Origin: Amorphus orientalis
GTDB taxonomy: Bacteria > Pseudomonadota > Alphaproteobacteria > Rhizobiales > Amorphaceae
NCBI RefSeq assembly: GCF_030814015.1
Contig: NZ_JAUSUL010000002.1
Coordinates: 682,001-746,000 of the forward strand
Reading direction: 5' to 3'
DNA length: 64,000 nt
This document shows, piece after piece, positions 1-64,000 of this stretch. Position 1 is the stretch's first letter, and each line of letters starts with the position of its first letter. A model generated the notes under the pieces. The model was not told the DNA's origin, did not search any database, and worked only from the letters and a program-made list of their open reading frames with translations. Both the position numbers and the translations under genes were made by a program.

Positions 1-105
1 CCAGGTCCGAGGTGGTCGTAATGAGGTTCATCGAGAACGGCGATGCGCGAGAAAGGTGAAGGGGACCGCGCGGTCGGCGCGGCGGGACGAATCAGCGAAC
101 CGTGA
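1..105. other. Window edge without a recognised feature
   Basis: 105 bases downstream of the M42 peptidase gene. No gene end or clear terminator was recognised. Confidence 0.4.
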
Positions 106-1260
106 TCATATCATCGGATCGCTGGGGTCCGAGTTCGTCGGTGCGGCGTCTTCCATCGGCTGCGATGGGAAGCCGAGCAGCGAGCCCGCCGGATTGGCGT
201 CGCGCTGGATCTCCACCGGGCTGGTCACGTACGCGGTCGCAAGTTCCGCCAGCGAGCGCAGCGCGTGCAGGTGGATCCTCTCGTAGCCGTGGGAGGCGTC
301 GACGCCGAAAGTGGCGAGCGCCGTGCGGACGTCCGCACCAGCTTCCAGCGCCGCGGCACTGTCGGACCGGTAGTAGCGGAACACATCCTTCTGGTAGCGG
401 ATGTCGTGCTCCTTGCAGAGACGCACCAGCTTGTTGGTGAGGTGCCAGTCGAACGGACCGGTCTGGTCGGCCATCGAGATGGTGACCCCGAACTCGCTGG
501 AGTTCTGGCCGGGTGCCGTCGTGCCGTTGTCGATGGTGATCATCGAGGCGATGTCGTGGGTCAGGATCGACGATCCGCCGTTGCCGACCTCTTCCGCGAT
601 CGAGAACAGGAACAGCGTGTCGACCGGCAGTTCCGGCTTCTCGCGCTGGAGCGCCTCGATGGCGGCGAACAGGACCGCGACGCCGGCCTTGTCGTCCAGG
701 TGCCGGGACACGATGAAGCCGTTGTCGATGAACTCCGGCTGCGGGTCGATCGCGACGATGTCGCCGACGGAAAAGCCGAGCCGCTCGAGGTCGCGGGGGC
801 GGGTCGCCATGGCATCGACCCGGAGCTCGACATAGCGCCAGCCCACCGGAAGCTCGTCGACCTCGTCGCCGAAGGTGTGACCGGAGGCCTTGAGCGGCAG
901 GATCGTGCCGCGATAGGCGCCGCGCTCCGTGAAGATCGTGCAGCGCGCCCCCTCCGCGAAGCGTGCTGACCAGTGACCGATGGGCACGAGTTCGAGCCGG
1001 CCGTTCTCCTTGAGCGCCTTCACCTGGGCACCGAGGGTGTCGAGATGGGCGATCATGGCCCGGGCCGGCTGCTGCTGCTTGCCGGGAATCCGCGCCCGGA
1101 TCGCACCGCGACGGGTGATCTGGGTCTCAAGTCCGAGGCGGCGCAACTCGGTGACGGCTGCGCGCACGATGGTGTCGGTGTAGCCGCTGGGGCTGGCGAT
1201 CGACAGCAACTCGGCGAGGGTATCCTTCAGATACTCGGTGTCGATGTTCAGGCGGGGCAC
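106..1260 (-). CDS. M42-family metallopeptidase of the NAGGN osmolyte operon
   Basis: A 384-residue cytosolic M42/M20-like zinc aminopeptidase. Metal-ligand motifs are visible: AHLDTLG (His72), SRHLDDKAG (Asp189/190) and IAEEVGNGG (Glu223/224). It is the last gene of a three-gene minus-strand operon, and its start lies inside the last 13 bases of the synthetase gene, so the two are translationally coupled. Peptidases of this subtype are known to accompany N-acetylglutaminylglutamine amide (NAGGN) genes. A role in turnover or trimming of the dipeptide is an inference. The C-terminal tail of about 25 residues is polar and probably disordered. The family call is secure; the physiological substrate is not shown by the sequence. 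Confidence 0.88.
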   Translation of the reverse strand: MPRLNIDTEYLKDTLAELLSIASPSGYTDTIVRAAVTELRRLGLETQITRRGAIRARIPGKQQQPARAMIAHLDTLGAQVKALKENGRLELVPIGHWSARFAEGARCTIFTERGAYRGTILPLKASGHTFGDEVDELPVGWRYVELRVDAMATRPRDLERLGFSVGDIVAIDPQPEFIDNGFIVSRHLDDKAGVAVLFAAIEALQREKPELPVDTLFLFSIAEEVGNGGSSILTHDIASMITIDNGTTAPGQNSSEFGVTISMADQTGPFDWHLTNKLVRLCKEHDIRYQKDVFRYYRSDSAAALEAGADVRTALATFGVDASHGYERIHLHALRSLAELATAYVTSPVEIQRDANPAGSLLGFPSQPMEDAAPTNSDPSDPMI

Positions 1261-3053
1261 GGCTCCTCCGGTTCGTTGCGGCTTGCCTGCCGCGCAGCAT
1301 GAGGGATTGAGAGCGGAAAGAGAAGATCGATAAACCGTTCCGCGGTCGGCTGCGGCTCGTGGTTGGCAAGACCCGGCCGCTCGTTCGCCTCGATGAACAC
1401 GTAGTCCGGTTTCAGGTGCGATTTCACCATGAGGTCGATCCCCACGACCGGGATTTCGATCGCCCGGGCGGCCTTGACGGCCGCCTCGATCAGCACGGGA
1501 TGAACGTGATCCGTGACATCGTGGATCGTGCCGCCGGTATGGAGGTTGGCGGTCCGCCGCACGGGGACTTCCTTGCCTTCCTCGATCACGTCATCGAGGG
1601 TGTAGCCGGATTCCCGAAGCGCGCGCTCGGTTTCGGAATCCATCGGGATCTGGGACTCTCCGCCGGTGGCGGCCGCCCTGCGCCGGCTTACGCGCTCGAT
1701 CAGCTGGCGCGCCGTCTGCTTCCCGTCGCCGATGACGTGGGCGGCCCGGCGTATGGCGGCGGCGACCAGCCGGTAGTCGATCACGATCAGGCGAAGATCC
1801 TCGCCCTCCACGAATTCCTCGACGAGCACCCGGTCGGAAATCTGCTGGGCGCGTTCGATGGCGCCTTCGACGTCGTCTTCCGCGGTCAGGCCCACGGCGA
1901 CGCCGCGCCCCTGTTCCCCGCGCGCCGGCTTGATCACGATCTTCTCGTGTTCCGCCAGGAAATCCTGAATGTCCGCGGCACTCCCCGTTTCCATCTCGGC
2001 GGGCACGCGCACGCCCGCGGCTTCCACCATCCGCCGGGTGACCGCCTTGTCGTCGCAGATCGACATGGCGACCGCGGAGGTCATCTCGCTGAGCGATTCG
2101 CGGCAGAGAACGGATCGGCCGCCATAGGTCAGGCGAAAGAACCCGCCTTCCGCATCGACGACTTCGATGTCGATGCCGCGACGGCGGGCTTCGTCGACGA
2201 TCAGCCGGGCGTAGGGATTGAGATCGCTTTCCGGGCGCGGCCCCGCGAACAGGCGCTCGTTGATCGGGTTCTTGCGCTTAATGGCGTAGACCGGGATCTG
2301 ATAGAAGCCGAGCTTCTCGTAGAGACTGATGGCCTGGTCGTTGTCGTGCAGCACCGATAGGTCGAGATAGGCGTTGCCGCGCGCCTGGAAAACCTCGGCG
2401 AGACGGCGCACCAGCGCTTCGCCGATGCCGGGATGGCGTGCCTGGGGGTCGACTGCGAGGCACCAGAGCGACGCTCCGCGCTCCGGATCGTCGAAGGCGC
2501 GCACGTGATCCACACCGGTGACGGTTCCGACCACGGCGCCGGAAGCGTTGTCCTCGGCGATCAGATAGACCAGCGCCCGGTCCTTGCGGTGCCAGAAGAA
2601 GTCCGGCCGCACGGTGACCATGTGGCGGGCCGCGTAGATCCGGTTGACCGCGTCGGCGTCCTCCTCGTTCGTCATCCGACGGACGGTGAAGCCCTGAAGT
2701 TTGCGGCGGGACGAGCGGTAGGTCGACAGGTCCAGACGGTAGGTGTGGGACGGGTCGAGAAACAGCTCCTGCGGCGCGGAGGCGAGCGCCACATGCGGTT
2801 CGCGGACATAGAAGGCGATGTCACGCCGTCCGGGTCCCTCCTTGCGCATCCTTTCGGCGAGCGCCGTCGGGCTTTCGAACGTCTGCGCGAAATGCAGGTT
2901 GCCCCAGCCGCAATCCACCGAGACCCCGAGCCCGTCCGAGGCGGACGGGCCGTGGCCCTCGCGGTTGCGGAGCGGCTTTGCGCCCTGTTCGCGCATACGA
3001 CGCAACCGGTAGGACTGGGTACGGTCCCGTCGCTGGCTGTGCGAAATGGTCAT
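1248..3053 (-). CDS. ngg: N-acetylglutaminylglutamine synthetase (GNAT plus ATP-grasp)
   Basis: A 601-residue two-domain protein. Residues about 110-265 form a GNAT acetyltransferase, with the motif AVDPQARHPGIGEALVRRL for acetyl-CoA binding. Residues about 290-590 form an ATP-grasp ligase, with IVIKPARGEQGRGV and the Mg-binding end FIEANERPGLANHEP. This fits the enzyme that acetylates glutamine and joins two glutamines to give N-acetylglutaminylglutamine, the precursor of the osmoprotectant NAGGN. An AAGGACC ribosome site precedes the ATG. The amidotransferase lies 16 bases upstream and the peptidase overlaps downstream, so the three act as one operon. Length and fusion are typical of the family. 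Confidence 0.93.
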   Translation of the reverse strand: MTISHSQRRDRTQSYRLRRMREQGAKPLRNREGHGPSASDGLGVSVDCGWGNLHFAQTFESPTALAERMRKEGPGRRDIAFYVREPHVALASAPQELFLDPSHTYRLDLSTYRSSRRKLQGFTVRRMTNEEDADAVNRIYAARHMVTVRPDFFWHRKDRALVYLIAEDNASGAVVGTVTGVDHVRAFDDPERGASLWCLAVDPQARHPGIGEALVRRLAEVFQARGNAYLDLSVLHDNDQAISLYEKLGFYQIPVYAIKRKNPINERLFAGPRPESDLNPYARLIVDEARRRGIDIEVVDAEGGFFRLTYGGRSVLCRESLSEMTSAVAMSICDDKAVTRRMVEAAGVRVPAEMETGSAADIQDFLAEHEKIVIKPARGEQGRGVAVGLTAEDDVEGAIERAQQISDRVLVEEFVEGEDLRLIVIDYRLVAAAIRRAAHVIGDGKQTARQLIERVSRRRAAATGGESQIPMDSETERALRESGYTLDDVIEEGKEVPVRRTANLHTGGTIHDVTDHVHPVLIEAAVKAARAIEIPVVGIDLMVKSHLKPDYVFIEANERPGLANHEPQPTAERFIDLLFPLSIPHAARQASRNEPEEPCPA

Positions 3054-3069
3054 GCTGGTCCTTCTTTCG

Positions 3070-4845
3070 TCACACGCCTTGGGTCTGGAGCCACATCTCC
3101 AGAAGGGCGACCTGCCAGAGCTCGTTGCCGCGCAGCGGCGTGATGTGCTCCGACGGATCGGCGAACAGCTGATTCAGGTAATCCTGTCTGAACAGCCCGC
3201 GTTCCTTCGCCCGGTCGCTGGTCAGCACGTTCTTGCACAGATCCAGGGCCGGGCCGCTGATGTATTTGAGGGCAGGGACGGGGAAGTAGCCCTTCTTGCG
3301 GTCGATCACCTCGGCGGGCACGACCATGCGGGCCACGTCCTTCAGGACGCCCTTGCCGCCCTCGCGCAGCTTGTGGTCCGGCGGAATGCGGGCGGCCAGC
3401 TCGACCAACTCGTGATCGAGGAACGGCACGCGCGCCTCCAGACCCCAGGCCATGGTCATGGAATCGACCCGCTTCACCGGATCCTCGACCAGCATGACGG
3501 TGGAATCGATGCGCAGCGCCTTGTCGACCGGATCGCTCGCGCCGGGCATGGCAAAGTGGTCGCGGACATAGGCGAAGCTCGGGTCCTCGTCGACCATGTA
3601 GTCCGCGGAGATGTGTGAGGCCATCCTGGCATGGTCGCGGTCGAAGAACACGCGGGCGTATTCCGCCAGCGGATCGTCGGTCTGGGCCAGCGGCGGATAC
3701 CAGTGGTAGCCGCCGAAGACCTCGTCGGCGCCCTGGCCCGACTGCACGACCTTGATGTGCTTCGCGACTTCCTGGGAGAGCATGTAAAAGCCGACATTGT
3801 CGTAGGAGACCATCGGCTCGTTCATCGCGGCGACGGTACCCGGAAGGGCCTCCATCATGTCGGCCGAGGGAACGTGGATCTTGTGGTGATCGGTCCCGAA
3901 TTCCCTGGCGATGATGTCGGAATAGACGAATTCGTTGCCGACCTCGCCGTTGGCGTCCTCGAAACCGATGGAGAAGGTCTTGAGGTCTTTCTGACCGGCC
4001 TGGGCCAGCAGCGCGACGATCAGGCTGGAATCGACGCCGCCGGACAGCAGCACCCCGACCGGCACGTCAGCGACCATGCGCCGGTCGACGGCGCGCCGCA
4101 TCGCCGCCATCACCCGTTCGCGCCAGACATCGGCGGGCATGTTCACTTCGTCGTCGGTGCGCTCGTAGCTGACCTGCCAGTAGACGTGATCCTTCATCTC
4201 GCCGTCGGGCTCGATCACGCGGATGGTTGCCGGCGGCAACTTCTTGACGCCCTTCAGGATGGTGCGCGGGGCCGGAACGACCGCGTGGAACGACATGTAG
4301 TGATGCAGGCCGATGGGGTCGATGTCGGTGTCCACGTCGCCGGCGGCGAGCAGGGCGGGCAGGGAGGAGGCGAAGCGGATCCGGCCCGGCGTCTCGGCGA
4401 GATAGAGCGGTTTGATGCCGAACCGGTCGCGCGCCATGACCACACGGCCGGTGTCGCGCTCCAGAATGGCGAAGGCGAACATGCCGTGGAAGCGCTCGAC
4501 ACAGGCCGTTCCCCACTTGTGGTAGGCCTTGATGATCACTTCCGTGTCGGAATGGGCGAAGAACGTGTAGCCGTCCGCCTCGAGGGTCTGGCGAAGCTCG
4601 CCGTAGTTGTAGATGCAGCCGTTGAACGCGATGGTGAGGCCGAGGCCGTTGTCGACCATCGGCTGTTCGGCACGGGCGGAGAGGTCGATGATCGACAGCC
4701 GCCGATGCCCGAACATGACGCGTCCGCGCCCGACGATGCCCTCGGCATCCGGCCCACGGCGCGCCATCGCTTCCGTCATCCGACCCAGAGCCGCCGACGA
4801 GGCCATCGAGCCGTCGAATGTGACCTCGCCGCAAATTCCGCACAT
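3070..4845 (-). CDS. asnO: N-acetylglutaminylglutamine amidotransferase (asparagine-synthetase-like)
   Basis: A 591-residue class II glutamine amidotransferase that amidates N-acetylglutaminylglutamine to NAGGN. The chosen start gives MCGICGEV, so that after Met removal the Cys is the N-terminal nucleophile. A GGAGGAACTGCAT ribosome site directly before this ATG supports it over an ATG 45 bases upstream. The glutaminase domain covers about residues 1-215. The synthetase domain follows with the PP-loop LLSGGVDSS near residue 265. It is the first gene of the NAGGN operon. The divergent MarR gene and the palindromic operator in the upstream gap suggest direct repression. Confidence 0.93.
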   Translation of the reverse strand: MCGICGEVTFDGSMASSAALGRMTEAMARRGPDAEGIVGRGRVMFGHRRLSIIDLSARAEQPMVDNGLGLTIAFNGCIYNYGELRQTLEADGYTFFAHSDTEVIIKAYHKWGTACVERFHGMFAFAILERDTGRVVMARDRFGIKPLYLAETPGRIRFASSLPALLAAGDVDTDIDPIGLHHYMSFHAVVPAPRTILKGVKKLPPATIRVIEPDGEMKDHVYWQVSYERTDDEVNMPADVWRERVMAAMRRAVDRRMVADVPVGVLLSGGVDSSLIVALLAQAGQKDLKTFSIGFEDANGEVGNEFVYSDIIAREFGTDHHKIHVPSADMMEALPGTVAAMNEPMVSYDNVGFYMLSQEVAKHIKVVQSGQGADEVFGGYHWYPPLAQTDDPLAEYARVFFDRDHARMASHISADYMVDEDPSFAYVRDHFAMPGASDPVDKALRIDSTVMLVEDPVKRVDSMTMAWGLEARVPFLDHELVELAARIPPDHKLREGGKGVLKDVARMVVPAEVIDRKKGYFPVPALKYISGPALDLCKNVLTSDRAKERGLFRQDYLNQLFADPSEHITPLRGNELWQVALLEMWLQTQGV

Positions 4846-4917
4846 ATGCAGTTCCTCCGGATCTTTCTGTTCCGTGGCGCGTTCAGCCACTATTAAAACA
4901 TCGACTGATATTTACAG

Positions 4918-4939
4918 CTCAAAAGATTTGAGGTCAAAT
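4918..4939. promoter_or_regulatory. Overlapping palindromes, candidate MarR operator
   Basis: Two perfect inverted repeats overlap here: CTCAAA-AGA-TTTGAG at 4918-4932 and ATTTGA-GG-TCAAAT at 4926-4939, giving three alternating TCAAA/TTTGA half-sites. The site lies in the divergent gap between the NAGGN operon and the marR-type gene, about 75 bases from the asnO start. On the minus strand the TTGACC inside it could be a -35 box with TAAATA 17 bases downstream. Repressor binding here would then block that promoter. Binding is inferred and not shown. Confidence 0.6.
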
Positions 4940-5045
4940 AGGTTCCATCGGGTCGGAGCGGCTTCGAACGACCGACGGTCGGCGGGTGGTTCTGTGCCAG
5001 TCGCATTCGCTGGATCCCGGTTCGAGATTGCGTACGCATGACAGC

Positions 5046-5561
5046 ATGCAAACCCGGCACCAAACGATGGAAAAAACCAAGCAGGCGGCATCACCGTCAC
5101 TCTCCGGTCGGAGCGGATCCGTCCTTATCGTGCTTCGCCGAATCATTCGGTCCGTCGACCTGCAGTCGCGTCAGGTGGCCCGCACGGTCGGGCTGACGAT
5201 TCCGCAACTCATCGCACTGCATGCGGTCCGCGACCTCGGGGAGGTGACTTCGACGGTGCTGTCGTCCCACGTGTCGCTGAGCCCGGCGACGGTCACGACG
5301 ATCCTGGACAAGCTGGAGAGCCGCGGACTGGTCGAGCGCTACCGAAGCGCGAGCGACCGGCGGGTCGTGCACACCCGGCTCACGGATCAGGGCCGGGACG
5401 CGCTCGAAAAGGCGCCGCCGCTGCTGCAGGAGAGCTTCGTTCGCAGCTTCGAGGGGCTGGATGCCGAGCGTCAGGACGCCCTTCTCGACGCGCTCGAGGA
5501 CATCGCCCAGATGATGGAAGCGGGCGCCAGCAAGGATACGACCTGGCTGGTCGAGAGCTAG
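5046..5561 (+). CDS. MarR-family transcriptional regulator
   Basis: A winged-helix MarR regulator of about 171 residues. The DNA-binding region is clear: VGLTIPQLIALHAV, then SLSPATVTTILDKLESRGLV (recognition helix), then the wing RSASDRRVVHTRLTDQG. The start is uncertain. ATG at 5046 and ATG at 5067 both fit, and neither has a strong ribosome site. It is divergent from the NAGGN biosynthesis operon, an arrangement known for this osmolyte locus, and a palindrome in the shared gap is the likely operator. Its ligand is unknown; an osmotic or ionic signal is speculation. Confidence 0.85.
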   Translation: MQTRHQTMEKTKQAASPSLSGRSGSVLIVLRRIIRSVDLQSRQVARTVGLTIPQLIALHAVRDLGEVTSTVLSSHVSLSPATVTTILDKLESRGLVERYRSASDRRVVHTRLTDQGRDALEKAPPLLQESFVRSFEGLDAERQDALLDALEDIAQMMEAGASKDTTWLVES

Positions 5562-5717
5562 GTATCTGTCATTTTCGGATGAAATCTCGACAGATAAGAG
5601 CCGTGTCGGCATAAGTCCTGCAACACATCCGCGTGTACACTGCCCCTGCCAGCCGCCTGCGCCGAGACCTCCGGGCGTGTGGCGGATCAATTCAAAAGCT
5701 GTTGGGACCCTCGAGCC

Positions 5718-6932
5718 ATGAATGGCCAGACGGAGCCTTTCCTTCTGAGCGTGCTCGGGCCGGCGACGATCGCGATCTTTGCGGTTGCCTACATCTGGAC
5801 TTGGGCGCTCACCAGCCGGCGGCACCGCTATCTGCTGGTCATTGCCGCCGCGATGCTGCTGCCGTTGCCGGGGGCGTTGTTCCAGGTTCTGGCGGAGCCG
5901 GAAAACAAGGGGTTCACGACCGTTGCCTCCGGGGTGCTGTTCATGGGCGCCTCGATCCTGGCCGCGGAAGGGATGGCGCGGCGCTATCGCAGCCAGATCG
6001 GCGTGCCTGTCGACCTCGTGCTCTTGACCGTCGCAAGTGCGCTTCTGGCCTATTTCTGGTTCGTGGACCCGAACTTTCACGCCCGGGCCTTTCTCGTGAA
6101 CTTCTTCTGCGGCGGGTATTTCATCGCTGCCGCACTCCGGTCGGAACGGGCCACGCGGGGCCGCACGACCGATCGGACCGTGTTCTGGGTGATGCTCGCC
6201 TACGGGATCTTTTTGTTTCCGCGGACGGTCCTGTTTGCCCTGCCGGTGGAGGCTGGGACCCAGGCGGCCTTCGACCATCCGCTTTTCTGGCAGGTTGCGA
6301 CCCTCTCCACCGCGGTGTTCGCCACGGCGCTCGGATTGTTCTTCCTGGTGGCCGTTCTGACCGAACACATGGACGACCTGCGCAGGGACCGGGACTTCGA
6401 CAGGCTGACCGGCGTGCTCAACCGGCGCGGTTTCGAGGAGCATGCGGCAGCGCTGATGGCGAAGGCGGGGGCTCCGCCGATGGTCCTGATCCTCTGCGAT
6501 CTCGATCATTTCAAGCGCGTGAACGACACCTACGGCCACCGGGTCGGCGACGACGTGCTGCGCATCATCGGCAGTCTCCTGCAGAGCATTTGCCGGAAGG
6601 GCGACGTGCTCGGCCGGATCGGCGGGGAGGAGTTCGCGCTGCTCCTGCCGAACCAGGGGCTCGCCCAGGCGGAGGGATTCGTTCGCCGCATGCAGGAAGC
6701 GATGGCAGCAGCCGACTTCGCGCTGCCCGAAGGCGCTCCGCCGATCCAGGCCAGCATGGGCGTCGCAATGCGACGCGACAACGAAGCCTATCCGATCTGG
6801 TTCGACCGCGCCGATGCAGCGCTCTATCAGGCCAAGGCGGAGGGGCGGAACCGAGCGGTTTTCGTGCAACCGGCAGGGGCGGGACAGACCGAGAGCGGCT
6901 TCTTCGCCGGCGTTTGCGCGGGGCAGGGCTGA
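5718..6932 (+). CDS. Membrane-bound GGDEF diguanylate cyclase
   Basis: About 404 residues. The N-terminal 220 residues hold roughly six hydrophobic membrane segments with no recognised sensor domain. The C-terminal 170 residues are a GGDEF domain with DFDRLTGVLNRRGF at its start, LCDLDHFKRVND, and the signature RIGGEEFALLLP. An RKGD inhibitory I-site sits five residues before GGEEF, so both catalysis and product inhibition look intact. It would make cyclic di-GMP at the inner membrane. A GTG 39 bases upstream is an alternative start. It stands alone before tRNA-Leu. Confidence 0.92.
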   Translation: MNGQTEPFLLSVLGPATIAIFAVAYIWTWALTSRRHRYLLVIAAAMLLPLPGALFQVLAEPENKGFTTVASGVLFMGASILAAEGMARRYRSQIGVPVDLVLLTVASALLAYFWFVDPNFHARAFLVNFFCGGYFIAAALRSERATRGRTTDRTVFWVMLAYGIFLFPRTVLFALPVEAGTQAAFDHPLFWQVATLSTAVFATALGLFFLVAVLTEHMDDLRRDRDFDRLTGVLNRRGFEEHAAALMAKAGAPPMVLILCDLDHFKRVNDTYGHRVGDDVLRIIGSLLQSICRKGDVLGRIGGEEFALLLPNQGLAQAEGFVRRMQEAMAAADFALPEGAPPIQASMGVAMRRDNEAYPIWFDRADAALYQAKAEGRNRAVFVQPAGAGQTESGFFAGVCAGQG

Positions 6933-6988
6933 GAGAGAACGGTCTGGCGCTTGGGCCGTGAGCTGTGGCACATGGCCTGGCCGGCGAT

Positions 6989-7074
6989 GCGGGCGTGGTG
7001 GAACCGGTAGACACACAGGACTTAAAATCCTGAGGCCTCTGGCCGTGCGGGTTCGAGTCCCGCCGCCCGCACCA
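6989..7074 (+). tRNA. tRNA-Leu (UAA anticodon)
   Basis: The acceptor arms GCGGGCG (6989-6995) and CGCCCGC (7064-7070) pair perfectly, followed by discriminator A and an encoded CCA (7072-7074). The anticodon stem CAGGA/TCCTG encloses loop CTTAAAA, giving anticodon TAA at 7023-7025. The T arm holds GGTTCGAGTCC. A long variable arm, as expected for a class II leucine tRNA, explains the 86-base length. No integrase or repeat of its 3' end is visible nearby. Confidence 0.97.
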
Positions 7075-7127
7075 CTGGGTTCCCGGCGACAAGATGGCCC
7101 TTGGGGGCGAAGCCCAGGATGCAGCCG

Positions 7128-8360
7128 ATGCAACGCGACATCTGTTTCGACATCTCCGCCTGGCTCGTGAGTGCCACGCTCGACGGCGTGGCCGAGCAGG
7201 AGATCCTCCGGGGATTCTGCGAGCGCTTGGGCGGGGCCGGGATTCCGCTGGCGGAGGCCAATCTCCTCATCGATACCCTGCATCCGATCTACGAGGGGCG
7301 GGTGTTCCGCTGGCGGCGCGGCGAGAGCGAGCTTCTGCCGGTCGTCGAGTACGGCCGCACCGGCGACGGGGGCGAGAACGATGAGCGGTGGCGCACCAGC
7401 CCATTCTTCCGTCTTCTGGAGACCGGGGAGACGATGTTGCGCCGGGGGCTCGAAGCAGGTGCGGGCCAGGAATTCCCGGTCCACCGGGACTTCGCCGAGC
7501 GCGGAATGAGCGAGTATCTCGCCTTCGTGCACCGCTTCGGTGCCGAAGGGACCATCGGCGAAATGGACTGCATCTACTCCTCGTGGATCACCGATCGTCC
7601 CGGAGGCTTTTCCGAAGAGCAGGTGTCGATGATGAGCGAGCTCGGTCCGTCATTGGCGGCAGCGCTGAAATCGGCGTCCCAGACCCGGATCACCCGCACC
7701 CTGGTCGAGACCTATCTCGGACGCGACACCGGACGACGGGTGCTCGCCGGGAAGATCGCCCGCGGCGTCACGGAGAAGATCTCCGCGGTCTTGTGGTTCA
7801 GCGACCTGCGCGGGTTCACCCGAACCACGGAAACCTGCGATCCGGACGCGATCATTCCGTTTCTCAACGACTACTCGGATGCCGTGATCACCGCCATTCA
7901 CGGGGCCGGAGGCGAAGTTCTCAAGTTGATCGGCGACGGGACGCTGGCGATCTTCGACGCTCGGGATCCGGCATCGGGCTGCGCCCGCGCGCTCGCGGCC
8001 TATGCAACGCTGAAAGAGACTGTTCCGGGCCTGTCGGAAGAGCGCCGGAAGGTCAGGCTTCCGGTGACGAGCCCTTATGTGGGCCTTCACATCGGCGAAG
8101 TGTTCTACGGCAATGTCGGAAGCGAGGAACGGCTCGACTTCACCGTGGTCGGTCCTGCCGTGAACGAAACGAGCCGGATCGCGGCGATGTGCCGGTCGGC
8201 GGAGCGCGACGTTCTCGTGTCCACCGCGTTTCGCGCCGCCGCTTCGCCGCGCGAGCAGGCCGGCCTCGTCTCGGTGGGGCGCTATGCCCTGAGAGGCGTG
8301 GCGCGGCCGCAGGAGCTGTTCACGATCGACGCGCAAGCGGATCGTGCGGCCGCCAGCTGA
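7128..8360 (+). CDS. Class III adenylate/guanylate cyclase
   Basis: About 410 residues. The C-terminal half is a class III nucleotide cyclase domain with SAVLWFSDLRGFTR (first metal Asp), VLKLIGDGTLAIFD (second metal Asp) and FTVVGPAVNETSRIAAM. The N-terminal part of about 200 residues is soluble and resembles the uncharacterised sensor region often found before such domains. It has no membrane segment. The ATG at 7128 is preceded by AGGA eight bases upstream; ATG 7119 or TTG 7101 are alternatives. It probably makes cAMP. It faces an unknown minus-strand gene. Confidence 0.88.
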   Translation: MQRDICFDISAWLVSATLDGVAEQEILRGFCERLGGAGIPLAEANLLIDTLHPIYEGRVFRWRRGESELLPVVEYGRTGDGGENDERWRTSPFFRLLETGETMLRRGLEAGAGQEFPVHRDFAERGMSEYLAFVHRFGAEGTIGEMDCIYSSWITDRPGGFSEEQVSMMSELGPSLAAALKSASQTRITRTLVETYLGRDTGRRVLAGKIARGVTEKISAVLWFSDLRGFTRTTETCDPDAIIPFLNDYSDAVITAIHGAGGEVLKLIGDGTLAIFDARDPASGCARALAAYATLKETVPGLSEERRKVRLPVTSPYVGLHIGEVFYGNVGSEERLDFTVVGPAVNETSRIAAMCRSAERDVLVSTAFRAAASPREQAGLVSVGRYALRGVARPQELFTIDAQADRAAAS

Positions 8361-8388
8361 GACGCGAGACTGGCTGGGCGAAAAGGCT

Positions 8389-9039
8389 CTACGGCAGGGC
8401 CGGATACTCGAAGCGCGAAAGCGACGTGGTGTCGAGCAGCGGCACCGCCGTGCTGATCGGGTCGCCGGGTTTGCGCAGCAGGCGCTCGGCGGCGATGTTG
8501 GTCCAGCTGCGGGCGAAGGCGCGATAGGTCTCGCCGACCCGCTCGGGATCGACGTGTTTCAACTGCAACGGGGCGCCGCGTCCCAGAAGACGACCCTCGG
8601 CGGTGTGGACTTCGACGACGCCGCCCATGATCAGCTTGCGGACGAACAGGTTGCGGCTCGCCATCAGCGCCGCGGAGCGGAACGTGCCGCTGTCCTGGCG
8701 CTCGAATCCGTGGGCGACATCCGTCTTAAGGCTCCCCGATACCAGATCCATCTCGAGCACGACCTCGGCCAGGCAGTCCTCGGACCTGAACTCCAGGGAG
8801 ATCCCTGTCTCGGTGTATTCGGCACGCTCCAGCTCGAGGGTTTCGAAAGGCCGCTCGCGATCGCCGCGCAGGCGCACCGAGATCGGACCGAGCAGTTGGG
8901 CGAGCTCGGCGGTGAGAATCGGATCGAGGCGCTCCTCGGCGGGTCCGTCGCGCAGGAGCCCGACCAGATCCGGACCGAGCAGATCCATAAACCCCGCGAT
9001 GCCGACGAAATCCTCCGATACGACCTCCAGAAACGGCAT
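8389..9039 (-). CDS. Conserved-looking hypothetical protein
   Basis: A 216-residue soluble protein of unknown function, taken from ATG 9039 (an upstream ATG adds six residues). It has no signal peptide or membrane segment. The N-terminal half is acidic and helical, and the C-terminal half is rich in predicted beta strands. Codon use matches neighbouring genes, and the opposite strand gives no better candidate. It converges with the nucleotide cyclase gene, 28 bases apart. I recognise no family and assign no role. Confidence 0.6.
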   Translation of the reverse strand: MPFLEVVSEDFVGIAGFMDLLGPDLVGLLRDGPAEERLDPILTAELAQLLGPISVRLRGDRERPFETLELERAEYTETGISLEFRSEDCLAEVVLEMDLVSGSLKTDVAHGFERQDSGTFRSAALMASRNLFVRKLIMGGVVEVHTAEGRLLGRGAPLQLKHVDPERVGETYRAFARSWTNIAAERLLRKPGDPISTAVPLLDTTSLSRFEYPALP

Positions 9040-9260
9040 GTGACGACAACCTCTCAAGTCGCAAGCACGGCGCGCCCGACCACCTTTGCTTGTGCTTCAA
9101 TCCAGTTCACAAGTTTTGCATGCCGGTTCTGCCCCGGCAATCGTCCGACTCCCCACAAAGTCGTGTGATCTTTTCCCCGAAGACCGGGAGGGCTCCAAGT
9201 TATCGTTTTGTCACGTTGCGGAGCTGACGGCTTGGCCCGCCTTTTCCGAGCGGCGCCGCG

Positions 9261-9764
9261 TCAGTCTCTTCCGGAGATCGGCGGCTGGAAGGCCAGCCCG
9301 GTGTCCCAGGGGAAATAGATCCACGTATCCTGGGAAACTTCGGTAACGAACGTGTCGACAAGAGGGCGCCCCTGGGGTTTGGCGTACACCGTCGCGAAGT
9401 GTGCCTTCGGAAGGTAACTCCTGACGACCCGGGCGGTTGCACCGGTATCGACGAGATCGTCGACGATCAGAACGTTCTCGCCGGCGCTTCCGCCGGCCTC
9501 GGTGAGCGCGTCGCTCACGCCCTTGAGCACCTGGAGTTTCCCCTGCTGCTTGTCGTGATAGGAGGCGACGCAGAACGTGTCGATCAGGCGGATGCCGATC
9601 TCGCGCGCGACGATGGCGGCCGGGACGAGGCCGCCCCGGGTGATGCAGGCGATGCCCTGAAAATCCCCCTGACCGGCCAGCCGCCAGGCAAGCGCCCGGG
9701 CGTCCCGGTGAAACTGGTCCCACGAAACGGGAAAGGCTTTTTCCGGCGGAGGCACGGACGCCAT
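9261..9764 (-). CDS. gpt: Xanthine-guanine phosphoribosyltransferase
   Basis: A 167-residue purine salvage enzyme that transfers phosphoribosyl from PRPP to xanthine or guanine. The PRPP loop [16 protein letters not shown] is intact at about residues 95-110. The N-terminal ITRGGLVPA loop and the C-terminal WIYFPWDTG are typical of Gpt. The start at 9764 is chosen for its length match and the AGAAGGA ribosome site; an in-frame ATG further upstream would overlap the neighbouring gene. It follows the MoCF-domain gene closely on the same strand. Confidence 0.93.
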
Positions 9765-9780
9765 GGCTGGGGATCCTTCT

Positions 9781-10536
9781 CTATTCTGACTGGGCGAGCT
9801 CTTCGACGGCCGCCACAACGTCGCTCTTGGCTGCCTGAAGCTTTTCGGCATCGCGGCCCCGAAGCACGATCTGGGTGTTGAAGCCCTTGCCGTCATAGTG
9901 GGGATAGGAGCCGATCTGAACGTCGGGATGGGCCTGCGCGATGCGGCCGAGCGGCTCGGCGATCCGGCCTTCGGGCATGCCGGTGTCGACCGTTTCGCTC
10001 CAGATCCGGCTGCCGGTCTTCAGCGTCGGCCCGATCGTGTCCATCATGGACTGCATGACCCGCGGCACGCCGGCCATCACGAACACGTTGTCGATGCGGA
10101 AGCCCGGGGCGCCGGAGACGGCGTTCTCGATCAGGTCCGCGCCGTGCGGAATGCGCGCCATCCTGAGACGAGCCGGCGTGAGCTCGGCGTCGGGATAGCG
10201 TCGGCGCAGCATCTCGACGGCGCGCGGGTCGACGTCGATGCCGACCCCGTAGGCCGAGGCGACCGCGTCGGCGGTGATGTCGTCGTGGGTCGGACCGATG
10301 CCGCCGGTGGTGAAGACGTAGGTGTAGCGCCCGCGCAGGGTGTCGATCGCCTCGACGATCATCGCGGTCACGTCGGGCACCACGCGGACTTCGCGCGCCT
10401 CCACGCCAATCTGGGTTAGGTATTCGCAGATATAGCCGGTGTTGGTGTCTTTCGTGCGCCCGGACAGAATTTCGTCGCCGATGACGACGATGCCGGCGGT
10501 TACAGCCTGGGGTGATGTCGAGCCGGTGTCGGTCAT
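9781..10536 (-). CDS. CinA-type molybdopterin-binding (MoCF) domain protein
   Basis: A 251-residue protein made of the MoCF_biosynth domain found at the N-terminus of CinA. Motifs include [18 protein letters not shown] near residue 15, the [13 protein letters not shown] loop near residue 85, and [11 protein letters not shown]. The C-terminal nicotinamide-nucleotide deamidase domain of full CinA is absent. Such short forms are common in Alphaproteobacteria and may act as ADP-ribose or related nucleotide hydrolases. The cellular role is not shown by the sequence. It is the first gene of a likely pair with gpt. Confidence 0.85.
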
Positions 10537-10591
10537 GACGCGTGGTCCACTCGCAAAGGGTGCGCTCGTCTAACCCGAGCCGACCCCGTCC

Positions 10592-11800
10592 TCAAGTCGG
10601 CAGCGCGGATGCGCGCCAGCCGTAGATCGGGTCCATGCGCGCCATCAGGCGGTCGGGACCGAGCGCGCGCAGGGCCGCGTCGCGCGCCAGCGAGGCGGGA
10701 CGGGGCAGGTGATAGACCCAGGCGAGCCGGCGCGCCTCGCGCCACACCGGATCCACCCGTGGCTTGCGGCGCCGTTCGTAGGTCGCAAGCGCTGCCGGCT
10801 CCGCTCCCTCGCTCGCCAGGGCTGCGGCGAGTTCCGCGGCATCCTCGATCGCCATCGCGCCGCCCTGGGCCACGAACGGCAGCATCGCATGGGCCGCGTC
10901 GCCGACAAGAGCGATTCGGCCCTTGGTCCACGGCGCATCGGGAGAGACGCCGCAGAGCGGCCAGCGCGTCCAGCTTTCCGCCCGGGCCAGAAGAGTGCGG
11001 AGTTCGCCGCACAGGCCTCTGAAGGGCGCTTCGGGAAGGGCGGTCGCCGCCTCGGTGTCGATATCGGTCGAACGATCGGCCGTGACTGCGACGATGTTCG
11101 TCAGACGTCCGGCGGAGACCGGATAGCAGACGACGTGGGCGTCCCGGGCCAGCCAGAGATCGACCTGGGTGGCTGCGCTGCCGTCTTCGGCCGGAACCAG
11201 GGTCCGCCAGGCCGTCTGGCCCGTTGGAGAGGCGGCGGGACCGCCGATCTGCCGGCGCAGGGCCGACCAGACCCCGTCGGCGCCGATGAGGACGCCGGCG
11301 CGGGTCGTCACCCGGGCAGTGCGGAGAGCCACGTGCTCCCCCGAAGTGCGGGATTCCAGGATCGGGGCGCCGAGATGGAGCGTTATGGCGTCTGAGGCCC
11401 GGACGGCGGACAGGAGCACGGCCTGAAGGTCGGCCCGGTGGATGACGCGGTAGGGCGCCCCCTGGCGGGCTGCCAGCCGGTCTCCGAGCGGAACGCGGGC
11501 GATGACGCCGTTGTCGCGTCCCGAGCGCATGGTGACCTCACGCGGACGAACGGCCGTCGCGTCGAGGGCGGTGTCGAGATCGAGGGCGGAGAGCACGCGC
11601 GCCGCGTTCGGCGAGATCTGGATGCCGGCGCCCACTTCGCTCAAAGCGGGGGCCTTCTCGAAGATCTCGACGGAAAATCCGTATCGGGCCAGCAGAAGCG
11701 CGGTCGTCAGGCCGGCGATGCCGGCGCCGGCGATCGCGATCCGCCGCGCATCGTCCTTCAAGGGAAGGTTGCTCAGGCGGCCGCTTCCTTGAACTCGCAT
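10592..11800 (-). CDS. FAD-dependent aromatic monooxygenase (UbiH/salicylate-hydroxylase type)
   Basis: About 400 residues. The FAD-binding Rossmann motif IAGAGIAGLTTALLL lies near residue 22, followed by EVGAGIQISPNAARVL. The second FAD motif is LVGDAAHAMLPFVAQGGAMAIEDA near residue 300. This is the class A flavin monooxygenase family that includes salicylate hydroxylases. The ATG at 11800 overlaps the upstream zinc-finger gene by 28 bases, so a TTG about 45 bases downstream is also possible. The substrate cannot be named from sequence. The linkage to the small zinc-finger gene looks translationally coupled. Confidence 0.87.
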   Translation of the reverse strand: MRVQGSGRLSNLPLKDDARRIAIAGAGIAGLTTALLLARYGFSVEIFEKAPALSEVGAGIQISPNAARVLSALDLDTALDATAVRPREVTMRSGRDNGVIARVPLGDRLAARQGAPYRVIHRADLQAVLLSAVRASDAITLHLGAPILESRTSGEHVALRTARVTTRAGVLIGADGVWSALRRQIGGPAASPTGQTAWRTLVPAEDGSAATQVDLWLARDAHVVCYPVSAGRLTNIVAVTADRSTDIDTEAATALPEAPFRGLCGELRTLLARAESWTRWPLCGVSPDAPWTKGRIALVGDAAHAMLPFVAQGGAMAIEDAAELAAALASEGAEPAALATYERRRKPRVDPVWREARRLAWVYHLPRPASLARDAALRALGPDRLMARMDPIYGWRASALPT

Positions 11801-12018
11801 TCGGCCGGGGAGGCGTCGTGCGGATCAAGTTCGGCGTCGAACACGTAGTGGGTCGAGCAGTACGGGCAGACGATCTCGCCTTCGTCGCCCATGTCGAGGA
11901 AGACGTGCGGGTGATCGAAGGGCGGCTTTGCCCCGACGCACATGAACTCTTTGGCGCCGATGCGAATGCTGTCGACGCCGGGATCGTTCTGAAAGTGAGG
12001 AATGACGTTTTCCGCCAT
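11773..12018 (-). CDS. Small zinc-finger protein (CHCC type, NDUFS6-like)
   Basis: An 81-residue protein with a zinc-ribbon-like C-terminal region, including VCPYCSTHY at about residues 50-58, Cys27 and His38. It resembles the zf-CHCC domain proteins related to mitochondrial complex I subunit NDUFS6, which are common in Alphaproteobacteria. Expected zinc ligands are a Cys, a His and the CPYC pair. The start gives MAENVIPHF. It overlaps the downstream monooxygenase gene. An accessory role in respiratory complex I is a family-based guess. Confidence 0.85.
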   Translation of the reverse strand: MAENVIPHFQNDPGVDSIRIGAKEFMCVGAKPPFDHPHVFLDMGDEGEIVCPYCSTHYVFDAELDPHDASPAECEFKEAAA

Positions 12019-12177
12019 GGCGGGCGCTCCAAAACACGCTCGATTGTCGGATCGGCCGGGACGATAGCCCGGCACGAGGCGAAAGAACAGGGGGCGGCGA
12101 AACCGTCCGCACGGGTTCCGCGCTCGCCGTCGAGCAGCTATAGAACCGCGCAACACGCAACGAAAGTCGGGTGTCCC

Positions 12178-12948
12178 GTGGCTTCTCCCTATCAGACGCA
12201 AACCTTTTCGTCCGACGGAATCGAAATCGCCTTCATCGACGAAGGGGAGGGCGATCCGATCCTCCTGATCCACGGCTTCGCGTCCAACAAGGACATGAAC
12301 TGGGTCGGGCCGGGCTGGGTCGAGGCGCTCCTGGCGGACGGCCGGCGCGTGATCGCACTGGACAATCGGGGGCACGGCGAAAGCGGAAAGCCACATGATT
12401 CGGCGGCCTATCCCGCGGACGTGATGGCGGAGGACGCGTTCCGGCTGCTCCAGCATCTCGACATTCCCCGCGCCGACGTCATGGGCTACTCGATGGGCGC
12501 GCGGATCTCGGCGTTCCTGTCGCTGGCGCATCCCGACCGGGTGCGCAGCGTGGTCTTCGGCGGCCTCGGGATCGGGATGGTCCGCGGCATCGGCGGCCAG
12601 GAAGAGATCGCGACGGCCCTCGAGGCGCCCTCGCTTGCGGACGTTCAGACCGATGTCGGCCGCCGCTTCCGCAAATTTGCCGACCAGACCCGGAGCGACC
12701 GTGCTGCGCTCGCCGCGTGCATCCGCGCGTCCAGCAACAAGATCGAGCCGGAGGTGGCGGCCACGATCGAACCGCCGGTGCTGATCGCCGTCGGAACGAC
12801 CGACGATATCGCCGGCTCGGCGGAAGAGCTCGCGGAGATCATCCCGGGTTCGAAGGTTCTGCCGATTCCCGGCCGCGATCATATGCTTGCGGTCGGGGAC
12901 AAGGCGTATCGGGAGGGTGTTCTCGCATTCCTGCGGGAACGGCCCTGA
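12178..12948 (+). CDS. Alpha/beta-fold hydrolase
   Basis: About 256 residues starting at GTG 12178 (VASPYQTQTF). The oxyanion region is LLIHGFASNKDMN, the nucleophile elbow is VMGYSMGARIS (Ser), and the catalytic His is in PGRDHMLAVGD near the end. A DNRGHGES motif is typical of this fold. No close substrate assignment is possible, and it may be an esterase or epoxide-hydrolase-like enzyme. It is divergent from the zinc-finger gene, with a 159-base gap that should hold both promoters. Confidence 0.87.
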   Translation: MASPYQTQTFSSDGIEIAFIDEGEGDPILLIHGFASNKDMNWVGPGWVEALLADGRRVIALDNRGHGESGKPHDSAAYPADVMAEDAFRLLQHLDIPRADVMGYSMGARISAFLSLAHPDRVRSVVFGGLGIGMVRGIGGQEEIATALEAPSLADVQTDVGRRFRKFADQTRSDRAALAACIRASSNKIEPEVAATIEPPVLIAVGTTDDIAGSAEELAEIIPGSKVLPIPGRDHMLAVGDKAYREGVLAFLRERP

Positions 12949-13201
12949 GCGGCCCCAGGTCCGGACGTGCGTTGCGCGAGCGGACCGAGGCATTATGTTG
13001 AATGTAAGTGGGGCCGCGCCCTGCCGTTCCCGGCTGGTCGGGTCGTCGGATCCGGGGGCTTCCGGCAGCGATGCGGACGAGACTGGAGGGGCCGGGACGC
13101 ACGATCGTCCCACCCGCGCCAGGTTGGATGGAACGATCGCTTTCGGGACGGCGCGCATGCCGACGAGGAAAGCGGGACAATCGAGCAGAGGAACTGCGGC
13201 C

Positions 13202-14035
13202 ATGTCTCACGCTTACGAGCATGACACCGTCACGCCGCTTGCCATTCACGATCCGGTCTGGGAACGGATCCGCGAAGACGCGAGCAGGATCGCGCAGTCC
13301 GAGCCGGCCCTGGCGGGGTTTATCCACGCCACGATCCTCGATCAGCCGGACCTGGAATCGGCCATCAGTCAGCGGGTGGCGCACCGGCTCGGCGACGCCT
13401 CGGTCGGGCCGACCCACATCCGCCACGCGTTCCGCCAGGCCTTCGAGGCGCGCCCGGAACTTTCGGAAATCCTGCGTGTCGATGTCGTGACCGTCTACGA
13501 CCGCGATCCGGCCTGCCACCGGCTGATCGATCCGGTGCTCTACTTCAAGGGCTTCCACGCCATCCAGACGCACCGGCTCGCCAACTATCTCTGGCACGAG
13601 GGGCGGCGCGACTTCGCCTACTATCTGCAGAGCCGGTCGTCGTCCGAATTCCAGGTCGACATTCATCCCGCCGTCCCCATGGGGCGGGGTATCTTCATCG
13701 ATCACGCGACCGGTGTGATTGTCGGCGAGACCGCCGTCATCGAGGACGACGTGTCCATCCTCCAGGGCGTGACACTCGGCGGAACGGGCAAGGAGGACGG
13801 GGACCGTCATCCGAAGATCCGCCACGGCGTCCTCGTCGGCGCCCATGCGGCGATCCTCGGCAACATCGAGGTCGGCAACTGCGCGCGTGTCGCCGCCGGC
13901 TCGGTCGTTCTGAAGCCGGTACCGCCGAAATCAACCGTGGCCGGCGTGCCCGCCCGGGTCGTTGGAACGGCCGGCTGCGCCGAGCCCGCCCGCTCCATGG
14001 ACCAGATCCTCGCCGATTTCGACGAGCGCGCTTGA
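13202..14035 (+). CDS. cysE: Serine O-acetyltransferase
   Basis: A 277-residue enzyme for the first step of cysteine synthesis, acetyl-CoA plus L-serine to O-acetylserine. The N-terminal helical domain of about 140 residues is followed by the left-handed beta-helix with hexapeptide repeats. DIHPAVPMGRGIFIDHATG carries the catalytic His/Asp region, and GVTLGGTGKEDGDRHPKI is a near-diagnostic CysE sequence. A GAGGA ribosome site precedes ATG 13202. The short C-terminal tail after SMDQILADF may carry the cysteine-synthase docking end, though it lacks a terminal Ile. Confidence 0.95.
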   Translation: MSHAYEHDTVTPLAIHDPVWERIREDASRIAQSEPALAGFIHATILDQPDLESAISQRVAHRLGDASVGPTHIRHAFRQAFEARPELSEILRVDVVTVYDRDPACHRLIDPVLYFKGFHAIQTHRLANYLWHEGRRDFAYYLQSRSSSEFQVDIHPAVPMGRGIFIDHATGVIVGETAVIEDDVSILQGVTLGGTGKEDGDRHPKIRHGVLVGAHAAILGNIEVGNCARVAAGSVVLKPVPPKSTVAGVPARVVGTAGCAEPARSMDQILADFDERA

Positions 14036-14118
14036 CGTCTGCGGGTGTCGGACAGAGTTTGCCCATGGCGCCCCGTCTCGGGGCGCCTATTTGTTTCAGC
14101 AGTCACCAGGAGGATATT

Positions 14119-14331
14119 TTGGACAAAGCCGAAATCGCGAAGCTGAACAGCTACCTTCAGCGCAAATTCGCCAACCCATCGCTGTCGGTGCGCGCCCGCC
14201 CGAAGAAGGACGATTCGGCCGAGGTCTATCTGGGTGACGAGTTCATCGGTGTTCTGTTCCGCGACGACGAGGACGAGGACCTGTCGTGGACCTTCACCAT
14301 GTCGATCCTCGAGATCGACGTCGAGGAATAG
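14119..14331 (+). CDS. DUF3126 family protein with a TTG start
   Basis: A 70-residue acidic protein of unknown function, typical of Alphaproteobacteria. RPKKDDSAEVYLGDEFIGVL is the family hallmark, and the protein ends in an acidic stretch. The start is inferred to be TTG 14119, because AGGAGGA lies just upstream at optimal spacing and the next in-frame ATG would remove most of the protein. It precedes the gamma carbonic anhydrase gene by only six bases, so the two are likely co-transcribed. Function is unknown. Confidence 0.87.
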   Translation: MDKAEIAKLNSYLQRKFANPSLSVRARPKKDDSAEVYLGDEFIGVLFRDDEDEDLSWTFTMSILEIDVEE

Positions 14332-14337
14332 ACCGAC

Positions 14338-14865
14338 ATGCCGCTCTACACGCTCGAAGGCGCCGGGCCGGACCTGCCGGAGGACGGACGCTACTGGATC
14401 GCGCCGAGCGCGGACGTGATCGGGCGGGTGCGCCTGAAGGCGGATGCGAGCGTCTGGTGGGGGGCGGTGCTGCGCGGCGACAACGAATGGATCGAGATCG
14501 GCGAGCGCTCCAACGTCCAGGACGGGTCGGTGTTTCATACCGACATGGACGCGCCGCTGACCATCGGTGCGGACTGCACGATCGGTCACAAGGTGATTCT
14601 GCACGGTTGCACCGTGGCAGACAATTCCCTGATCGGGATGGGAGCCACGGTCCTCAACCACGCCCGCATCGGCCGCAATTGCATCATCGGTGCGAACGCG
14701 CTGATCCCGGAGGGCAAGGAAATCCCGGACAACTCGCTGGTCGTCGGCATGCCGGGGAAGGTCGTGCGCACCCTCAGCGACGCGGAAGTGGAGGGGCTGA
14801 CGAAGAGCGCCGCCCACTACGTCGCCAACTGGAAGCGCTATGCGAGCGGCCTGGCGGGTGCCTAA
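14338..14865 (+). CDS. Gamma carbonic anhydrase family protein
   Basis: A 175-residue left-handed beta-helix hexapeptide protein of the YrdA/PaaY group. The zinc-ligand region [13 protein letters not shown]...[11 protein letters not shown] supplies three His residues (the His of VFHT and the His pair around GHKVILHG). The hexapeptide repeats run through [15 protein letters not shown]. Carbonic anhydrase activity is plausible but unproven in this branch. It follows the DUF3126 gene. Its last four bases overlap the convergent transglutaminase-like gene. Confidence 0.9.
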
Positions 14866-15521
14866 TCCGTGGTTGCCGGTGCATCGAGGCGCCGGATCGA
14901 TCCCACCGCCGGCGTGGACCGCCGGTCGCGGATCCGGACCCAGTCGCGCGGCTCGTCGATTTCCTGGCGTTTGACATAATGGTAGGGCGTGTGGGCCCAG
15001 GGCAGAATAAGGTCGGTACGGTTGTCGAGGATGAGATCGCCGCGGTCGGTACCGACGGTCAGGACGGCGTGACCATCGCCGTTCTCGTCACGCACGACGG
15101 TGATGAGAAGGACGCTCGCCGGCCAGCCCTTGCCCATCAGGAGGCGCCGCTTCATCAGGACATAGTCCTCGCAGTCGCCGACATCGATCGGATAGGTCCA
15201 GAATTCGGCCCGGCCGTAATGGTTCAGGTCGGTCACGGGCGCGACGGCGGAGTTGACGGAGCGATTGGTCTGGATCAGTTCCATCCAGCGGTCGTCGCTG
15301 AGGATAACCGCCCGGGGCGTCGTGGTCCCTGCCTGGCAATCGGTCGGAAAGCGCGTGCAGAATTCGACGAACCCTTCCGGGGCCTCGGTCAGTTCCGCCA
15401 GCGGCATGAAGCCGGAAACGTCGGATGGGCCGGCGGCGGCCTCCAGACCGACCGGCAGGAATGCAGTGCAGGCCACCACGGTGGCGCGCGCGAGCCGGAC
15501 GATGCGAAGGGCTGCTGTCAT
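14862..15521 (-). CDS. BTLCP transglutaminase-like cysteine peptidase, exported
   Basis: About 219 residues with an N-terminal signal peptide (hydrophobic stretch ending near PVGLEAAAG). The bacterial transglutaminase-like cysteine proteinase core shows [16 protein letters not shown] (catalytic Cys), then [18 protein letters not shown] (catalytic His and Asp). It probably acts in the periplasm. Members near LapD control adhesin processing, but no LapD/LapA genes are seen here. ATG 15533 is an alternative start. It converges with the gamma carbonic anhydrase gene. Confidence 0.9.
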
Positions 15522-15533
15522 CGGTGGATCCAA

Positions 15534-15902
15534 GGCCTGTCTTGAACGCAGTCGGAAGCGGCTTCAATCGATCTGGAGAGTGGACGGCCAGCCTCAGAAT
15601 GGAGGTCACCTTCGTCGGCCGGCCTGTCCACCACGACACGGACCATGGCACGGGCCGTCTTGCCACGCGATGAAACGGACGGCTCGAAATTGATTAGATC
15701 CCGGCCGAGAATGGCTACGATTGAGTAACGATGACAGAGACTTCCGCCCGCCTCTCGACCCGGCGCCTCAGGGGATGACGGCCCGGGCCGCAGGGCACCG
15801 GAAGCTTGCGATCAGGATCGAAGGGCGGGCGCACTCGGCGCGGGACCCTTCGACCGACACCGAAGCGACATGACGTAGTTCCAGGTCAGGATTTTCTCCG
15901 CC
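15534..15902. other. Divergent intergenic region without a clear gene
   Basis: 369 bases between the start of the BTLCP gene and the start of the rhomboid gene. It should carry both promoters. I found no convincing protein-coding frame, tRNA or strong hairpin. A 15-codon frame at 15731 has no supporting features. Confidence 0.5.
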
Positions 15903-16727
15903 ATGACAGTTCCCGAGCGCCCGCGCGGCGAACCCATGTTCACGATCCCGACGGTGGTCGTTGCTCTGACGGGCGTGCTGGTGGCGATCCAATTGCTGCG
16001 GTCGGCTTTGCTGACGCCGATGCAGGACGCCGGCGTCCTGGTGCTGTTCGCCTTCATTCCGGCCCGATACGCCGGCGACGTGTTCGCGTTCTATGTGCTT
16101 CCGACGGGACCCGAAGGTGCTCTCTGGTCGGTGCTGAATACCGGTGCGGCGGTCTGGAGCTTCCTGACCTACGCGCTCCTGCACGGAAGCGTGACGCATC
16201 TGCTGGTCAACGCGCTGTGGCTGGTGGCGTTCGGCAGCGCTCTGGCGCGGCGGTTCGGGGCGGCCCGGTTCCTGATTTTCTCCGCAGTCTGCGCCGTGGC
16301 CGGCGCGGCGCTGCACCTCGCGATCTATTTCGGCGACATGGTGCCGGTCGTGGGCGCATCCGCCGCCATTTCCGGGCTGATGGCCGGCGCCTCGCGATTC
16401 GTCTTCCAGCTTGGCGGCCCGCTCGGTGTGCTCAGGATCGGCGACGAACGGGCCTACCGTATTCCGGCCGACAGCCTCGCGGAGACGATCCGCAACCGAC
16501 GGGCCCTCATCTTCCTGGCTGTCTGGTTCGGTATCAACCTCCTGGTAGGGCTCGGCTCCGGAACGGTTCTCGGATCCGGTGCCAGCATCGCCTGGGAAGC
16601 CCACGTCGGCGGCTTCCTTGCCGGTCTGTTCCTGTTTCCGCTGTTCGACCCGGTGACGCCGCGCGGTCCGGTGCGGTCCGGCGGGGGAGGCGGATTCGGC
16701 GGGGGCCCTGGCGACCGGGCAGCCTGA
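15903..16727 (+). CDS. Rhomboid-family intramembrane serine protease
   Basis: A 274-residue polytopic inner-membrane protein with six or seven hydrophobic segments. Rhomboid signatures are present: HGSVTHLLVNALWLVAFG (HxxxN motif), VVGASAAISGLMAG (catalytic Ser, with Ala instead of the usual Gly after it) and AHVGGFLAGLFLFPLF (catalytic His). The C-terminus is a Gly-rich cytosolic tail. It would cleave transmembrane helices of unknown substrates. The GASA variant of the GxSG motif is noted, but the dyad is intact. It stands upstream of the CBS gene. Confidence 0.9.
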   Translation: MTVPERPRGEPMFTIPTVVVALTGVLVAIQLLRSALLTPMQDAGVLVLFAFIPARYAGDVFAFYVLPTGPEGALWSVLNTGAAVWSFLTYALLHGSVTHLLVNALWLVAFGSALARRFGAARFLIFSAVCAVAGAALHLAIYFGDMVPVVGASAAISGLMAGASRFVFQLGGPLGVLRIGDERAYRIPADSLAETIRNRRALIFLAVWFGINLLVGLGSGTVLGSGASIAWEAHVGGFLAGLFLFPLFDPVTPRGPVRSGGGGGFGGGPGDRAA

Positions 16728-16894
16728 TTGCCGCGCCGGGAGCGCGCAGCGCCCTGCCACAATCAATTCCAACTTGTGTGCGGCAATCAGGATGGCATCA
16801 TCGGCGATCTGGACTGCGCACACGCCCGCAGGTGCCGGGGACCGGCCGGATGAACGGCCGCGCCGAGGGAGGAGGCGTGCCAAGGGAGGCGCTC

Positions 16895-17326
16895 ATGACC
16901 GTCGCCACGATCCTGTCCGACAAGGGCCGTGACATCGTTACCGCCCGCGAGACCGCATCCATCACCGAAATCTGCGAGACGCTGGCCGAGCGCAAGATCG
17001 GTGCGATCATCGTGACGGACGACGCCGGCTCCATCGTCGGCATCCTGTCCGAACGCGACATCGTCCGCTCCTGTGCGGCGCACGGTGCGGAGGCGCTCCA
17101 CAAGACGGTAGCCGAACTGATGACCCGGTCGGTGATCACGGTTTCCCCGGACGACAATATCGCAACCGTCATGGAACGGATGACGTCCGGCCGCTTCCGC
17201 CACATGCCCGTCGTTCAGGGCGACAAGCTGGTGGGGGTGATCTCCATCGGCGACGTGGTGAAGCATCGCATCGCCGAGGCCGAGCGCGAAGCGGAGGAGA
17301 TGCGGTCCTATATCGCGACCGCCTGA
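16895..17326 (+). CDS. Tandem CBS-domain protein
   Basis: A 143-residue protein made of two CBS domains and nothing else. The first runs about residues 10-60 (IGAIIVTDDAGSIVGILSERDIV). The second runs about residues 75-125 (MTRSVITVSPDDNIATVMER and MPVVQGDKLVGVISIGDVV). Such stand-alone pairs bind adenine nucleotides and act as energy sensors on partner proteins. The partner here is unknown. The start ATG 16895 follows AAGGGAGG at good spacing. It converges with hisI, eight bases apart. Confidence 0.92.
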   Translation: MTVATILSDKGRDIVTARETASITEICETLAERKIGAIIVTDDAGSIVGILSERDIVRSCAAHGAEALHKTVAELMTRSVITVSPDDNIATVMERMTSGRFRHMPVVQGDKLVGVISIGDVVKHRIAEAEREAEEMRSYIATA

Positions 17327-17334
17327 GCCGCCGG

Positions 17335-17775
17335 CTAGTTTTCGCCGGACGCGGGCGCGTCGTCGAAGACGAGCCCGGACGACCCGGCCCCGTCGCCGAG
17401 AGGGACCGACCGGTAGAAGCACGACGTCCGTCCGGTGTGACAACTCGCACCGGATCCGGCGACGCGAACTTTGATCCAGACCGCATCCTGATCACAGTCG
17501 ACGTGCATTTCCTCAACGGTCTGCACCGTGCCGGACGTGTCGCCCTTGCGCCAGAGGGCGTTGCGCGAGCGGCTGAAATAGTGCGCGATCCTGGTCTCGA
17601 CGGTCTTCCGCAGGGCTTCGGCGTTCATGTGCGCCACCATCAGGAGCGTGCCGGTCGCGGCATCGGTGACGACGCATGTCACCAACCCGTTGGCGTCGAA
17701 TTTCGGACGGAACTGATCCGTCTCGTCCTGAGCGGCCTTCTCGAGCGGCGGCTCGAACGCTGCGGTGTCTGTCAT
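17335..17775 (-). CDS. hisI: Phosphoribosyl-AMP cyclohydrolase
   Basis: A 146-residue enzyme for the third step of histidine synthesis, opening the adenine ring of PR-AMP. The family signature is complete: [20 protein letters not shown], then [12 protein letters not shown] (metal Asp and Cys ligands) and the [14 protein letters not shown] zinc motif. There is no fused HisE domain, as is usual for Alphaproteobacteria. It is separated from folE by a single base on the same strand, so the two form an operon. Confidence 0.96.
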
Positions 17776-17776
17776 G

Positions 17777-18385
17777 TCAGTTGCGAACCATTGAGAAGAA
17801 GCGGGCCTGTTCGGCCGGGTTCTTGTCGAACAGACCGGTGAAGCGGGTGGTGATCGTCGTGGCGCCCGGCTTGGCGATGCCGCGCATCGACATGCACAGA
17901 TGCTCCGCCTCCATCATCACCGCAACCCCGCGCGCCTGGAGCGCCGTGTCCATGGCCTCCGCGATCTGGGCGGTCATGGTTTCCTGGGTCTGCAGGCGAC
18001 GGGCATAGACATCGATAAGGCGGGCGATCTTGGACAGGCCGACCACACCCTCCTGCGGAAAATAGGCGACGTGCGCCTTGCCGAAGAAGGGCAGCATGTG
18101 ATGCTCGCAATGGGAATGAAACGGGATGTCCTTGACCAGCACCACGTCGTCGTAGCCGCCGACCTCCTCGAAGACCCGATCGAGAATGAGGGCGGGGTCT
18201 TCGGCGTAGCCGGCGAACAGCTCCTCGAACGCCTTGGTCACCCGTTTCGGGGTGTCGATCAGGCCTTCGCGGCGCGGATCGTCGCCGGCCCAGGCGATCA
18301 GGGTGCGCACGGCCTCCTCCGCCTCCGAGCGGGTCGGGCGGGTGTCGGCATCGGGTGCTGCAGAGTTTTCGGCTATCGCATCCAT
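17777..18385 (-). CDS. folE: GTP cyclohydrolase I
   Basis: A 202-residue enzyme converting GTP to dihydroneopterin triphosphate for folate synthesis. Zinc and active-site motifs are intact: [22 protein letters not shown] (Cys and His ligands), [20 protein letters not shown], and the C-terminal Cys in [10 protein letters not shown]. The N-terminal 30 residues are a variable acidic extension. It lies immediately upstream of hisI. Divergent from it is the iron-sulfur scaffold gene, with a 264-base gap holding both promoters. Confidence 0.97.
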
Positions 18386-18649
18386 CTTCGAGACGTCTCT
18401 TTCCTCAGCCGGCCAAACGATGCGGCAGGTCCGTGGGATAGATCAGATCGATCGGGCAGGGCGCAACCCCGACCCCATCTTTGGCGAATCCGGTTGCCAG
18501 ACCATATAAGAGACGAAACCGGTGCAGCCATGCGCCGCGGAGCAGAGCTGCCATCGATACGCAGCCGGGCTCCGGACAGTTCAGTCGCGGCGGTTCGGAC
18601 ACCCGGCCAAGGGCGGTGTCCCAGCCGTTCCCCTTATGAGGACGGCGTC

Positions 18650-19099
18650 ATGATCGACGACCTCTACAACGACAAGATCCTCGAGTTCGCTGGCAACATA
18701 CCGCGGCTCGGCCGGCTCGACGAGCCCGACGCGACGGCGAAAGCCCATTCGCGCCTGTGCGGGTCGACGGTGACCGTGGACCTCAAGCTGGCCGACGGCG
18801 TCGTCAGCGATTTCGCCCACGACGTGAAGGCATGCGCTCTCGGGCAGGCCTCTTCGTCGATCATGGCGCGCACGGTGATCGGATCGAGCCCGGACGAACT
18901 CCGCCAGGTGCGCGACACCATGCGGAAGATGCTGAAGGAAAACGGCCCGCCGCCGAACGGCCGATGGGCGGATCTGCGCTATCTCGAGCCGGTGCGCGAC
19001 CACAAGGCGCGGCATGCATCGACCATGCTGACCTTCGATGCGGTCGTCGACGCGGTGGACCAGATCGAGGCAAAAGCGCGGGCCGGTGCGGATGCATGA
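18650..19099 (+). CDS. SufU/IscU-like iron-sulfur scaffold protein lacking the third cysteine
   Basis: A 149-residue protein of the IscU/SufU fold. Two expected cysteine positions are present, Cys37 in SRLCGSTV and Cys62 in VKACALGQASSS. The third, normally in a C-terminal RKC motif, is replaced by ARHASTML at about residue 120. This form is common in Alphaproteobacteria next to folE and hisI. Whether it holds a cluster or acts in zinc-dependent sulfur transfer is unknown. It overlaps yidD through ATGA, so the two are coupled. Confidence 0.85.
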   Translation: MIDDLYNDKILEFAGNIPRLGRLDEPDATAKAHSRLCGSTVTVDLKLADGVVSDFAHDVKACALGQASSSIMARTVIGSSPDELRQVRDTMRKMLKENGPPPNGRWADLRYLEPVRDHKARHASTMLTFDAVVDAVDQIEAKARAGADA

Positions 19100-19503
19100 G
19101 GCCGGCCGTGTCCAGCGAACCGCGTCAGGATCCGGGCCCGACCATCGGTGACGGACCGGCAGAAGGAACGCAGCCGGCGCCCCGGCGGAGGGGTATCGGC
19201 GTGCTTGCCGGCCGCGGGGCCATCCGCCTCTATCAGCTGACCCTGTCGCCGCTGGTCGGGCGCAACTGCCGCTATCTGCCGACCTGTTCGCACTATGCCG
19301 ACGAAGCGATCGCGAGACACGGTTTCTGGGCGGGGGGATGGATGACGCTCGCCCGGCTGTGCCGCTGTCACCCGTTCGGGGCGTCCGGGTTCGACCCGGT
19401 CCCCGGCGATGCCGACGGATCGGGGGGGCGGTGGTGGCGGCCGTGGCGCTACGGTCGCTGGACCGGGCGCCACATCGACCCCAAAACCCGGCTCGACCGG
19501 TAG
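19096..19503 (+). CDS. yidD: Membrane protein insertion efficiency factor
   Basis: A 135-residue YidD/Haemolysin-family protein. The core YQLTLSPLVGRNCRYLPTCSHYADEAI, with its invariant cysteines, and LARLCRCHPFGASGFDPVP are diagnostic. The ATG at 19096 overlaps the stop of the scaffold gene. The first 35 residues are poorly conserved, so a later start is possible. YidD is a small amphipathic membrane-associated factor aiding YidC-dependent insertion. The basic C-terminal tail is unusually rich in Trp and Arg. Confidence 0.92.
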   Translation: MRPAVSSEPRQDPGPTIGDGPAEGTQPAPRRRGIGVLAGRGAIRLYQLTLSPLVGRNCRYLPTCSHYADEAIARHGFWAGGWMTLARLCRCHPFGASGFDPVPGDADGSGGRWWRPWRYGRWTGRHIDPKTRLDR

Positions 19504-19525
19504 GACGGGATCCGCCCCCGAGCCG

Positions 19526-20368
19526 TCAGCGCGTAACGCGGGCGTGCAGCGCATGGCCCCCGCCGGTGCGTCCGGCAGGGGGCGGCCGGTTCAGATAATG
19601 CGCCACGGCCGCGGCTGCGCGGAAGTCGGTAATTGCATCGAAGCCGAGCCCGTGAAGGGTCGAAGCGATCTCGTCGGTCCCGAAGAAGGTGATCCACGGC
19701 TCGCCGAATGCTCTGACCGTCTCCGCGTGTTCGGCGAGGAACGCCCGGGTATCGGTATCGGCGGCCTCGAACGGTTCGGTGTAGTCGAGAACGATTTCCG
19801 GCCTCGGCAGCCTGGCGATCGCGGCGAGAGTTGCGGTGACCGTCGCGCGCACCAGGTAGGGCACCACGCCGAGCCATATGAAAAAGCTCGGGGCTTCCGG
19901 GTTGAAGCCGCCGTCCGAAAGATTCGCCAGCACGTCGTCGCGTTCGAAATCGACGGCCACGAAGTTCGTGCCGGAAGACGGTGCAAGGCCGGCAGCGCCG
20001 AGGCGCTCGCGCTTCCAGGCCTGGGTCGCCGGGTGGTCCACCTCGAAGACCCGGAGGCCGCCCATTGCCATCGGATTGCGGAGCGAGAAGGTATCCAGGC
20101 CGGCACCGAGTAGAACCAGCTGGCGCACGCCGCGCTCAAAGGCCTCGGCGAGACGGTCTTCCGCGAAGCGGCTGCGGGCGGCCATGAAGAGCCGCATGCG
20201 GCGGTTCGGGGGTCGGTCGTGGTCCGCGCTCGGCGGGTCGGTGTCGGCAAGCCCGATCAGCCGCCGCGCAAATGGGTCCTTGAAGATCAGGCCCTGCTCC
20301 AGGATCTGGTGATCCGACCGGTAGGTTGCAGCCCACAGGGCGGTTTGACTGGAAAGCGAGGGGTGCAT
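19526..20368 (-). CDS. Class I SAM-dependent methyltransferase (LCMT/TIGR00027 type)
   Basis: A 280-residue protein of the leucine-carboxyl-methyltransferase-like group. It opens with MHPSLSSQTALWAATYRSDH and FKDPFARRLIG. The SAM-binding motif is VLLGAGLDTFSLR near residue 90, followed by VFEVDHPATQAWKRERL. YTEPFEAAD lies near residue 200. The methyl acceptor is unknown. The gene is monocistronic and converges with yidD, 22 bases apart. A separate promoter must lie in the long gap upstream. Confidence 0.85.
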   Translation of the reverse strand: MHPSLSSQTALWAATYRSDHQILEQGLIFKDPFARRLIGLADTDPPSADHDRPPNRRMRLFMAARSRFAEDRLAEAFERGVRQLVLLGAGLDTFSLRNPMAMGGLRVFEVDHPATQAWKRERLGAAGLAPSSGTNFVAVDFERDDVLANLSDGGFNPEAPSFFIWLGVVPYLVRATVTATLAAIARLPRPEIVLDYTEPFEAADTDTRAFLAEHAETVRAFGEPWITFFGTDEIASTLHGLGFDAITDFRAAAAVAHYLNRPPPAGRTGGGHALHARVTR

Positions 20369-20720
20369 TGGCCGTCTCCCGAAGTCCCTGGAATGCGGAG
20401 CGATCGCGCGGGGCGACGGTAACGCATGAGCTGCGGGCGGTGGCGCTCCTTCGAGGACAACGGTTCGCGACGCCGACCGGGGTCGATTGGTTCAGCAATC
20501 CCACGCTGCTAAAGCCTATCGGCACCATCCCGTCTGCCGAAACAGCGGAATGCTTATGCTCAGCGCGACGAGCAACTCATCGCAGCCCGACCCAAACGAA
20601 TACGGCCTCGGATGAGGCCGCATCGCTTCAAGGCCGGGTCTTTTGCCGCCTTGAAAACCGGGACGGGCGGCCGGTTTCGGCGGTGCGTCCACCGGAAGCC
20701 GGCCCGCGCGGACAAGGACC
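20369..20720. other. Intergenic region between the methyltransferase and cynS
   Basis: 352 bases between two minus-strand genes. It should contain the end of the cynS operon and the methyltransferase promoter. The hairpin CGGCCTC-GGAT-GAGGCCG at 20603-20620 is the only strong structure seen. It lacks a clear U-tract on the minus strand, so a terminator role is weak. No coding sequence was recognised. Confidence 0.45.
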
Positions 20721-21209
20721 CTACTCTTCCTTCAGCCCGTACGCCATCTGGCCTTCCTGGGCGCCGTGATACTTGTAGGGCAGGAACTTGCCCGACATGA
20801 CCACGCGCACCCGGTCGCCCTTGGGGTCGGGCTGGCGCTCGACTTCCAGGTCGAAATCGATGGCCGACATGATGCCGTCACCGAACTCCTCGTGGATGAA
20901 CTCCTTCATGGTCGGGCCGAACACCAGCATCGCCTCGTAGAAGCGGTAGAGGGTCGGGTCGGTCGGCGGCGTCTGGGCGCCCTCGCAGCGCATCGGGACT
21001 TCGTTGAGAAGCTTTTCCTCCGACTTGGAGAGCCCGAACAGCTTGGCGGCCTTCGCTGCCTGGGGCTTCGGCAGCTTCATGTTGCCGAGCAGTGCGGTCA
21101 TGATGAAGAGCTGGGTGTAGCCGCCGATCCCGTCGGCGATCTCTTTCCAGGAGAGGTCGTTGTCGCGCTTGTAGTCGAGGATCTTTTCGGTGAGCTCGGA
21201 ACGTTTCAT
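20721..21209 (-). CDS. cynS: Cyanate hydratase (cyanase)
   Basis: A 162-residue cyanase that converts cyanate and bicarbonate to ammonia and two CO2. The catalytic residues are all present: Arg89 and Glu92 in LYRFYEAML, and Ser115 in DGIMSAIDF. The N-terminal helical domain (IADGIGGYTQLFIMTALLG) matches the family. A C-terminal extension after KYHGAQEGQ is slightly longer than in E. coli CynS. A GAGGA ribosome site precedes ATG 21209. It is the last gene of a nine-gene operon, which suggests that cyanate is released by the upstream enzymes. Confidence 0.96.
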   Translation of the reverse strand: MKRSELTEKILDYKRDNDLSWKEIADGIGGYTQLFIMTALLGNMKLPKPQAAKAAKLFGLSKSEEKLLNEVPMRCEGAQTPPTDPTLYRFYEAMLVFGPTMKEFIHEEFGDGIMSAIDFDLEVERQPDPKGDRVRVVMSGKFLPYKYHGAQEGQMAYGLKEE

Positions 21210-21249
21210 GGGACAGTCCTCTTCGCTTGGCAGGGAGGGGGAAGTCGCG

Positions 21250-22443
21250 TCAGGCGGTCTTCGCCGCCATCGCGGTTTCGTCGACGGGCGCGGCGAGCGA
21301 GCGGCGCGCCAGCATGTGGGCGCGCGGCTGGTTGACGGCGTCGACGGCGATCGGTGCGCCGTTCTTCAGGTACGTGACGGAGAAGCCGGAATCTGAGGGG
21401 ACGCCGTCGATAACGGCCTCGCTATGGCCCTCCGACAATCCGACGATCTGGAGCTTCACGTGGTACTGGTCCGACCAGAACCAGGGGAGCGGATCGTAGG
21501 CGACGGGCGTGCCGAGCATCGCCTGGGCGGCGGCCTTACCCTGGTCGATCGCATTCTGGACGCTCTCCAGCCGGATCGTCCGTCCGTATCGGGCCGACGG
21601 GAAGGCAGCGCAGTCGCCGGCGGCGAAAACGTCGGGCGCGGAGGTGCGACAGGCGGTGTCGACCAGGATGCCGTTGTCGCAGGCGATCCTGGCGGCCCCG
21701 GCCAGATCGGTGACCGGCTCCGCGCCGACCGCAAGCAGCACGGCGTCGCAGGCAAGGCTGGTGCCGTCGGCAAGCTCGACCGCCTCGACCCGCTCAGCGC
21801 CAACGATGCGGACGGGCAGGGTGGAGGTGCGGATGTCCACGCCGTGGTCGCGGTGCAGGCCGTCAAAGAAGGCCGATATCTCAGGACAGACCACCCGGCG
21901 CAGGATGCGTTCGGCGCCCTCCAGCACGGTGACCTCGTAGCCGGCGACGCGCAGGGCGGCGGCGACCTCCAGGCCGATATAGCCGGCGCCCACGATCGCA
22001 AGCCGCATCGACGGATCGAGATTCGCCGCAATCCATTCCACGTCCGCGAGGTCGCGCAGATGGAACACACCGGCAAGGTCGGCTCCTTCCAGCGGGATCC
22101 GCCGGGCGCGCGTCCCGGTCGCCAGAAGCAGCTTCGAGTAGGCAAGCCGGTCGCCTCCCGCGAGCGTGACCTGGTGCCGGTCGGGCGCGATCGTCGCGAC
22201 CGCTTCGCCGAAGCGGGTCTCGATCCGCTGCTCCTGGAAGAAGCGGTCCGGCTTCAGCATCAGCCGGTCGCGGGTCATTTCGCCCTTGAGGAAGGCCTTG
22301 GACAGTGGCGGCCGCTGATAGGGCGCGTGGGGCTCGGCCCCGATGAACACCAGGTCGCCGTCATAGCCGGAGGCGCGCAGGGTCTCCACGGCCTTCAGAC
22401 CGCATTGGCCGGCGCCAACCACGAGGATGGGAGCATCAGTCAT
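21250..22443 (-). CDS. FAD-dependent pyridine nucleotide-disulfide-family reductase
   Basis: A 397-residue ferredoxin/rubredoxin reductase-like flavoprotein. The FAD motif is VVGAGQCGLKAVETL at the N-terminus, the NAD(P)H motif is LAIVGAGYIGLEVAAAL near residue 150, and the second FAD motif is DVFAAGDCAAFPS near residue 275. It probably passes electrons from NAD(P)H to a ferredoxin or to an oxygenase partner. No ferredoxin gene lies in the operon. The nearby acyl-CoA-dehydrogenase-like flavoprotein is one possible electron acceptor. It sits five bases after the isomerase gene. Confidence 0.9.
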   Translation of the reverse strand: MTDAPILVVGAGQCGLKAVETLRASGYDGDLVFIGAEPHAPYQRPPLSKAFLKGEMTRDRLMLKPDRFFQEQRIETRFGEAVATIAPDRHQVTLAGGDRLAYSKLLLATGTRARRIPLEGADLAGVFHLRDLADVEWIAANLDPSMRLAIVGAGYIGLEVAAALRVAGYEVTVLEGAERILRRVVCPEISAFFDGLHRDHGVDIRTSTLPVRIVGAERVEAVELADGTSLACDAVLLAVGAEPVTDLAGAARIACDNGILVDTACRTSAPDVFAAGDCAAFPSARYGRTIRLESVQNAIDQGKAAAQAMLGTPVAYDPLPWFWSDQYHVKLQIVGLSEGHSEAVIDGVPSDSGFSVTYLKNGAPIAVDAVNQPRAHMLARRSLAAPVDETAMAAKTA

Positions 22444-22448
22444 CTGTT

Positions 22449-23060
22449 TCAGGCCGCCATGGTCGATTGGGAGAGGTGCCAGGCCAGTGCGTCGAGCCGG
22501 TCCTGTCCGAAGAACATCTCCTCGCCGACCACGTAGGTCGGCGATCCGAATACACCGGCCGCGATCGCCGCTTCGGTGTTTGCCGCGAAGGCCGCCTCGA
22601 TCTCCGGCGTTTCGGAGCGGGCGATCAGCCGGTCCGCGTCGAGGCCGAGGTCGGTCAGGATCGCGGCCAGGGTCGTGCGGTCGGAGATGTCGCGCTCCTC
22701 TGCGTAGATCGCCTTAAGGAGCGCGAACGACACCCGATGCGGATCGATCCCGTCCGCCTCGGCGGCGAGGATGAGCTGTCCGGCCGGCGCGGACGGCACC
22801 GGCCAGTGTTTCGGCTTCGGGGTGATCGGAAGACCCGCGCGCTTCGCTTCGCGGGCCAGGTCGGCCAATCGATAGGCAAGGCGGGCCGGCGACTGGGCCG
22901 CCGGCGGCGTCGTCCCGCTCGCCTTGAAGACCGCCGCGATGTCCATCGGCCGGAAGCGGACGCGAGCCCCCGCTGTCCGGGCGATCTCCATCAGCCGCGG
23001 CTCGCCCAGATAGGCGTAGCCGGAGATCGGCGTATAGAAGTAGTCGATTGCGGCGGTCAT
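22449..23060 (-). CDS. DsbA-fold 2-hydroxychromene-2-carboxylate isomerase family protein
   Basis: A 203-residue thioredoxin-fold protein of the kappa glutathione transferase/HCCA isomerase family. It opens with MTAAIDYFYTPISGYAYLG and carries the typical FGSPTYVVGEEMFFGQDRLD near the C-terminus. It has no CxxC, so it is not a disulfide oxidase. Members use glutathione for isomerisation or conjugation. In this operon it could conjugate an electrophilic N/S substrate such as an isothiocyanate, but that is inference. It is tightly packed between the rhodanese and the reductase genes. Confidence 0.88.
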   Translation of the reverse strand: MTAAIDYFYTPISGYAYLGEPRLMEIARTAGARVRFRPMDIAAVFKASGTTPPAAQSPARLAYRLADLAREAKRAGLPITPKPKHWPVPSAPAGQLILAAEADGIDPHRVSFALLKAIYAEERDISDRTTLAAILTDLGLDADRLIARSETPEIEAAFAANTEAAIAAGVFGSPTYVVGEEMFFGQDRLDALAWHLSQSTMAA

Positions 23061-23070
23061 GACGGGGACG

Positions 23071-23946
23071 CTACTCCGCCGGCTCGAGCGTCTTGGCGAA
23101 CGGCAGGCCTTCCTCGATGGGAAGCTCCGGATCGCGCGACCACTCGTTCCAGGATCCGAAATAGATCGAGACGTCGGTGATCCCGGCTTCGGCAAGCGCC
23201 ACGAAGGTGTTGGAGGCCCGCGCGCCCTTGAAGCAGTAGACGATCACCTTGTCGCCAGGCTTGATGCCGACCGTGGCGAACTCCGCCTTCAACTCGTCCG
23301 GCGTCTTGAAAACCTGGCCGGCGGGCGACGGCTTCATCACCCGGTACCACTCGATCCAGACGGCACCCGGGAGTCGTCCCTTGCGCGGGCAGAAATCCTT
23401 GCCGTAGGGGGAGGAGGACTCGCCGATCCATTCATCGACGTCGCGGACGTCGAGAAGGGTGACCGCCGGATCGCCGAGGGCGGCCTTCACGTCGGCCATG
23501 TCGGCGATCAGGGAGGCGCTCGCCGGATCGACCGGGAAGGTGGCAGGGGTCGGGCTCGGCGTTTCCGTCGACATGGGCAGGCCTTCGGCCTCCCACGCGG
23601 AGACACCGCCGTGCAGGATCGCGGCGTCCGGATAGCCCAGATACTTCAGCAGGAAATAGCCGCGGCAGGACTGGCCGAAGCCGCTCGCCATCGACTGTTC
23701 GCACAGAACGGCGGTCTCCTTGCCGGAGAGGCCGGCACCGCCGAATTCGGCCGCGAATTTTTCGGTCAGCTCCTTCATGCCTTCCGCCGTGGAGGTGGCG
23801 AGATAGGTGAAGATGTCGTGCAGATTGACCGCCCCGGGAATATGGCCGGCGGCGTAGGCCTCCGGGCTTCGGGTGTCGATCACGACGACGTTGCCGGCCG
23901 CCATCATGGCTTCGAGATCTTTTGGAGAAACAAGCGTCTTGGTCAT
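23071..23946 (-). CDS. Two-domain rhodanese sulfurtransferase
   Basis: A 291-residue protein with tandem rhodanese domains, about residues 5-125 and 145-285. Both domains keep a catalytic-loop cysteine, in AVLCEQSMASG in the first and VIVYCFKGARAS in the second. Substrate-domain motifs VIDTRSPEAYAAGHIPGAVN and LLDVRDVDEWIG are clear. ATG 23946 follows AGGGGAA. Rhodaneses transfer sulfane sulfur, classically thiosulfate plus cyanide to thiocyanate. Linkage with cyanase points to sulfur-nitrogen chemistry around cyanate, cyanide or thiocyanate. Confidence 0.93.
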   Translation of the reverse strand: MTKTLVSPKDLEAMMAAGNVVVIDTRSPEAYAAGHIPGAVNLHDIFTYLATSTAEGMKELTEKFAAEFGGAGLSGKETAVLCEQSMASGFGQSCRGYFLLKYLGYPDAAILHGGVSAWEAEGLPMSTETPSPTPATFPVDPASASLIADMADVKAALGDPAVTLLDVRDVDEWIGESSSPYGKDFCPRKGRLPGAVWIEWYRVMKPSPAGQVFKTPDELKAEFATVGIKPGDKVIVYCFKGARASNTFVALAEAGITDVSIYFGSWNEWSRDPELPIEEGLPFAKTLEPAE

Positions 23947-24074
23947 CCAAGTTCCCCTGTGAGGTGCGTTGAGGTCTGGGAGGCAGAGGGGCGTTCGCCC
24001 TTTTTGGGACGCCGCAACGGCGGCGCCCGGCAATCAACGGCAGCTCGTTGGCGGCAGGCAGGCCGGACGCAGGG

Positions 24075-25229
24075 TCAGGCCGCGCCGAGATCGGCCAGCA
24101 TCTTGCGGAGCTGCTTGGTGGCGGGCGTCACGATCGCGCAGAAATAGGCCTCGCGCAGACGGCGCTGGGCCGCGCCCTCGGAGACGTAGCCGCGCGCGCC
24201 ACAGTGAAGCATCGCGTTGTGGGCGGCCTGGACGGCGACCTCGCCGGCGGCGAGCCGGGCCCGGATCACCTCGACGAGATAGTCCTTGCCGGGCTCAAAG
24301 GGGGTGGCGGCGAGCTTCGCGACCGTCTCCTGCATCTCCGCCAGCGTCTCGGAGAAGGCTTCGGGCTGGTCGGGCAGGTAGCAGTTCACATGACCGAGCG
24401 GCTGGCGCATCTGCATCATCAGGTCGATGCAGCCGCGGATCATGCCGGTGGTCATGCCCGCCTGGAGCAGGATGAAGCCCGCGCGGATCTTCGGCAGGTA
24501 GTCGTCGATCGGATCGGCCAGCACGCGACTGTCGGGGATGAAGGCCTTGCGGAACTGCACGGCGAATGTGCGGGTGCCTTCCAGCGCCACGAAGTGCTCG
24601 TTCTGGACGATGCGCACGCCTTCGCCGGAGCAGTCCGCGACCGCCATGACTTTCTTGTCACCGTCGCCCGGCACGGCAAACACGATGCCCAGATAGTGGT
24701 CGTCGCCGAGATTGGAGACCCAGGGCAGGACGCCGGTCACCGCGTAGCCGCCCTCGACCCGCTCTGCCTTCAGCTTCAGCTTCTCGATCCCGTAGAAGCT
24801 CTTCATCGGGTTCGACAGGCCGGTACCGCCGAGGATCTCGCCGACCGCGACGCCCGGTCCGAGCTCGTCCCTGAGCGCCGTGTTCTCGGAATTGAAGATG
24901 TACCAGCCGAGCGCGTCCTGGCACCACATGCAGAACGAGGTCGACAGGCAGTGCTCGCCGGCGATCGCCATGGCCTCGATGGAGGTGACGAGATCCGGGA
25001 CCTGGCCGTCGAGGCCGGGCAGGTGGCTGCGATAGGCGCCGGCTTCGCCGAAAGCGCGGATGGTCTCTTCCGGGTAAAGGCCGTCATGGTCGATCGCCTG
25101 CACCTGCGGAGCGAGCTCCCTGGTGGCAATCTCCCTGACGGAGGAGAGAATGCCGGCCGGACCGGCCAGCACGGCGGGGCTCTGGGCAGCCTCGGGAAGT
25201 GTGAGCTCAGGGGTCATGGCGGTGTCCAT
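24075..25229 (-). CDS. Acyl-CoA dehydrogenase-fold flavoprotein
   Basis: A 384-residue protein of the acyl-CoA dehydrogenase superfamily. The N-terminal helical domain is followed by the beta-domain motif GTGLSNPMKSF (replacing the usual T-E/A-GSD pattern) and the C-terminal FAD-contact helix HNAMLHCGARGYVSEGAAQRRLREAYF. Departure from the usual motifs and the gene context suggest a monooxygenase of the DszC/SfnB type, or another non-CoA oxidase, rather than beta-oxidation. The reductase encoded later in the operon could serve it. The substrate is unknown. Start ATG 25229 or 25216. Confidence 0.82.
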   Translation of the reverse strand: MDTAMTPELTLPEAAQSPAVLAGPAGILSSVREIATRELAPQVQAIDHDGLYPEETIRAFGEAGAYRSHLPGLDGQVPDLVTSIEAMAIAGEHCLSTSFCMWCQDALGWYIFNSENTALRDELGPGVAVGEILGGTGLSNPMKSFYGIEKLKLKAERVEGGYAVTGVLPWVSNLGDDHYLGIVFAVPGDGDKKVMAVADCSGEGVRIVQNEHFVALEGTRTFAVQFRKAFIPDSRVLADPIDDYLPKIRAGFILLQAGMTTGMIRGCIDLMMQMRQPLGHVNCYLPDQPEAFSETLAEMQETVAKLAATPFEPGKDYLVEVIRARLAAGEVAVQAAHNAMLHCGARGYVSEGAAQRRLREAYFCAIVTPATKQLRKMLADLGAA

Positions 25230-25291
25230 CTGGTGGGGCCTGGTGGCGACCGTGCCGGCGGCGCTGCCGGCACGGCCCTGTCGGCGCGCGC

Positions 25292-25828
25292 TCAGGCGGC
25301 GGTGGCGACCATGTTCACCGGGCGCTTGAAGGTGTTGAACACCGGCGACCACTGGCAGACGTGCTCGATGAGCGCGTCGATCTCCTGCTGCGGACAGTCG
25401 GCCTTCAGGTGCACCTTGATGCGCACGTCGGTGAACCCGACCGGCTTCTCGGTGACGTCGCCCGTGCCCCAAACCGCGGTGATGTTGAGATCGCCCTCAA
25501 GCTCCAGCTCGAGGCTCTCGATGGTGATGCCGCGATGAATGGCGTTGGCGTGCAGGCCGACGGCGATGCAGGACCCGAGCGCGGCCAGCGAGGCCTCCGA
25601 CGGGTTCGGCGCGGTGTCGTCGCCGAGCAGGCCGGGCGGCTCGTCCACGATGTAGGGCTCGAGATCGCGGATATAGTTGGCGTGCCGGAAGCGGCCTTCA
25701 GCCACTGTCTTGCACTTGAGCGTCTTGACCGCCTTCGGGTCAGCCTTGCCCTTGGCGATGAGGTCCTCCAGACCCGCTTTATCGATCGGGGCCAGGCAGC
25801 CTGTGAGGGCCGTTGCGGGTTCCGACAT
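25292..25828 (-). CDS. OsmC-family protein
   Basis: A 178-residue OsmC/Ohr-fold protein. The first redox Cys is in LAALGSCIAVGLHANAI (Cys87). The second likely Cys is in IEHVCQWSPVFNTF (Cys158), as in the YhfA branch. Members reduce organic hydroperoxides or handle reactive small thiol-active compounds. ATG 25828 follows AAGAAGGAGACGACA, a strong ribosome site. In this operon it may detoxify a by-product of the flavoprotein reaction; this is an inference. Confidence 0.9.
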   Translation of the reverse strand: MSEPATALTGCLAPIDKAGLEDLIAKGKADPKAVKTLKCKTVAEGRFRHANYIRDLEPYIVDEPPGLLGDDTAPNPSEASLAALGSCIAVGLHANAIHRGITIESLELELEGDLNITAVWGTGDVTEKPVGFTDVRIKVHLKADCPQQEIDALIEHVCQWSPVFNTFKRPVNMVATAA

Positions 25829-25866
25829 TGTCGTCTCCTTCTTTGACGTATGGACGAAGCGTCCGT

Positions 25867-26724
25867 TCAGCGCTCGCGCACCCAGTTCAGCCGGCGGATG
25901 GCGAGCTGAAGCAGGCTGTCGAGCGTGAAGCCGATGAAACCGATGATGAGGACGGTGGCCGCGAGCCGGTCGTAGGAGAGCGTGTCGCGGGCATCGTTGA
26001 TGGCGTAGCCGAGGCCGGAGGTGACGCCGAGATATTCGGCCGGCACCAGCACGATCCAGGCGACGCCGAGGGCCAGGCGCATGCCGGTGAGGATGTCCTG
26101 CGAGATCGCCGGCAGGATGATCACGAACAGCATGTGCCAGGGCCGGGCGCCCAGGTTGCGGGCAACCTTGAACCAGGCGGGGTCGATCCGCTTGAGGCCG
26201 GCCGCCGTCGAGAACAGCACGGGCCAGACGGCGGCGACCGCGATCAGGAAGATGATGGCCGCGTCCCAGGTCGCGTAGACCATCACCGCGATCGGCATCC
26301 ACGACAGCGGGCTGATCATGCGCAGGAACTGGAACGGGACGTTGGTGATCTTGCGGGCGGTCTCGAACCAGCCGATCACGAGCCCCATCGGCACGCCCAG
26401 ACAGACCGCCCACAGGAGACCGCCGCCGACCCGGTAGAGGCTCGGCCCGCTCATGTCCCACGCCTCGCCGGTGACGACCATGTCCCACAAGGCGGCGAGT
26501 GCCGGCGCGGGCGCGAAGTCGGAGAAGGCGAACAGCCGCGGATTGTTGCGCACCGCCCAGGCGCCGAGCCACCACAGCGCCAGCAGGAGCGCGATGCCGA
26601 GGGCGGCGTAGGCAAGCCCCTCGACGGTCTTGCCGACGCGTTCCGCCGACCCTGCGGGAGGCCGCAGGGCAAGCGAGACCGGCTCCCCGGTCTCGCGCTC
26701 CGCGATGTCGCCGGATGCCGTCAC
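25867..26724 (-). CDS. ABC transporter permease (NitT/TauT family)
   Basis: A 285-residue inner-membrane permease with six predicted transmembrane segments. The EAA loop NLGARPWHMLFVIILPAISQDILTG near residue 180 marks the BPD_transp_1 family. It uses a GTG start whose GTGA overlaps the stop of the substrate-binding protein gene. With the binding protein and ATPase it forms a complete importer of the nitrate/cyanate/sulfonate class. The substrate is not determined by sequence, and cyanate or a larger N/S compound is suggested by the operon. Confidence 0.92.
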   Translation of the reverse strand: MTASGDIAERETGEPVSLALRPPAGSAERVGKTVEGLAYAALGIALLLALWWLGAWAVRNNPRLFAFSDFAPAPALAALWDMVVTGEAWDMSGPSLYRVGGGLLWAVCLGVPMGLVIGWFETARKITNVPFQFLRMISPLSWMPIAVMVYATWDAAIIFLIAVAAVWPVLFSTAAGLKRIDPAWFKVARNLGARPWHMLFVIILPAISQDILTGMRLALGVAWIVLVPAEYLGVTSGLGYAINDARDTLSYDRLAATVLIIGFIGFTLDSLLQLAIRRLNWVRER

Positions 26725-27986
26725 AGCTCCAGCACCTCCTGCCGGTTGAACGGATCGCTCGGGTTGACCGACGGGTCGTTCTTCCAGTCCGGGTACTTCT
26801 CCAGAGCTGCCTTCACGTAGTCGTAGTTGACCAGATCCTGGGCGACGAACTCGGGGTCGAGCCCCTGCAGGAAGGTGGTGTCACCCCCGACCAGGGTCTG
26901 GTTCATCTCCTCCACGATCAGTTTCGTGGCGGAGGGATACGGCCAGGGCTGGAAGTCGATGCGGCCGTTGCCCCACTCGGCAGCGTGCTGGATCGCCCCG
27001 GTCTCCAGATATTCCTCGTCGTCGGCGTAAAGCGTCATGGCGCGTTCGACGACGGCGGCCGGCATCGGCAGATAGCCTTCGCCGTCCTTCGACATGAGCC
27101 GGGCCGCTTCCTTCTTGTTCTGGGAAGCGTAGATCTGGGCCCGCACCACCGCGTTCATGACCTTCTGGGTCCATTCCTGCTTTTCGGTGGTGACCTGCTC
27201 GTGCATGCAGATCACGCAGCACGGATGGTTCTTCCAGATGTCGCCGGTGAAGCGGAGCATGCGTGCACCGGCTTTGAGTTCTCCGAGCGCATTGAAGGGT
27301 TCGGCGACGATGTAGGCGTCGATCTTCCGGGAGGCGAGCGCGGCCGGCATCTCGGGCGGTGCCAGGATCTGCAGGTTGCACTCGTTGTCGGCGAGCGGCT
27401 CGCCCTGGGCCTTGATGACCGGTACCACCCCCGACTGGCGCAGCGCGTATTGCAGCACGATGTTGTGCATCGAGTACCAGAACGGCACCGCGACCTGCTT
27501 GCCGCCGAGCTGGCTGAAATCGGTGATGTCGGTGTGACCGCCGACCACGAGGCCGGACCCGTTGGTGTGGGCCCAGGCCATCAGCTTGACCGGGATGTTG
27601 TTGTTGTAGCGCATCCACACCGGGATGGGCTTCAGGAAGTGCACCAGGTTGAACTTGCCGGCGACGAAGCCCTCCACCAGAGGCGACCAGCCCCGGATCA
27701 GCGTCGGCCGTTCTGCCTTCAGGCCTTCCTCCTCGAAATAGCCCATGCCGTGGGCGACGAGCAGGGCGGTCGCATCGGTGATCGGCAGGTATCCGATGCG
27801 GACCACCTCGTCGTCCGCGGCGGCGAAAGCGGGGCTGCTCATGGAGCCGATCAACGGGCCCAGCATGGCCATTAGGCCGCCGGCGGCGAACATGTCGAGC
27901 GTCTGCCGGCGGGTGAAATCGCTGGCAAAGTAATCGTCGTCCCAGTCGTTGCCGGCACTGGCTTTCGGATCTTTGCGGTCGGACAT
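26721..27986 (-). CDS. ABC transporter substrate-binding protein (NitT/TauT family)
   Basis: A 421-residue periplasmic binding protein of the NrtA/CynA/SsuA superfamily. The N-terminus carries a twin-arginine-like signal, TRRQTLDMFAAGGLMAMLG, so export is probably by Tat. The mature part begins near EVVRIGYLPITDATALLVAHG, a conserved start in this family, and contains KQVAVPFWYSMHNIVLQYAL. The length is closer to nitrate/cyanate binding proteins than to taurine ones. It is the second gene of the operon, after the ATPase gene. Confidence 0.9.
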   Translation of the reverse strand: MSDRKDPKASAGNDWDDDYFASDFTRRQTLDMFAAGGLMAMLGPLIGSMSSPAFAAADDEVVRIGYLPITDATALLVAHGMGYFEEEGLKAERPTLIRGWSPLVEGFVAGKFNLVHFLKPIPVWMRYNNNIPVKLMAWAHTNGSGLVVGGHTDITDFSQLGGKQVAVPFWYSMHNIVLQYALRQSGVVPVIKAQGEPLADNECNLQILAPPEMPAALASRKIDAYIVAEPFNALGELKAGARMLRFTGDIWKNHPCCVICMHEQVTTEKQEWTQKVMNAVVRAQIYASQNKKEAARLMSKDGEGYLPMPAAVVERAMTLYADDEEYLETGAIQHAAEWGNGRIDFQPWPYPSATKLIVEEMNQTLVGGDTTFLQGLDPEFVAQDLVNYDYVKAALEKYPDWKNDPSVNPSDPFNRQEVLEL

Positions 27987-28013
27987 CGGCTTCCCTTTCG
28001 TGGAGGAGCTGCG

Positions 28014-28880
28014 TCAGCGCCCGGCGGAGGCCGAGGCGGTCTTGGAAGGCTGGTTCTTGTCTGTGGACGGAATGGCCGACGCGGTTTCGGGCGCCCCATC
28101 GAGACGGTCGACGTCGGCCATCGCCAGGCCGGCGGCCGCCTCATAGGCACGGACCAGATCCTGCCGGGCGGCGGTGAATTCCGGCGTGTTCGGGAGCCGC
28201 TCGCCGGGGATCGGGATCTCGATCTCCGCGAAGATCTCGCCCGGGTTGGCGCTCAGCACGAGCGCCCTGTCGGCCATCATCACGGCTTCCTGGATGTCGT
28301 GGCTCACCAGAACCAGGGTGATGCCCATCTCCGCGGCGATCCGGCGGATGTCGCGCTGCAGGGCATGTCGGGTGAAGGCATCGAGGGCGGACAGCGGCTC
28401 GTCGAGCAGCAGCACGTGCGGATTGGGCGCCAGGGAGCGGGCGAGCGCGACGCGCTGCTGCTGGCCGCCGGAGAGATCCTGCACGTTACGCTTGGCGAAG
28501 GCGGAAAGCTCCACCAGCTCCAGCATTTCCGGGACGCGGGTCGCGATCTCGCGCGATCGGCCGGAAAACCGCAGGCCGAGCGCCACGTTCTGTTCCACCG
28601 TCATCCAGGGATAGAGGCTCGGCGCCTGAAACATCATCACCCAGTCGGGCGACGGCGCGTCGATCACATGGCCGTCGATCAGGACACGGCCCCGGGCGGG
28701 ATTGAGAAGGCCGCACAGAATCTGAAGCAGGGTCGATTTTCCGCAGCCGGAGCGGCCGACGAGGACGAGCGCCTCGCCGGGAGAGACCTGAAATTCGATG
28801 TCGCGGATGGCGAGGGCGCCACCGCGCCGATAGGCGTGGCTGACGTGGTCGACCTGGATATGTGCGCCGCGAAAAGCCAT
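28014..28880 (-). CDS. ABC transporter ATP-binding protein (NitT/TauT family)
   Basis: A 288-residue cytosolic ATPase. Walker A is LVGRSGCGKST near residue 40, the signature is LSGGQQQRVALARSLAP near residue 138, Walker B is VLLLDEPLSALD, and the switch His is in VLVSHDIQEAVMMA. The C-terminal 60 residues are an extension lacking a known regulatory domain. It is the first gene of the nine-gene cyanase operon. A TetR operator-like palindrome lies about 30-70 bases upstream of its start. Confidence 0.94.
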   Translation of the reverse strand: MAFRGAHIQVDHVSHAYRRGGALAIRDIEFQVSPGEALVLVGRSGCGKSTLLQILCGLLNPARGRVLIDGHVIDAPSPDWVMMFQAPSLYPWMTVEQNVALGLRFSGRSREIATRVPEMLELVELSAFAKRNVQDLSGGQQQRVALARSLAPNPHVLLLDEPLSALDAFTRHALQRDIRRIAAEMGITLVLVSHDIQEAVMMADRALVLSANPGEIFAEIEIPIPGERLPNTPEFTAARQDLVRAYEAAAGLAMADVDRLDGAPETASAIPSTDKNQPSKTASASAGR

Positions 28881-28911
28881 GCCCGAAATCCCAAGATTGC
28901 GATCATAAAAA

Positions 28912-28925
28912 ACAAACCGGTCTGT
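28912..28925. promoter_or_regulatory. Palindrome ACAAACCGGTCTGT, candidate TetR operator 1
   Basis: A 14-base near-perfect palindrome (one mismatched pair) with an ACCGGT core, 32 bases upstream of the ABC ATPase start. On the minus strand a TATGAT that could serve as a -10 box follows it. Read in reverse it is ACAGACCGGTTTGT, closely matching the second site at 29172-29193. Confidence 0.6.
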
Positions 28926-29171
28926 ATTCTTTTGGCAAGAACCAAAAATTGTGCCCTCTGCTCAGCAATGATACAAACCTCTGATTTTAAATTGGAAAAA
29001 CTTGCGCGCAGTGGCCGATTTGGCCAAATTGGCCTTCCGTCTTGTGCGCAATCAATGGGCTTTCGCGTAATTGTGCATCGCGGTATGTCCTGGGGAGGCG
29101 CGGACGGTGCCGTGAAAAACCCCTGGGACCGGGTTCGCGCGGAGTTGCCGGGTTGCGGGGGCGGGCGTATT

Positions 29172-29193
29172 GGATACAGAACGGTTGGTATCC
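29172..29193. promoter_or_regulatory. Inverted repeat GGATAC-N10-GTATCC, candidate TetR operator 2
   Basis: Perfect six-base arms flank AGAACGGTTG. The inner part ACAGAACGGTTGGT aligns with the reverse of operator 1 at most positions. The site is about 63 bases upstream of the tetR-type start, which would allow autoregulation. Confidence 0.6.
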
Positions 29194-29255
29194 AGCGCCG
29201 GTCCGGGGGACGGGCTCGCTGCCGGATGGCATGCTTGATGTCGAAAGGAGCACGC

Positions 29256-29870
29256 ATGACCGAGAAGCACGGCTTCGAGCCGACCTTCGGCGATTCACCG
29301 CGCGACAAGCTGCTGGAAGCGGCTTCGGTTCTGTTCTGCCGCGACGGCATCAGCGCCACCGGGGTCGACAAGGTGGTCGAACTCGCCGGCACTGCCAAAA
29401 CGACGCTTTACAAGTGCTTCGGCTCCAAGGAGGGACTGGTCGAGGCGGTGCTGGAGGCGGAGGGGCACGCCTGGCGCACATGGTTCCTGAGCGAGGTGCA
29501 CCGCGCCCGTGGCGGGCCGCGCAAGAAGCTACAGCGCATCTTCAAGGTCCTGGAGACCTGGTTCAGCGCCCACCGCTTCTATGGCTGTCCGTTCATCAAT
29601 GCCGTGGGCGAGTCCTCGAAGGCCGACGACCGGATGCGCGAGCTGGCGATTGCCCACAAGACGGTGATCCTGGCCGAGATCGAGAGCCTGTCCAGGGAGG
29701 CGGGCGCTTCCGATCCGAAACGGCTCACCCACCAGGCCGCCATGCTGATCGATGGGGCCATCGTGACCGCCATGATCACCAAGGATGCCAAGGTAGCCAG
29801 GATCGCAGGCCAGGCGTTCGGCACCATTCTTGACGACGCGCTCGGCAATGAAGCCAAGGAAGCCGCCTGA
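29256..29870 (+). CDS. TetR-family transcriptional regulator
   Basis: A 204-residue repressor. The N-terminal helix-turn-helix is clear: KLLEAASVLFCRDGISATGVD followed by LAGTAKTTLYKCFGSKEGLVEA. The C-terminal ligand-binding half contains FYGCPFINAVGESS, common to a TetR subgroup that controls detoxification genes. ATG 29256 follows AAAGGAG. It is divergent from the cyanase/ABC operon, and matching palindromes lie near each promoter. It probably represses both units. The inducer is unknown and may be the operon's substrate. Confidence 0.92.
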   Translation: MTEKHGFEPTFGDSPRDKLLEAASVLFCRDGISATGVDKVVELAGTAKTTLYKCFGSKEGLVEAVLEAEGHAWRTWFLSEVHRARGGPRKKLQRIFKVLETWFSAHRFYGCPFINAVGESSKADDRMRELAIAHKTVILAEIESLSREAGASDPKRLTHQAAMLIDGAIVTAMITKDAKVARIAGQAFGTILDDALGNEAKEAA

Positions 29871-30049
29871 CGGGGCGTTGGATTGGCGCCCTGGACCCGT
29901 GTCCGATGTTGACGTTCAGGGTCTGTCAGCCGCGGCAGCGATCGTCGCCGTCGATACAGGGCGCAGGGCGGCTCGGCCTTGGTCTGAGCCGGCGGTCACC
30001 CCTTCGGTTCCGTACCGAGCCGGCGATGCCATTTTGTTGTCGAAGCGAA

Positions 30050-30079
30050 TTGCGTTCCAAGACGCGAGTGACCTAATGT
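30050..30079 (+). promoter_or_regulatory. Candidate sigma-70 promoter of amiC
   Basis: TTGCGT at 30050-30055 and TAATGT at 30074-30079 are separated by 18 bases. Transcription would then begin a few bases before the first leader hairpin at 30088, which fits a short regulatory leader. The box matches are only moderate. Confidence 0.35.
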
Positions 30080-30087
30080 AATTGTCT

Positions 30088-30125
30088 GGATCAGCGTCGA
30101 TCCGTGTGACGGAGCAACGAAGCTC
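30088..30125 (+). promoter_or_regulatory. ANTAR-type antiterminator RNA before amiC
   Basis: Two small hairpins with six-base loops stand in tandem. P1 is GGATC-AGCGTC-GATCC (30088-30103). P2 is GAGC-AACGAA-GCTC (30112-30125). Both loops have A at position 1 and G at position 4, the hallmark of RNA sites bound by ANTAR proteins. The 3' strand of P2 is also the 5' strand of the following terminator, so the two structures exclude each other. The AmiR-like protein encoded two genes downstream is the probable ligand. Confidence 0.8.
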
Positions 30126-30162
30126 TCGCGTCTCTCGCCAGGGACCCGAGGGCTTTTTTTTT
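30121..30162 (+). terminator. Intrinsic terminator in the amiC leader
   Basis: AGCTCTCG (30121-30128) pairs with CGAGGGCT (30147-30154) in an eight-pair stem with one G-U pair, followed by nine T residues (30154-30162). A smaller stem, CTCTCG/CGAGGG, can form inside. The GGAGG ribosome site of amiC begins at the next base. Confidence 0.75.
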
Positions 30163-30172
30163 GGAGGATGTC

Positions 30173-31339
30173 GTGGAAGAAGAGGCGAAATCGAACGCCC
30201 CATGGCGCGTCGGCGTCCTGTTCTCTCAGAGCGGCGTGACTGCTGCGATCGAACGCACCCAGTTGAACGCGACGCTCCTGGCGATCGACGAGATCAATTC
30301 AGCCGGTGGTGTGGCCGGCCGGCCGATCGAGGCCGTGGCTCATGATCCACAGTCAAATCCCAAAAAATTCCGTGAGCTGGGCGAGAGGCTTATGGAGGAT
30401 TCACGGGTCCGGGTGGTCTTCGGCTGCTATATGTCGAGCACCCGCAAAGCTCTGCTTCCCGTGCTTGAGGCCCGTGACGGATTGCTCTTCTATCCGACGC
30501 TCTACGAAGGGTTCGAGTACTCGTCCCACTGTATCTATACAGGGGCTGCGCCCAATCAGAATTCATTGCCCCTTCTGAAGTATTTGCTTGATACTTATGG
30601 TGATCGTTTTCTGTTTGTCGGCTCAAACTATGTTTTCCCGTACGAGTCGAACCGCGTGATGGCGGACCTCATCGCGAGCGCGAAGGGCAATGTGCTGAAC
30701 GAGATCTACATTCCGCTGGAGCCGAAGGCGGAGGACTTTGACAAGGTGATCCGGGAGATCCGCAAGCACGGGCCCGATGTGATCTTCTCGACCGTGGTGG
30801 GGGCCGGTACGCCGATGCTGTACCGGGCCTATCGGGAGGCGGGTTTCGATCCTGCGAAGATGCCGATCGCGAGCCTCACCACCAGCGAAGCGGAAGTTGC
30901 CCTGATGGAGCCGGAGGATGCGGCCGGTCACATAACGGCCGCTCCGTTCTTCGACAGCCTGAACACATCCTCGGCCCGGTCCTTTGTTTCCGCCTTCCGA
31001 CTGAAGTACGGGCAGGACGCGCCGATCCCGGCCGGAGCGGAGGCGGCCTATTTTCAGGTGCATCTGTTCGCCGAGGCGCTTCGCTCGGCAGGGAGCGATG
31101 CGCCGGACGCGCTGGTGCGGGCGCTGAAGGGTCTGGAGCACGACGCCCCCCAGGGCCGCGTCCGGATCGATTCCGACAACAACCACACATATCTCTGGCC
31201 GAAGATCGGGCGCATTACGGAGAACCGCGGGTTCGAAGTGGTCTGGTCCCCGAGGATCCGGGTCAAGCCGGATCCCTATTTCCTGTCGCCGAGCATCGAT
31301 GACTGGTCGCATCTGCCTTTCGAAGGCAGGCGCGCCTGA
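30173..31339 (+). CDS. amiC: AmiC-like amide sensor / amidase expression regulator
   Basis: A 388-residue protein of the periplasmic-binding-protein fold without a signal peptide, hence cytosolic, matching AmiC of Pseudomonas (385 residues). WRVGVLFSQSGVTAAIERTQ and GCYMSSTRKALLPVLE parallel the exported binding protein at 32299. AmiC binds short amides and in their absence holds AmiR inactive. The start is GTG 30173 with GGAGG five bases before it. amiR follows 21 bases downstream. The leader carries an ANTAR site, so the pair is probably autoregulated. Confidence 0.92.
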   Translation: MEEEAKSNAPWRVGVLFSQSGVTAAIERTQLNATLLAIDEINSAGGVAGRPIEAVAHDPQSNPKKFRELGERLMEDSRVRVVFGCYMSSTRKALLPVLEARDGLLFYPTLYEGFEYSSHCIYTGAAPNQNSLPLLKYLLDTYGDRFLFVGSNYVFPYESNRVMADLIASAKGNVLNEIYIPLEPKAEDFDKVIREIRKHGPDVIFSTVVGAGTPMLYRAYREAGFDPAKMPIASLTTSEAEVALMEPEDAAGHITAAPFFDSLNTSSARSFVSAFRLKYGQDAPIPAGAEAAYFQVHLFAEALRSAGSDAPDALVRALKGLEHDAPQGRVRIDSDNNHTYLWPKIGRITENRGFEVVWSPRIRVKPDPYFLSPSIDDWSHLPFEGRRA

Positions 31340-31360
31340 GGAAGCCGAGGGGGAGGCGAG

Positions 31361-32020
31361 GTGGCGATCGAGGTACTCCGCGATCTGCGCGGCCTGCGGG
31401 TGCAGGTCATTCATCCGCCTGACGCGGAGGGGCAGGGCCTTGTCGAACAGTTTCACCGGATCGGGTGTCTGACCGAAACTCAATGGCCCGTTCCGGACGA
31501 TTTTTCGCCGACGGCGGACGTCGCCGTGCTGGCGATCGAGTACGAGGCACGGGATCAGATCCGGAAACTGACGAAGCACCGCGGCGGGCAGATCCAGCCG
31601 ACCATCATCGCCATCGTCGGTTACGAGGATCCAAGCACGCTCCAGATCGTGCTGGAAAGCGGAGCGCTGGCCATCGTGGAGCGTCCGATCCGGCCGTTCG
31701 GTCTCTTGTCGAACCTCACCGTGGCGCGAAGCCTCTGGCTGCAGCGCATGGAGGCTGAAAAGCGCGCCCGCAAGCTGGAGCGCAGGCTCTCCGGCATGCA
31801 GCAGGTCCAGAAGGCCAAGTCGATCCTGATGAACAGCCAGGGCATCACCGAAGACGAGGCTTACGGCATGCTCCGCAAGCAGGCCATGGCCAAGCGGATG
31901 GCGATGGAGGATCTGGCGGCTGCGATCATCAATGCGAACGACGTGCTCGGCGGTGTGAATGGGCTGGACAAGCCCGCTCGATCGAAAACCCGCTTGCGTC
32001 CCGCGGAGGACGATGCTTAA
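31361..32020 (+). CDS. amiR: AmiR-like ANTAR antiterminator
   Basis: A 219-residue protein. The N-terminal 130 residues form a pseudo-receiver domain without a clear phospho-acceptor site. A coiled coil (AEKRARKLERRLSGMQQ) leads to the C-terminal ANTAR RNA-binding domain with QKAKSILMNSQGITEDEAYGMLRKQAM. The start is GTG, preceded by GGGGGAGG. In Pseudomonas AmiR binds the ami leader RNA and prevents termination when AmiC releases it. Here two matching leader RNAs are present, at 30088 and 32075. Confidence 0.94.
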   Translation: MAIEVLRDLRGLRVQVIHPPDAEGQGLVEQFHRIGCLTETQWPVPDDFSPTADVAVLAIEYEARDQIRKLTKHRGGQIQPTIIAIVGYEDPSTLQIVLESGALAIVERPIRPFGLLSNLTVARSLWLQRMEAEKRARKLERRLSGMQQVQKAKSILMNSQGITEDEAYGMLRKQAMAKRMAMEDLAAAIINANDVLGGVNGLDKPARSKTRLRPAEDDA

Positions 32021-32031
32021 ACTGTGAGCAT

Positions 32032-32064
32032 GCGGAGGAATTGCACAGCCGTGCGTTCCTCCGC
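32032..32064 (+). other. Nine-pair hairpin after amiR
   Basis: GCGGAGGAA (32032-32040) pairs perfectly with TTCCTCCGC (32056-32064), with an inner GCAC-AGCC-GTGC stem. There is no T-tract, and the inner loop has four bases, so it is neither a standard terminator nor an ANTAR hairpin. It may stabilise or separate the amiCR message from the downstream leader. Confidence 0.5.
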
Positions 32065-32074
32065 CCATTGAGGC

Positions 32075-32113
32075 GCCGACAAGGATGTCGGCCCGCGCGG
32101 CACAGTGGCCCCG
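32075..32113 (+). promoter_or_regulatory. ANTAR-type antiterminator RNA before the amide/urea operon
   Basis: P1 is GCCGAC-AAGGAT-GTCGGC (32075-32092). P2 is GGC-ACAGTG-GCC (32099-32110), extendable across one mismatch to 32096-32113. Both six-base loops have A1 and G4. The 3' strand of P2 is the 5' base of the terminator that follows, so binding of AmiR to P1-P2 would prevent terminator folding and allow reading into the transporter, amidase and urease genes. Confidence 0.82.
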
Positions 32114-32145
32114 GAAGACCTGACAGGTCTTCGCGGGGCTTTTTT
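32108..32145 (+). terminator. Strong intrinsic terminator in the leader of the amide/urea operon
   Basis: GCCCC and GAAGACCT (32108-32121) pair with AGGTCTTC and GGGGC (32125-32139) around a three-base loop, with one bulge, and TTTTTT follows (32140-32145). It lies between amiR and the downstream operon and overlaps ANTAR hairpin P2. Confidence 0.9.
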
Positions 32146-32165
32146 GTTTCCGCCGCGTAGCGAGT

Positions 32166-32183
32166 GCCGACAAGGATGTCGGT
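32166..32183 (+). repeat. Second copy of the P1 hexaloop hairpin, beyond the terminator
   Basis: GCCGACAAGGATGTCGG recurs exactly (17 bases; first copy 32075-32091, second 32166-32182), again forming a hairpin with loop AAGGAT. No P2 partner or terminator was found after this copy. It may be a second AmiR contact or the remains of a duplicated leader. Confidence 0.7.
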
Positions 32184-32298
32184 TCGCCTGTGACAACTGA
32201 TTTTTGGTCCGCGACTTCGGTCGCCATCCGGATCGCCGTGGGGAAGCGGCGGACCCACGCCGGAGCTCGGACTTTTGACACGCAGAGGGGACTTGCTG

Positions 32299-33552
32299 AT
32301 GTCGTTTAATCGCCGTTCGTTCTTGAAGAGCAGCGCGCTCGCCGCCGGTGCGCTCGCGACCCCGGGCATTTTCCATCGTGCCGCAATGGCCGCCGATGAA
32401 ATCGAGGTCGGCGTTCTCTTCTCTCAAACCGGGGGCTTGTCGATCATCGAGAAGTCCTTGTCCGATGCCACGCTGATGGCGATCGACGAGATCAACTCGG
32501 CCGGCGGCGTGCTCGGGAAGCAGATCAAGCCGCTCGTGGAGGACGGGGCGTCCGATCCCAAGACCTTCAACGAGAAGGCGTCGAAGCTGATCATCCGCGA
32601 TCGGGTGCCGACCGTATTCGGCTGCTACACGTCCGCCAGCCGCAAGGCGGTGCTGCCCGTGTTCGAAAAGCGCCGGAACCTGCTCTTCTATCCGACCTAC
32701 TACGAAGGGTTCGAGTGCTCCAAGAACGTGGTCTACACGGGCGCCGTTCCGAACCAGCAGCTCTCGAATTTCATCCCCTGGATCATCAACACGCTCGGCA
32801 AGAAGAAGTTCTTCATCGTCGGCTCGAACTACATCTATCCGCGCGAGATGGCGAAGGTGTCCAAAATCCTCATCGAGCAGAACGGCGGGGAGTGGATCGC
32901 CGACGAGTATCTGGAACTCGGCCACTCCGAATGGGGGGCGATGGTCAACAAGATCAAGTCGTCGGGCTGCGATGTGGTGCTGTCGAACGTCGTCGGTGAT
33001 TCCGTTGTCGCCTTCTACCGCGAGTACAAGAACCAGGGTATCAGCCAGGCGGACCTGCCGATCTGCGCGACGGTGACGTCGGAGGTCGAGATCGCAGCCA
33101 TGGGCGCCGAATACGCAGCCGGCAGCTACACGTCGTTCCCCTATTTCCAGGCGATCGATACGCCAGCCAACCATGCCTTCGTCGAGCGCTACAGGAAATT
33201 CGTCAACGATCCGAAGGCCGTGACCCATCACGCGATGGCCTCGTCCTACTTCCAGGTCTTCCTGTGGAAGCAGGCGGTGGAGAAGGCCGGAGAGGCGACC
33301 CCGGAGGCGATCGTCGCCAACGTCGGCGGCCAGTCGTTCGATGCGCCCGACGGCAAGGTCACGGTGGAGGCGGCAAACCTGCACACCGCCATGACGCCGC
33401 GTATTGCCCAATGGAAGGCGGACGGACAGGGCGAGATCGTGGAAGCCTACGATCACCCGGTCTTCCCGCTGCCCTACGTGGCCTACGGCGAGACCCAGGA
33501 CAATCTGTTCTGTACGGCCCAGGGCCTCGATACGAGCAAGCTCAACCAGTAG
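32299..33552 (+). CDS. Amide/urea ABC transporter substrate-binding protein (UrtA/FmdD type)
   Basis: A 417-residue periplasmic binding protein with a Tat signal (FNRRSFLKSSALAAGALATPG). The mature part EIEVGVLFSQTGGLSIIEKS is typical of UrtA and FmdD and is clearly paralogous to the AmiC-like sensor upstream. ATG 32299 follows AGAGGGG. It is the first gene of a long operon running to ureD. The binding protein could take urea, short-chain amides or both, and the downstream amidase plus urease make both plausible. Confidence 0.92.
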   Translation: MSFNRRSFLKSSALAAGALATPGIFHRAAMAADEIEVGVLFSQTGGLSIIEKSLSDATLMAIDEINSAGGVLGKQIKPLVEDGASDPKTFNEKASKLIIRDRVPTVFGCYTSASRKAVLPVFEKRRNLLFYPTYYEGFECSKNVVYTGAVPNQQLSNFIPWIINTLGKKKFFIVGSNYIYPREMAKVSKILIEQNGGEWIADEYLELGHSEWGAMVNKIKSSGCDVVLSNVVGDSVVAFYREYKNQGISQADLPICATVTSEVEIAAMGAEYAAGSYTSFPYFQAIDTPANHAFVERYRKFVNDPKAVTHHAMASSYFQVFLWKQAVEKAGEATPEAIVANVGGQSFDAPDGKVTVEAANLHTAMTPRIAQWKADGQGEIVEAYDHPVFPLPYVAYGETQDNLFCTAQGLDTSKLNQ

Positions 33553-33668
33553 CGCGTCTGAGTGCCCACTTTTCGGCGCGTCGTAGCGCGCCGGGATTGC
33601 TGCACTGCGTGTGATCGTCCGGCGCCGCGGCGCCGGGCGGGCCTCTCCGCCACGCAAGAAGGACGATC

Positions 33669-34562
33669 ATGGTCGATATTCTGTTTATCGGGCTGAGTCT
33701 GGGCTCGATCCTGCTGCTGATCGCGCTTGGCCTATCCATCACCTACGGGGCGATGGGGGTCATCAACATGGCTCATGGCGAACTGGTCATGATCGGCGCC
33801 TACACGGCGGTGCTCGCAGGCATCTATCTCGGGGCCAACATCTTCGTCGCGATGCCTCTGGCTTTTGTCGCAACCGCGCTTCTGGGTTGGCTGATCGAGG
33901 CGGTGGTCGTGCGCAGGCTCTACGGACGTCTGCTCGATACGCTTCTGGCCACCTGGGGCGTGGCGATCCTGATCCAGCAGGCCGTACGCCTCGAGCTGGG
34001 CCTGACCTTCTTCGGCATCCAGATTCCGGGCCTCGGCCCGGGGCTCCAGAACGTAAGCGTTCCGGAGATCCTGTCCGGCACCGTCGCCATCTTCGGCGAA
34101 GAAGTGAACGCGTACCGGACCTTCATCATCTTCGTGACGATCGTGCTGACGGTTCTGACGTGGTGGATCCTCTACCGCACGCCGATCGGCACACAGGTCC
34201 GCGCCATCATCCGCAATCCGCAGATGGCGGCAGCGTGCGGTATCGACGTCAAGCGCGTGAACGCCATGACGTTCGCCTACGGCTCGGGACTTGCCGGGGT
34301 CGCCGGCGTGATGATGTCGGGCTTCAAGACCGTCTTTCCCGATATGGGGACCCCGATGGTCGTGGACGGCTTCCTTGTGGTGGTCGTGGGCGGCGTCGGC
34401 AGCCTGCTCGGCACCGTGGCCGCCGCAGGGCTCCTGGGCGAGATCAACGGCGTGTTCGCGTCCGTCACCAACGACATTCTCGCGCGCGCCGTCGTCTTCG
34501 CCACGGTCATTCTGATCCTGATCCTGAAGCCGGCCGGCCTGTTTTCCTTCAAGGGGCGCTGA
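33669..34562 (+). CDS. urtB: Branched-chain-type ABC permease UrtB
   Basis: A 297-residue LivH/UrtB permease with about eight membrane segments. GLSITYGAMGVINMAHGELVM at the N-terminus and the EAA-like IRNPQMAAACGIDVKRVNAMTF region are characteristic. ATG 33669 follows AAGGACGATC. It lies 116 bases after the binding-protein gene and four bases before urtC. It forms the inner-membrane channel with UrtC for urea or short amides. Confidence 0.94.
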   Translation: MVDILFIGLSLGSILLLIALGLSITYGAMGVINMAHGELVMIGAYTAVLAGIYLGANIFVAMPLAFVATALLGWLIEAVVVRRLYGRLLDTLLATWGVAILIQQAVRLELGLTFFGIQIPGLGPGLQNVSVPEILSGTVAIFGEEVNAYRTFIIFVTIVLTVLTWWILYRTPIGTQVRAIIRNPQMAAACGIDVKRVNAMTFAYGSGLAGVAGVMMSGFKTVFPDMGTPMVVDGFLVVVVGGVGSLLGTVAAAGLLGEINGVFASVTNDILARAVVFATVILILILKPAGLFSFKGR

Positions 34563-34566
34563 GATC

Positions 34567-35724
34567 ATGTCCGAGACCCTTCAGCGCCGCCTTGAGATTC
34601 TCGCCTACGCGACGTTCATTGCGGTGATCCTGATCCTGCCGGCCTTCGCCGACATCTTCTGGCTGAACCGCTTCGCCAAGTATCTCGTCTACGGCATGCT
34701 CGGCATCGCCATTGCCATGTCGTGGGGTTACTCCGGCATCCTCAACCTTGGGCAGGGGCTGTTCTTCGGTGCCGGCGCCTACATGCTGGCCATGTCGCTG
34801 AAGCTCGCGAGCCCGACCAGTCTGGCCCAGGGGTCGGACACTCCGGTTCCGGACTTCATGCTGTGGAATGCGGAACCGGGTGCGCCGACGGACCTGTGCT
34901 GCATCACCGGCGGCTCCTGGCTCTGGATGCCGTTCCAGTGGGTCGGCTTCGGCGCCTTCATGGGGATCGCGCTTCCCGTGCTGCTGGCCTTCACCATCGG
35001 CACGGTCATCTTCCGCCAGCGGATCTCCGGCGTGTTCGTCGCCATCATCACACTGGCGACCGTGCTGCTGGTCCGGCTTCTGGTCATCGATCTGCAGCCG
35101 ATCACCAACGGCTTCAACGGACTGACGGACCTGGCCTGGCTGACGATCGGGGGCTTCGAGTTCGATCCCTATCTGCTGGCCACCTACTACCTGATCGCCG
35201 GCATCCTCATTGCCGTGCTGATCGGGGCTCGGCTTCTGGTCGCGACCCGGGCCGGCCTCGTGCTTCAGGCGATCCGCGACGATTCCAACAGGGCCCGCTA
35301 TCTCGGCTTCGACGTGCCGAAATACCAGACCTTCTTCTTCGCGGTCTCCGCCGGCATCGCCGGTCTCGCCGGCATGCTTTACGTGATCGTCGCCGAGTTC
35401 GCCTCGCCGACCTTCATGGACCTCACCTTCTCCATCACCATGGTGGTGTGGGCGGCGGTCGGCGGCCGCAACTCGCTGCTCGGCGCCTGCATCGGCGCGA
35501 TCCTCATCAACACGATCGAGGCCTCCATCAGCGAGACGGAGATGTTCGTCGAGGCATGGAAGGCGATCATCGGCCTGATCTTTGTCCTCGTCGTGCTGTT
35601 CCTGCCGCGCGGCCTTGCCGGCTTCGCCCAGGACGCCAGCGCCTGGGTCGTCGGCAGGCTTAATCGCGGCGAGGGAAGTCCGGCGTCGGCCGTCGGCCAA
35701 ACCCGCAATCAGGCCGCGGAATAG
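34567..35724 (+). CDS. urtC: Branched-chain-type ABC permease UrtC
   Basis: A 385-residue LivM/UrtC permease with about ten membrane segments. MSWGYSGILNLGQGLFFGAGAYML near residue 55 and the cytoplasmic AIRDDSNRARYLGFDVPKYQ loop near residue 240 are family hallmarks. It has a long periplasmic insertion around residues 75-120 that contains two cysteines (DLCCITGG), as in urea transporters. It follows urtB immediately and is followed by urtD after nine bases. Confidence 0.94.
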   Translation: MSETLQRRLEILAYATFIAVILILPAFADIFWLNRFAKYLVYGMLGIAIAMSWGYSGILNLGQGLFFGAGAYMLAMSLKLASPTSLAQGSDTPVPDFMLWNAEPGAPTDLCCITGGSWLWMPFQWVGFGAFMGIALPVLLAFTIGTVIFRQRISGVFVAIITLATVLLVRLLVIDLQPITNGFNGLTDLAWLTIGGFEFDPYLLATYYLIAGILIAVLIGARLLVATRAGLVLQAIRDDSNRARYLGFDVPKYQTFFFAVSAGIAGLAGMLYVIVAEFASPTFMDLTFSITMVVWAAVGGRNSLLGACIGAILINTIEASISETEMFVEAWKAIIGLIFVLVVLFLPRGLAGFAQDASAWVVGRLNRGEGSPASAVGQTRNQAAE

Positions 35725-35733
35725 GAGGGGGCA

Positions 35734-36486
35734 ATGGCGAACAAGTCAGCCCTGACCATCGACGCGCTGGAAGTCGATTTCTCCGGCTTCAAAGCGGTCG
35801 ACGGCGTCTCGATGGTCGTCGAGGATGGCGAACTGCGCGTGCTTCTCGGTGCCAACGGCGCCGGCAAGACGACGCTGATGGACCTGATCAGCGGCAAGAC
35901 CAAGAGCACCGGCGGGCGTGTCTTCGTGGGCGATACGGAGATCACCAATGCCGAAGAGCACCGGATCGCGCGCGCCGGTATCGGCCGCAAATTCCAGATC
36001 CCCAGCGTGTTTCGCGAACTGACCGTCCGGCAGAATCTCGAAGTGTCCAGCATCAAGAGACCGGGCGTGCTCGCCAATCTGGGTCTTCGCTTCTCCTCCT
36101 CCCAGCGGGAGCGGGTGGAGTCGATCCTCGATGAGATGGGCCTCGTCGACGTCGCCAATGAGACCGCCGGCGCGCTCTCCCATGGTCAGACGCAATGGCT
36201 CGAGCTCGGCATGCTGTTGATCCAGGAGCCGCAGATCCTGCTGCTCGACGAACCGACTGCCGGCATGACCCAGGCGGAAACCCTGAAGACGTCGCAGATC
36301 ATCAACAGGCTGAAGGGACGGCACACGCTGGTCGTCGTGGAACACGACATGGCCTTCGTCCGTCAGATCGCCGAGCGGATCACCGTCATGCATCTCGGCA
36401 AGGTGCTGGCGGAGGGGCGCATCGAGGACATCGAGACCAACGAGGCCGTGCGCGAGGCCTATCTCGGATCCGGGGGCATTCACTGA
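35734..36486 (+). CDS. urtD: ABC transporter ATP-binding protein UrtD
   Basis: A 250-residue LivG-type ATPase. Walker A is LLGANGAGKTTLMDLISG, the family motif GRKFQIPSVFRELTVRQNLE follows, and Walker B is ILLLDEPTAGMTQAE. The signature is ALSHGQTQWLELGMLL, with His in place of the second Gly as is normal in UrtD. A GGAGGGGGCA sequence precedes the ATG. The last base of its TGA is the first base of the urtE ATG. Confidence 0.95.
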   Translation: MANKSALTIDALEVDFSGFKAVDGVSMVVEDGELRVLLGANGAGKTTLMDLISGKTKSTGGRVFVGDTEITNAEEHRIARAGIGRKFQIPSVFRELTVRQNLEVSSIKRPGVLANLGLRFSSSQRERVESILDEMGLVDVANETAGALSHGQTQWLELGMLLIQEPQILLLDEPTAGMTQAETLKTSQIINRLKGRHTLVVVEHDMAFVRQIAERITVMHLGKVLAEGRIEDIETNEAVREAYLGSGGIH

Positions 36487-37181
36487 TGCTGGCGCTCAGG
36501 GACGTCGACAGCTTTTACGGCTCCAGCCACGTGCTCCACCAGGTCGGACTGGAGGCGAAGTCGGGCGAGATCCTGGCGGTGCTCGGCCGCAACGGCGTCG
36601 GCAAGACCACACTGCTGAAGACCATCATGGGGCTAACCTCGTCCCATACCGGGGCGATCGAGGTCGACGGGGCGTCGATCTCGGAGATGCAGACCCATCA
36701 GAGGGCGCGCAGCGGCATTGCCTATGTGCCGCAGGGCAGGGAGATCATCCCGGACTTCACCATCCGCCAGAACATCCTGATGGGCTGCTTCGCGCGAAAG
36801 GACGGTAAGCGCGCGGTGCCGGAGCTCGCGATGGAGCTGTTTCCCTATCTCGCGGACAATCTGAACCGGCCGGGCGGCGTGCTCTCCGGCGGTCAGCAGC
36901 AGCAGCTTGCGATCGCCCGGGCGCTGGCCGCCGATCCCCGGGTTCTGCTGCTCGACGAGCCGACAGAAGGAATCCAGCCGAACATCGTCGAAGAAATCGA
37001 AGCGATTATTGTCCGCCTGAACAAGGAAGTCGGGCTGACGGTGGTCCTCGTCGAACAGAATGTCGGTTTCGCCCGCCAGGCCGCCCAGGGCTTCGTCCTG
37101 ATCGAGAAGGGCCGTGTGGCGGAGGCGGGGCCGACCGCGGAACTCACCGACGACCTCGTGCAGAAGCACATGGCCGTGTGA
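36486..37181 (+). CDS. urtE: ABC transporter ATP-binding protein UrtE
   Basis: A 231-residue LivF-type ATPase. Walker A is [18 protein letters not shown], the signature is [17 protein letters not shown], and Walker B is [37 protein letters not shown] is typical of UrtE. The ATG overlaps the urtD stop. A 190-base gap then leads to the amidase gene and holds a CGGGAC-GGAT-GTCCCG hairpin at 37300-37315. Confidence 0.95.
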
Positions 37182-37371
37182 GGCGAAACGCCTGCCCGGT
37201 CGGGTGGGCGATGGGGACGGCGGCCCGGCGATGAAGCCGGATCGCCCGCTGTCCTGGATGCCGGGATCGAGTGTGCGCCAGAGCGTGGGCCCCTCGAACC
37301 GGGACGGATGTCCCGCGCCAGCGTCGCCGCGGGGAGGATCGACGACACCGAAATCAAAGAGGGAAACCGAC

Positions 37372-38409
37372 ATGTTGCACGGTGACATCTCCAGCAGCCA
37401 CGACACGGTCGGCGTGGCCGTCGTGAACTACAAGATGCCGCGGCTTCACACCAAGGCCGAGGTTCTGGCCAACGCGCAGAACATTGCCGACATGCTGGTC
37501 GGCATGAAGCAGGGCCTGCCGGGCATGGATCTCGTGATCTTCCCGGAATATTCGACCCACGGGATCATGTACGACCAGAAGGAAATGTACGAAACGGCGT
37601 CGAGCATCCCCGGCGACGAAACCGAAATCTTCGCGGAAGCTTGCCGTAAGGCAAAGGTCTGGGGTGTGTTCTCGCTCACGGGCGAGCGCCACGAGGAACA
37701 CCCGAACAAGGCCCCCTACAACACTCTCATCCTGATGAACGATCAGGGCGAGATCGTACAGAAGTACCGCAAGATCATGCCCTGGGTGCCGATCGAGGGA
37801 TGGTATCCGGGCGAATGCACCTTCGTGTCTGAAGGTCCGAAGGGCATGAAGATCAGCCTGATCATCTGCGACGACGGCAACTATCCGGAGATCTGGCGCG
37901 ACTGTGCCATGCGCGGCGCCGAGCTGATCGTCCGCTGTCAGGGCTACATGTACCCGGCAAAGGAACAGCAGGTGGTGATGGCCAAGGCGATGGCCTGGGC
38001 GAACAACACCTATGTGGCGGTGGCCAACGCCGCCGGTTTCGACGGCGTCTATTCCTATTTCGGCCATTCGGCGATCGTCGGCTTCGACGGCCGCACCCTC
38101 GGCGAGTGCGGTGAGGAGGACATGGGCATCCAGTATGCCCAGCTGTCGCTGTCACTGCTGCGCGACGCCCGCAAAAACATGCAGTCGCAGAACCATCTCT
38201 TCAAGCTTCTGCACCGGGGCTACACCGGCACGATCAACTCCGGCGACGACATCCGCGGCCACGCGATCTGTCCGTTCGAGTTCTACAAGAACTGGGTCAC
38301 CGATCCCGACGGCACGCGGGAGATGGTCGAGGGCATGACCCGCACGACCGTCGGCACCGAAGAATGCCCGATCGAAGGCATTCCGAACGAAGCCACCTCG
38401 CACCGCTGA
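37372..38409 (+). CDS. amiE: Aliphatic amidase
   Basis: A 345-residue nitrilase-superfamily amidase that hydrolyses short aliphatic amides to the acid and ammonia. All catalytic residues match Pseudomonas AmiE numbering: Glu59 (FPEYSTHG), Lys134 (KYRKIMPW), Glu142 (IEGWYPGE) and Cys166 (LIICDDGN). [14 protein letters not shown] and the C-terminal [20 protein letters not shown] are typical of the amidase branch that also includes formamidases. ATG 37372 follows AGAGGG. Its position inside the transporter-urease operon couples amide hydrolysis with urea use. Confidence 0.96.
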
Positions 38410-38414
38410 TCTGT

Positions 38415-38446
38415 CCTGCCGGCCCGTTGTCCAGCGGGCCGGCAGG
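38415..38446 (+). other. Twelve-pair hairpin between amiE and ureE
   Basis: CCTGCCGGCCCG (38415-38426) pairs perfectly with CGGGCCGGCAGG (38435-38446) around an eight-base loop. Only a short CCCTTTCC follows, so termination would be partial. It may lower urease expression relative to amidase, or protect the 3' end of the amiE message. Confidence 0.6.
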
Positions 38447-38486
38447 CCCTTTCCGTATCCGCCCCTTTGGTCCGGAGACCCGTGTC

Positions 38487-39032
38487 ATGTTGCGCATCGA
38501 GACGATCCTGGGCAGTGCAACCGGCGAAGCTTTCGCTGGCCGTCTGCACGATCTCGCCCATCGGGATGCGGTGGAGACCGTCCGGCTTCCGGAAGGCGAT
38601 GTCGCACGTCGCAAGCTCCGGGTCGTCACCGACAAGGGGACCGACATTGCGATCGCTTTGCCGCGAACCCAGCGGCTCCAAGATGGGGCGGTGCTGGTCT
38701 GCGATGACGACCGGGCAATCGTCGTGCGTGTCGACGAGATCGAGTGGCTGCCGCTGGAGCCGATCGATGCGGCAAGTGCCGTTGAGCTCGGATATCACGC
38801 AGGCAACCTGCACTGGCGGGTGCGGTTCTCGGGCTCGACGCTTTTCGTCGGCCTGGAGGGCCCGGTCGATACCTATCTCGCGCGGCTCAAGCCGTTCGTG
38901 TCCCAGGAGCGGATCCGGGTTGGGAATCCGGCCGTGAACGTGGCCGGAGCGGAGCCGGCGTCCCATGGTCACGCTCATCATCACCATGACGGGCAGGCGG
39001 GACACTCTCATCCGTCGGAGGAGACGGCATGA
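38487..39032 (+). CDS. ureE: Urease accessory protein UreE, nickel chaperone
   Basis: A 181-residue nickel-binding chaperone. The N-terminal domain (RRKLRVVTDKGTDIAIALPR) and the metal-binding domain (VELGYHAGNLHWRV) are typical, with the conserved His in YHAGNLHW. The C-terminus has a His-rich tail, HGHAHHHHDGQAGHSHPS, that stores or delivers nickel. Unusually, ureE is the first urease gene here, before the structural genes. Its stop overlaps the ureF start by ATGA. Confidence 0.95.
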   Translation: MLRIETILGSATGEAFAGRLHDLAHRDAVETVRLPEGDVARRKLRVVTDKGTDIAIALPRTQRLQDGAVLVCDDDRAIVVRVDEIEWLPLEPIDAASAVELGYHAGNLHWRVRFSGSTLFVGLEGPVDTYLARLKPFVSQERIRVGNPAVNVAGAEPASHGHAHHHHDGQAGHSHPSEETA

Positions 39033-39697
39033 CCGCGCTCCTGACCGCGATCCGTCTTGCCGACAGCGCCTTTCCGAGCGGCGCGTTTGCGTTCTCGCAG
39101 GGCCTGGAGCCGATGCTTGCGGAAGATCGCGCTGCGGGCGCAGACGCCGTCCTCGGCTTCATACGCGAACAGCTCCGATTGCGGTTCCTGACCGCGGACC
39201 GGGTCGCGCTGGTCCGGGCTCTCGAGCTTGCCGACGACGAGGACGCGCTCGCCGCCGTCGATCGTGCGTTTCACGCCGCATCTCCGATCGAACCCCATCG
39301 CACTGCATCCCTTAGAAACGGGGCGGCTCTGCTTGCCGCCCACGTGCGCCTGGGAACGGCTGGCGCCGTCTCTTATCAGCGGCGGATCCGGGTGCAGCGC
39401 GCCTTCGGACATCTGCCCGTCGTCCAGGGTCTGGTGTTCGGCGGGTTGGGGCTTGGCGAAGGCGAAGCGGTTCGGGTCGCAGGCTACGGCCTCGTCATGG
39501 GCATGGCTCAGGCCGCACTCCGGCTCGGCCGGATCGGTGCGATAGACGCCCAGCGGGTCATCGCCGACGCCCTTGCCGACCTCGAGGCGATTGCCGACGA
39601 ACCGGTCGGCGATGCTGCCCCGGCCAGCTTCACGCCATTGTCCGATATCGCCGCCATCGGCCATGCCCGTCACCGTGGGCGGCTTTTCGCGTCCTGA
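39029..39697 (+). CDS. ureF: Urease accessory protein UreF
   Basis: A 222-residue all-helical accessory protein. LADSAFPSGAFAFSQGLEPM at the N-terminus is the family signature, and GHLPVVQGLVFGGLGLG near residue 130 is also conserved. It binds UreD and the apo-urease and gates GTP hydrolysis by UreG. The ATG overlaps the ureE stop. It is followed by the fused structural subunit gene. Confidence 0.94.
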   Translation: MTALLTAIRLADSAFPSGAFAFSQGLEPMLAEDRAAGADAVLGFIREQLRLRFLTADRVALVRALELADDEDALAAVDRAFHAASPIEPHRTASLRNGAALLAAHVRLGTAGAVSYQRRIRVQRAFGHLPVVQGLVFGGLGLGEGEAVRVAGYGLVMGMAQAALRLGRIGAIDAQRVIADALADLEAIADEPVGDAAPASFTPLSDIAAIGHARHRGRLFAS

Positions 39698-39715
39698 CGT
39701 TCAGGGAGAATCAGG

Positions 39716-40405
39716 GTGCTTCTTACACCGACCGAACTGGAACGGCTGACGATCTTCACCGCCGCCGAGCTTGCCCGGAAGCGGCGGGCGAAGGGGCTGA
39801 AGCTCAACTATCCCGAGACCGTCGCGATCCTGACCGACGAGATCCTCGAAGGCGCACGGGAAGGGCGGTCCGTCGCCGACCTGATCTCCTGGGGCAGCCG
39901 GATCCTGACCTACGACGACGTGATGCCGGGGGTCGCCGATCTGTTGCCGATGCTGCAGGTGGAGGGTGTTTTTCCAGACGGCACCAAGCTCGTCACGGTG
40001 CACGACCCGATCCGGCTGGGTGAGCCGCCGGAGGGCCTCGACCCGCCGGGCGAGATCCTGGCTGGCGCCGGCGAGATCGAGCTCAATCCGGGCCGCGACC
40101 GCGTCGTTCTCCAGGTGGTCAACACGGGCGACCGGCCGATCCAGGTCGGCAGCCACTACCACTTCTTCGACACCAACAAGGCGCTCGATTTCGATCGCGC
40201 GGCTTCCTACCGGTGCCGGCTCGACATTCCCGCCGGCACGGCGGTCCGCTTCGAGCCCGGCCAGTCGAAAGAGGTGTCGCTGGTGCCGTTCGGCGGGCAG
40301 CAGGAGATCTCGGGCCTCAACGCCCTGAACGACGGACCGACGACGGACGAGGATAAGGCTGCCGCCCTGCAGCGGGCGCGCGACCGCGGGTTCAGGGGCG
40401 CATAG
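39716..40405 (+). CDS. ureAB: Fused urease gamma-beta subunit (UreAB)
   Basis: A 229-residue fusion. Residues 1-100 are the gamma subunit ([44 protein letters not shown]). Residues about 105-229 are the beta subunit ([50 protein letters not shown]). Such fusions are known from Helicobacter and some other bacteria. The start is GTG 39716 with CAGGGAGAA upstream. The alpha-subunit gene follows ten bases later. Confidence 0.95.
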
Positions 40406-40415
40406 GAGCAGGGCC

Positions 40416-42128
40416 ATGGCAACGATTTCACGCGCCGACTATGCCGCAATGTACGGCCCGACCACGGGCGATGTGGTCCGGCTCGGCGACACCAGTCTCC
40501 TTGCCGAGGTGGAGAGGGACTACGCCGCTTACGGCGATGAATGCCTGCACGGCGGCGGCAAGACGCTGCGCGACGGGATGGGCCTCGTGGCGGGTGCCAC
40601 GAGCGCGGACGGCGCGCTGGACATGCTGCTGGTGAACGTCCTCGTCATCGACCCCGTACTCGGCATCGTGAAGGGCGATCTCGGCATCAAGGACGGCAAC
40701 ATCGTCGGCATCGGCAAGGCCGGCAATCCGGCGGTCATGGACGGGGTGGATCCGCGCTTGATCGTCTCGACGGCAACCACCGTGCGCGACTGCGAGGGCA
40801 TGATCGCGACGCCCGGCGGGATCGACGTGCACGTCCATTTCGATTCCGCCCAGTTGTGCGAACATGCGATCGCCGCAGGCGTGACCACGATGATCGGCGG
40901 CTCGCTCGGGCCGATCACCGTCGGCATCGACTGCGGCGGGCCGTTCAATGTCGGTAAGATGCTGCAGGCGGCCGAGGCCTGGCCGATCAATTTCGGCTTT
41001 CTCGGGCGGGGCAACACCCACAAGCCGGAGTCGCTTCCCGAGCAACTCGCCGCCGGTTGCCTCGGCCTGAAGATCCACGAGGACTGGGGTGCGATGCCGG
41101 CGGTGATCGACACCTGCCTTCGGGTCGCCGACGACCTCGATTTCCAGGTCCAGCTCCACACCGACACGCTGAACGAGTCCGGTTTCGTCGAGGATACGCT
41201 CGCGGCGATCGGCGGCCGCACCATCCACATGTACCACACCGAGGGTGCGGGCGGCGGCCACGCGCCGGACATCATACGCGTGGCCGGCGTCGCCAACTGC
41301 CTGCCGTCGTCGACCAATCCCACCAACCCGTTCACGGTGAACACCTTCGACGAACACCTCGATATGACGATGGTGTGCCATCACCTGAGCCCGTCGATCC
41401 CCGAGGATGTCGCGTTTGCAGAAAGCCGCATCCGGGCGCAGTCGATCGCGGCGGAGGACGTGCTGCACGATCTCGGCGCGATCTCCATGCTGGGCTCCGA
41501 CAGCCAGGGCATGGGCCGCATCCACGAGGTGATCTGCCGGACCTGGCAGCTCGCGTCGAAGATGAAGGACCAGCGCGGCCGCCTGCCGGAGGAGAAGACG
41601 GCGCGCGGCGACAACGAGCGGATCAAGCGCTTCATCGCCAAGTACACGATCAATGCCGCCCGCACGTTCGGGATCGCCGATCATGTCGGATCGCTGGAGG
41701 ACGGCAAGATGGCCGACGTGGTCGTCTGGCGGCCGGGCTTCTTCGGCATCAAGCCGGAACTGGTGATCAAGAGCGGCTTCATCGCCTGGGGCGCGATGGG
41801 CGATTCCGCCGCCTCGCTGATGACCTGTGAACCGCTCCAGATGCGCCCGCAATGGGGGGCTTTCGGACGGGCCAAGCAGGCGCTCTCGGCCTGTTTCGTC
41901 CATCCCAGCGCGATCGAGGCGGGCATCGCCGACACACTCGACCTGAAGAAGCGCCTGCTGCCGGCGCGGGGCACACGGACGCTCACCAAGGCCGACATGT
42001 TCCGCAACGACGCGGTGCCGGAGATACGCGTCGATCCGCAGACTTTCGACGTCTTCGTCGACGGCGAACTGGCCACCTGCGAGCCGGCCGAACGGCTGCC
42101 GCTCACCCAGCTCTACATGCTGCGCTGA
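40416..42128 (+). CDS. ureC: Urease alpha subunit (divergent UreC)
   Basis: A 570-residue nickel-dependent amidohydrolase. All expected active-site residues are present: His139 and His141 (DVHVHFD), the carbamylated Lys219 and His221 (LKIHEDWG), His248, His274, Cys321-His322 in the flap (VCHHLSP), Arg338 and Asp362 (GSDSQGMG). The stretch after HVH ([10 protein letters not shown]) and the segment around residues 162-175 ([14 protein letters not shown]) depart from canonical ureases (usually WICPQQ and GTHATTC). Urea is the probable substrate, but specificity may differ. Confidence 0.92.
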
Positions 42129-42144
42129 CCGCGAGGATATTGCC

Positions 42145-42801
42145 ATGCACGGATCGCATTCCATCGATGTGCTCGAGGTTCCGGCCGGCGTGGGCGGCGC
42201 CGCGCGAGTGGGTATCGGCGGGCCGGTCGGATCCGGCAAGACCGCAATCCTGGAGGCCCTGATTCCGGTCCTGACAGGGCGCGGCACCGATCTCTGCGTC
42301 ATCACCAACGACCTCGTAACCGACGAGGACGCCCAGCGCATCCGTTGCGGCGGCTTCATCGATCCCGCCCGTGTCTCGGCAGTGGAGGCGGGAGCCTGCC
42401 CGCACACCGTGATCCGGGAAGACCCGACCTTGAACATCGCGGCCGCTGACGATCTGGAGATGCGGTTTCCCGGGACGGAGTTGATCCTGATCGAGAGCGG
42501 CGGCGACAACCTCGCCTCCACCTTCTCGCTCGATCTGGTGGACTGGTGGGCGTTCGTGATCGATGTTGCCGGTGGAGATGACATTCCGCGCAAGCGGGGA
42601 CCCGGCGTCATCCAGGCCGATCTCCTGATCATCAACAAGATCGACCTGGCGCCCAATGTCGGTGTCGATCTCGCGGCGATGCACGAGGAGGCGGTCGCCG
42701 TGCGCGAGGGGCGTCCGGTGCTGCTGGCCAACGCTCGCAGCGGCGAAGGGATGACATCGCTCGCCGACGAACTCGGCCGCGCGGTCCTGTTCGACCGATG
42801 A
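42145..42801 (+). CDS. ureG: Urease accessory GTPase UreG
   Basis: A 218-residue SIMIBI GTPase that drives nickel insertion. The P-loop is [18 protein letters not shown], the metal motif CPH is in [13 protein letters not shown], switch residues lie in [17 protein letters not shown], and the base-recognition motif is [11 protein letters not shown]. Some positions differ from common UreG, for example [10 protein letters not shown] for TNDIYTKEDA. It follows ureC by 16 bases and overlaps ureD by ATGA. Confidence 0.95.
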
Positions 42802-43652
42802 CGGCCGCGCCGCCGCACCGGTTCGCGACACAAGAGGCTTCGCGCGCGCTCGACCTCACCTTTCGGCGACAGCGCGGCCGCACCCGGCTCGGCGAGCAAC
42901 GGGTGCGCTATCCCTTCCACATCACGCGGCCATTCCATTTCGATACGGCGGTCGCGCCGGGTCTGGCGACGCTGTACCTGCAGTCGGCGTCCGGGGGCTA
43001 CTATCGTGGCGAGCGGCTTCTGGCGCGGGTGCGCGCGGAGCCAGGCGCGGAGGTCTGCGTCACCACCCAGGCGTCGACGATCGTGCATCATGCGCGGGGC
43101 ACGGCGACAGTTGCCGACACCCGGATCGAAGCCGAGGCCGGGTCGGTCGTCTTCCACATGCCGGACCCGCTGATCCTGTTGCCTGGGGCGGATCTTCTGA
43201 CCACGCTCACGGTCCGGCGCGCGCCGGATGCGGCGGCCGTCGTGTCGGAGGCCTTTCTTGCCCACGATCCAGACGGCGAGGGCCAGCCGTTCGCGCGGCT
43301 CGACAACGAGATCCGCATCGAGACGCCGGACGGCGTGCCTGAGGCCATCGACCGCATGGTCGTGGACGTGGACGGGCTGTCGGTTGCGCGGCGACTGGGC
43401 GGAACGATCGCGGCCGGCGGCGTGCTCATCGTCGGGCCGCAGGCGGCCGCCGCCGACCCGCTGGCGGTGGAGGCGGGGCTCGGACCGATCGACGGCGCCC
43501 GCCTTGCCGTCAGCCGGCTCCCGTTCGACTGCGGCCTGACTGTGCGGATCGCGGCCGGCTCCGGCCGGGAATTGACCGCCGCGCTTGACGCGTCCTTCGC
43601 AGCCGCCTTCCGGCTGATCTACGGCGGCGAACCCGCGCGCCGGCGCAAATAG
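42798..43652 (+). CDS. ureD: Urease accessory protein UreD
   Basis: A 284-residue scaffold that binds apo-urease and Ure[22 protein letters not shown] and [14 protein letters not shown] are the family signature, and [13 protein letters not shown] is conserved. It has no signal peptide. It is the last gene of the amide/urea operon and overlaps ureG. It ends 11 bases from the convergent VWA gene, leaving no room for a full terminator. Confidence 0.93.
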
Positions 43653-43663
43653 GCCGGCGCCGC

Positions 43664-45967
43664 TCAGCGCGTTGCCAGCCGGAAGATGATCGCGGAGAGC
43701 GCGGTCGGCAGCGTGTCGATACGGCTGACCGGAAAGACGTGGCCCGCGCCGAACACGCGCTTGGCGGTCGCAAGATGGGCCGTGGAGAGCGCGATGCAGA
43801 CGACGTCGACGCCGAGGCGCCGCGCCGCGCGCACCGCGTGCTGGGCATCGTAGGCGAGATAGTCGGAATCGGTGACGTCGATGTCGGACGGCTCGCCGTC
43901 CGTGATCACGGCGATCAGCCGCCGGTAGGCGCGTTCGGGCGCGATCTCGACCGTGGCGTGACGGATCGCGGCGCCGAGGCGCGTTGAAAGTCCGGAACGC
44001 GCCCCGGCAAGCCGGGCCGCCACGGTATCGTCGAAGCGCTCGTCGAAATCTTTCAGGCAGGAGATACGGACGTCGTCGCGTCCGTTCGACGCGAAGCTGC
44101 GAATCGCAATGCAGTCCCCGATGTCGTCCATCGCGCGGCCGAGGAGGGCGGTTGCCGCGAGTTCCAGCTCCAGCACTGTTGCGGTGGAGAGGGAGGGTCG
44201 GTCACCCGTGGACTGGGAGACGTCGAGAAGAACGAGGGTCGAGAGGTCCCGCGCCTGACGTTTGCGGCGCACGAAGAGACGGTCGTCACCCAGTTCGCCA
44301 AGCCGCCGTTTCACCGTGTGTTCGATGGCGGCCTCAAGATCCAGAACGTCGCCATCAGGCTGACGCTTCAACCGCTCCGCGCGGCCGATCCGGGCCGAAC
44401 GGATCTGCCGGACGAGTTTCTCGTGCACCGAGGCGAACGGCTCGGTGAGCCGTCCCAGCTCGGAGGGGGAGCCCAGCGTCGCCGGCGTCTCGCACACGCA
44501 GGCCCATTCGTGCCGAAGGTCGTTGGCGCGGTAATCCCACTCGGGATAGCGAGCGATCGGGAGGCCGTCTTCTGACGAGATCGGACGTAGCTCGGCCGGC
44601 TCCAGATCCGGGTCGGGCCGGCCGTCCTCGCGTTCGGGCGGGTTGTCGCTTTCCTCCGGACGGGCGGCGTCGGTGAACATCTCGATCGTTTCGGGCGGAG
44701 CATCATCCTCGGGCAATTCCCAGAGCCCGAGCCCGTCGTCCCGGTAGATCGGCTCGACCGCATAGGTCTTCCAGTTGAACTGGAGCCGGCGCTGGCCGAA
44801 GTCGTTGCCCAGCAGCGATCCGAACTCCCGGGAGATCTGCGGATCCTCCAGCCGGTCGGCCCGCTCCGCAAAGAGGGCGCGGGCCTTGGAGACCGCCCAG
44901 TCGTCGTCCTCGAACCCGGGATCGGCAAGCGCCCGGGCGATGCGCGCAAGCAGGTTGTCCGTGGTCGCCGGCGTGTCGGCAGCGATCGTGTGGAAGGAGC
45001 GCCACAGACCGGCAAGTCCCGGCAGACTGCGCGCCGCCAGCGTCTCGACGCGGTGGTCCTCAGCTAGGTTGACGAGCGCGATCTGCAGCGGGCGCAGCTT
45101 GCCGACTTCGAACCGGATGCGACTGAACTCAAGGTGCGCGCCGATGTGGGCGACAGCGGCGAGAAAGATCCGGTCCTGGTCATCCTCAGGTGCCGGGAAG
45201 CGCAGCGGGAGACGCATCAGCCCGCCGGCGATGTTGGCGCGGGATGGGGCTGTCGCATCGATGGACGGTTCGAACGAACGGAGCGCCGCGGGCCGTCCAT
45301 AAAGCGCCGTGGCATAGGTTGAAAGACGCTTCTCCAGCCGGTCGAAGGGTTGACCGCGACCGGATCGTGACAGAAGCCGCAGGGCGCCGGGATCTTCCAG
45401 CGAAAAGAACGCGATCTGGCTCAACCGGTCTCGTTCGGTGGCACGGCGGCCCGCCTCCACCCAGATCCGGAACCCCTCGATGTCAGTTTGCGAGAGGATG
45501 CGGCCGGTCTCCGTCAGGAGCGGCAGAACCGCCGCCGGCATCTCTTCGGCAAGATCCGTCACGATCCGGCCCCATGCCAGGAGTGCTTCCGGGTCGCCGA
45601 GGATCCGCAGCGCCAGCGGTGCCTCCCGCAGCAACGAGGCTGCGGCCTTCGCCCCGGCACGCTTGCAGGTGTCAGTCGCAGAGTTCAGCAGTGCCGATAT
45701 GCGGTCCGGCCCGATGCGGCTTATCTGCTCGCGGCTCAGTTGCCATCCAGCCAGAAGAGCGGTCGGACCGGCGTTCGCGTTGGCCATGGCCAGGACCGCG
45801 CTGCACCAGCGGTCGCGTTCATCCGTGTCGGCTCGTCGCGACACGACTTCGAAGGCTTCCCGGAACGGGACACGCAGCGCCTCGCGCTGGCCGATGATGC
45901 GGTGGGCCAGCGTGACCGGACTGTCCTCCGGCGTCGATAACAGCGTGAGATGCGCGGCGCCGGACAT
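43664..45967 (-). CDS. VWA-domain protein, CbbO/NorD-like
   Basis: A 767-residue cytosolic protein. The first 500 residues are helical and of unknown fold. An acidic linker (about residues 455-490) leads to a C-terminal von Willebrand A domain with the MIDAS motif VLLDVSQSTGD near residue 590. This layout matches CbbO and NorD, partners of MoxR-type AAA+ ATPases in enzyme activation or assembly. The start overlaps the ATPase stop in TAATG. No Rubisco or nitric oxide reductase gene is in the window, so the client is unknown; the adjacent urease or a metalloenzyme elsewhere are possibilities. Confidence 0.88.
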   Translation of the reverse strand: MSGAAHLTLLSTPEDSPVTLAHRIIGQREALRVPFREAFEVVSRRADTDERDRWCSAVLAMANANAGPTALLAGWQLSREQISRIGPDRISALLNSATDTCKRAGAKAAASLLREAPLALRILGDPEALLAWGRIVTDLAEEMPAAVLPLLTETGRILSQTDIEGFRIWVEAGRRATERDRLSQIAFFSLEDPGALRLLSRSGRGQPFDRLEKRLSTYATALYGRPAALRSFEPSIDATAPSRANIAGGLMRLPLRFPAPEDDQDRIFLAAVAHIGAHLEFSRIRFEVGKLRPLQIALVNLAEDHRVETLAARSLPGLAGLWRSFHTIAADTPATTDNLLARIARALADPGFEDDDWAVSKARALFAERADRLEDPQISREFGSLLGNDFGQRRLQFNWKTYAVEPIYRDDGLGLWELPEDDAPPETIEMFTDAARPEESDNPPEREDGRPDPDLEPAELRPISSEDGLPIARYPEWDYRANDLRHEWACVCETPATLGSPSELGRLTEPFASVHEKLVRQIRSARIGRAERLKRQPDGDVLDLEAAIEHTVKRRLGELGDDRLFVRRKRQARDLSTLVLLDVSQSTGDRPSLSTATVLELELAATALLGRAMDDIGDCIAIRSFASNGRDDVRISCLKDFDERFDDTVAARLAGARSGLSTRLGAAIRHATVEIAPERAYRRLIAVITDGEPSDIDVTDSDYLAYDAQHAVRAARRLGVDVVCIALSTAHLATAKRVFGAGHVFPVSRIDTLPTALSAIIFRLATR

Positions 45968-46770
45968 TACGGGTTCATGCAGGCCTGGACGGCTGCGGAC
46001 AGCGCGGCGCGCACGTCGGGCTCGTCGGTCACCGGCATGACGATCGCGGTGTCGACCGCCTGACCCATCGGCAAGCCCTGGGAAATCAGTCGGCCGGTGT
46101 GGACCAACATCCGGGTCGACGCGCCCTCGGCGAGCCCGTGGCCCTCGAGATTGCGGCTGCGGGTTCCGATCGCCACGAGCTGGCGCGCGATCTCGGGTGC
46201 CACATGGGCCTCCTGCGCCACGATCGCCGCCTCGACCTCGTGGGACGGGTAGTCGAAACCGATCGCGCAGAAGCGCTGCTTGGTGGATTCCTTCAGGTCC
46301 TTGATCGCGCTCTGGTAGCCGGGATTGTAGGAGATCACGAGCTGGAAGTCGGGGTGGGCGCGGACCAGCTCGTTGTGCTTCTCCAGCGGCAGGATGCGGC
46401 GCGCGTCGGTCAGCGGATGGATCACGACGGTCGTGTCCTGGCGCGTTTCCACCACCTCGTCGAGATAGCAGATCGCGCCGTGGCGGACGGCGAGTGTCAG
46501 CGGTCCGTCGTGCCAGACCGTGCCGGTCTCGTCGATCAGGTAGCGGCCGACCAGGTCGCTTGCCGTCATGTCCTCGTGGCAGGCGACGGTGATCAGCGGG
46601 ACCTTCAGCTTCCAGGCCATGTGCTCGATGAAGCGGGTCTTGCCGCAACCGGTCGGGCCCTTGAGCATGACCGGCAGGCGTTCCCGCCAGGCGGCCTCGA
46701 AGATCGCGATTTCCTCGCCCGCGGGGCGATAGTAGGGCTCGTCGGTGATGCGGTAGGCGTCGAGGGTCAT
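45967..46770 (-). CDS. MoxR-family AAA+ ATPase, CbbQ/NorQ-like
   Basis: A 267-residue AAA+ ATPase. Walker A is [18 protein letters not shown] near residue 40, Walker B is [15 protein letters not shown], and [21 protein letters not shown] is the hallmark of the CbbQ/NorQ branch. The C-terminal lid follows ([14 protein letters not shown]). It is coupled to the VWA gene by TAATG. Together they should form a ring-shaped remodelling machine that activates a metalloenzyme. Confidence 0.92.
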
Positions 46771-47430
46771 CGTCGATGTCTCCGGCGGTGGCCCGGGCCG
46801 GGCCTGTGGCGGACGCCGGGCAGACCGCCGCGTCGCCTCGGTCGGGTTGTCAGCAAGTGGATCGAACGCCGCTCTCGGCGGGCAGCCAGCCAACAGCTGC
46901 GGAGAAAGGTCCGCAGCAAATGGAAGCGCCGCACAGTGTTTTGCGGCTCGGGCTTCGTTGGCCGATGGGCGGGCGGCTCTGCCCGCGACAGTCACGATAG
47001 CAGCAAGTATCGTACCATGTCCTGCCCGGCGGAGCCTTACCCGCCGAGGGGAAATGGGGGTGCCGACCCGTGCGGCAGCCCCTGACAGGTGCGACCGGAG
47101 CCCTGAAGCCTGTCGCGACCCGACTATGGCTCGGGGTTGGAGCGGCCCCAACCCGGACGCCCTGCTGCGGTGGGTGATTCCGCCCGCGAGCAACTACCTC
47201 GCGGCGTTGTCAGCCTGGACCGGTTCCATGCGCGTGCCGCTTTGCGGGGCGGCAACGCCTTCACCTTGGGCTTCGGGCCCATGTTCCTTTGTTCCGATAC
47301 CGGCGAGCGGACAGATCGCTCGTGGTTCGAGAACCCCGGTGTCCGCCGAGCGGCGGATTAGACAATCGCGGAAACACTCAGGTTCGGCGCATTTCCCGAT
47401 GACGAACTGGCCGATCTGGCCGGCAGACGC
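46771..47430. other. Long intergenic region without a recognised gene
   Basis: 660 bases between the CbbQ-like start and the end of the carboxymuconolactone decarboxylase-like gene. No convincing coding frame, RNA gene or repeat was recognised; open frames here have no family resemblance. It should contain the promoter of the CbbQ/CbbO-like pair. Confidence 0.5.
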
Positions 47431-47838
47431 TCAACCCCAGCCGTCCGGCTTCATCTCCGACAGCACCTCGTTCGCCGCCTTGAAGGCGTCGAGGCCGGCG
47501 GGAATGCCGCAATAGACCGTGGCGTGGAGCAGCACTTCCCGGATCTCCTCCACCGTCACGCCGTTGTTGATGGCGCCGCGGACGTGGAGCTTGACCTCGG
47601 CCGCCCGGTTGAGCGCGGTCAGCATGGCGAGGTTCAGCATGCTGCGGGTCTTCAGATCGAGGGTGTCGCGGCCCCAGGCATAGCCCCAGCACCACTCCGT
47701 CGTGATGTGCTGGAACGCCATCATGAAGTCGTTCGACGCATTCACCGACTTGTCGACATAGTCCGCGCCGAGGACCTGCCGGCGCAGCTCGAGCCCCTGC
47801 TCGAAGAGATCGCCGACCGTCTTGTTCTGGTCCGTCAT
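47431..47838 (-). CDS. 4-carboxymuconolactone decarboxylase family protein
   Basis: A 135-residue AhpD/CMD-fold protein. CWGYAWGRDTLDLKTRSMLNLAML and AEVKLHVRGAINNGVTVEEIREVLLHATVYCGIPA match PcaC, which decarboxylates gamma-carboxymuconolactone in the protocatechuate pathway. No other pca genes are present, so the actual substrate may differ. AAGGAGACTCTC precedes the ATG. It is divergent from the GntR gene, and a GntR-type motif lies between them. Confidence 0.87.
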   Translation of the reverse strand: MTDQNKTVGDLFEQGLELRRQVLGADYVDKSVNASNDFMMAFQHITTEWCWGYAWGRDTLDLKTRSMLNLAMLTALNRAAEVKLHVRGAINNGVTVEEIREVLLHATVYCGIPAGLDAFKAANEVLSEMKPDGWG

Positions 47839-47856
47839 GAGAGTCTCCTTGTTCTT

Positions 47857-47866
47857 TGACATACAA
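47857..47866. promoter_or_regulatory. Motif TGACATACAA, candidate GntR operator
   Basis: Its reverse, TTGTATGTCA, differs at one base from TTGTATGACA found at 51492 and 52370. It lies in the divergent gap of the GntR and CMD genes. ATACAA repeats just downstream. Confidence 0.5.
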
Positions 47867-47957
47867 AAATACAATATGGCAGGGGACTTACGTCCCTGGG
47901 TTGCCGGCCAGGTCCGGCCTTCCCGGAGACGTGTGTGTTTCCGAGGCGAGGGATCCA

Positions 47958-48641
47958 ATGACCGTCAACGAAGACCTGTCGATGCGCGTGCAGACGCTGC
48001 CGGGACTGCGCGAGCAGGTTGCCGAGCGGCTTCGCATGGCGATCGCGACCGGCCGCTTTCCGGCCGGCGCGCGGCTCATCGAGCGCGAACTCTGCGAGAT
48101 GATGGGGGTGTCGCGCACCTCGCTCCGCGAGGCGCTGCGGGAGCTTCAGGCCGACGGTCTCATCACGCTGCAGCCCAACAAGGGCATGAGCGTCAGCGTG
48201 GTCAGCGAGAGCACCGCGCGGTCGATCTACGAGGTCCGGGCGACGCTGGAAGGGCTCGCGGCCCGGCTTTTTGCGCGCCACGCGAGCGCGGAGCAGATCG
48301 CGGCGCTGCACCAGAGCGTCGAGCAGTTGGCCGCGGTCTATGACGACTTTTCGGCCGAGGCCTTCATCGTGGCGAAGACCCGCTTCTACGACATCCTGCT
48401 GGAGGGGGGCGGCAACGAGGTCGCGGCCGACATGCTGCGCCGGATCCACACGCGCGTCTCGCAGCTGCGCGTGGTGTCGCTCGCGAGCGAGGAGCGGGCG
48501 CGCAAGTCGATCGGCGAGCTGCGCGACTTCGTCGCCGCGCTGGAGGCTCGCGACGAGGAGCGTGCGTTCGCGATCTGCGTTGCCCACGTCGAGGCGGCAG
48601 CGGAGGCCGCGCTGAAGGCCATCGCGCCCAGGGACGCGTGA
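47958..48641 (+). CDS. GntR-family regulator, FCD (FadR) subfamily
   Basis: A 227-residue regulator. The winged helix spans residues about 12-80 (RLRMAIATGRFPAGARLIERELCEMMGVSRTSLREALRELQADGLI). The C-terminal FCD helical domain contains EVRATLEGLAARLFARHA and metal-type His/Asp residues around AKTRFYDILLEGGGN. The start ATG 47958 lacks a strong ribosome site. It lies at the edge of a catabolic cluster and probably controls it through sites at 47857, 51492 and 52370. The effector is probably an organic acid from the pathway. Confidence 0.9.
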   Translation: MTVNEDLSMRVQTLPGLREQVAERLRMAIATGRFPAGARLIERELCEMMGVSRTSLREALRELQADGLITLQPNKGMSVSVVSESTARSIYEVRATLEGLAARLFARHASAEQIAALHQSVEQLAAVYDDFSAEAFIVAKTRFYDILLEGGGNEVAADMLRRIHTRVSQLRVVSLASEERARKSIGELRDFVAALEARDEERAFAICVAHVEAAAEAALKAIAPRDA

Positions 48642-48675
48642 GGCTGCCGGGGCGTGGGCGGACGGACGCATCGGC

Positions 48676-49431
48676 TCAGAGCGACTTGGCGGTGATGCCG
48701 CCGTCGACGTGCAGGATCTCGCCGGTGATGAACGAGGCATCGGGGCCAAGCAGGAAGGCGATCCCGGCGGCGATCTCCGCCTCCGCACCGAGCCGGCCGA
48801 GCGGCGTCTGGGCGCGCCGCTTGGCGTAGCCGGCCTCGTCGACGATCGAGCGGGCGCCCGGAGTGGGCACGGCGCCGGGGGTAACCGCATTCACGCGGAT
48901 TCCTTGCGCGCCGAGCTCCACGGCCAGCTGTCGGGTGAGGGCGGCAATCGCCCCCTTCACGGCGGTGTAGGAGGCGGTGCCCGCCGTGCCGAGATCGGCG
49001 ACCGGCGAGGCGAGATTGACCACGGCCGCCGGCCGGTCCTCTCGGTTGGCCAGCAGTGCCTGCACGCCCCAGAATGCGCCCTTGACGCCGACCGCCAGCA
49101 TCCGGTCGAGCGTCTCCTCGGCGACGTCGGCGATCGGCTCGTAACGGATCCAGATCGCGTCGTTCACGACGCCGGTCAGCGGACCGAAGGCGGCGCGCAG
49201 CTCTGCCGCGGCGGCGAAGACGGCATCCCGGTCGGAGGCGTCGGCGACCAGCGCCAGCGCCTTGCCGCCGTCGGCGGTAATCGCGGCGGCGGTCGCTTCG
49301 GCGAGCTCCGCGGAGATGTCGAGCACCCCCACGGCGCCGCCCCGCTTTGCGATCAGTGTTGCCGCCGCGGCGCCGATTCCGCGCCCGGCGCCGGTGACCA
49401 GGACCACCTGGCCGGCAAGTTCACCTGACAT
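48676..49431 (-). CDS. Short-chain dehydrogenase/reductase
   Basis: A 251-residue classical SDR. NAD(P) motif VTGAGRGIGAAAATLIAKRG, substitution of the usual NNAG by VNDAIW, and active-site YTAVKGAIAALTRQLAVELG with Tyr and Lys are visible. The nearby VNLASPV supplies the Ser. C-terminal FITGEILHVDGGITA is typical. The unusual VNDA in place of NNAG is noted. It is the last gene of a four-gene minus-strand unit. Confidence 0.9.
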   Translation of the reverse strand: MSGELAGQVVLVTGAGRGIGAAAATLIAKRGGAVGVLDISAELAEATAAAITADGGKALALVADASDRDAVFAAAAELRAAFGPLTGVVNDAIWIRYEPIADVAEETLDRMLAVGVKGAFWGVQALLANREDRPAAVVNLASPVADLGTAGTASYTAVKGAIAALTRQLAVELGAQGIRVNAVTPGAVPTPGARSIVDEAGYAKRRAQTPLGRLGAEAEIAAGIAFLLGPDASFITGEILHVDGGITAKSL

Positions 49432-49473
49432 CGTTGCCTCCCGAATGAAAAAGAATGGTCCGTCGTCGTCCGG

Positions 49474-50265
49474 TCAGTCGTCGGCCGGCTGCGGAACGCC
49501 GCCATAGAGGCCCCAGACCTGGGTCGCCAGCACGCCCGCATCGACCGGCAGCTCGATCCCGGTGATCGCGCCGGCGTCGTCCGACAGCAGGAAACCGATT
49601 GCATTCGCCACCTGCTCCGGCATGACCAGGCGCCCGAGCGCGGTCTCCCGGATCATCGTGTCCGGGCTGCGCTCGCCGCGGGCGTAGCTCGCCTCGACGG
49701 CTGGCGTCCGCGTCGGCCCGGGACAGACGCAGTTCACCCGGATGCCCCGCCGGCCCCAGGCGACGGCGAAATTGCGCGACATGTTGAGGATCGCGGCCTT
49801 GGTCGGCCCGTAGGCCTGCAGCGGGCTGGAGTTGAAGGCGGTGATGGAGCCGATGGTGACGATGGAGCCGGCCCGGCGGGCGAGCATGCCCTGGCCGAAC
49901 TCGGTCAGCGTGCGGAAGGTGCCGGTCAGATTGACCCGCACGATCGCGTCCCACTCGTCGGCGTCCTGATCTTCCGGCATGTGCGGGTTTTCCAGATGCG
50001 CCGCCACGGCCGCGAGGCCGCGGCATGGCCCGACCTCACGCTCCACCCATTGGGCGGCGTCGCGGATCGAGCGCGTGTCGGCCAGGTCGATCTCGTGGGC
50101 GATGACGCCCTGGCGCTCGGCCACGGCCTTAGCCTGGTCCACGTCCCGGTCGAGCACCACGACCTGCCAGCCGTCGCGGACGAGGCGGGCGACCGTCGCC
50201 TCGCCGATCCCGCCGGCGCCGCCGGTGATCGCGGCGACGGGGGCGGCTTCGCTTCCGGTCGCCAT
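49474..50265 (-). CDS. Short-chain dehydrogenase/reductase
   Basis: A 263-residue SDR. The cofactor motif is ITGGAGGIGEATVARLVRDG, and the catalytic residues are in VTIGSITAFNSSPLQAYGPTKAAILNMSRNFA. NCVCPGPTRTP follows as in typical family members. Only about 30% resemblance to the neighbouring SDR is apparent by eye, so it is not a recent duplicate. Its ATG overlaps the stop of the serine-hydrolase gene, indicating coupling. Confidence 0.9.
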   Translation of the reverse strand: MATGSEAAPVAAITGGAGGIGEATVARLVRDGWQVVVLDRDVDQAKAVAERQGVIAHEIDLADTRSIRDAAQWVEREVGPCRGLAAVAAHLENPHMPEDQDADEWDAIVRVNLTGTFRTLTEFGQGMLARRAGSIVTIGSITAFNSSPLQAYGPTKAAILNMSRNFAVAWGRRGIRVNCVCPGPTRTPAVEASYARGERSPDTMIRETALGRLVMPEQVANAIGFLLSDDAGAITGIELPVDAGVLATQVWGLYGGVPQPADD

Positions 50266-51449
50266 CACAGCGCCTCGTAAAGGGCTTCGATGATCCGCCG
50301 GGCGCGCGGGCCGTTGTCGCCGCGGGCGTGCATCTTGTTGCAGGCGTAGGAGAAGCCGATCTTCGCCTCCGGATCGCCCATGCCGATCGAGCCGCCGAAG
50401 CCGTGATGGCCGAAGGCGCGGGGCTGCGGGCCCATCCAGACCGATTCCGGAGTGTTGAGGAGGATGCCGCGGCCCTGGTGATAGGGGCGCTGCTGCATCT
50501 TCTCGACCTGGTTGTGCTGTTCCACCAGCATGTTGGAGACCGTCTCGGGCCGCATCAGCGTCACGCCGTCGATCGAGCCGCCGCGGGCGATGGCGGCGTA
50601 GACGCGGGCGACGGTGCGGGCGGTGCCGTGGCCGTTGGCGCTGGCGATGTCGGCGATGCGCCATCCCGGCGAGTTCAGCGTCTGTCCGATCGGCTCGTCC
50701 GGATGCTGCACGAAACCCTTGGCAAGCAGGCTGTCGGGCTCGGAATCCTTGCGCTCGAACAGGGTGCCGACGACGGTCGGAACGAGTTCGGCACAGCGCT
50801 CGTTGTCGGCGCCGAAGATGTTGCCGATCCGATAGTCGCCGCCGAGCGGCAGGATCACGTCCTCCTGCAGGATGTCGCGGAAGCGGCGGCCGGTGACCCG
50901 ACGTGCGATCTCGCCGAGAAGGTTGCCCTGGGTGTGGATGTGGTAGGCGGCCGTCGTTCCCGGCTCCCAGAGGGGCGCCTGGCGCTCCAGTGCGGCGACG
51001 ATGACGTCGTTGGCGTAGATCGCGCCCTTCCAGAGCGGCTCGAGCACCACCGGCAGGCCGGCGGTGTGGTCGAGGACGTGGCGGACGAGGACGCCCTCCT
51101 TGCCGTTCTGGGCGAACTCCGGCCAGTAGTGGGCGACGGGCACCTCCGGATCGACCAGGCCCTGGTCGATCAGGGTGTTGAAGGTCATGCCGGAGAGGCC
51201 CTTGGCCACCGACATCATGCAGACGATCGTGTCCTCGTTCCAGGGCTTGGAGTGGTCCGCGTCGCGGTAGCCGCCCCAGACATCGACGACCTTCCTGCCG
51301 TCGACATAGACGGTCGTCGCCGACCCGATCTCTTCCTCTTCCACGTAGTTGGCCGCAAAGGCTTCGACGACGCCCGCAAAGGCCTCGTCGTAGGAGCCGT
51401 GAAGCTGGAAGTCGTGGCCGCGCGCGGAAACATTCTTGTCGAGCTGCAA
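50265..51449 (-). CDS. Beta-lactamase-fold serine hydrolase (EstB-like), TTG start
   Basis: A 394-residue penicillin-binding-protein-like esterase. The SxxK motif is MMSVAKGLSGM near residue 78. AYHIHTQGNLLGEIARRVTG supplies the Tyr motif, and FGHHGFGGSIGMGDPEAKIGFSY near residue 350 is the C-terminal KTG-like HGG box. It has no signal peptide, so it is likely cytosolic and acts as an esterase rather than a beta-lactamase. The start is TTG 51449 with GGGAGG six bases upstream. A GntR-type motif lies about 45 bases upstream. Confidence 0.88.
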   Translation of the reverse strand: MQLDKNVSARGHDFQLHGSYDEAFAGVVEAFAANYVEEEEIGSATTVYVDGRKVVDVWGGYRDADHSKPWNEDTIVCMMSVAKGLSGMTFNTLIDQGLVDPEVPVAHYWPEFAQNGKEGVLVRHVLDHTAGLPVVLEPLWKGAIYANDVIVAALERQAPLWEPGTTAAYHIHTQGNLLGEIARRVTGRRFRDILQEDVILPLGGDYRIGNIFGADNERCAELVPTVVGTLFERKDSEPDSLLAKGFVQHPDEPIGQTLNSPGWRIADIASANGHGTARTVARVYAAIARGGSIDGVTLMRPETVSNMLVEQHNQVEKMQQRPYHQGRGILLNTPESVWMGPQPRAFGHHGFGGSIGMGDPEAKIGFSYACNKMHARGDNGPRARRIIEALYEAL

Positions 51450-51491
51450 TCTTTCCTCCCGGAGCGAGCGTGTTCCGTCGGCGATATCAGA

Positions 51492-51501
51492 TTGTATGAC
51501 A
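51492..51501. promoter_or_regulatory. Motif TTGTATGACA, candidate GntR operator
   Basis: It lies in the 74-base gap between the metallo-hydrolase gene end and the serine-hydrolase start. The same ten bases recur exactly at 52370-52379. A looser inverted element, TCAACTATACTG, follows. Confidence 0.55.
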
Positions 51502-51523
51502 GTACGTCAACTATACTGTCGGC

Positions 51524-52327
51524 TCAGGCGAGGGGCGGGAGATCGAGCCGGACGATATCGGGCAGGTCGGGATGAAAGGGCGGCCAGGACTGCCGCACCA
51601 TCGGATCGTGTCCGGGGATGAGGAGGTCGGCGCGGCCTTCCGCCAGGCGTTCGCAGACGAGGAACCCCTCGAGCATCTCGCCGACGTTGAAGAGGATCGG
51701 GAAGGGCGCGCGGCGCTCCCGGTTCTCGGCGAAATGGAACGCGTCGGAGCCGAGCACCAGCGGACCGCGTTCCGTTGCCACCCGGACCACCTGCAGGCCG
51801 CCACTGTGACCTCCGACCCGGTGCAGCGTCACGCCGGGGCAGAGCTCGCTCTCGCCGTCGTGGAAGCGCATCCGCCCGCGATAGACCAGACCGACCGCCG
51901 CCATCACGTCGCGCACGTCGAACGGCGCGTTGAGGCAGCCATGGCACATGTGCCGCCCGGTCGCGTAGGCCATCTCCGTGTCCTGCAGGTGGAAGGTCGC
52001 GGACGGAAACGCGCCCAGCCCGCCGGCGTGATCGTAGTGGAGATGGGTCAGCACGACGTCCGTGACGGCGGCCGGCTCGACGCCGATCCGTCGGAGCAAG
52101 TCGGCGGGGTCGTGGAGGAGGGAGCGGCCCCGCTCGGCGGCCACTTCCCGGCTGAACCCGGTGTCGACCACGATCAGGCGCGCGTCGTTGCGGATGAGCC
52201 AGACATAATAGTCGAGCGGCATCGGGCCGTCGTGCAGATCCATGCCCGGCAGGAAGTTTTCACGGCGGCTGCGCTTCGGATCGGTCATGGCGTAGCGCAG
52301 CGCCAGCACCTCGTAGGTCGTTGTCAC
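51524..52327 (-). CDS. Metallo-beta-lactamase-fold hydrolase (lactonase-like)
   Basis: A 267-residue MBL-fold enzyme. The metal motif is VVLTHLHYDHAGG near residue 107, with further ligands in VGGHSGG, VLGSDAFHF and LLIPGHDPMV. The layout resembles N-acyl homoserine lactonases and other lactone hydrolases. The start is GTG 52327 with GGAGGGG upstream. A role in opening a lactone intermediate fits the catabolic context, but quorum quenching cannot be excluded. Confidence 0.88.
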   Translation of the reverse strand: MTTTYEVLALRYAMTDPKRSRRENFLPGMDLHDGPMPLDYYVWLIRNDARLIVVDTGFSREVAAERGRSLLHDPADLLRRIGVEPAAVTDVVLTHLHYDHAGGLGAFPSATFHLQDTEMAYATGRHMCHGCLNAPFDVRDVMAAVGLVYRGRMRFHDGESELCPGVTLHRVGGHSGGLQVVRVATERGPLVLGSDAFHFAENRERRAPFPILFNVGEMLEGFLVCERLAEGRADLLIPGHDPMVRQSWPPFHPDLPDIVRLDLPPLA

Positions 52328-52369
52328 GTCGGGTCCCCTCCAGCCGGGTTGAATTAGCATATCGTCGTG

Positions 52370-52379
52370 TTGTATGACA
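52370..52379. promoter_or_regulatory. Motif TTGTATGACA, candidate GntR operator
   Basis: An exact copy of the motif at 51492, in the divergent promoter region of the metallo-hydrolase gene and the TRAP transporter operon. It could control both directions. Confidence 0.55.
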
Positions 52380-52462
52380 GACTGCCATTGTGGCAAGGAA
52401 GCCACCGTTAAGAACAGCGCCGGATGGCGCATGCCAGACTCGTCTCCCGGGAGGATCCCCCA

Positions 52463-53476
52463 GTGAAGCTGCTAGGCCTTTTGACGCCCCTCGTGGCGTT
52501 GTCCTTCGTCGCCGCACCGGCGCAGGCGCAGGACTATCCGAAGATGAACCTCCGCTATTCGTCCAACATTCCGGAGGTCGTCAACACGTCGAAGATCGAC
52601 AAATACTTCTCCTCCGAAATCGAGAAGCGGAGCGGGGGCGCGATCAAGATCCAGCATTTCTGGGCGAACACGCTCGGCGGCGAGGCCGAGATCGTCGACC
52701 TGGTCGGGTCGGGCGCGATCGATCTCGGCCTGATCGTGATGGGCAACCAGCGTTCGCGCATGCCGCTGGCTGCGGTCACCAACGAGCTGCCGTTCACCTT
52801 CACCGACGGGCCGAAGGTGAACCAGATCACCGAGCACCTCTTCACCGAGAACCCGGCGATCAAGGCGGAGCTGGACGCGGCGAACCTGCACCCGCTGCTC
52901 TATCGCTATCTGCCGGACTACCGGATCTACTGCACCAAGCAGATCAAGACGATGGACGACTTCAAGAACACGAAGATCCGCTCGTACGGGTCGTTCGTGC
53001 CGAAGATGTTCGAGGCGCTGGGCGCCATTCCGGTCAACATCACCCCCGTGGACATGATCCAGGCGATGCAGTCCGGCGCGATGGACTGCACCTACATGTT
53101 CAACTCGGCCGTGAAGGCGTTCAAGATCGATCAGGTCGCCGACTACGGCACCGACATCAGCTTCGGCGTGATCAGCGCCCACACGCTCTTCGTGTCGAAG
53201 GAGAAGTGGGAGTCCTGGCCTGAGAACGTGCGCCAGCTGTTCGAGGAGGTCGCGGCCGATGCCCAGCAGTACGGCAACGAGCTGATCGCCAAGGACGAGA
53301 GCGAAGCCACCGAGAACCTCAAGGCCTCGGGGATGGAGATCGTTGCGTTCGAGCAGATGGACGAACTCAAGAAGACCGTGCCGGACATGCTCGACCTGTG
53401 GATCGAGCGGATGAGCCAGGACGGCAAGGGCGATCAGGCCAAGGAAATCGCCGAGTACATCCGCGAGAACCGCTAA
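52463..53476 (+). CDS. TRAP transporter solute-binding protein (DctP family)
   Basis: A 337-residue periplasmic protein. The Sec signal peptide runs from the GTG start to about residue 24, with cleavage after AAPAQA. Family motifs include GGEAEIVDLVGSGAIDLGLI and the ligand-carboxylate region KIRSYGSFVPKMFEALGAIPV with its conserved Arg. GGGAGG precedes GTG 52463. It should bind an organic acid. A strong hairpin after the gene may stabilise its message relative to the permease genes. Confidence 0.93.
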   Translation: MKLLGLLTPLVALSFVAAPAQAQDYPKMNLRYSSNIPEVVNTSKIDKYFSSEIEKRSGGAIKIQHFWANTLGGEAEIVDLVGSGAIDLGLIVMGNQRSRMPLAAVTNELPFTFTDGPKVNQITEHLFTENPAIKAELDAANLHPLLYRYLPDYRIYCTKQIKTMDDFKNTKIRSYGSFVPKMFEALGAIPVNITPVDMIQAMQSGAMDCTYMFNSAVKAFKIDQVADYGTDISFGVISAHTLFVSKEKWESWPENVRQLFEEVAADAQQYGNELIAKDESEATENLKASGMEIVAFEQMDELKKTVPDMLDLWIERMSQDGKGDQAKEIAEYIRENR

Positions 53477-53484
53477 CTCCGGAG

Positions 53485-53509
53485 CGCCCGGACGCAACCC
53501 GTCCGGGCG
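53485..53509 (+). other. Ten-pair hairpin after the TRAP binding-protein gene
   Basis: CGCCCGGACG (53485-53494) pairs perfectly with CGTCCGGGCG (53500-53509) around CAACC. It has no T-tract. It is probably a 3' stabiliser that keeps the binding protein more abundant than the permeases. Confidence 0.65.
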
Positions 53510-53653
53510 AACGGAAAGGTCTCCGGATCCAAGTCCTGGAGCACGCCGCCTCTGTCAGCCCGCCCGGTTGACCGCGACGTGCTTCAGCCGCACCGCACCC
53601 CGCCGGCGGAGGGCTGACCCCCTGCCGGCCGGTCCCGTCAGCACGGTGTTCGC

Positions 53654-54172
53654 ATGTGGCTCCTGTCTCGAATAGACCTTGTCCTGCGCAAGGCATCCCA
53701 GCTCGGCTTTCTCGCCGCCGCGGGGCTCCTCCTCGTGGTCGGCCTCCTTGGCGCGGCCGACGTCATTTCCACCAATCTTCTGCTGCGGCCGATTCCGGGG
53801 ATGGTCGAACTCTCCGGCGCGCTGCTCGCCGTCATCGTCTTCCTCGGGCTCGCCGAGGCGCAGGCGCGCGGGTCGAACATCGTCATCGACATCGCCACCC
53901 AGAACATGGGGCCGACCGCCCGCCGGCTGAGCGGCATCTTCTCGCTGACGCTGGCGACGGCCTTCATGGCGCTGGTGGCGTGGAAGGCCACCGATCTCGC
54001 CGCCTCCGCATGGAAGTTCAACGAGACCGCGCTCGGCGCGCTCGCCTTTCCGGTTGCCCCGTTCAAGACCGTCGCGTGTTTCGGCGCCTGGCTCTCCGTC
54101 GCCGAGTTCGGCCGTCAGCTGATCTACCGGATCGCAGGCCTGGAGCCGACCGGGGAGACGCGCAATGCTTGA
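53654..54172 (+). CDS. TRAP transporter small permease (DctQ family)
   Basis: A 172-residue protein with four membrane segments. The N-terminal IDLVLRKASQLGFLAAAGLLLVVGLLG and the central PIPGMVELSGALLAVIVFLGLAEAQ are typical of DctQ. It forms the membrane complex with the large permease, whose start overlaps its end by eight bases. Confidence 0.9.
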   Translation: MWLLSRIDLVLRKASQLGFLAAAGLLLVVGLLGAADVISTNLLLRPIPGMVELSGALLAVIVFLGLAEAQARGSNIVIDIATQNMGPTARRLSGIFSLTLATAFMALVAWKATDLAASAWKFNETALGALAFPVAPFKTVACFGAWLSVAEFGRQLIYRIAGLEPTGETRNA

Positions 54173-55475
54173 TCCGCTGACGATCGGCGCGATCGCGATC
54201 GTGGCCATGCTGGTCCTGTCGATCGCCGGCGTCCCTGTCGGCATCGCGATGGGCGCCGTCTCCGTGGTCGGCCTCTGGCAGACCGGCGGGCCGGCGTTTG
54301 CCCTCAACGTGCTCACCAACCTGCCGTTCGCGACCGCCTCGGACTACAGCTTCGTGGTGATCCCGATGTTCGTCCTGATGGGCGCCATCGCGTCGGCCTC
54401 GGGCATCACCCAGGAGCTGTTCGGTTTCAGCAATCTGATTCTGCGCTCCACCCGCGGCGCGCTCTATCAGGCGACGATCCTGGCCTCCGCCGGCTTCGCC
54501 GCAATTTCCGGCTCGACGCTGGTGAACGCCGCCCTGTTCACGCGGATCGCGCTCACTGAGATGCTCGAGCTCGGCTACGACCGGGCCTTCTCGGCCGGCT
54601 GCATCGCGGCGGCAGGCACAATCGCCGCGCTGATCCCGCCGTCGATCAGCTTCGTGATCTACGGGCTGCTGACGGGCGAATCCGTCGCCGAGCTGCTCAT
54701 CGCGGGCGTGGTCCCGGGGCTGCTCACCGGGGCCGCCTACATGATCGGCACGTTCTTTCTCGTCCGGGTGCGCAAGGATCTCGCGCCGCCGCCGCAGCCG
54801 CGGGCGACCCTCAGGGAGATCGGCATCAGCGCGAAGGCGCTGTGGGCCACCTTCCTGCTCGCCGCGGTCGTCATCGGCGGCATTTATCTCGGCTTCACCA
54901 CGCCGTCGGGGGCAGGGGCGCTCGGTGCCATCGGTGCGCTGGTGATCGCGCTGTCGCGGCGCTCGTTGTCGCGGGCACAGCTGGCGGAAGCGCTGCGCTC
55001 CAGTGCCGGCATCACCGCCGCTCTGTTCATCGTCATCATCGGCGGGCTGATGTTCACCCGCTTCTTCCTGGTGGCTGGAACGGTCACCTCCGCGACCGAC
55101 CTGTTGCAGTCGTTCGGCCTTGAGCCGGTGGTGTTCATAGCGCTCTTGGTCGTCGTCTTCGTGGTGCTCGGCATGTTCATGGACCCGCTCGCGATGCAGG
55201 TCATGACGCTGCCGTTCGTCTATCCGATGGTGACCGCGCTCGGTTACGACGGCATCTGGTTCGGCGTGATCATGGTGAAGCTCGTCGAACTCGCGGTGCT
55301 ATCGCCACCGGTGGGCATGAACCTTTTCGCCGTCATCGGCGCCTCGGAAGGGAAGGTCTCCCTGACCGACATCTACCGCGGCATCTTCCCCTTCATCGTC
55401 ATGGAAGCCATCGTCCTGATCCTGCTGATCGCGTTTCCGGGACTGTCGCTCTGGCTGCCCAGGCAGATGTTCTGA
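54165..55475 (+). CDS. TRAP transporter large permease (DctM family)
   Basis: A 436-residue permease with about twelve membrane segments. IPMFVLMGAIASASGITQELF and AAAGTIAALIPPSISFVIYGLLTGESV are conserved DctM signatures, and LLVVVFVVLGMFMDPLAM is also typical. It is sodium-coupled by family knowledge. The gene is followed after 24 bases by the dehydrogenase gene, so the imported acid may be the substrate of that enzyme or of the adjacent hydrolases. Confidence 0.94.
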   Translation: MLDPLTIGAIAIVAMLVLSIAGVPVGIAMGAVSVVGLWQTGGPAFALNVLTNLPFATASDYSFVVIPMFVLMGAIASASGITQELFGFSNLILRSTRGALYQATILASAGFAAISGSTLVNAALFTRIALTEMLELGYDRAFSAGCIAAAGTIAALIPPSISFVIYGLLTGESVAELLIAGVVPGLLTGAAYMIGTFFLVRVRKDLAPPPQPRATLREIGISAKALWATFLLAAVVIGGIYLGFTTPSGAGALGAIGALVIALSRRSLSRAQLAEALRSSAGITAALFIVIIGGLMFTRFFLVAGTVTSATDLLQSFGLEPVVFIALLVVVFVVLGMFMDPLAMQVMTLPFVYPMVTALGYDGIWFGVIMVKLVELAVLSPPVGMNLFAVIGASEGKVSLTDIYRGIFPFIVMEAIVLILLIAFPGLSLWLPRQMF

Positions 55476-55499
55476 CCCGAACAAGAAAGTCTCAGGATC

Positions 55500-56426
55500 A
55501 TGCAGCAGGAATTGCCGAGGATCGGCTTCGTCGGACTGGGCGCGATGGGCAACCCCATGGCGGCGCGCATCGCCGAAGCGGGCTACACCCTCACCGTGGC
55601 CGACGCCGATCGGGACCGGACGGCGGAGGTCGCGGAGCGGCTCGGAGCCGCGACGGCCGGCACGCTGGCGGAACTTGCGGCGGCAAGCGACATCGTCGTC
55701 ACCATGCTGCCGAGCAGCGCGGTCGTCGGCGAGGTGCTTGGCGGCGAGACCGGCCTGCTTGCCGGTCTCGCCGAAGGCGCCGTCATTCTCGAGATGTCGA
55801 GCGGCGTGCCCGACATGACCCGCGCTTTTGCCGCCGACGCCGCGGAGCGGGGCATCGCGCTTCTTGATGCGCCTGTGTCGGGTGGCGTGACCCGCGCCCG
55901 CTCCGGCGAGCTTGCGATCATGGTGGGCGGAGAGGACGACGGCTTCGCCAGGGCGGAGGCGGTGCTTCAGACCATGGGGTCGGTCATCCGCACCGGGCCG
56001 GTGGGCAGCGCCCACGCCATGAAGGCGCTCAATAATCTGGTCAGCGCCGGGGGCTTTCTGATCGGCATCGAGGCGCTGCTGATCGGCCAGCGCTTCGGGC
56101 TCGATCCGGCGCTGATGGTCGACGTGCTGAACGCCTCGACCGGCATGAACAATTCCACCCAGAAGAAGTTCAAGCAGTACGTGCTGTCGCGCAGCTTCGA
56201 TGCCGGCTTCGGCCTCGACCTGATGGTCAAGGATCTTGGCATCGCGCTCGGCGTCGCCCATTCGACCGGCACGGCCGCACCGTTCGCGGGGCTGTGCCGC
56301 GAGATGTGGAGCGGGTCGCAGAAATATCTCGGCCCCGGCAAGGACCACACCGCGGCGGCCCGGTTCAGCGAAATGCTGGCGGGCACCGAACTCGGCAAGG
56401 CCGCCGAAGAGGCTGCCGAAAAGTGA
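55500..56426 (+). CDS. 3-hydroxyisobutyrate dehydrogenase-family oxidoreductase
   Basis: A 308-residue beta-hydroxyacid dehydrogenase. The NAD(P) motif is RIGFVGLGAMGNPMAARIAEAG, the substrate-binding motif is LDAPVSGGVTRARSGELAIMVGG near residue 122, and the catalytic Lys is in HAMKALNNLVSAGG near residue 173. Members oxidise 3-hydroxyisobutyrate, tartronate semialdehyde or similar 3-hydroxy acids. It follows the TRAP genes on the same strand. Its stop overlaps the start of an SDR remnant. Confidence 0.9.
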   Translation: MQQELPRIGFVGLGAMGNPMAARIAEAGYTLTVADADRDRTAEVAERLGAATAGTLAELAAASDIVVTMLPSSAVVGEVLGGETGLLAGLAEGAVILEMSSGVPDMTRAFAADAAERGIALLDAPVSGGVTRARSGELAIMVGGEDDGFARAEAVLQTMGSVIRTGPVGSAHAMKALNNLVSAGGFLIGIEALLIGQRFGLDPALMVDVLNASTGMNNSTQKKFKQYVLSRSFDAGFGLDLMVKDLGIALGVAHSTGTAAPFAGLCREMWSGSQKYLGPGKDHTAAARFSEMLAGTELGKAAEEAAEK

Positions 56427-56614
56427 TGCGCAGTCGGCTGGACGGTGCGCATCTGGTGGTCTTCGCCGGTTCGTCGGTCGCCGAGCAAGTGGCGTCGCTC
56501 GGCGCGTCGGTGACCATCGCCTCACGCAGGCCGCGTTTCGAGGCCGCCGCTCAGACCTTCGGTGCGGCCGAAACGGCGGACGTCGACATATGGGCGGCGG
56601 AAGCCGTCTGCTGA
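56426..56614 (+). pseudogene. Truncated short-chain dehydrogenase remnant
   Basis: A 62-codon frame starting in TGATG at the end of the upstream gene. HLVVFAGSSVAEQVASLGASVTIASR and AAAQTFGAAETADVDIWAAEAV look like the first 60-70 residues of an SDR. The glycine-rich cofactor loop is shortened (GSS runs straight into VAE), and no catalytic Tyr-Lys region follows before the stop. It is most simply an internally deleted and 3'-truncated SDR gene. It may still be translated but should not bind a dinucleotide. Confidence 0.65.
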
Positions 56615-56677
56615 CCTGAAATCACAGCGCTGTACCGATCCTGCGCGCTTCTGCGTCCTGCAGAGACCGGTCGCGAC

Positions 56678-58300
56678 TTAGTGCCGCTTTCGGCTGGACA
56701 ACATCATCTCCGCAGCCTTTTCGGCGATCATGATGGTGGGAGAGTTGGTGTTGCCGGAGGGGATCGTCGGCATCACCGAGGCGTCCGCGACCCTGAGCCC
56801 CTCCACCCCGAAGACGCGCAGGCGGGCGTCGACGACAGCCATCGGATCGGAGGCAAGGCCCATCTTCGCCGTGCCGACGGGGTGGAAGATGGTCGTGCCG
56901 ATGTCGCCGGCCGCGCGGGCCAGCGCCTCGTCGTCGTCGCCCACCTCCGGGCCGGGCAGCATTTCCTGCGGCCGGTAGCGCGCCAGCGCCCGCGCGCCGA
57001 CGAGCCGCCGCGTCAGGCGGATGGCGTTGGCTGCCGTCGTCCGGTCGTCGTCGGTCGCGAGATAGTTCGGTGCGATCTCCGGTGCCGCGCCCGGCTCCGG
57101 CGAGGTGATGTGCACGTGACCCCGGCTCGAGGGCCGCAGGTTGCAGACGCTGGCGGTGACGGCCGGGAAGGGGTGCAGCGGCTCGCCGAACTTGTCCAGC
57201 GAGAGCGGCTGCACATGATACTCCAGGTCGGCGCGCTCCACGTCGGGGCCGGACTTCGCGAAGATGCCGAGCTGGGAGGGCGCCATGGTCAGCGGGCCGC
57301 GGCGGAACAGGGCGTAGTCGATCCCCATCCAGGCGCGCTTGAGGAGGTTGGCGTAGTCCTGGTTCAGCGTGCGCGCGCCCTGGACCTTGTAGATGGTCCT
57401 GAGCTGCAGATGGTCCTGCAGGTTCTCGCCCACCCCGGGCCGATCCGCCAGCACGGGCAGGCCGAGCGACTGAAGCTTCTCGCCGGGGCCGATGCCTGAG
57501 CGCATCAGCACCTGCACCGAGCCGATCGAGCCGGACGCCAGCACGATTTCGGCCTTGGCGGCGGCGCGGCGGCGGACACCGTCCTGCAGCCATTCGACCG
57601 CAGTGGCGCGGCCGTCCTCGATCGTGAGCCGGTCGACGGTGCATCCGGTCTGAAGCGTCAGGTTCTTGCGGTGAAGCACCGGCTTCAGGAAGCCGCGGGC
57701 CGCCGACCAGCGCACCCCGCGCTTCTGATTGACCTGGAAATAGGACGAGCCCTCGTTGTCGCCGCGATTGAAGTCCGGGATCCGGGCGATCCCCAGCTCC
57801 TCGGCCGCATCGCGGAAGGCGTCGAGGATCGGCCAGGAGATGCGGGGCTCTTCCACGCGCCATTCGCCGCCGGCTCCGTGGAAGGGCGAGGCACCGGCGA
57901 AATGGTCTTCGTGACGCTTGAACACCGGCAGCACGTCATCCCAGCCCCAGCCCTCGAGGCCAAGCTGGCGCCAGTGATCGTAGTCCGCCGCCTGGCCGCG
58001 CATGTAGATCATCGCGTTGATGGCCGACGACCCGCCGATCACCTTACCGCGCGGATAGGCGAGGGCGCGCCCGTTGAGGCCGTTTTCCTCCGCGGTACGG
58101 AAGCACCAGTCAGAGCGCGGATTGCCGATGGCGAAGAGGTAGCCGACCGGGATGTGGAACCAGATCCAGTCGTCCTTGCCGCCGGCTTCCAGCACCAGCA
58201 CGCGGATGTTCGGGTCCGCCGACAGCCGGTTGGCGAGCACGCAGCCGGCCGATCCGGCCCCGACGACGATGTAGTCGTAGGTCTCGCCGTCGTTGCTCAT
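56678..58300 (-). CDS. GMC-family FAD oxidoreductase (choline dehydrogenase-like)
   Basis: A 540-residue flavoprotein. The FAD motif is [20 protein letters not shown] at the N-terminus, and [22 protein letters not shown] near residue 90 is the GMC signature. The C-terminal active-site region is [26 protein letters not shown], where the second His of the usual His-His/Asn pair is Asn. It oxidises a primary or secondary alcohol. The start ATGA overlaps the end of the alpha/beta hydrolase gene. It is the last gene of a long minus-strand operon. Confidence 0.93.
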
Positions 58301-59100
58301 CGCCCGGCCTCCGGCGCACCCAGGAAGGCGCTCAGCAGGGGGGCGATAGACTGGGGCGACTGGACGGCCGGGAAATGGCCCGCCTCGGCGATCTCGAAGC
58401 GGCAGTCGGGTATCGATGCGGCAGTCTCCCGGAGCCGCTCCGGCGGATTGAACGGGTCGTGCGATCCGGCGACCAGCAGCGTCGGCTGCGCGATGGCGCC
58501 GATTTCGGTCAGCACGCCGGTCTCGGCGATCGCCCGGTACATGGCGGCGTAGCCCTCCGGGTCCGCACCCAGCCAGCGGGCGATGGCCCGCGCCTTGGTC
58601 TGCCCGTCCGGCCAGAGCGCCTCGGGAAATGCCTTCGGCAGGACCGCATCGGCGATCGCCGCCATGCCGTCGCGGTCGAGCAGGTCGGCGGTCGCCATCG
58701 CCGCGTCCCGGCGTTCGGCCGGCACGCCGAGCGCCGGGGCCAGCAGGATAAGGCGCCGGCAGCGGGCGGCGTGGCGGATCGCAAACCGCACCGCGATGGC
58801 GGCTCCGGCCGCGGCCCCCATCACGTCCACCGCGCCGGCCTCGCCGACATGATCCAGCAGCGCGGCGACGTCATCGGCGAGGGTGTCGAGGTCCAGCCGG
58901 CCCCGCATCTTCTGCGAGAGGCCGGCGCCGCGCAGGTCGTGGCGCACGACACCGAGATCCGGCGCAAGCAGTTGCACGAGATCGTCCCAGCTTTCCAGCG
59001 AGCCGCCGAGCTCGTGGATGAGCACCAGGGTGCGCGGGCCGCGCCGGTCGACGGCGTAGCGGCAGGCGGCCCCGTTCAGGACGGCGAAGGCGGGTTTCAT
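58297..59100 (-). CDS. Alpha/beta hydrolase (3-oxoadipate enol-lactonase-like)
   Basis: A 267-residue hydrolase. LVLIHELGGSLESWDDLVQLL gives the oxyanion region and VVRHDLRGAGLSQKMRG is typical of PcaD. The nucleophile elbow position reads VDVMGAAAGAAIAVRFA, where the expected G-x-S-x-G has Ala in place of the catalytic Ser. His is present in EAGHFPAVQSPQSI. The missing Ser suggests an altered or lost hydrolytic mechanism. It is coupled to the GMC gene. Confidence 0.82.
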   Translation of the reverse strand: MKPAFAVLNGAACRYAVDRRGPRTLVLIHELGGSLESWDDLVQLLAPDLGVVRHDLRGAGLSQKMRGRLDLDTLADDVAALLDHVGEAGAVDVMGAAAGAAIAVRFAIRHAARCRRLILLAPALGVPAERRDAAMATADLLDRDGMAAIADAVLPKAFPEALWPDGQTKARAIARWLGADPEGYAAMYRAIAETGVLTEIGAIAQPTLLVAGSHDPFNPPERLRETAASIPDCRFEIAEAGHFPAVQSPQSIAPLLSAFLGAPEAGR

Positions 59101-59107
59101 CGTCCGG

Positions 59108-59860
59108 TCACTCCACGTAGATGCCGTTCATGACGTCGTCGAAGCCCGGAACGCCGATGGTGCAGGTGTGGACGGCGAGCGCCGCGGAGAGCTGGATCAC
59201 CATGGCGATCTCCCGCGGCGTCGCGCCGGCGGCGCGGGCACCGCGGACGTGGCGGCGCACCCCCTCCTCGAACAGGCAGGTCGGCGCGGCGGAGATCGCC
59301 AGCGCGATCAGCTCCTTGTGCCTGCGCGACAGCGGTCCGGCCTCCCAGGCCGCCCGGCCATAGTCCATGTAGGCCATGGCGATCTCCGGGGCGGTGCCGG
59401 CCATGAAATCGCCGGCTTCCGGCCAGGCGCCGGTGAGCTTGCGGTAGTCCTCGATCGCCTCGCTCAGCTCCGGCGGGAGGGGCGAGCGGTCCGCCGCTTC
59501 TCCAAGTTCCTCGGAGAGGATCCGCATCCCCATGGCCAGCGGCTGCTGGGCGGCGACCGCCGTCGTCAGCAGGATCACCTGCAGCACCTCCTCAGGGGTG
59601 GCACCGGCCTTCAGCGCGTACTCCATGTGCCGCCGGCCGCCGCGGTCGTACATGTGGTTCACCGAGATATCGATGGCGATGTAGACGAACTCGCAGAGCT
59701 TCTGCGGCAGCTCGCCCGACTGGGCCGGTGCCGACTGGAATGCCAGATAGGCCTTCAGGAAAGCCGGCGAACGGTCCAGCAGCACCTCGTGGAAGCGCGA
59801 CCAGTAGCCCCGCGTGCGCAGGATCTCGGCCTTCAGCTCCGCCTTCTCGTCGTCGGTCAT
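59108..59860 (-). CDS. Carboxymuconolactone decarboxylase/AhpD-fold family protein
   Basis: A 250-residue protein with two AhpD/CMD-like repeats, about residues 45-115 and 170-245. VYIAIDISVNHMYDRGGRRHMEYALKAGATPEEVLQVILLTTAVA and its second-half counterpart RHVRGARAAGATPREIAMVIQLSAALAV show the duplicated fold. No CxxC peroxidase motif is present. Function is unknown, though such proteins often accompany ring-cleavage or lactone pathways. It lies eight bases before the hydrolase gene. Confidence 0.85.
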   Translation of the reverse strand: MTDDEKAELKAEILRTRGYWSRFHEVLLDRSPAFLKAYLAFQSAPAQSGELPQKLCEFVYIAIDISVNHMYDRGGRRHMEYALKAGATPEEVLQVILLTTAVAAQQPLAMGMRILSEELGEAADRSPLPPELSEAIEDYRKLTGAWPEAGDFMAGTAPEIAMAYMDYGRAAWEAGPLSRRHKELIALAISAAPTCLFEEGVRRHVRGARAAGATPREIAMVIQLSAALAVHTCTIGVPGFDDVMNGIYVE

Positions 59861-59882
59861 GTCGGATGCCTCCCTGCAGGCC

Positions 59883-60899
59883 TCATGCGTCCGCCGCCGC
59901 CATCAGCACGTCGGCCAGCGCCTCCCGGCTGGCGCGGGGCGCGGCGAGCGTGGTCTGGCGAGTGACGATGCGTTTCAGAGTGCGATGGAGGCCGTAGTCC
60001 CAGGTGAAGGCGATGCCGCCGTGCATCTGTACGCAGGCTTCCGCCACGCGCCGGGCGTGGCCGCCGACATGGGAGCGGGTCGACAGCAGCGCGAGGCGCG
60101 CCTCGCCGGCCGGCTCGTCCAGCTCCTCCGGTGCGGTGTCGATGCACCAGGCGGCGTATTCCACGGCCGCCTTCATCGTCTCCACCGCAACGGCCGCATC
60201 AGCCGCCATGTGCTTGATCGCCTGGTTCTGGCCGATCGGCCGGCCGAACTGCCGGCGCTCCTTCGCGTAGCCGACCGTGAGGTCGAGCGCATACGCTGCG
60301 GCGCCGGTCATTTCAGCTAGAACGAGCAGCGCGAGCAGGTCGTCGAGGCGGCCGGCGACGGATGCGGCGCTGTGGTCGGCGGGCTTCGCGGACAGGCTGA
60401 CCCAGGCCGCCGAGCTGGCGACGTCGAAGAGGTCGGCGGCGTCGAGCGTCACCTCGGACCGGTTCACCACGTGCCAGGTGCGGTGCCCACCGGCCGCGAC
60501 CGGAAGGACGAAGAGCCTGGCCTCGTGGGCGAAGGGGACGAGGGCGCGTCCGCCATCCGGTGCCACCGCGCCGGTGACCGCCACGCCGACCGGCTCGCCG
60601 GCGCAGAGCACGTCGGCGATCGCAGGCGAGCCCGCCAGCGCGAGGCTCGCCGCCAGCATCTCGGTGAGCGGCGCGGCGGGGAGCGCGCGGCCGATCTCCA
60701 GCGCCGCCGCCACGGCGTCGACGGCGCCGAGTATCGGGACGCCGTCGTCGCTGGCGAACAGGCCAAGGTCCGCGGCCGCCCGCGTGACGTCCGACGCCGG
60801 ATAGGGGAACGGGTGGTCCGTGGCGGCGGGAAAGCCGGCGAGCATCCGGCCGACGCTCTCGCCCAGAAGGCGCTGCTCGAAGGAGAAGTCGAAATCCAC
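59883..60899 (-). CDS. Acyl-CoA dehydrogenase, small subunit-like (338 aa)
   Basis: An acyl-CoA dehydrogenase of reduced size. C-terminal motifs are present (YAKERRQFGRPIGQNQAIKHMAAD, QMHGGIAFTWDYGLHRTLKR), but the beta-domain FAD-binding motifs are weak. The start is GTG 60899 with GGAGGG upstream. It lies just after a full-length acyl-CoA dehydrogenase gene. Such unequal pairs form alpha2beta2 enzymes acting on bulky or ring-bearing acyl-CoAs, as in steroid side-chain breakdown. The bulky-substrate idea is inference. Confidence 0.85.
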   Translation of the reverse strand: MDFDFSFEQRLLGESVGRMLAGFPAATDHPFPYPASDVTRAAADLGLFASDDGVPILGAVDAVAAALEIGRALPAAPLTEMLAASLALAGSPAIADVLCAGEPVGVAVTGAVAPDGGRALVPFAHEARLFVLPVAAGGHRTWHVVNRSEVTLDAADLFDVASSAAWVSLSAKPADHSAASVAGRLDDLLALLVLAEMTGAAAYALDLTVGYAKERRQFGRPIGQNQAIKHMAADAAVAVETMKAAVEYAAWCIDTAPEELDEPAGEARLALLSTRSHVGGHARRVAEACVQMHGGIAFTWDYGLHRTLKRIVTRQTTLAAPRASREALADVLMAAADA

Positions 60900-60913
60900 C
60901 GGATCGCCCTCCG

Positions 60914-62077
60914 TCAGCGGGGCAGGCCGAGCATCCGCTCGGCGATGATGCTGCGCTGGATCTCCGAGGTGCCGGCGTAGAGCGTTTCCGCGCGCGCCTG
61001 CAGATAGAGATAGCGGAACCGCGCCACCCCCGGCGTGCCGGCGGCGAAGTCCTCGCCCAGCACCTCCAGGGCGAACGTGGTGATCCGCTGGTGCAGCTCG
61101 CTCCAGAACAGCTTCACGATGCTCGCCTCGGAACCGATGCCCTTGCCGGTCGCGATGCGGCTTGCCGTCTTCAGGTTGAGGAGCCGCAACATCCGGAGTT
61201 CCGCGGCGAGCGTGCCGACCGTCTGGCGGAACCAGCCGTCGCCGGCCTTCTCCGGGCGGGCCGCGAGCAGCCGCAGGAGTTCGGAGAACTCCGCCTGGAA
61301 GCGGGCCTGGCGGTAGAGCCGGGCCGTGGCGCGCTCGAAGCCGAGTACGCCGACGGCGGCATGCCAGCCCTCGTTGATCCCGCCGAGATGCATGCCGGCT
61401 GGAATGCGGACGTTGTCCAGGAAGACCTCGTTGAACTCCCGGCGGTCCGTCATCTGGCGCACCGGCCGGACCGTGATGCCGGGAGTCCGCATGTCGAGGA
61501 CGAAGAGGGTCAGCCCCTTGTGTTTCGGCGCGTCGGGGTCGGTGCGGGCCAGGAGGATGCACTTGTTGGCGTGGCGCGCGAAGCTGGTCCAGAGCTTCTG
61601 GCCGTTGACCACCCAGTGGTCGCCTTCGCGCACGGCGCGGGTGCGCAGCCCGGCCAGGTCGGATCCCGCCTCGGGTTCGGAAAAGCCCTGGCACCAGATG
61701 TCGTCGAGGCGCAGCAGGCGGGGGATCAGCTCGCGCTTCTGCTCCTCCGATCCCACCGCCAGCACGATCGGGCCGACCAGTTCCTTGCCGATGGTATTGA
61801 TGCCCTCCGGCGCCGAGGCGCGCCCGAATTCCTCGGCGGCGATCAGCTGCTCGACGATTCCGAGTCCTTGGCCGCCATAGGCGGTCGGCCAGTGGATGCC
61901 CTGATAACCGGCGTCGTAGAGCGTGCGCTCCCACCACGTCTGGAAGCGCGCGTTCTCGTCCTCGTCGGCGGGGCCGGTGAATCGCGGTCCGGCCCAGTCG
62001 GCCGGCAGCGTCTTCGCGATCCAGGCGCGCAGATCCCGTCGGAAGGCCTCCTGTTCGGCGGTGAAGGAAACGTCCAT
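60914..62077 (-). CDS. Acyl-CoA dehydrogenase, full-length (387 aa)
   Basis: A 387-residue flavoprotein. GFSEPEAGSDLAGLRTRAVREGD and WVVNGQKLWTSFARHA are the FAD/acyl-CoA motifs. The C-terminus has ETLYAGTSEIQRSIIAERMLGLPR, where the position of the classical catalytic Glu (YEGTS) is Ala; the base may be supplied elsewhere or by the partner. It is linked to the 338-residue homologue downstream. Expected role: alpha-beta dehydrogenation of a CoA ester made by the CaiB enzyme. Confidence 0.92.
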   Translation of the reverse strand: MDVSFTAEQEAFRRDLRAWIAKTLPADWAGPRFTGPADEDENARFQTWWERTLYDAGYQGIHWPTAYGGQGLGIVEQLIAAEEFGRASAPEGINTIGKELVGPIVLAVGSEEQKRELIPRLLRLDDIWCQGFSEPEAGSDLAGLRTRAVREGDHWVVNGQKLWTSFARHANKCILLARTDPDAPKHKGLTLFVLDMRTPGITVRPVRQMTDRREFNEVFLDNVRIPAGMHLGGINEGWHAAVGVLGFERATARLYRQARFQAEFSELLRLLAARPEKAGDGWFRQTVGTLAAELRMLRLLNLKTASRIATGKGIGSEASIVKLFWSELHQRITTFALEVLGEDFAAGTPGVARFRYLYLQARAETLYAGTSEIQRSIIAERMLGLPR

Positions 62078-62164
62078 GGCCGTGTCCTCTCCCCGGTCGG
62101 TCCGGGTGGTGGCTCTGGTTGCTCGGCGCCGGGCCTGAGGGTCTGCGCGCTGGTGCGTGCGCGC

Positions 62165-63385
62165 CTAGCGCGGTTGCGCGTCGGCCTTGCCGAACGCACC
62201 GCGCGCACGCAGATCAGCCACCTCGTCGTCGGCGTAACCCGCCTCGCGCAGCACTTCTTCGGTATGGGCCCCCAACGCCGGCGGCGGAGTGCGCATTTCG
62301 CCCGGCGTGTCGGACAGGTGGAACGGCGTGGCGACGTAGCGCGCCGGACCGGCGTCCCCCTCGTACGCGAAGATGCCGCCGATCGCCTCGAGCTGGGGAT
62401 CCTCGGCGGCCTCGCCGAGATCCTGGACGATCGATACGTTGACCTTCACCGCGCTGAGGCGCGCGTGGATTTCGTGCTTGGACAGCGACCGTGTCACGGC
62501 CGAGATCGCGGCGACCACTTCGTGGCGCAGACGCAATCGCTCCGAGGCCGTGCGGAATTCCGGCCGGTCGAGCGCCTCCGGGTCGAGCGCGTGAGTGAAG
62601 CGCTGCCACATCTCGTCGCTCGGGGCGATGATCACGACGTGGCCGTCGCTCGCCGGAAAGGCCTGGTTGGGCACGCTCAGATGGTTCGCCGTGCCCATCG
62701 GCCGGTGCTTGTGTCCGGTCAGCCAGTAGTCCTGGTAGAAATAGCTCATCAGGTGGGCCGAGCTCATCAGAAGCGATGTCTCGACCTTCTGGCCCAGGCC
62801 GGTGCGCTCGCGGTGATAAAGCGCCGCCATCACGCCGCTGACGATGGCGAGGCTGGCGTGCAGATCGATGATCGCCGAGCCGGCGCGCACCGGTTCGCCA
62901 CCTTCCTCGCCGGTGATGCTCATCAGGCCGGAATGGGCCTGCAGCGCCAGGTCGTTGGCGCCGACGCCGGCCAGCGGGCCCTTGCCGCCATAGGCATGGA
63001 AATCGCAGTAGATCAGCCGCGGATGGGACTCGCGCAGGTCGTCGTAGCCGAGCCCCCAGCGCTCCATCGTTCCGGGCCGGAAGTTGTTCACGAGAATGTC
63101 GGCGGACGCGATCAGCCTCCGCGCAACGTCGCGTCCGGCCTCGCTTGCGAGGTCCAGCTCGATCGATCGCTTGTTGCGGTTGAAGGCGCGAAAGGACGGG
63201 CTCGGCCCGCCGAGGCGCTCCAGCTCCTGGGTGGTCACACCCAGATAGCGGCAGTCGTCGCCCTTGACAGGGTTCTCGATCTTCACGACGTCGGCGCCGA
63301 GGTCGCCGAAAAGCTGGGTGGAATCCGGCGCTGCGAAGACGCGGGAGAAGTCGAGGACTTTGATGCCTTCCAGAACCGCGGTCAT
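62165..63385 (-). CDS. CaiB/BaiF family CoA-transferase
   Basis: A 406-residue class III CoA-transferase. KVLDFSRVFAAPDSTQLFGDLGADVVKIENP and NFRPGTMERWGLGYDDLRESHPRLIYCDF are the family signature, and the catalytic Asp is in GSAIIDLHASLAIVSGVM near residue 172. It would transfer CoA to a free acid such as the one imported by the TRAP system. It lies between the acyl-CoA dehydrogenase and the MaoC-like genes, in line with CoA-dependent beta-oxidation. Confidence 0.93.
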   Translation of the reverse strand: MTAVLEGIKVLDFSRVFAAPDSTQLFGDLGADVVKIENPVKGDDCRYLGVTTQELERLGGPSPSFRAFNRNKRSIELDLASEAGRDVARRLIASADILVNNFRPGTMERWGLGYDDLRESHPRLIYCDFHAYGGKGPLAGVGANDLALQAHSGLMSITGEEGGEPVRAGSAIIDLHASLAIVSGVMAALYHRERTGLGQKVETSLLMSSAHLMSYFYQDYWLTGHKHRPMGTANHLSVPNQAFPASDGHVVIIAPSDEMWQRFTHALDPEALDRPEFRTASERLRLRHEVVAAISAVTRSLSKHEIHARLSAVKVNVSIVQDLGEAAEDPQLEAIGGIFAYEGDAGPARYVATPFHLSDTPGEMRTPPPALGAHTEEVLREAGYADDEVADLRARGAFGKADAQPR

Positions 63386-63422
63386 GTCCTACCCGTGGGT
63401 TTGCGCGCGTTGCTGAGCCGGC

Positions 63423-63878
63423 TCAGGATCCGGAAACGAAGACTGTGGCTTCGCCGATGGTCAGCCGGGTGCCGGCGTCGTCCTCGCACCACACGTCGAG
63501 CGTGATCTCCGTCGGCTGTCCGGCGACCGGCGCGATATGGGCGACCCGCGCACAGGTGATGACCACCTGATCCTCGTAGATCGGCGCGACATATTTCGTG
63601 CGCAGCCGGCAGCGTTCGGCGACGCCGCGCCCGAACAGGTCGATGAGCAGTGACAGGATCCAGTTGGTCGACACCATGCCGTCGGCGATGATGCCCGGCA
63701 GCCCCTGGGAGCGGGCGTAGGCGTCGTCGTCGTGGATGGTCGGTTCCTGGGTGTGGATGCGTCCGTCGTCCGCCGCAACGGTTGGCTGGGCGTCGACATA
63801 CCAGCGCATGCGCTCGCGGGTCATGGGGCGGGGCGGCAGACGGAACTCGGTGCCCACGGACGGTTCGAAACGGGTCAT
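63423..63878 (-). CDS. MaoC-like (hotdog-fold) dehydratase domain protein
   Basis: A 151-residue single hotdog domain. DAYARSQGLPGIIADGMVSTNWILSLL matches the central helix region of MaoC-like hydratases, and VVITCARVAHIAPV and LTIGEATVFV form the following strands. The hydratase motif is only partly conserved, so it may be one half of a two-subunit hydratase with the gene next upstream. ATG 63878 lies 14 bases after that gene's stop. Confidence 0.78.
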   Translation of the reverse strand: MTRFEPSVGTEFRLPPRPMTRERMRWYVDAQPTVAADDGRIHTQEPTIHDDDAYARSQGLPGIIADGMVSTNWILSLLIDLFGRGVAERCRLRTKYVAPIYEDQVVITCARVAHIAPVAGQPTEITLDVWCEDDAGTRLTIGEATVFVSGS

Positions 63879-63891
63879 GGGTGCGTCCCCC

Positions 63892-64000
63892 TCACGCTGC
63901 TTCGCCGTCGTCGGACGGTGTGTAGGACAGGATCACCCGGTCGAAGTAGCGAACCAGAAGCTCGTCCGTTGCGGCCCGGCGCAGCTCCATCTTCAGGACC
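63892..64000 (-). CDS. Partial gene at window edge, C-terminal 35 codons
   Basis: Reading from the window edge, the frame encodes a polar end containing MELRRAATDELLVRYFDRVI and finishing SDDGEAA. The 14-base distance to the MaoC-like gene indicates the same operon. It could be the partner subunit of a MaoC-type hydratase, but the fragment is too short to name. Confidence 0.55.
   Translation of the reverse strand, partial: VLKMELRRAATDELLVRYFDRVILSYTPSDDGEAA

Follow-up and report, generated by a model that had tools for sequence, protein, structure and literature searches.

Gene content of the locus

The window analyzed here (a 64,000-nucleotide stretch of the Amorphus orientalis genome, positions 682001 to 746000 of contig C2) contains, in plus-strand order, a TetR-like gene whose end lies at 29870, leader 1, amiC, amiR, leader 2, an urtA-like gene, urtB, urtC, urtD, urtE, amiE, ureE, ureF, ureAB, ureC, ureG, and ureD. 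The amiC gene (30173 to 31339, plus strand, GTG start) matches Peripla_BP_5 (E = 1.7e-138) and the structure 1pea (E = 9e-107) and by homology encodes a cytoplasmic amide sensor and AmiR antagonist with a periplasmic-binding fold. It adjoins amiR (31361 to 32020, plus strand), which encodes an antiterminator protein with a pseudo-receiver (AmiR_N, E = 7.5e-34) and an ANTAR domain (E = 3.9e-15; 1qo0_D, E = 1.3e-21), so that an ANTAR protein is indeed encoded between the two leaders, as a previous reading of the sequence alone (the sequence-only reading) had proposed. These matches mark both proteins as true homologues of the Pseudomonas aeruginosa AmiC and AmiR of solved structure, and AmiC would, by the same homology, bind small amides and sequester AmiR. 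In an alignment against EutV, whose hexaloop-contacting residues are known (PMC8934654), AmiR retains equivalents of Tyr164, Met172, Lys149, Glu160, Arg168, and Arg175 and has none for Arg142, Asn173, and Arg177.

The operon downstream of leader 2, urtABCDE-amiE-ureEF(AB)CGD, spans 11 kb, up to the end of ureD at 43652, and lies entirely on the plus strand. It begins with a gene for an urtA-like amide/urea-binding protein (32299 to 33552; Peripla_BP_5, E = 3.8e-149, but under the UrtA cut-off), followed by the transporter genes urtB, urtC, urtD, and urtE (33669 to 37181; TIGR03409, 03408, 03411, and 03410, all above cut-off), an aliphatic amidase gene, amiE (37372 to 38409; NF009802, 718.6 bits against a cut-off of 427), and ureE, ureF, ureAB (a gamma/beta fusion), ureC, ureG, and ureD (38487 to 43652). 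Between amiE and ureE, at 38416 to 38450, CTGCCGGCCCG..CGGGCCGGCAG form a strong GC hairpin whose T tail is weak; this hairpin could bring urease expression below that of amidase. The nearest named relative is Amorphus coralli DSM 19760 (AmiR identity, 88%), which has no urtABCDE genes between amiE and the third hexaloop described below (locus L095), such that the corresponding leader directly precedes amiE.

Anatomy of the two leaders

Leader 1 (30088 to 30162, plus strand) lies upstream of amiC. Its first hairpin, P1 (30088 to 30103), is GGATC[AGCGTC]GATCC, with a loop at 30093 to 30098, and its second, the putative antiterminator P2 (30112 to 30125), is GAGC[AACGAA]GCTC, with a loop at 30116 to 30121; both loops have A at position 1 (A1) and G at position 4 (G4). 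The GCTC arm of P2 is also part of an intrinsic terminator with a U-tract (30119 to 30162), in whose core GCTCTCG (30122 to 30128) pairs with CGAGGGC (30147 to 30153), followed by nine T. This U-tract directly adjoins the amiC Shine-Dalgarno sequence GGAGG (30163 to 30167), from which it follows that the amiC mRNA has to traverse the leader 1 terminator and that this terminator is not merely the end of the upstream gene.

Leader 2 (32075 to 32145, plus strand) lies between amiR and the urtA-like gene and has the same architecture: P1 (32075 to 32092) is GCCGAC[AAGGAT]GTCGGC, with a loop at 32081 to 32086, and P2, again the putative antiterminator (32099 to 32110), is GGC[ACAGTG]GCC, with a loop at 32102 to 32107, both loops having A1 and G4. 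The GCC arm of P2 is shared with an intrinsic terminator and U-tract (32107 to 32145), formed by the arms GGCCCCGGAAGACC...GGTCTTCGCGGGGCT and six T (32140 to 32145). Directly 3′ of amiR, at 32033 to 32065, there is also a 9-bp hairpin (GCGGAGGAA..TTCCTCCGC), which is without a U-tract and is absent from A. coralli.

In both leaders, RNA cut short of the terminator's 3′ arm folds as P1 plus P2, whereas the complete leader adopts the terminator fold (z = −2.0 for leader 1 and −4.7 for leader 2), and both leaders of A. coralli alternate likewise (z = −7.5 for the leader 2 terminator). Each leader thus combines a pair of hairpins, each with 3 bp or more, that enclose six-base loops, A1 and G4 in both loops (in the window as in A. 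coralli), a constrained linker (loop starts 23 nt apart in leader 1, 21 nt in leader 2, and 21 to 25 nt in relatives), and a second hairpin that shares an arm with an intrinsic terminator. This is the dual-hexaloop attenuation mechanism described for ANTAR proteins by Ramesh et al. (PMC3369931), and the spacing constraint and the conservation of G4 agree with both that study and PMC8934654; the switch itself is therefore a known one. The tandem hairpins, the terminators, and the mutual exclusion of the two folds, all of which the sequence-only reading had reported for both leaders, were found as described, and both leaders, which are ANTAR-target attenuators by their anatomy, recur in A. coralli.

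Frequency and conservation of the leaders

The dual motif occurs far more often than expected by chance. A strict scan for two A1/G4 hexaloops 16 to 45 nt apart, with a terminator starting inside the second hairpin, returned six matches in 1.77 Mb of sequence from this and related loci (both strands, mainly the surroundings of AmiR) and none in 2.56 Mb of Markov-shuffled window sequence. These six are the two leaders of the window, the two leaders of A. coralli, a leader that precedes ureAB in a more distant genome, and, near position 5188 of the window, a minus-strand site that is probably due to chance. An ANTAR-like leader before the ureAB operon is present in genome G979 (L131:353-425; GCGGC[AGGGCT]GCCGC and GGC[TACGTA]GCC, then a terminator), on top of another leader 3′ of its amiR; in G979, the urease genes have a leader of their own within the AmiR regulon.

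Model-based searches were less informative. Rfam yielded no relevant match at its gathering and E-value thresholds, and it may hold no such family. A covariance model built from twelve non-Amorphus leaders ranked leader 2 first in the window (E = 0.04) but neither singled it out genome-wide nor detected leader 1; the motif is short, which makes such a model unsuitable for finding a regulon across the genome. The match that ranked next in the genome (C5:174571) lies in GC-rich sequence with no terminator in the part that was examined, and it was discarded.

For comparison across genomes, the search for orthologous amiCR loci covered the order (397 genomes) and the class (385 genomes), and loci were taken at 11 to 20 kb each. 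Leader 2 is conserved: at almost every close orthologous locus (Hyphomicrobiales and Tistrella), it separates amiR from urtA or amiE, and it is kept across about 20 AmiR loci, with loop starts 21 to 24 nt apart. G4 is present in all 22 P1 loops (G374 being counted after a one-base register shift) and in all 21 P2 hairpins, each of which has the form GGC[six bases]GCC. The P1 stem shows compensated changes in five of its six pairs and a covariation of 0.719, versus 0.186 in shuffled alignments (0 of 500). Since the loci share ancestry, such counts do not represent independent events. In one family member (G004, locus L112), a perfect hairpin (gctcaaaacAAAGGCgtttttgagc) without a terminator lies directly 3′ of amiR and is perhaps a rebuilt or decayed leader.

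The expectation that both loops carry A1 as well as G4 holds in the window and in A. coralli, and it holds for G4 throughout the relatives, but not for A1, which occurs in 17 of 22 P1 loops and in only 5 of 21 P2 loops, where position 1 is mostly T or G. In the EutV structure, G4 stacks on Tyr164 and A1 is without contact (PMC8934654), in agreement with a variable position 1, and A1 is thereby weakened as a criterion for this family.

Leader 1 in its dual-hexaloop form is restricted to the two sister species of Amorphus and was found nowhere else in the locus set. This distribution, in which most relatives lack a leader before amiC, would suit an arrangement in which leader 2 is the sole ANTAR attenuator, the terminator preceding amiC is an ordinary attenuator whose hexaloops are fortuitous, and amiCR is expressed independently of AmiR. 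We regard this as improbable, because A. coralli keeps both hexaloops, the overlap with the terminator, and a similar spacing (25 nt), and its changes preserve A1/G4 and pairing: P1 is GGGTC[AGCGCC]GACCC, with compensated pairs, and P2 is GAGC[AATGGA]GCTC. A GAGC/GCTC hexaloop as in P2 also occurs in Tistrella and in paralogous loci, and, more generally, a hexaloop (or A1/G4 heptaloop) within the terminator before amiC is present in 10 of 41 loci versus 0.24 expected from shuffles. These loci belong to Amorphus, Tistrella, the genus of G035 and G323, and three paralogous amiCR loci (in G083, G252, and G058), with four groups other than Amorphus represented. The same excess lends support, at the level of sequence, to the autoregulation of amiCR that had been predicted from the window.

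A probable arrangement of two attenuators in series

Our preferred interpretation, which we consider probable, is that AmiR opens both leaders and that these act as consecutive ANTAR-type transcription attenuators. It builds on the anatomy of the leaders, the conservation and covariation of their hairpins, their alternative folds, and the gene content of the locus. A likely amiCR promoter, TTGCGT-N18-TAATGT (30050 to 30079, plus strand), is situated about 8 nt 5′ of leader 1 P1; it is a weak match to the sigma-70 consensus and was missed by a consensus scan, but its hexamers and 18-nt spacing are unchanged in A. coralli, where the spacer has diverged. Only 54 nt separate the amiR stop from leader 2 P1, and in this interval there was no promoter by consensus scan and no promoter-like island conserved with A. 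coralli. The short gap and the missing island make it likelier that amiCR and the operon share one transcript, of which the operon is the distal part, and that attenuation is serial.

The sequence-only reading had instead predicted a separate antitermination of the operon, whereas the conserved island lies before leader 1. An operon with its own promoter, forming together with leader 2 a transcription unit parallel to amiCR, is a possible but less likely layout: TTGACA-like boxes 5′ of the first hairpin, between amiR and leader 2 P1, do occur in more distant relatives, and they imply that serial and parallel layouts can vary among loci, but the 54-nt gap of the window holds no counterpart by either approach.

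There remains the identity of the protein that reads the leaders. The genome encodes two ANTAR proteins, AmiR and a NasT-like protein (C5:228975), and, as the hexaloop targets of ANTAR proteins resemble each other, the latter might be the principal reader of one leader or of both and link nitrate sensing to amide/urea use. We consider this very improbable, since across genera the leaders go together with amiCR. At the NasT locus of this genome, no dual-hexaloop leader was found within the 18 kb examined.

Under the serial arrangement, with AmiR as its reader, transcription would start just 5′ of leader 1 and could proceed as a single transcript. Without amide, AmiC would hold AmiR, and polymerase would mostly halt at the leader 1 terminator; leak-through would yield a little AmiC-AmiR before polymerase halted again at the leader 2 terminator. 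With a small amide (or urea) as the presumed ligand, AmiR would be freed and would bind P1 and P2 as they emerge, and an AmiR-bound P2 would hold the arm it shares with the terminator, allowing polymerase to read on. At leader 1, this would generate more AmiCR (positive autoregulation), and at leader 2, it would open the 11-kb transporter-amidase-urease operon.

A third, solitary hexaloop

A third A1/G4 hexaloop, P3, lies at 32166 to 32183 (plus strand), outside the region covered by the sequence-only reading, which missed it. This hairpin, GCCGAC[AAGGAT]GTCGGT (loop at 32172 to 32177), is located 26 nt past the U-tract of leader 2 and 115 nt before the start of the urtA-like gene. When the window is compared with A. 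coralli, P3 stands out as a stretch of identity amid DNA that otherwise aligns poorly, and its distance from the U-tract is exactly the same in both. Across loci, it takes the form CCGAC-[A(A/G)(G/C)GNN]-GTCGG, 14 to 26 nt past the leader 2 U-tract, and it is present in 16 loci from six genera and five families (Amorphus, the genera of G035, g35, and g51, G284, and Tistrella), 14 of which pass a strict rule for which 0.53 would be expected. Its outer pairs covary, and its loop is variable at positions 2, 3, 5, and 6 but fixed at A1 and G4 in all 16 copies. The CGAC/GTCG stem is near-invariant across families, whereas P1 stems vary freely.

A search of the 397 genomes with a terminator-plus-P3 pattern produced 12 matches, 10 of them at amiR loci, versus none with a reversed control pattern. 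The other two matches, one following a gene like that of ribosomal protein S20 (G314) and one in coding-like DNA (G139), were taken as chance. P3 was not found in the Bradyrhizobium-like loci, in G213, or, apparently, in G374. In a genome of another class of the same phylum (G927, locus L129), a possible post-terminator hexaloop, GGC[AGCGAT]GCC, follows the terminator of an amiE leader.

P3 is an isolated hairpin with a conserved G4: no partner hexaloop with G4 exists at the spacing of the dual motif (18 to 28 nt) in 15 of the 16 loci, and G155 has a 3-bp candidate. This lack of a partner ruled out a second dual motif that would start with P3. Being transcribed after the termination decision at leader 2, P3 can have no influence on that decision on its own transcript; its A1/G4 loop, however, suggests that it binds AmiR, and the simplest reading is that it is a candidate single-hexaloop AmiR site of the type predicted in PMC8934654.

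A more mundane role for P3 has an appreciable, if less than even, chance of being correct: it sits in the operon's 5′ untranslated region and could simply be a hairpin for mRNA stability or processing. Alternatively, in the window, it could act as antiterminator to a second, weak terminator that ends near 32205 (GTCGGTT..AACTGAT followed by five T) and whose 7-pair hairpin overlaps the 3′ arm of P3. For a plain hairpin, the fixation of A1 and G4 in 16 of 16 loops whose other four positions vary would be hard to account for, and a second terminator is absent from A. coralli and not evident at other P3 loci; since the window species alone has one, it was ruled out as a general explanation. Our best guess for the function of P3 as an AmiR site, which we offer tentatively, is a sink: P3 would be found solely in read-through RNA and so would be made only after antitermination, and this RNA might titrate AmiR, damping and capping the positive loop set up at leader 1.

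Relationship to known ANTAR systems

The P. aeruginosa ami system shares with Amorphus the AmiC and AmiR homologues, an amidase target, and a two-hexaloop leader with an overlapping terminator (PMC3369931, PMC3369936). It has one leader, before amiE, with amiCR downstream in the same operon; in Amorphus, amiCR comes first with its own leader, and there are a second leader, urtABCDE and urease genes, and a post-terminator hexaloop. The departure from the single Pseudomonas leader that had been pointed out thus stands insofar as two leaders surround amiCR, but loci with multiple leaders are not new: the eut locus of Enterococcus faecalis has four dual-hexaloop attenuators served by one ANTAR protein and obeys the same G4 and spacing rules (PMC3369936, PMC3369931, PMC8934654). 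There, by contrast, EutV is a phosphorylated response regulator and is sequestered by a separate RNA (EutX/rli55); no post-terminator hexaloop was found described for this system in the open literature searched. The Klebsiella nasF leader (NasR) and the Bradyrhizobium targets of NasT, which has several target leaders (PMC6759348), employ the same RNA switch upstream of nitrogen genes but with other sensors and in response to nitrate, not amides, and the open literature searched contained no description of paired leaders around their regulator genes.

Relative to that literature, the new elements are the leaders flanking amiCR, with their predicted self-activation, and the post-terminator hexaloop. 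Single-hexaloop ANTAR sites were predicted in the 2022 paper on the EutV structure (PMC8934654), and we found no description, in the open literature searched, of a natural solitary site with a role defined by its position.

These results present attenuation by AmiR as a cascade with predicted self-activation, one that recurs in several lineages, and P3 as a natural, conserved candidate for the single-hexaloop sites predicted from the EutV structure. If P3 binds AmiR, it would suggest how a self-activating antiterminator stays in check; and the proposed sink, if true, would be a feedback device encoded by the order of hexaloops on one RNA.
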